Shown here: positions 1 through 8,138 of the stretch, piece after piece
How the letters are laid out: every line of letters begins with the position of its first letter
Numbering within the stretch: position 1 is the stretch's first letter
NCBI GenBank assembly: GCA_017400025.1
Contig: JAFQAF010000012.1
Location: 1 to 8,138, forward strand
Direction: 5' to 3'
DNA length: 8,138 bases
Source of the DNA: Oscillospiraceae bacterium
Lineage (GTDB): Bacteria; Bacillota_A; Clostridia; Oscillospirales; Ruminococcaceae
Notes under the pieces: model-generated
What the model was told of the DNA's origin: nothing
Databases searched by the model: none
What the model saw: only the letters and a program-made list of their open reading frames with translations
Program-made: the position numbers and the translations under genes

Positions 1-163
1 AGATATTGCAGAATTTGAAAAAGGTCTGTTTGACTTTGTGCTCAACACAAGACCTGAAATTGTAAATACAATCAACGATACAAAAGACCTGAGCGATGAA
101 ACAAAAGCTGCTGTTATCGAAGCTATCACTGATTTCAAAGCCAAATTCGTACCGTCAAAATAG
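1..163 (+). CDS. atpA: ATP synthase F1 subunit alpha, C-terminal fragment
   Basis: An open frame enters from the left edge (first full codon at base 2) and stops at TAG 161-163, giving the last 53 residues of a protein. They read DIAEFEKGLFDFV near the start and DFKAKFVPSK at the end. This fits the C-terminal helical domain of the F1 alpha subunit, whose family usually ends with a helix rich in acidic and lysine residues. The identification rests mainly on position: it lies directly upstream of gamma, beta and epsilon, in the canonical alpha-gamma-beta-epsilon order. The alpha subunit carries the non-catalytic nucleotide sites of the F1 hexamer on the cytoplasmic face of the membrane; those motifs are outside the window. 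The gap to atpG is 20 bases and contains its ribosome binding site. Confidence 0.9.
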   Translation, partial: DIAEFEKGLFDFVLNTRPEIVNTINDTKDLSDETKAAVIEAITDFKAKFVPSK

Positions 164-183
164 AAGAAAGGAAGGTGTAAGCT

Positions 184-1038
184 ATGGCAAGCGGTTCAAT
201 GAAAGACATAAAAACACGCATAAAAAGCGTTGAAAGCACCATGCAGATAACCAAAGCCATGGAACTTGTTGCTTCTTCCAAATTGAGAAAAGCCCGCGAA
301 AGAGTGGAAAAGGCCAGACCTTATTTTCTGGAACTGCACGATACTCTTGGCGATATTGCGGCTGCCAACACCGATTTTTCTTCTGCATATCTGGTACAGC
401 GTCCGGTAAAAAAATCAGGCTATGTACTGATTGCCGGCGACAGAGGCCTGGCAGGCGGCTATAACAACAATATGTTCAAACTATTTGCACATCATGCAGA
501 AGGCAAGGATGTATGTGTTATCCCTGTAGGCAAAAAAGCGGTTGAATTTTGTAAAAGAAGAAACATTGAAATCATTACAGACAGATACGGCCTTGTTGAG
601 GACATCACCTCTGCGGACTGTTCCGAAATAGGCTCTATCATGGCTGAAATGTTTGCACGGGAGCAGATAGACGAATTCTTCATCGGCTATACAACATTTG
701 TTTCAATGTTGTCACAGTCACCGGAACTCGTACAGCTACTTCCGATAATCAGCATAGACCCTGACAAAGAGGCAAAATCCACACGGACAACAGAGTATGA
801 GCCAAGCGCAGAGGCTCTGTTTGACATCATCGTGCCTGAATATGTATCCGGCATGATATACGGTGCCATTACCGAAAGCTGGGCCAGCGAGCTTGCCGCC
901 CGCCGCACAGCTATGGATGCTGCTTCCAAAAATGCCAAGGAAATCGTGAACAACCTGTCACTGGAATACAACCGTGCCCGTCAGGCCGCAATCACACAGG
1001 AAATCACAGAAATCGTGGCAGGTGCAGGCGAAAACTAA
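184..1038 (+). CDS. atpG: ATP synthase F1 subunit gamma
   Basis: This 284-residue protein is the central rotor shaft of F1, which couples proton (or sodium) flow through Fo to the three catalytic beta sites. The length is normal for the family. The N-terminal helix is typical (DIKTRIKSVESTMQITKAM, residues 8-26), followed by the SSKLRKARE stretch at 31-39. The Rossmann-like middle includes IAGDRGLAGGYNNN at 83-96. The C-terminal helix carries ELAARRTAMDAASKNA at 236-251 and ends with ITQEITEIVAGAGE at 270-283. That end matches the family signature except for a Glu at its last position. The start at 184 is supported by an AAAGGAAGGTG ribosome binding site at 167-177; a later Met at residue 6 is possible but less well spaced. 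It sits between atpA and atpD and is surely co-transcribed with them. Confidence 0.98.
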   Translation: MASGSMKDIKTRIKSVESTMQITKAMELVASSKLRKARERVEKARPYFLELHDTLGDIAAANTDFSSAYLVQRPVKKSGYVLIAGDRGLAGGYNNNMFKLFAHHAEGKDVCVIPVGKKAVEFCKRRNIEIITDRYGLVEDITSADCSEIGSIMAEMFAREQIDEFFIGYTTFVSMLSQSPELVQLLPIISIDPDKEAKSTRTTEYEPSAEALFDIIVPEYVSGMIYGAITESWASELAARRTAMDAASKNAKEIVNNLSLEYNRARQAAITQEITEIVAGAGEN

Positions 1039-1059
1039 AATTTTCCAAGCTTTATATAA

Positions 1060-2478
<1,419 letters not shown>

Positions 2479-2481
2479 CTG

Positions 2482-2886
2482 ATGCCATCATTCAACCTTA
2501 AAATAGTAACACCATACGGTGTTCATTACGAAGGCGAAGCTGAGGCTATCACAGTGCGCACCGTAACAGGTGACGTTTCCATCTGGCCAAATCATATCAA
2601 TCTGGTTACAGCCCTGGGCACAGGCAAAGCATCTGTTACCGTAAACGGCACCAGACGTACTGCCGCCTGTTCATCAGGTGTTCTGTCAGTGCTGAAAAAC
2701 GATGTCACAGTTCTTGCTTCCACCTTTGAATGGAAGGAAGACATTGACCTGGAACGCGCAAAGGAAAGCCTGGCAACTGCAAAGGAAGACCTGAAAAACG
2801 CCAAGGACAAAAAGGCAGCAGAACTTGCAAAACTGCGTGTTCAGCGCCACCTTACACGTGAAGCAGTAAAAACAGAAAAAGAATAA
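2482..2886 (+). CDS. atpC: ATP synthase F1 subunit epsilon
   Basis: This 134-residue protein is the small rotor subunit that binds gamma and the c-ring and can inhibit ATP hydrolysis. The N-terminal half (about 1-84) is a beta-sandwich with the usual LKIVTPYGVHYEGEAEAI opening (residues 6-23), then ITVRTVTGDVSIWPNH (23-38). The C-terminal part (88-134) is a highly charged two-helix hairpin containing DLERAKESLATAKEDL. The length is normal. Its ribosome binding site (AAAAAGGGGG, about 2464-2473) lies inside the end of atpD, and only three bases separate the two genes, so translational coupling is likely. It is the last gene of the operon: a strong terminator starts 15 bases after the stop codon. 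Confidence 0.97.
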   Translation: MPSFNLKIVTPYGVHYEGEAEAITVRTVTGDVSIWPNHINLVTALGTGKASVTVNGTRRTAACSSGVLSVLKNDVTVLASTFEWKEDIDLERAKESLATAKEDLKNAKDKKAAELAKLRVQRHLTREAVKTEKE

Positions 2887-2900
2887 ATTCTGCTGATATA

Positions 2901-2935
2901 AAAAAGGACACAGCCTGCTGTGTCCTTTTTGTTTT
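2901..2935 (+). terminator. Rho-independent terminator of the atp operon
   Basis: The arm AAAAAGGACACAG (2901-2913) pairs perfectly with CTGTGTCCTTTTT (2918-2930) around the 4-base loop CCTG, followed by GTTTTT. The 13-bp stem with a U-rich tail lies just after the atpC stop and ends the ATP synthase transcript. It also separates the operon from the mobile element downstream. Confidence 0.93.
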
Positions 2936-3017
2936 TGTGATAATATATGCTGTAAGGGCTTCAGAATAAATCTGCTGTTATGTATTCAGTATAATAAAAC
3001 TCAAATAAAAATCCCCT

Positions 3018-3028
3018 CACATTAAAAG
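3018..3028. repeat. Target-site duplication, left copy
   Basis: CACATTAAAAG here is identical to the 11 bases at 3190-3200, and the two copies directly abut the two ends of the inverted-repeat element between them. A direct repeat exactly bounding terminal inverted repeats is the usual footprint of cut-and-paste transposition. Confidence 0.8.
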
Positions 3029-3189
3029 CAATGCCATTAAGTTAAGTGACTTTGCGAAATTATAACTTAACAAAATGAAGTAAAATGTCATTCCGAGCCC
3101 AGGCGAGGAATCTTTGCAGTAATATATCACAAAGATTCTTCGTCACTTCGTTCCTCAGAATGACATATTTTCTTATCTTAATAACATTG
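3029..3189. mobile_element. 161-bp palindromic MITE-like element
   Basis: The element starts CAATG and ends CATTG. Its ends are imperfect terminal inverted repeats: CAATGCCATTAAGTTAAG at 3029-3046 against the reverse complement of 3172-3189, CAATGTTATTAAGATAAG, with 15 of 18 bases identical. It is flanked by 11-bp direct repeats. There is no open reading frame that could encode a transposase, so it would have to be moved in trans. Inside lies a second, larger inverted repeat (3085-3166). The left side carries about 35 extra bases (3047-3081) with no counterpart on the right. This segment completes a small hairpin of its own, TTAAGTTA (3037-3044) with TAACTTAA (3063-3070). The transposase family is not known. 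Duplications of about 11 bp are within the range of some IS4-family elements, which is only a hint. Confidence 0.8.
3085..3166. repeat. Core inverted repeat (CATTC-GAG ... GAATCTTTG type)
   Basis: The left arm 3085-3116 runs from ATGTCATTCCGAG to CGAGGAATCTTTG. The right arm 3130-3166, read on the minus strand, runs from ATGTCATTCTGAG to CGAAGAATCTTTG. Each 13-base block differs by one base; the middle parts differ (6 against 11 bases). The two arms can form a long interrupted hairpin around the 13-base spacer 3117-3129. From memory, palindromes with the text GTCATTCTGAG...GAAGAATCTTTG are dispersed in many bacterial genomes. I cannot check copy number here. Confidence 0.85.
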
Positions 3190-3200
3190 CACATTAAAAG
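3190..3200. repeat. Target-site duplication, right copy
   Basis: CACATTAAAAG is the second copy of the 11-bp direct repeat bounding the MITE-like element. Its last base also belongs to the split terminator arm GAGGGGATTTT, so the target site was the loop plus the first stem base of that hairpin. Confidence 0.8.
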
Positions 3201-3215
3201 AGGGGATTTTGTCTG

Positions 3216-4310
3216 TTATTTGCTCTCCAGCGCATTTGCAACACTTATCAGATGCTGTGTTATAGGCAGTTTCTGCGGGCAGTTGTTTTCACATCTGCGG
3301 CAGGTGATACAGTCGGACGCTTTGCCGTATTTTGTCCGGATGCTGTCATACACTGGGGTGATTTTCCAGTCGTCGGCAGGGTTGCGCATATATTCATTGT
3401 ACAGCTTGAAATATTCCGGAATAGCTATATTTTTCGGGCAGTGCTTCAGACAATAGCCGCAGGCAGTGCAGTCCACAGCAGTAGCACCTTTTATGGCGGC
3501 CACAGCCTGCTGCATAATATCCATTTCTTCCTTTGTCAGTGGCTGTATGTCTTTTATGTTTTCACGCACCTGCTCAACAGAGTTCATACCGCTCAGCACA
3601 ATTTCCACATTTTCCAGGCTCTGTGCAAATCTCACTGCCAGTGCGGCAGGGGAGGCATCCGGGTCCACTTTTTTCAGTATTTCCTTTGCAGTTTCCGGCA
3701 CATCTGCCAGGCGGCCGCCTTTTACAGGCTCCATTACTATCACTTTTTTGCCGTGTTTCACACAGGTTTCATAGCAAAGGCGGCTCTGTATGGCATCGCT
3801 TTCCCAGTCCAGATAATTTATCTGCAGCAGCACATAGTCCACTTCCGGGTGCTTTGTCAGTATTTCGTCCAGCAATTCAGCAGTATCGTGATAGGAAAAA
3901 CCTGTCTTTTTTGCCAGGCCCTTTTCTTTCAGCTCCTTCAGAAAATCAAATTCGTTGTATTTTTCTGCAATGGCGTAGTTTTTCCGGTTCAGCCAGTGGA
4001 GCATATACACATCAAAATATTCCACACCGCAGCGCTGCAGCTGTGTATTGAACTGCCGCCAGCAGTCCTCATAGCTTTTTGCATCGTAACCGGCCAGCTT
4101 GCTTGCCAGCATATAGCTGTCACGGGGGTGGCGTGCAGACAGGCATCTGCCTATGGCTTCTTCACTTTTGCCACCCAAATAGGAGTAAGCGGTGTCAAAA
4201 TATCTGCCGCCCAGGGCCAGATATTCGTCTGTAATACGGTTTATTGCTTCATAATCCAGTTCTTCTTCAATTTTTGGCAGGCGGAGATAGCCAAAACCAA
4301 GCTTGTTCAT
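3216..4310 (-). CDS. Aldo/keto reductase with C-terminal two-[4Fe-4S] domain
   Basis: This 364-residue cytoplasmic protein joins an aldo/keto reductase TIM barrel (about 1-270) to a ferredoxin-like tail. The catalytic tetrad can be placed: Asp39 and Tyr44 in FDTAYSY, Lys71 in LASKL and His105 in YMLHWL. The tail has two CxxCxxCxxxCP motifs, Cys281/284/287/291 and Cys334/337/340/344, each expected to bind a [4Fe-4S] cluster. This architecture is common in anaerobic Clostridia and archaea and is usually annotated as a predicted oxidoreductase of the aldo/keto reductase family. The substrate is not known, and electrons may pass between the clusters and a nicotinamide or flavin partner (inference). 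AAGGAT (4319-4324, minus) precedes the ATG by 8 bases. It has its own promoter and is separated from glf by a terminator, so it is probably monocistronic. Its own terminator is interrupted by a mobile element. Confidence 0.95.
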   Translation of the reverse strand: MNKLGFGYLRLPKIEEELDYEAINRITDEYLALGGRYFDTAYSYLGGKSEEAIGRCLSARHPRDSYMLASKLAGYDAKSYEDCWRQFNTQLQRCGVEYFDVYMLHWLNRKNYAIAEKYNEFDFLKELKEKGLAKKTGFSYHDTAELLDEILTKHPEVDYVLLQINYLDWESDAIQSRLCYETCVKHGKKVIVMEPVKGGRLADVPETAKEILKKVDPDASPAALAVRFAQSLENVEIVLSGMNSVEQVRENIKDIQPLTKEEMDIMQQAVAAIKGATAVDCTACGYCLKHCPKNIAIPEYFKLYNEYMRNPADDWKITPVYDSIRTKYGKASDCITCRRCENNCPQKLPITQHLISVANALESK

Positions 4311-4342
4311 AAAAACACATCCTTATAATTAATACTACTATT

Positions 4343-4371
4343 TTTATATCCTATAAAGAGCTGTAAGTCAA
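4343..4371 (-). promoter_or_regulatory. Sigma-70-type promoter of the aldo/keto reductase gene
   Basis: On the minus strand TTGACT (4366-4371) and TATAAA (4343-4348) are exactly 17 bases apart, close to the consensus. The -10 box ends 32 bases before the start codon, leaving a short leader with the ribosome binding site. Confidence 0.8.
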
Positions 4372-4379
4372 TTGACAGA

Positions 4380-4413
4380 AAAGAAAAAATGCCTGCTGTT
4401 CTGCAGGCATTTT
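4380..4413 (-). terminator. Rho-independent terminator of the cyclophilin-glf unit
   Basis: Read on the minus strand, AAAATGCCTGC (4403-4413) pairs with GCAGGCATTTT (4386-4396) around a 6-base loop and is followed by TTTCTTT. The perfect 11-bp stem begins 7 bases after the glf stop codon and lies upstream of the aldo/keto reductase promoter, so it insulates the two units. Confidence 0.9.
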
Positions 4414-4420
4414 GCATAAA

Positions 4421-5524
4421 TTATTTCAGTTCCTTTGCGGCTGTTTCCAGTGCGGCCTCAATTACTTTGTCCATATCGTAATATCTGTACTCACCCAGCC
4501 TGCCGCCGAAGATAACCTTTTCCTCTTTGTCAGCCAGTTCTTTATACTGCGCGTACAGTGCACTGTTTTTATCATCGTTTACCGGGTAATAAGGCTCGTC
4601 CCCAGGCTGCCATTCTGCAGAATACTCACGGCTGATTACAGTTTTTTCCTGTGTGCCGAATTCAAAATGCTTGTGTTCAATAATTCTGGTGTATGGGGTT
4701 TCACTGTCTGTATAGTTTACTACAGCATTGCCCTGGAAGTTATCTGTATCCAGCACCTCTGTTTCAAAACGCACGCTGCGGTACTGCAGTGCCCCCAGTA
4801 TGTAATCAAAATAAGCATCAACAGGGCCTGTATATACAACTTTGTCAGCCAGTGCATCAAGCTCTGCCCTGTTTTCCAGATAGTCCACACCCAGGCGCAC
4901 CTCTGTGCCTTTCAGCATATTTGCTACCATCTGTGTATATCCGCCTATTGGAATACCCTGATACAGCGCATTGAAATAGTTGTTGTCATATGTAAATCTT
5001 ACAGGCAGACGTTTTATGATAAATGCAGGCAGCTCTGTACATGGTCGGCCCCACTGCTTGCCTGTATAACCTTTTACCAGTTTTTCATAGATATCTGTAC
5101 CCACAAGGCTGATTGCCTGTTCTTCCAGGTTTTTAGGCTCTGTGATGCCGGCTTCAGCTCTCTGTTGTTCAATTTTTGCTTTAGCTTCCTGTGGTGTAAT
5201 AACACCCCACATTCTGTTGAAGGTGTTCATATTGAAGGGCAGATTGTAGATTTCGCCTTTGTAATTTGCCACCGGACTGTTGGTATATCTGTTGAATTCT
5301 GCAAACTGATTCACATACTCCCACACGGCTTTATTGTTTGTATGGAAGATATGCGCGCCGTACTGGTGCACGTTTATACCCTCGCACTCATAGGTGTATA
5401 TATTGCCTGCAATATGGTTTCTTTTGTCTATCACAAGGCACTTTCTGCCGGCTTTCCTTGCTTCGCAGGCAAAAACTGCGCCGTACAGCCCTGCACCAAC
5501 TATCAGATAATCATATTTTTTCAT
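4421..5524 (-). CDS. glf: UDP-galactopyranose mutase
   Basis: This 367-residue flavoenzyme, normal for the family, interconverts UDP-galactopyranose and UDP-galactofuranose, the donor for galactofuranose in capsules, O-antigens and other surface glycans. The N-terminal FAD-binding loop GAGLYG is at 10-15, followed by VIDKRNHIAGN at 31-41, which ends the second dinucleotide-fold strand. YGAHIFHT is at 55-62 and YTGKQWGRP at 153-161. RLPVRFTYDNNYF (172-184) and Arg280 in YTRIIEHKH hold the two arginines expected to bind the substrate diphosphate. The C-terminal GGRLGEYRYYDMD (340-352) closes the flavin site. Nothing essential is missing. GAGAGGA (5531-5537, minus) lies 6 bases before the ATG and overlaps the stop of the upstream cyclophilin gene, so the two are one transcript. 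No glycosyltransferase or other glycan gene is visible nearby, so its product must feed a pathway encoded elsewhere. Confidence 0.97.
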   Translation of the reverse strand: MKKYDYLIVGAGLYGAVFACEARKAGRKCLVIDKRNHIAGNIYTYECEGINVHQYGAHIFHTNNKAVWEYVNQFAEFNRYTNSPVANYKGEIYNLPFNMNTFNRMWGVITPQEAKAKIEQQRAEAGITEPKNLEEQAISLVGTDIYEKLVKGYTGKQWGRPCTELPAFIIKRLPVRFTYDNNYFNALYQGIPIGGYTQMVANMLKGTEVRLGVDYLENRAELDALADKVVYTGPVDAYFDYILGALQYRSVRFETEVLDTDNFQGNAVVNYTDSETPYTRIIEHKHFEFGTQEKTVISREYSAEWQPGDEPYYPVNDDKNSALYAQYKELADKEEKVIFGGRLGEYRYYDMDKVIEAALETAAKELK

Positions 5525-5536
5525 CTTGTTTCCTCT

Positions 5537-6094
5537 CTATTCGGGCCAGTGGTCAATCTCCGGTGCCGGATATTCCGCGCCGTAGGTTTCCACTTCCATT
5601 TTCAGCATAAATTCATCTTCCACAGGTTGCATTATCTTTGCGCCCACCCCTTCCGGAAATACCTGTACCAGCGGCAGATTTTCTATTCTTTCCACCTCTT
5701 CAAAGCCGCCAATCACCTTGCCGAAGGCCGCAAATTTACCCTGCAGTTTTTCACCCGCTTCGTCAGAAAGGGTGATGAAAAACTCGCAGCCGTGGGCCAG
5801 TTTATCGCCGTCTCCGGCCATGGCCACTGTCCATTTTTCCATTTTCACAGGATTGGAAAAACCGTTGGAATCAAACTCACCCTGTATCATATAGTCACAG
5901 CGTTTGTCGTCAAAAAAACAGTAGGACGGCTGCAGCACAAACCCGGGCACCACTCTTTTAATCAGTCGGTTGTCATACATTTTTTCCTTTGCCCGCCATA
6001 TAAAGCTGTTTACTGTGTTGGGGGCATATTCGGGATACAGTTCTATTGTTATCACACCTTTTCCGGTGTACATTTTTGCTACAGGATGTTTCAT
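5537..6094 (-). CDS. Cyclophilin-type peptidyl-prolyl cis-trans isomerase, divergent active site
   Basis: This 185-residue protein (from the chosen start) has the cyclophilin fold sequences GVITIELYPEYAPNTVNSF (residues 13-31), KRVVPGFVLQ (46-55), GCEFFIT (102-108) and LQGKFAAFGKVIGGFEEVE (117-135). There is no signal peptide or membrane segment, so it should act in the cytoplasm. The catalytic Arg (Arg47), the Phe of PGF (Phe52) and Gln55 are kept. By comparison with human cyclophilin A, other pocket positions are changed: Met61 to Val, Gln111 to Glu, Trp121 to Lys and His126 to Phe. Isomerase activity may therefore be weak or the pocket may bind something else (inference). An ATG two codons upstream (6100) directly abuts the AAGGAG ribosome binding site; the ATG at 6094 has the correct 6-base spacing and is preferred. 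It is the first gene of a unit with glf, 12 bases downstream. Confidence 0.9.
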   Translation of the reverse strand: MKHPVAKMYTGKGVITIELYPEYAPNTVNSFIWRAKEKMYDNRLIKRVVPGFVLQPSYCFFDDKRCDYMIQGEFDSNGFSNPVKMEKWTVAMAGDGDKLAHGCEFFITLSDEAGEKLQGKFAAFGKVIGGFEEVERIENLPLVQVFPEGVGAKIMQPVEDEFMLKMEVETYGAEYPAPEIDHWPE

Positions 6095-6100
6095 AGGCAT

Positions 6101-6106
6101 CTCCTT
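6101..6106 (-). promoter_or_regulatory. Ribosome binding site deciding the cyclophilin start
   Basis: AAGGAG on the minus strand is followed at once by ATG-CCT-ATG. The first ATG (6098-6100) has no spacing at all, while the second (6092-6094) is 6 bases away, so translation most likely starts at 6094. Confidence 0.75.
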
Positions 6107-6122
6107 GTGTTTTACTGGCTTT

Positions 6123-6151
6123 ATTATAGCAGTTTAATACAAAATCAGCAA
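6123..6151 (-). promoter_or_regulatory. Promoter of the cyclophilin-glf unit
   Basis: A perfect TATAAT on the minus strand (6123-6128) has a weak -35, TTGCTG (6146-6151), 17 bases upstream. It diverges from the promoter of the PLP enzyme gene. The two -35 boxes are only 5 bases apart, so the polymerases probably compete for the region. Confidence 0.72.
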
Positions 6152-6156
6152 TGATT

Positions 6157-6185
6157 TTGACAGTTTTATCACAAAGGTATATACT
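6157..6185 (+). promoter_or_regulatory. Promoter of the MalY/PatB-like gene
   Basis: A consensus TTGACA (6157-6162) and TATACT (6180-6185) are 17 bases apart. A TATAAT at 6185-6190 also exists but would give a 22-base spacer. The ATG is 31 bases past the -10, with GGGAGA at 6205-6210 as its ribosome binding site. No operator or riboswitch is seen in the short leader. Confidence 0.82.
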
Positions 6186-6216
6186 ATAATCAATTATTTT
6201 ACACGGGAGAATCATT

Positions 6217-7377
6217 ATGAAATACGATTTTGACAAATGGGCCAGCCACGAAAACAACGGCAATATGAAAGGCGCATGGGCCACAGAAATGCCTCGGGGC
6301 GGCGTTATGCTTTCCGGTGCAGAGATGGACTACCCTCTGCCGGCTTTTATCACACAGGCCATTGCGGATTTTGCGCAGAACGGCCTCTACGGCTTTACAC
6401 TGCCGGACAGCAGATACAAAAAAAGCATAACAGACTGGATGCTGCTGACCAGACAGTGGACTGTAAATCCGGACCATATTGTGGCCACACTGGGCACAAC
6501 CTTTGGTCTGTCCACAGCTATCCGTGCATTTACAGAAAAAGGGGACGGCGTTATTATCCAGCACCCGTCCTACGGCCGTTTTGACCGCGCCATGGTGCGC
6601 AACGGCAGACAGGTGGTTTCCAATCCGATGAAGGAAGAAAATGGCGTGTATACGCTGGATTTTGCAGACCTGGAAGAAAAAATGGCACAGCCGCAGAACA
6701 AAATGCTGGTGCTGGTAAACCCCCACAACCCTACAGGCAGGATTTTTGACAGGGAAGACCTGGAAAAAATTGCACAGCTGGCCAATAAATACAATGTGGT
6801 TGTTTTCAGTGATGAAATTTTTGCAGAAACCACACAGGGCAAAAGAGTTATCCCTTATGCAGAACTTGACCCGGTAATGGGCATCTCCTGCACATCCCTG
6901 GGCAAAACCTTCAACCTCACCGGTGTAAACCAGGCAAACCTTGTTATACCCAATGATGAACTGAGGGAAAAATATTCACATCAGAAGGATATAGACCACT
7001 TCGGCAGTATAGACCCGTTTTTCTACACCACACTCTGTGCCGCTTATACACAGCAGGGCAGTGAATGGGTGCAGCGGATGAACGCCCACACACTGGAAAA
7101 CTACAATATGCTGAAGGAAGCACTGGCAGAAATGCCGCTGATTACAGTCAGCCCTCTGGAAGGCACTTTCGTTGCCTGGCTGGACTGCAGAAAGCTGAAC
7201 CTTACAGACCACGAAATTGAAAAATTCTTTATGGAAGATGCAATCCTCTGGGCAGACTGGGGCGAAGAATACGGCCCGGGCGGCTCCGGCTTTGTGAGAA
7301 TGAACATCGCCACCACTAAAGAAAAGCTGGAAACAGCACTGGCAAACCTGAAAAAAGCCTACAAGGCAAAATACTGA
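6217..7377 (+). CDS. MalY/PatB-like PLP-dependent aminotransferase or C-S lyase
   Basis: This 386-residue fold-type I PLP enzyme is of normal length. It opens MKYDFDK and has GAEMDYPLP at 34-42 and GLYGFT at 56-61, which resemble the MalY/PatB group (cystathionine beta-lyase-like, cleaving C-S bonds of cysteine conjugates or cystathionine). NPHNPTG is at 168-174. Asp199 in FSDEIFAE should pair with the PLP pyridine nitrogen, Lys230 in SLGKTFNLTG should form the Schiff base, and Arg361 in FVRMNIA should bind the substrate carboxylate. The segment after the lysine (GVNQANLVIPN) matches the family pattern. Family membership is firm, but lyase against transaminase activity cannot be decided from sequence alone. 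It stands alone between its own promoter and terminator, with tandem stops TGA-TAA, and diverges from the cyclophilin-glf unit. Confidence 0.9.
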   Translation: MKYDFDKWASHENNGNMKGAWATEMPRGGVMLSGAEMDYPLPAFITQAIADFAQNGLYGFTLPDSRYKKSITDWMLLTRQWTVNPDHIVATLGTTFGLSTAIRAFTEKGDGVIIQHPSYGRFDRAMVRNGRQVVSNPMKEENGVYTLDFADLEEKMAQPQNKMLVLVNPHNPTGRIFDREDLEKIAQLANKYNVVVFSDEIFAETTQGKRVIPYAELDPVMGISCTSLGKTFNLTGVNQANLVIPNDELREKYSHQKDIDHFGSIDPFFYTTLCAAYTQQGSEWVQRMNAHTLENYNMLKEALAEMPLITVSPLEGTFVAWLDCRKLNLTDHEIEKFFMEDAILWADWGEEYGPGGSGFVRMNIATTKEKLETALANLKKAYKAKY

Positions 7378-7381
7378 TAAC

Positions 7382-7408
7382 AAAAGCAGGGTACACACCC
7401 TGCTTTTT
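7382..7408 (+). terminator. Rho-independent terminator after the PLP enzyme gene
   Basis: AAAAGCAGGGT (7382-7392) pairs with ACCCTGCTTTT (7397-7407) around the 4-base loop ACAC, ending in a run of five T. It separates this gene from the BlaI module. Confidence 0.92.
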
Positions 7409-7433
7409 GATTGTGATAATTTTGTGCCGTATA

Positions 7434-7462
7434 TTGACAAAACAGGACTACAGGTGTAGTAT
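7434..7462 (+). promoter_or_regulatory. Promoter of the BlaI/M56 module
   Basis: TTGACA (7434-7439) is followed 17 bases later by TAGTAT (7457-7462). A TATAGT at 7460-7465 is an alternative at 20 bases. Operator 1 covers the end of the spacer and the first bases of the -10 region, so bound repressor would block polymerase directly. Confidence 0.75.
7447..7460. promoter_or_regulatory. BlaI-type operator 1
   Basis: ACTACA-GG-TGTAGT is a perfect 14-bp dyad. The TACA...TGTA core is the known recognition element of BlaI/MecI repressors. It overlaps the -10 region and is one of two copies 25 bp apart. The identity extends to 17 bases, GACTACANNTGTAGTAT. Confidence 0.88.
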
Positions 7463-7471
7463 AGTGTTAAG

Positions 7472-7485
7472 ACTACATCTGTAGT
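7472..7485. promoter_or_regulatory. BlaI-type operator 2
   Basis: ACTACA-TC-TGTAGT is the second perfect dyad, centred 25 bp downstream of the first. It lies between the likely transcription start and the ribosome binding site of the repressor gene. A 25-bp step is about 2.4 helical turns, so the two dimers would not sit on exactly the same face of the DNA. Confidence 0.88.
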
Positions 7486-7487
7486 AT

Positions 7488-7492
7488 GGAGG
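7488..7492 (+). promoter_or_regulatory. Ribosome binding site deciding the blaI start
   Basis: GGAGG lies 5 bases before the ATG at 7498. An in-frame ATG at 7486 overlaps this site and has no ribosome binding site of its own, so the extra N-terminal residues MEVY should be dropped. Confidence 0.85.
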
Positions 7493-7497
7493 TATAT

Positions 7498-7860
7498 ATG
7501 GAAAAACTGACAAATGCCGAATGGCAGGTGCTTAATGCTTTGTGGCGGGGCAAAACCGCTCTGGGCGAAATTGTGGATTATCTTTATCCTGCCACAAAAT
7601 GGACAAGAAACACTGTCCACACCTATCTTACACGAATGGAGAAAAAAGGCCTGGTCAATATAGACCGCAGTGCCGATTACCACGCCTATACCCCACGGGC
7701 GACAAAGGACGAATGCTCAAAGCAGGAAAGGGATATCCTGCTGAACAAGGTTTACGGCGGCGCAGTGGGGGACCTGATTGCGGCTTTTCTTAAAGAAAGC
7801 AGAATATCAGCAGAGGAAAAGGAAAAACTGAACAGACTGCTGGACGAAATGGAGGTATAG
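7498..7860 (+). CDS. blaI: BlaI/MecI/CopY-family transcriptional repressor
   Basis: This 120-residue cytoplasmic DNA-binding protein has the length of the BlaI/MecI family. The N-terminal winged helix begins LTNAEWQVLNALW (residues 4-16). The recognition helix is within WTRNTVHTYLTRMEKKGLV (35-53), and the wing is about 54-68 (NIDRSADYHAYTPRA). The C-terminal helical part (about 70-118) is the dimerisation and cleavage domain. In known systems a membrane protease of the BlaR1/MecR1 type causes the repressor to be cut there; the exact site cannot be assigned here. Two dyads in its own promoter imply autorepression. Its ORF end carries the ribosome binding site of the following M56 gene, which starts 2 bases after the stop, so the pair is co-transcribed and probably coupled. 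CopY-like metal control is an alternative but is less likely given the M56 partner. Confidence 0.93.
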   Translation: MEKLTNAEWQVLNALWRGKTALGEIVDYLYPATKWTRNTVHTYLTRMEKKGLVNIDRSADYHAYTPRATKDECSKQERDILLNKVYGGAVGDLIAAFLKESRISAEEKEKLNRLLDEMEV

Positions 7861-7862
7861 CA

Positions 7863-8138
7863 ATGGTAAATATATGGGGATTTCTTGTGCAGACACTGGA
7901 AGTTTCGCTTGTTGGTGTTGTTATCCTTGGGCTGAAACTGCTTTTCAGGGACAAACTTTCCGCCCGCTGGCAGTATGGTATATGGTCTGTGCTGCTTGTG
8001 GGGCTGGTCTGGCCCCGGGGCCGTACCGGCCGCTTTGTGTGGCGCACATCACAGGTGGCACTGCAGGCGCTGAAAACAATTACTGAAAGCAACCTTGCCT
8101 CCCGGTTTACCCAGGCAGAAAAGGTGGTGTACAACACA
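7863..8138 (+). CDS. M56-family BlaR1/MecR1-like membrane protein, N-terminal fragment
   Basis: The frame is open for 92 codons from the ATG at 7863 to the window end, with GGAGG (7850-7854) as its ribosome binding site. Two hydrophobic segments are visible, about residues 8-27 (VQTLEVSLVGVVILGLKLLF region) and 39-51 (YGIWSVLLVGLVW). They are joined by a short basic stretch with LSARWQYGIW. This pattern, a first helix, a short loop with ARWxYxxW, a second helix ending in Pro, is typical of the start of M56 peptidases such as BlaR1 and MecR1. In these the protease domain senses a ligand through a C-terminal extracellular domain and triggers inactivation of the partner repressor. The HExxH zinc motif and any sensor domain are beyond the window, so activity and ligand are unknown. 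The overlap with the blaI operon supports the assignment. Confidence 0.85.
   Translation, partial: MVNIWGFLVQTLEVSLVGVVILGLKLLFRDKLSARWQYGIWSVLLVGLVWPRGRTGRFVWRTSQVALQALKTITESNLASRFTQAEKVVYNT

Follow-up and report, generated by a model that had tools for sequence, protein, structure and literature searches.

A short IS4-type element within a split transcription terminator, and an apparent preference of its relatives for terminator loops

Why are the two arms of a transcription terminator in an Oscillospiraceae bacterium separated by a palindromic stretch of DNA, and was this one lucky landing or the outcome of a rule? The locus is part of a stretch of 8,138 nucleotides, in the following called the window, and a preliminary description had proposed that a mobile element has landed in the loop of the terminator. 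The observation at positions 3008 to 3210 was confirmed, and the interpretation is supported by sequence comparisons. On the same basis it appears that this kind of mobile DNA aims at transcription terminators, following a rule rather than profiting from chance.

The features of the locus are summarized in Table 1. As had been described, the two arms are perfect complements of 11 bases and adjoin the stop of the putative reductase gene, the direct repeat is present in two copies, and exactly between them lies an element with imperfect inverted ends, which have three mismatches to each other. After removal of the element and one repeat the joined site folds into the predicted compact hairpin with a stem of 11 bp and a loop of nine bases. 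Two details were corrected, i.e., the outermost C/G of the direct repeat is common to the repeat and the arms, and the longer T-run of the split terminator is found on the strand of the reductase. The region is far more stable than dinucleotide shuffles (z of -7.9 and -8.1 on the two strands), and none of 200 shuffles was as stable on either strand. The names of the genes in the window, including a putative atp operon and the reductase, are based on their translations and the preliminary description. A strong hairpin with a T-tract is present directly after atpC, at positions 2901 to 2930, and thus a terminator-like site beside the split one belongs to the atp operon itself.

Table 1. Features of the split terminator and the inserted element in the window.
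Feature	Position	Strand	Remark
Left arm of the split terminator hairpin, AAAATCCCCTC	3008..3018	no strand	Perfect complement of the right arm
Direct repeat, copy 1 of the 11-bp target duplication, CACATTAAAAG	3018..3028	+	Exact sequence match
Element of 161 bp, probably a non-autonomous IS4-type element (MITE)	3029..3189	no strand	Relatives have the same boundaries
Left terminal inverted repeat, CAATGCCATTAAGTTAAG	3029..3046	+	One of 18 bases differs from the consensus, which is the IS1675 end
Internal long hairpin, outer stem ATGTCATTCCGAG / CTCAGAATGACAT	3085..3166	no strand	A-/T-rich tracts on both sides; terminator-like on both strands
Right terminal inverted repeat, plus-strand sequence CTTATCTTAATAACATTG	3172..3189	-	Two of 18 bases differ from the consensus
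Direct repeat, copy 2, CACATTAAAAG	3190..3200	+	Exact sequence match
Right arm of the split terminator hairpin, GAGGGGATTTT	3200..3210	no strand	Perfect complement of the left arm
Putative aldo/keto reductase gene, owner of the entered terminator	3216..4310	-	Name taken from the preliminary description

The nearest relatives of the reductase were found in Oscillospiraceae assemblies from roe deer rectum (protein identity 84% and 80%), and both genomes contain the element. Of 16 genomes from the same genus, 10 have matches with an E value of 1e-8 or better, and a part of these matches, including all in G012, span the inner hairpin only. The end sequence itself, with up to two mismatches, occurs in nine of the 16 genomes, either in short pairs or singly. 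Full-length matches mostly comprise query positions 21-24 to 181-184, corresponding to positions 3028-3031 to 3188-3191 of the window, and a few align slightly beyond. Collections of plasmids and phages yielded no match to the element with an E value up to 0.001. In the loci retrieved, left ends were paired with right ends by a script, which resulted in 59 distinct pairs. Pairs with at most four end mismatches in total were regarded as confident copies; these are the window element and 38 copies from eight related genomes, while 20 weaker pairs were excluded from the counts. The selection of copies is biased toward good ends, not toward any flank. All 39 copies have identical boundaries and unrelated flanking sequences, with the reservation that one flank is 73% alike in two of them (L083 and L145), which possibly share descent. 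Shared descent is also possible for a copy outside the 39 that has the same place in G007 and G013. The arms CCCCTC/GAGGGG do not belong to the repeat unit, and other copies are flanked by different host sequences. The element is short, lacks a transposase, has inverted ends, is bordered by direct repeats, and is multicopy in the relatives, as is typical for a MITE.

The terminal inverted repeats are common to the element family and to elements that encode an IS4 transposase. The consensus end CAATGTCATTAAGTTAAG is present without mismatch in 19 stretches of viral contigs. One of them, L324, has two exact consensus ends 1605 bp apart and an IS4 transposase that is split over two frames, and another, L327 (the same site as L333), encodes an IS4 transposase of 461 residues and has ends with zero and one mismatch. 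Both proteins, the two that were tested, exceed the cut-off of the NCBIfam model NF033592 (IS4 family), and the L327 transposase contains YHMRWGIETSFRELK, which corresponds to the YREK motif of DDE transposases of the family in the form Y(2)R(3)E(6)K. IS4 transposase sequence was also detected beside a consensus end by tblastn in L330, L328, L334, and L325, and the consensus is exact at both ends of L324, L338, L339, L341, and L349. Among the named elements of the plasmid collection, the Lactococcus element IS1675 is the nearest, and both of its ends are exact. Since IS1675 and other members of the IS4 family have matching ends, the element of the window is best described as a non-autonomous IS4-type MITE. 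According to Table 1 of a paper on the IS4 family (PMC2266710), the IS4 subgroup has ends of the form -AATR--------WTW---- and duplications of 10-13 bp; the consensus end fits, and 36 of the 39 copies have their best duplication at 10 or 11 bp, a placement based on ends and duplication lengths. The same table lists ends of CA------T and duplications of 8-10 bp for the IS4Sa subgroup; the ends fit here as well, and 30 of the 39 copies are at 9 or 10 bp, but nine, including the window, are at 11 bp. Kinship with IS231, for which the table gives CAT-------AA--TAA--- (PMC2266710), was rejected, since the third base of the element is A and not T.

Which genome supplies the transposase? The domain PF01609 was found in none of the 16 genomes of the genus, and these genomes, which are fragmented, also yielded no complete transposase. 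A search of the genus with the L327 transposase resulted in one decayed fragment, in G007 (one of 16 genomes). This IS4-like fragment (L337, G007:C15) is about 550 bp away from an end-like sequence with three mismatches. No transposase was recognised by eye in the ORF lists of four loci with lone ends (L183, L187, L190, and L191). In the wider family, the exact 17-base end is present in five of 297 genomes, two of which belong to the genus. The contexts of the exact ends in G080 and G283 show no IS. In the G080 locus (L181, around position 3259) the end is situated beside a sequence that resembles, by eye, the end of a group II intron maturase, which is probably a coincidence. In G138, a more distant member of the family, the C-terminus of an IS4 transposase is encoded near an exact end (G138:C18, 50% identity over 50 residues; locus L176), and in three of the four loci L176-L179 the end is close to GC-rich repeats of the CCCCCGCC/GGCGGGGG type. 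PF01609 is present in 28 of 119 family genomes; 30 of these loci were opened, and none has an end within two mismatches, while five have one at three or four. A search of the viral contigs with the L327 protein retrieved only two copies of the same element, both already known.

The internal hairpin was analyzed in an alignment of 33 copies with lengths of 155-182 bp, to which it is common (consensus AAAATGTCATTCTGAG...CTCAGAATGACATATTTT). At least six T are present in the ten bases after the hairpin in 29 of the 33 copies on one strand and in 28 on the other, compared to 12.0% of all windows of that length in these elements. Six further elements with the same ends, three with a transposase (L327, L339, and L330) and three without one in the available DNA (L322, L326, and L316), each fold, close inside the end, into a hairpin that is followed by a T-rich tail. 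The sequences thus suggest that the element may replace the terminator that is broken on entry, and termination may be restored. It is quite conceivable, and compatible with the main explanation, that two events are nested here and that an IS4-type MITE took up an unrelated palindromic repeat with the motif TGTCATTCTGAG. The inner motif occurs in relatives also where the outer ends are unmatched, but it has about the same place in the 33 aligned copies, and is therefore now part of the unit. A second repeat that contains this motif was noticed in loci with inner-motif matches (L094, L097, L118, L126, and L132; 235-309 bp aligned, 87-96% identity between G001, G012, and G013). The contig of L001 likewise stops at the inner motif.

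A duplication of about one helical turn, a feature of the IS4 family, was found across the 39 copies. When lengths of 9-12 bp were compared, the best was 10 bp in 27, 11 bp in nine, and 9 bp in three copies. A recognisable repeat, with at least seven matching bases, is present in 30 of the 39 copies, and its length is 10 bp in 24 and 11 bp in six, the window included. The duplication is exact in six copies, and in nine the best repeat has fewer than seven matching bases. At least eight of the ten bases adjacent to the ends are repeated in 19 of the 39 copies, versus 0.13% of 1482 mispaired flanks.

For the analysis of the targets the element and one repeat were removed, and stems centred within two bases of the centre of the duplication were scored; as a control the right flanks were dealt to other copies in 1000 reshuffles. 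A stem score of at least 16 at the duplication centre was obtained for 21 of the 39 copies, while the control had a mean of 8.5% and a maximum of 23%. The mean score was 16.55, versus 9.21 (sd 0.50) for mispaired flanks. Without the window and the copies with poor duplications the fraction was 17 of 29 versus 7.7%, and with a stricter count, for which the best stem anywhere must score 18 and be central, it was 18 of 39 versus 4.8%. The other 18 copies are below the threshold; judged by eye, several resemble terminators that have decayed, and several lack a clear duplication, and therefore they neither help nor refute the rule. When the targets are aligned, an A-tract is visible about 13 bases before the centre and a T-tract about 13 bases after it, and between them are a GC-rich stem, in which no base is fixed, and an AT-rich centre. 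In the 29 targets with good duplications (window excluded), A has a frequency of 86-90% at positions -14/-13 and T of 86% at +12. The combination of A-tract, GC-rich stem, and T-tract indicates that an intrinsic terminator was entered through its loop. The preliminary description had suspected that the transposase recognises the symmetrical flanks CCCCT...AGGGG, and had proposed to examine whether other copies are also found in hairpin loops or between CCCC and GGGG. The symmetry recurs, as do the hairpin loops in the 21 copies, but the CCCC/GGGG sequence does not.

No part of the targets is more conserved than the tracts, and target-arm specificity has been reported for some elements of the IS4 subgroup in the paper cited above (PMC2266710). 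The transposase might read only A-/T-tract arms at a fixed spacing, i.e., bent DNA, which terminators happen to carry. This is less likely for several reasons. Mispaired flanks retain the tracts and lose the stem, and tracts are missing, by the criterion applied, in nine of the 30 targets with good duplications. Furthermore, a core stem of at least 12 is present in 13 of the 21 targets that have both tracts, versus 11.9% of 3015 background sites with both tracts in 245 kb of genus DNA; within the limits of this small background, the stem thus matters beyond the tracts. Among all 30 targets with good duplications, 17 have such a stem.

Another explanation would be that insertion is untargeted or merely intergenic, and that the copies in terminators are those that survive selection. 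Terminators between genes are permissive, and 18 of the 39 copies missed the stem threshold. Nevertheless, this is improbable, because copies that are only tolerated should be spread over intergenic DNA, whereas the positions of the cuts follow the hairpin, the A-tract, the T-tract, and the stem centre having fixed positions relative to the duplication.

Are there genomes in which the site is still empty? The genus was searched for nine joined sites, three of which gave matches that span the junction in other genomes. The site of L117 (G005) is matched in G009 (81%, with the entire span covered), G003 and G008 (both 68%), and G004 (63%), that of L128 (G010) in G005 (78%), G009 (74%), G008 (70%), and G003 (69%), and that of L085 (G002) in G011 (71%). 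Eight of the nine spanning sequences were folded, and every one forms a hairpin without the element; that of L269 (G008) has no T-run directly after it. The ninth, L274 (G004), aligned poorly and was left out. The joined sites of L117 and L085 fit the loop rule, with scores of 20.0 and 22.5 and centre offsets of 0.0 and -0.5; joined L128 has an exact repeat, yet no stem is centred on it. Two further sites were excluded from the count, L082 with matches that are partial or in the same genome, and L121 with matches that cover the right side only or are interrupted. The four remaining sites had no junction-spanning match in the genus. At the window site itself no syntenic empty counterpart was found: the atpC loci of seven relatives gave no match to the reductase, and their DNA after atpC is unlike that of the window. 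In G002, the gene for the reductase with 80% protein identity ends in a closed hairpin, CTCCCCTG...CAGGGGAG-TTTTTT, similar in sequence to that of the window; the G007 gene ends in a closed hairpin of unlike sequence, and the G001 gene in a hairpin without a clear T-run. The proposed ancestral empty state is thus backed by orthologous empty sites at three other loci and not by a syntenic one at the window, and neither of the two outcomes that the preliminary description had listed as refuting was encountered. That the whole structure of 203 bp is one ancestral composite RNA hairpin, with a repeat that arose by chance or later, has a negligible probability, as the region does fold as one long structure but copies elsewhere have the same two boundaries within different flanks, and the element is absent from orthologous sites at other loci.

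The targets of autonomous relatives were also inspected. L327, in a contig of the viral collection, is inserted in a terminator-like hairpin with a 9-bp duplication over the loop, and L350, on a Subdoligranulum plasmid, in a terminator-like hairpin with a duplication of 7/10 over the loop and four mismatches in each end. A choice of terminators by autonomous elements is seen at these two sites only. At seven Lactococcus sites, not all of which are independent (L341 and L345 share a flank), the duplication is always the palindrome GRGTATACYC, and three further loci show again a site that was already included. The L349 insertion (Lactobacillus) has no clear hairpin, L324 is inserted inside a larger stem and not in a simple terminator, no duplication was seen for L340, and L290/L314 are tandem copies. 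From the sequences, insertion centred on a dyad seems to be the rule that fits most of these sites. In the IS4-type tandem copies of L338 and L290/L314 (G128) the neighbours are exactly 10 bp apart, and L344 contains two adjacent IS1675 genes.

Taken together, we consider it very likely, with a probability of roughly 0.87, that the element is an IS4-type MITE that was directed by an IS4 transposase into the terminator loop via a dyad target, with a duplication of 11 bp. A transposase of the IS4 family would have inserted the MITE into the loop of the intrinsic terminator of the reductase gene. It would recognise a dyad target with the layout of a terminator, i.e., A-tract, GC-rich stem, loop, and T-tract, and would introduce staggered cuts about five bases on either side of the dyad centre. 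The inserted element would bring its own terminator-like hairpin, by which termination may be preserved, and the transposase may read either the sequence layout or an extruded cruciform. More tentative is a joint reading that goes further: the IS4-type lineage might home to terminators by structure, the dyad being seen perhaps as an extruded cruciform or as a frame of bent A-/T-tracts and cut symmetrically around the loop, and the bidirectional terminator of the element might replace the host stop and make the insertion transcriptionally silent. What defines intrinsic terminators, of which there are many, is their shape and tracts and not their sequence, and an insertion there leaves every gene intact. 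For a transposon able to locate them, this would be a simple way of spreading without harm to the host, and would provide a safe-harbour rule that is independent of sequence. If this is true, the selection of DNA by dyad structure becomes testable for a DDE transposase, and terminators in such genomes would be remodelled by transposition.

How does this compare with known systems? Group IIC introns are not known to duplicate their target. Like the element described here, they are mobile and recognise the stem-loop of Rho-independent terminators, but they are introns that insert beside the stem-loop and have no inverted ends, according to the sections of PMC7923331 that deal with them. That the element is such an intron was rejected, as it has inverted ends and a duplication, and an Rfam search of the window yielded no hit at the gathering score. 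An IS or MITE that targets terminator loops was not found described in the open-access literature searched, including passages of PMC2266710, PMC1525189, PMC7923331, PMC4596501, PMC10969869, and PMC3049150; in the main text of the IS4 family paper the word terminator is absent (PMC2266710). Several small repeats are associated with gene ends or terminators. Of 19 BrickBuilt MITEs of Porphyromonas gingivalis, 10 are reported to lie between or next to predicted Rho-independent terminators and/or polyadenylation sites, but the natural terminator is intact in the case described, and loop insertion is not part of that account (PMC4596501). SPRITE, BOX, and RUP of the pneumococcus are enriched near gene ends, and SPRITE resembles a terminator itself, while insertion into terminator loops does not feature in the description consulted (PMC3049150). 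Insertion sequences with symmetrical targets are also known. Target-arm specificity has been reported for some IS4 members and ISRm22 (PMC2266710, De Palmenaer et al. 2008). ISRm22 belongs to the IS4 family and has palindromic intergenic targets at all copies, and ISPsy8 is inserted on the symmetry axis of a hairpin, as described in the relevant part of PMC1525189 (Tobes and Pareja 2006). The difference is that REP-targeting insertion sequences use one repeated sequence (PMC1525189), whereas the target stems of the element are unrelated terminators without a fixed sequence. A close counterpart is IS1675: both of its 18-base ends equal the consensus ends of the element family with zero mismatches, and it makes a 10-bp duplication of a dyad-centred target. 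However, IS1675 is a full IS with its own transposase, and it uses a fixed palindrome instead of terminators of any sequence.
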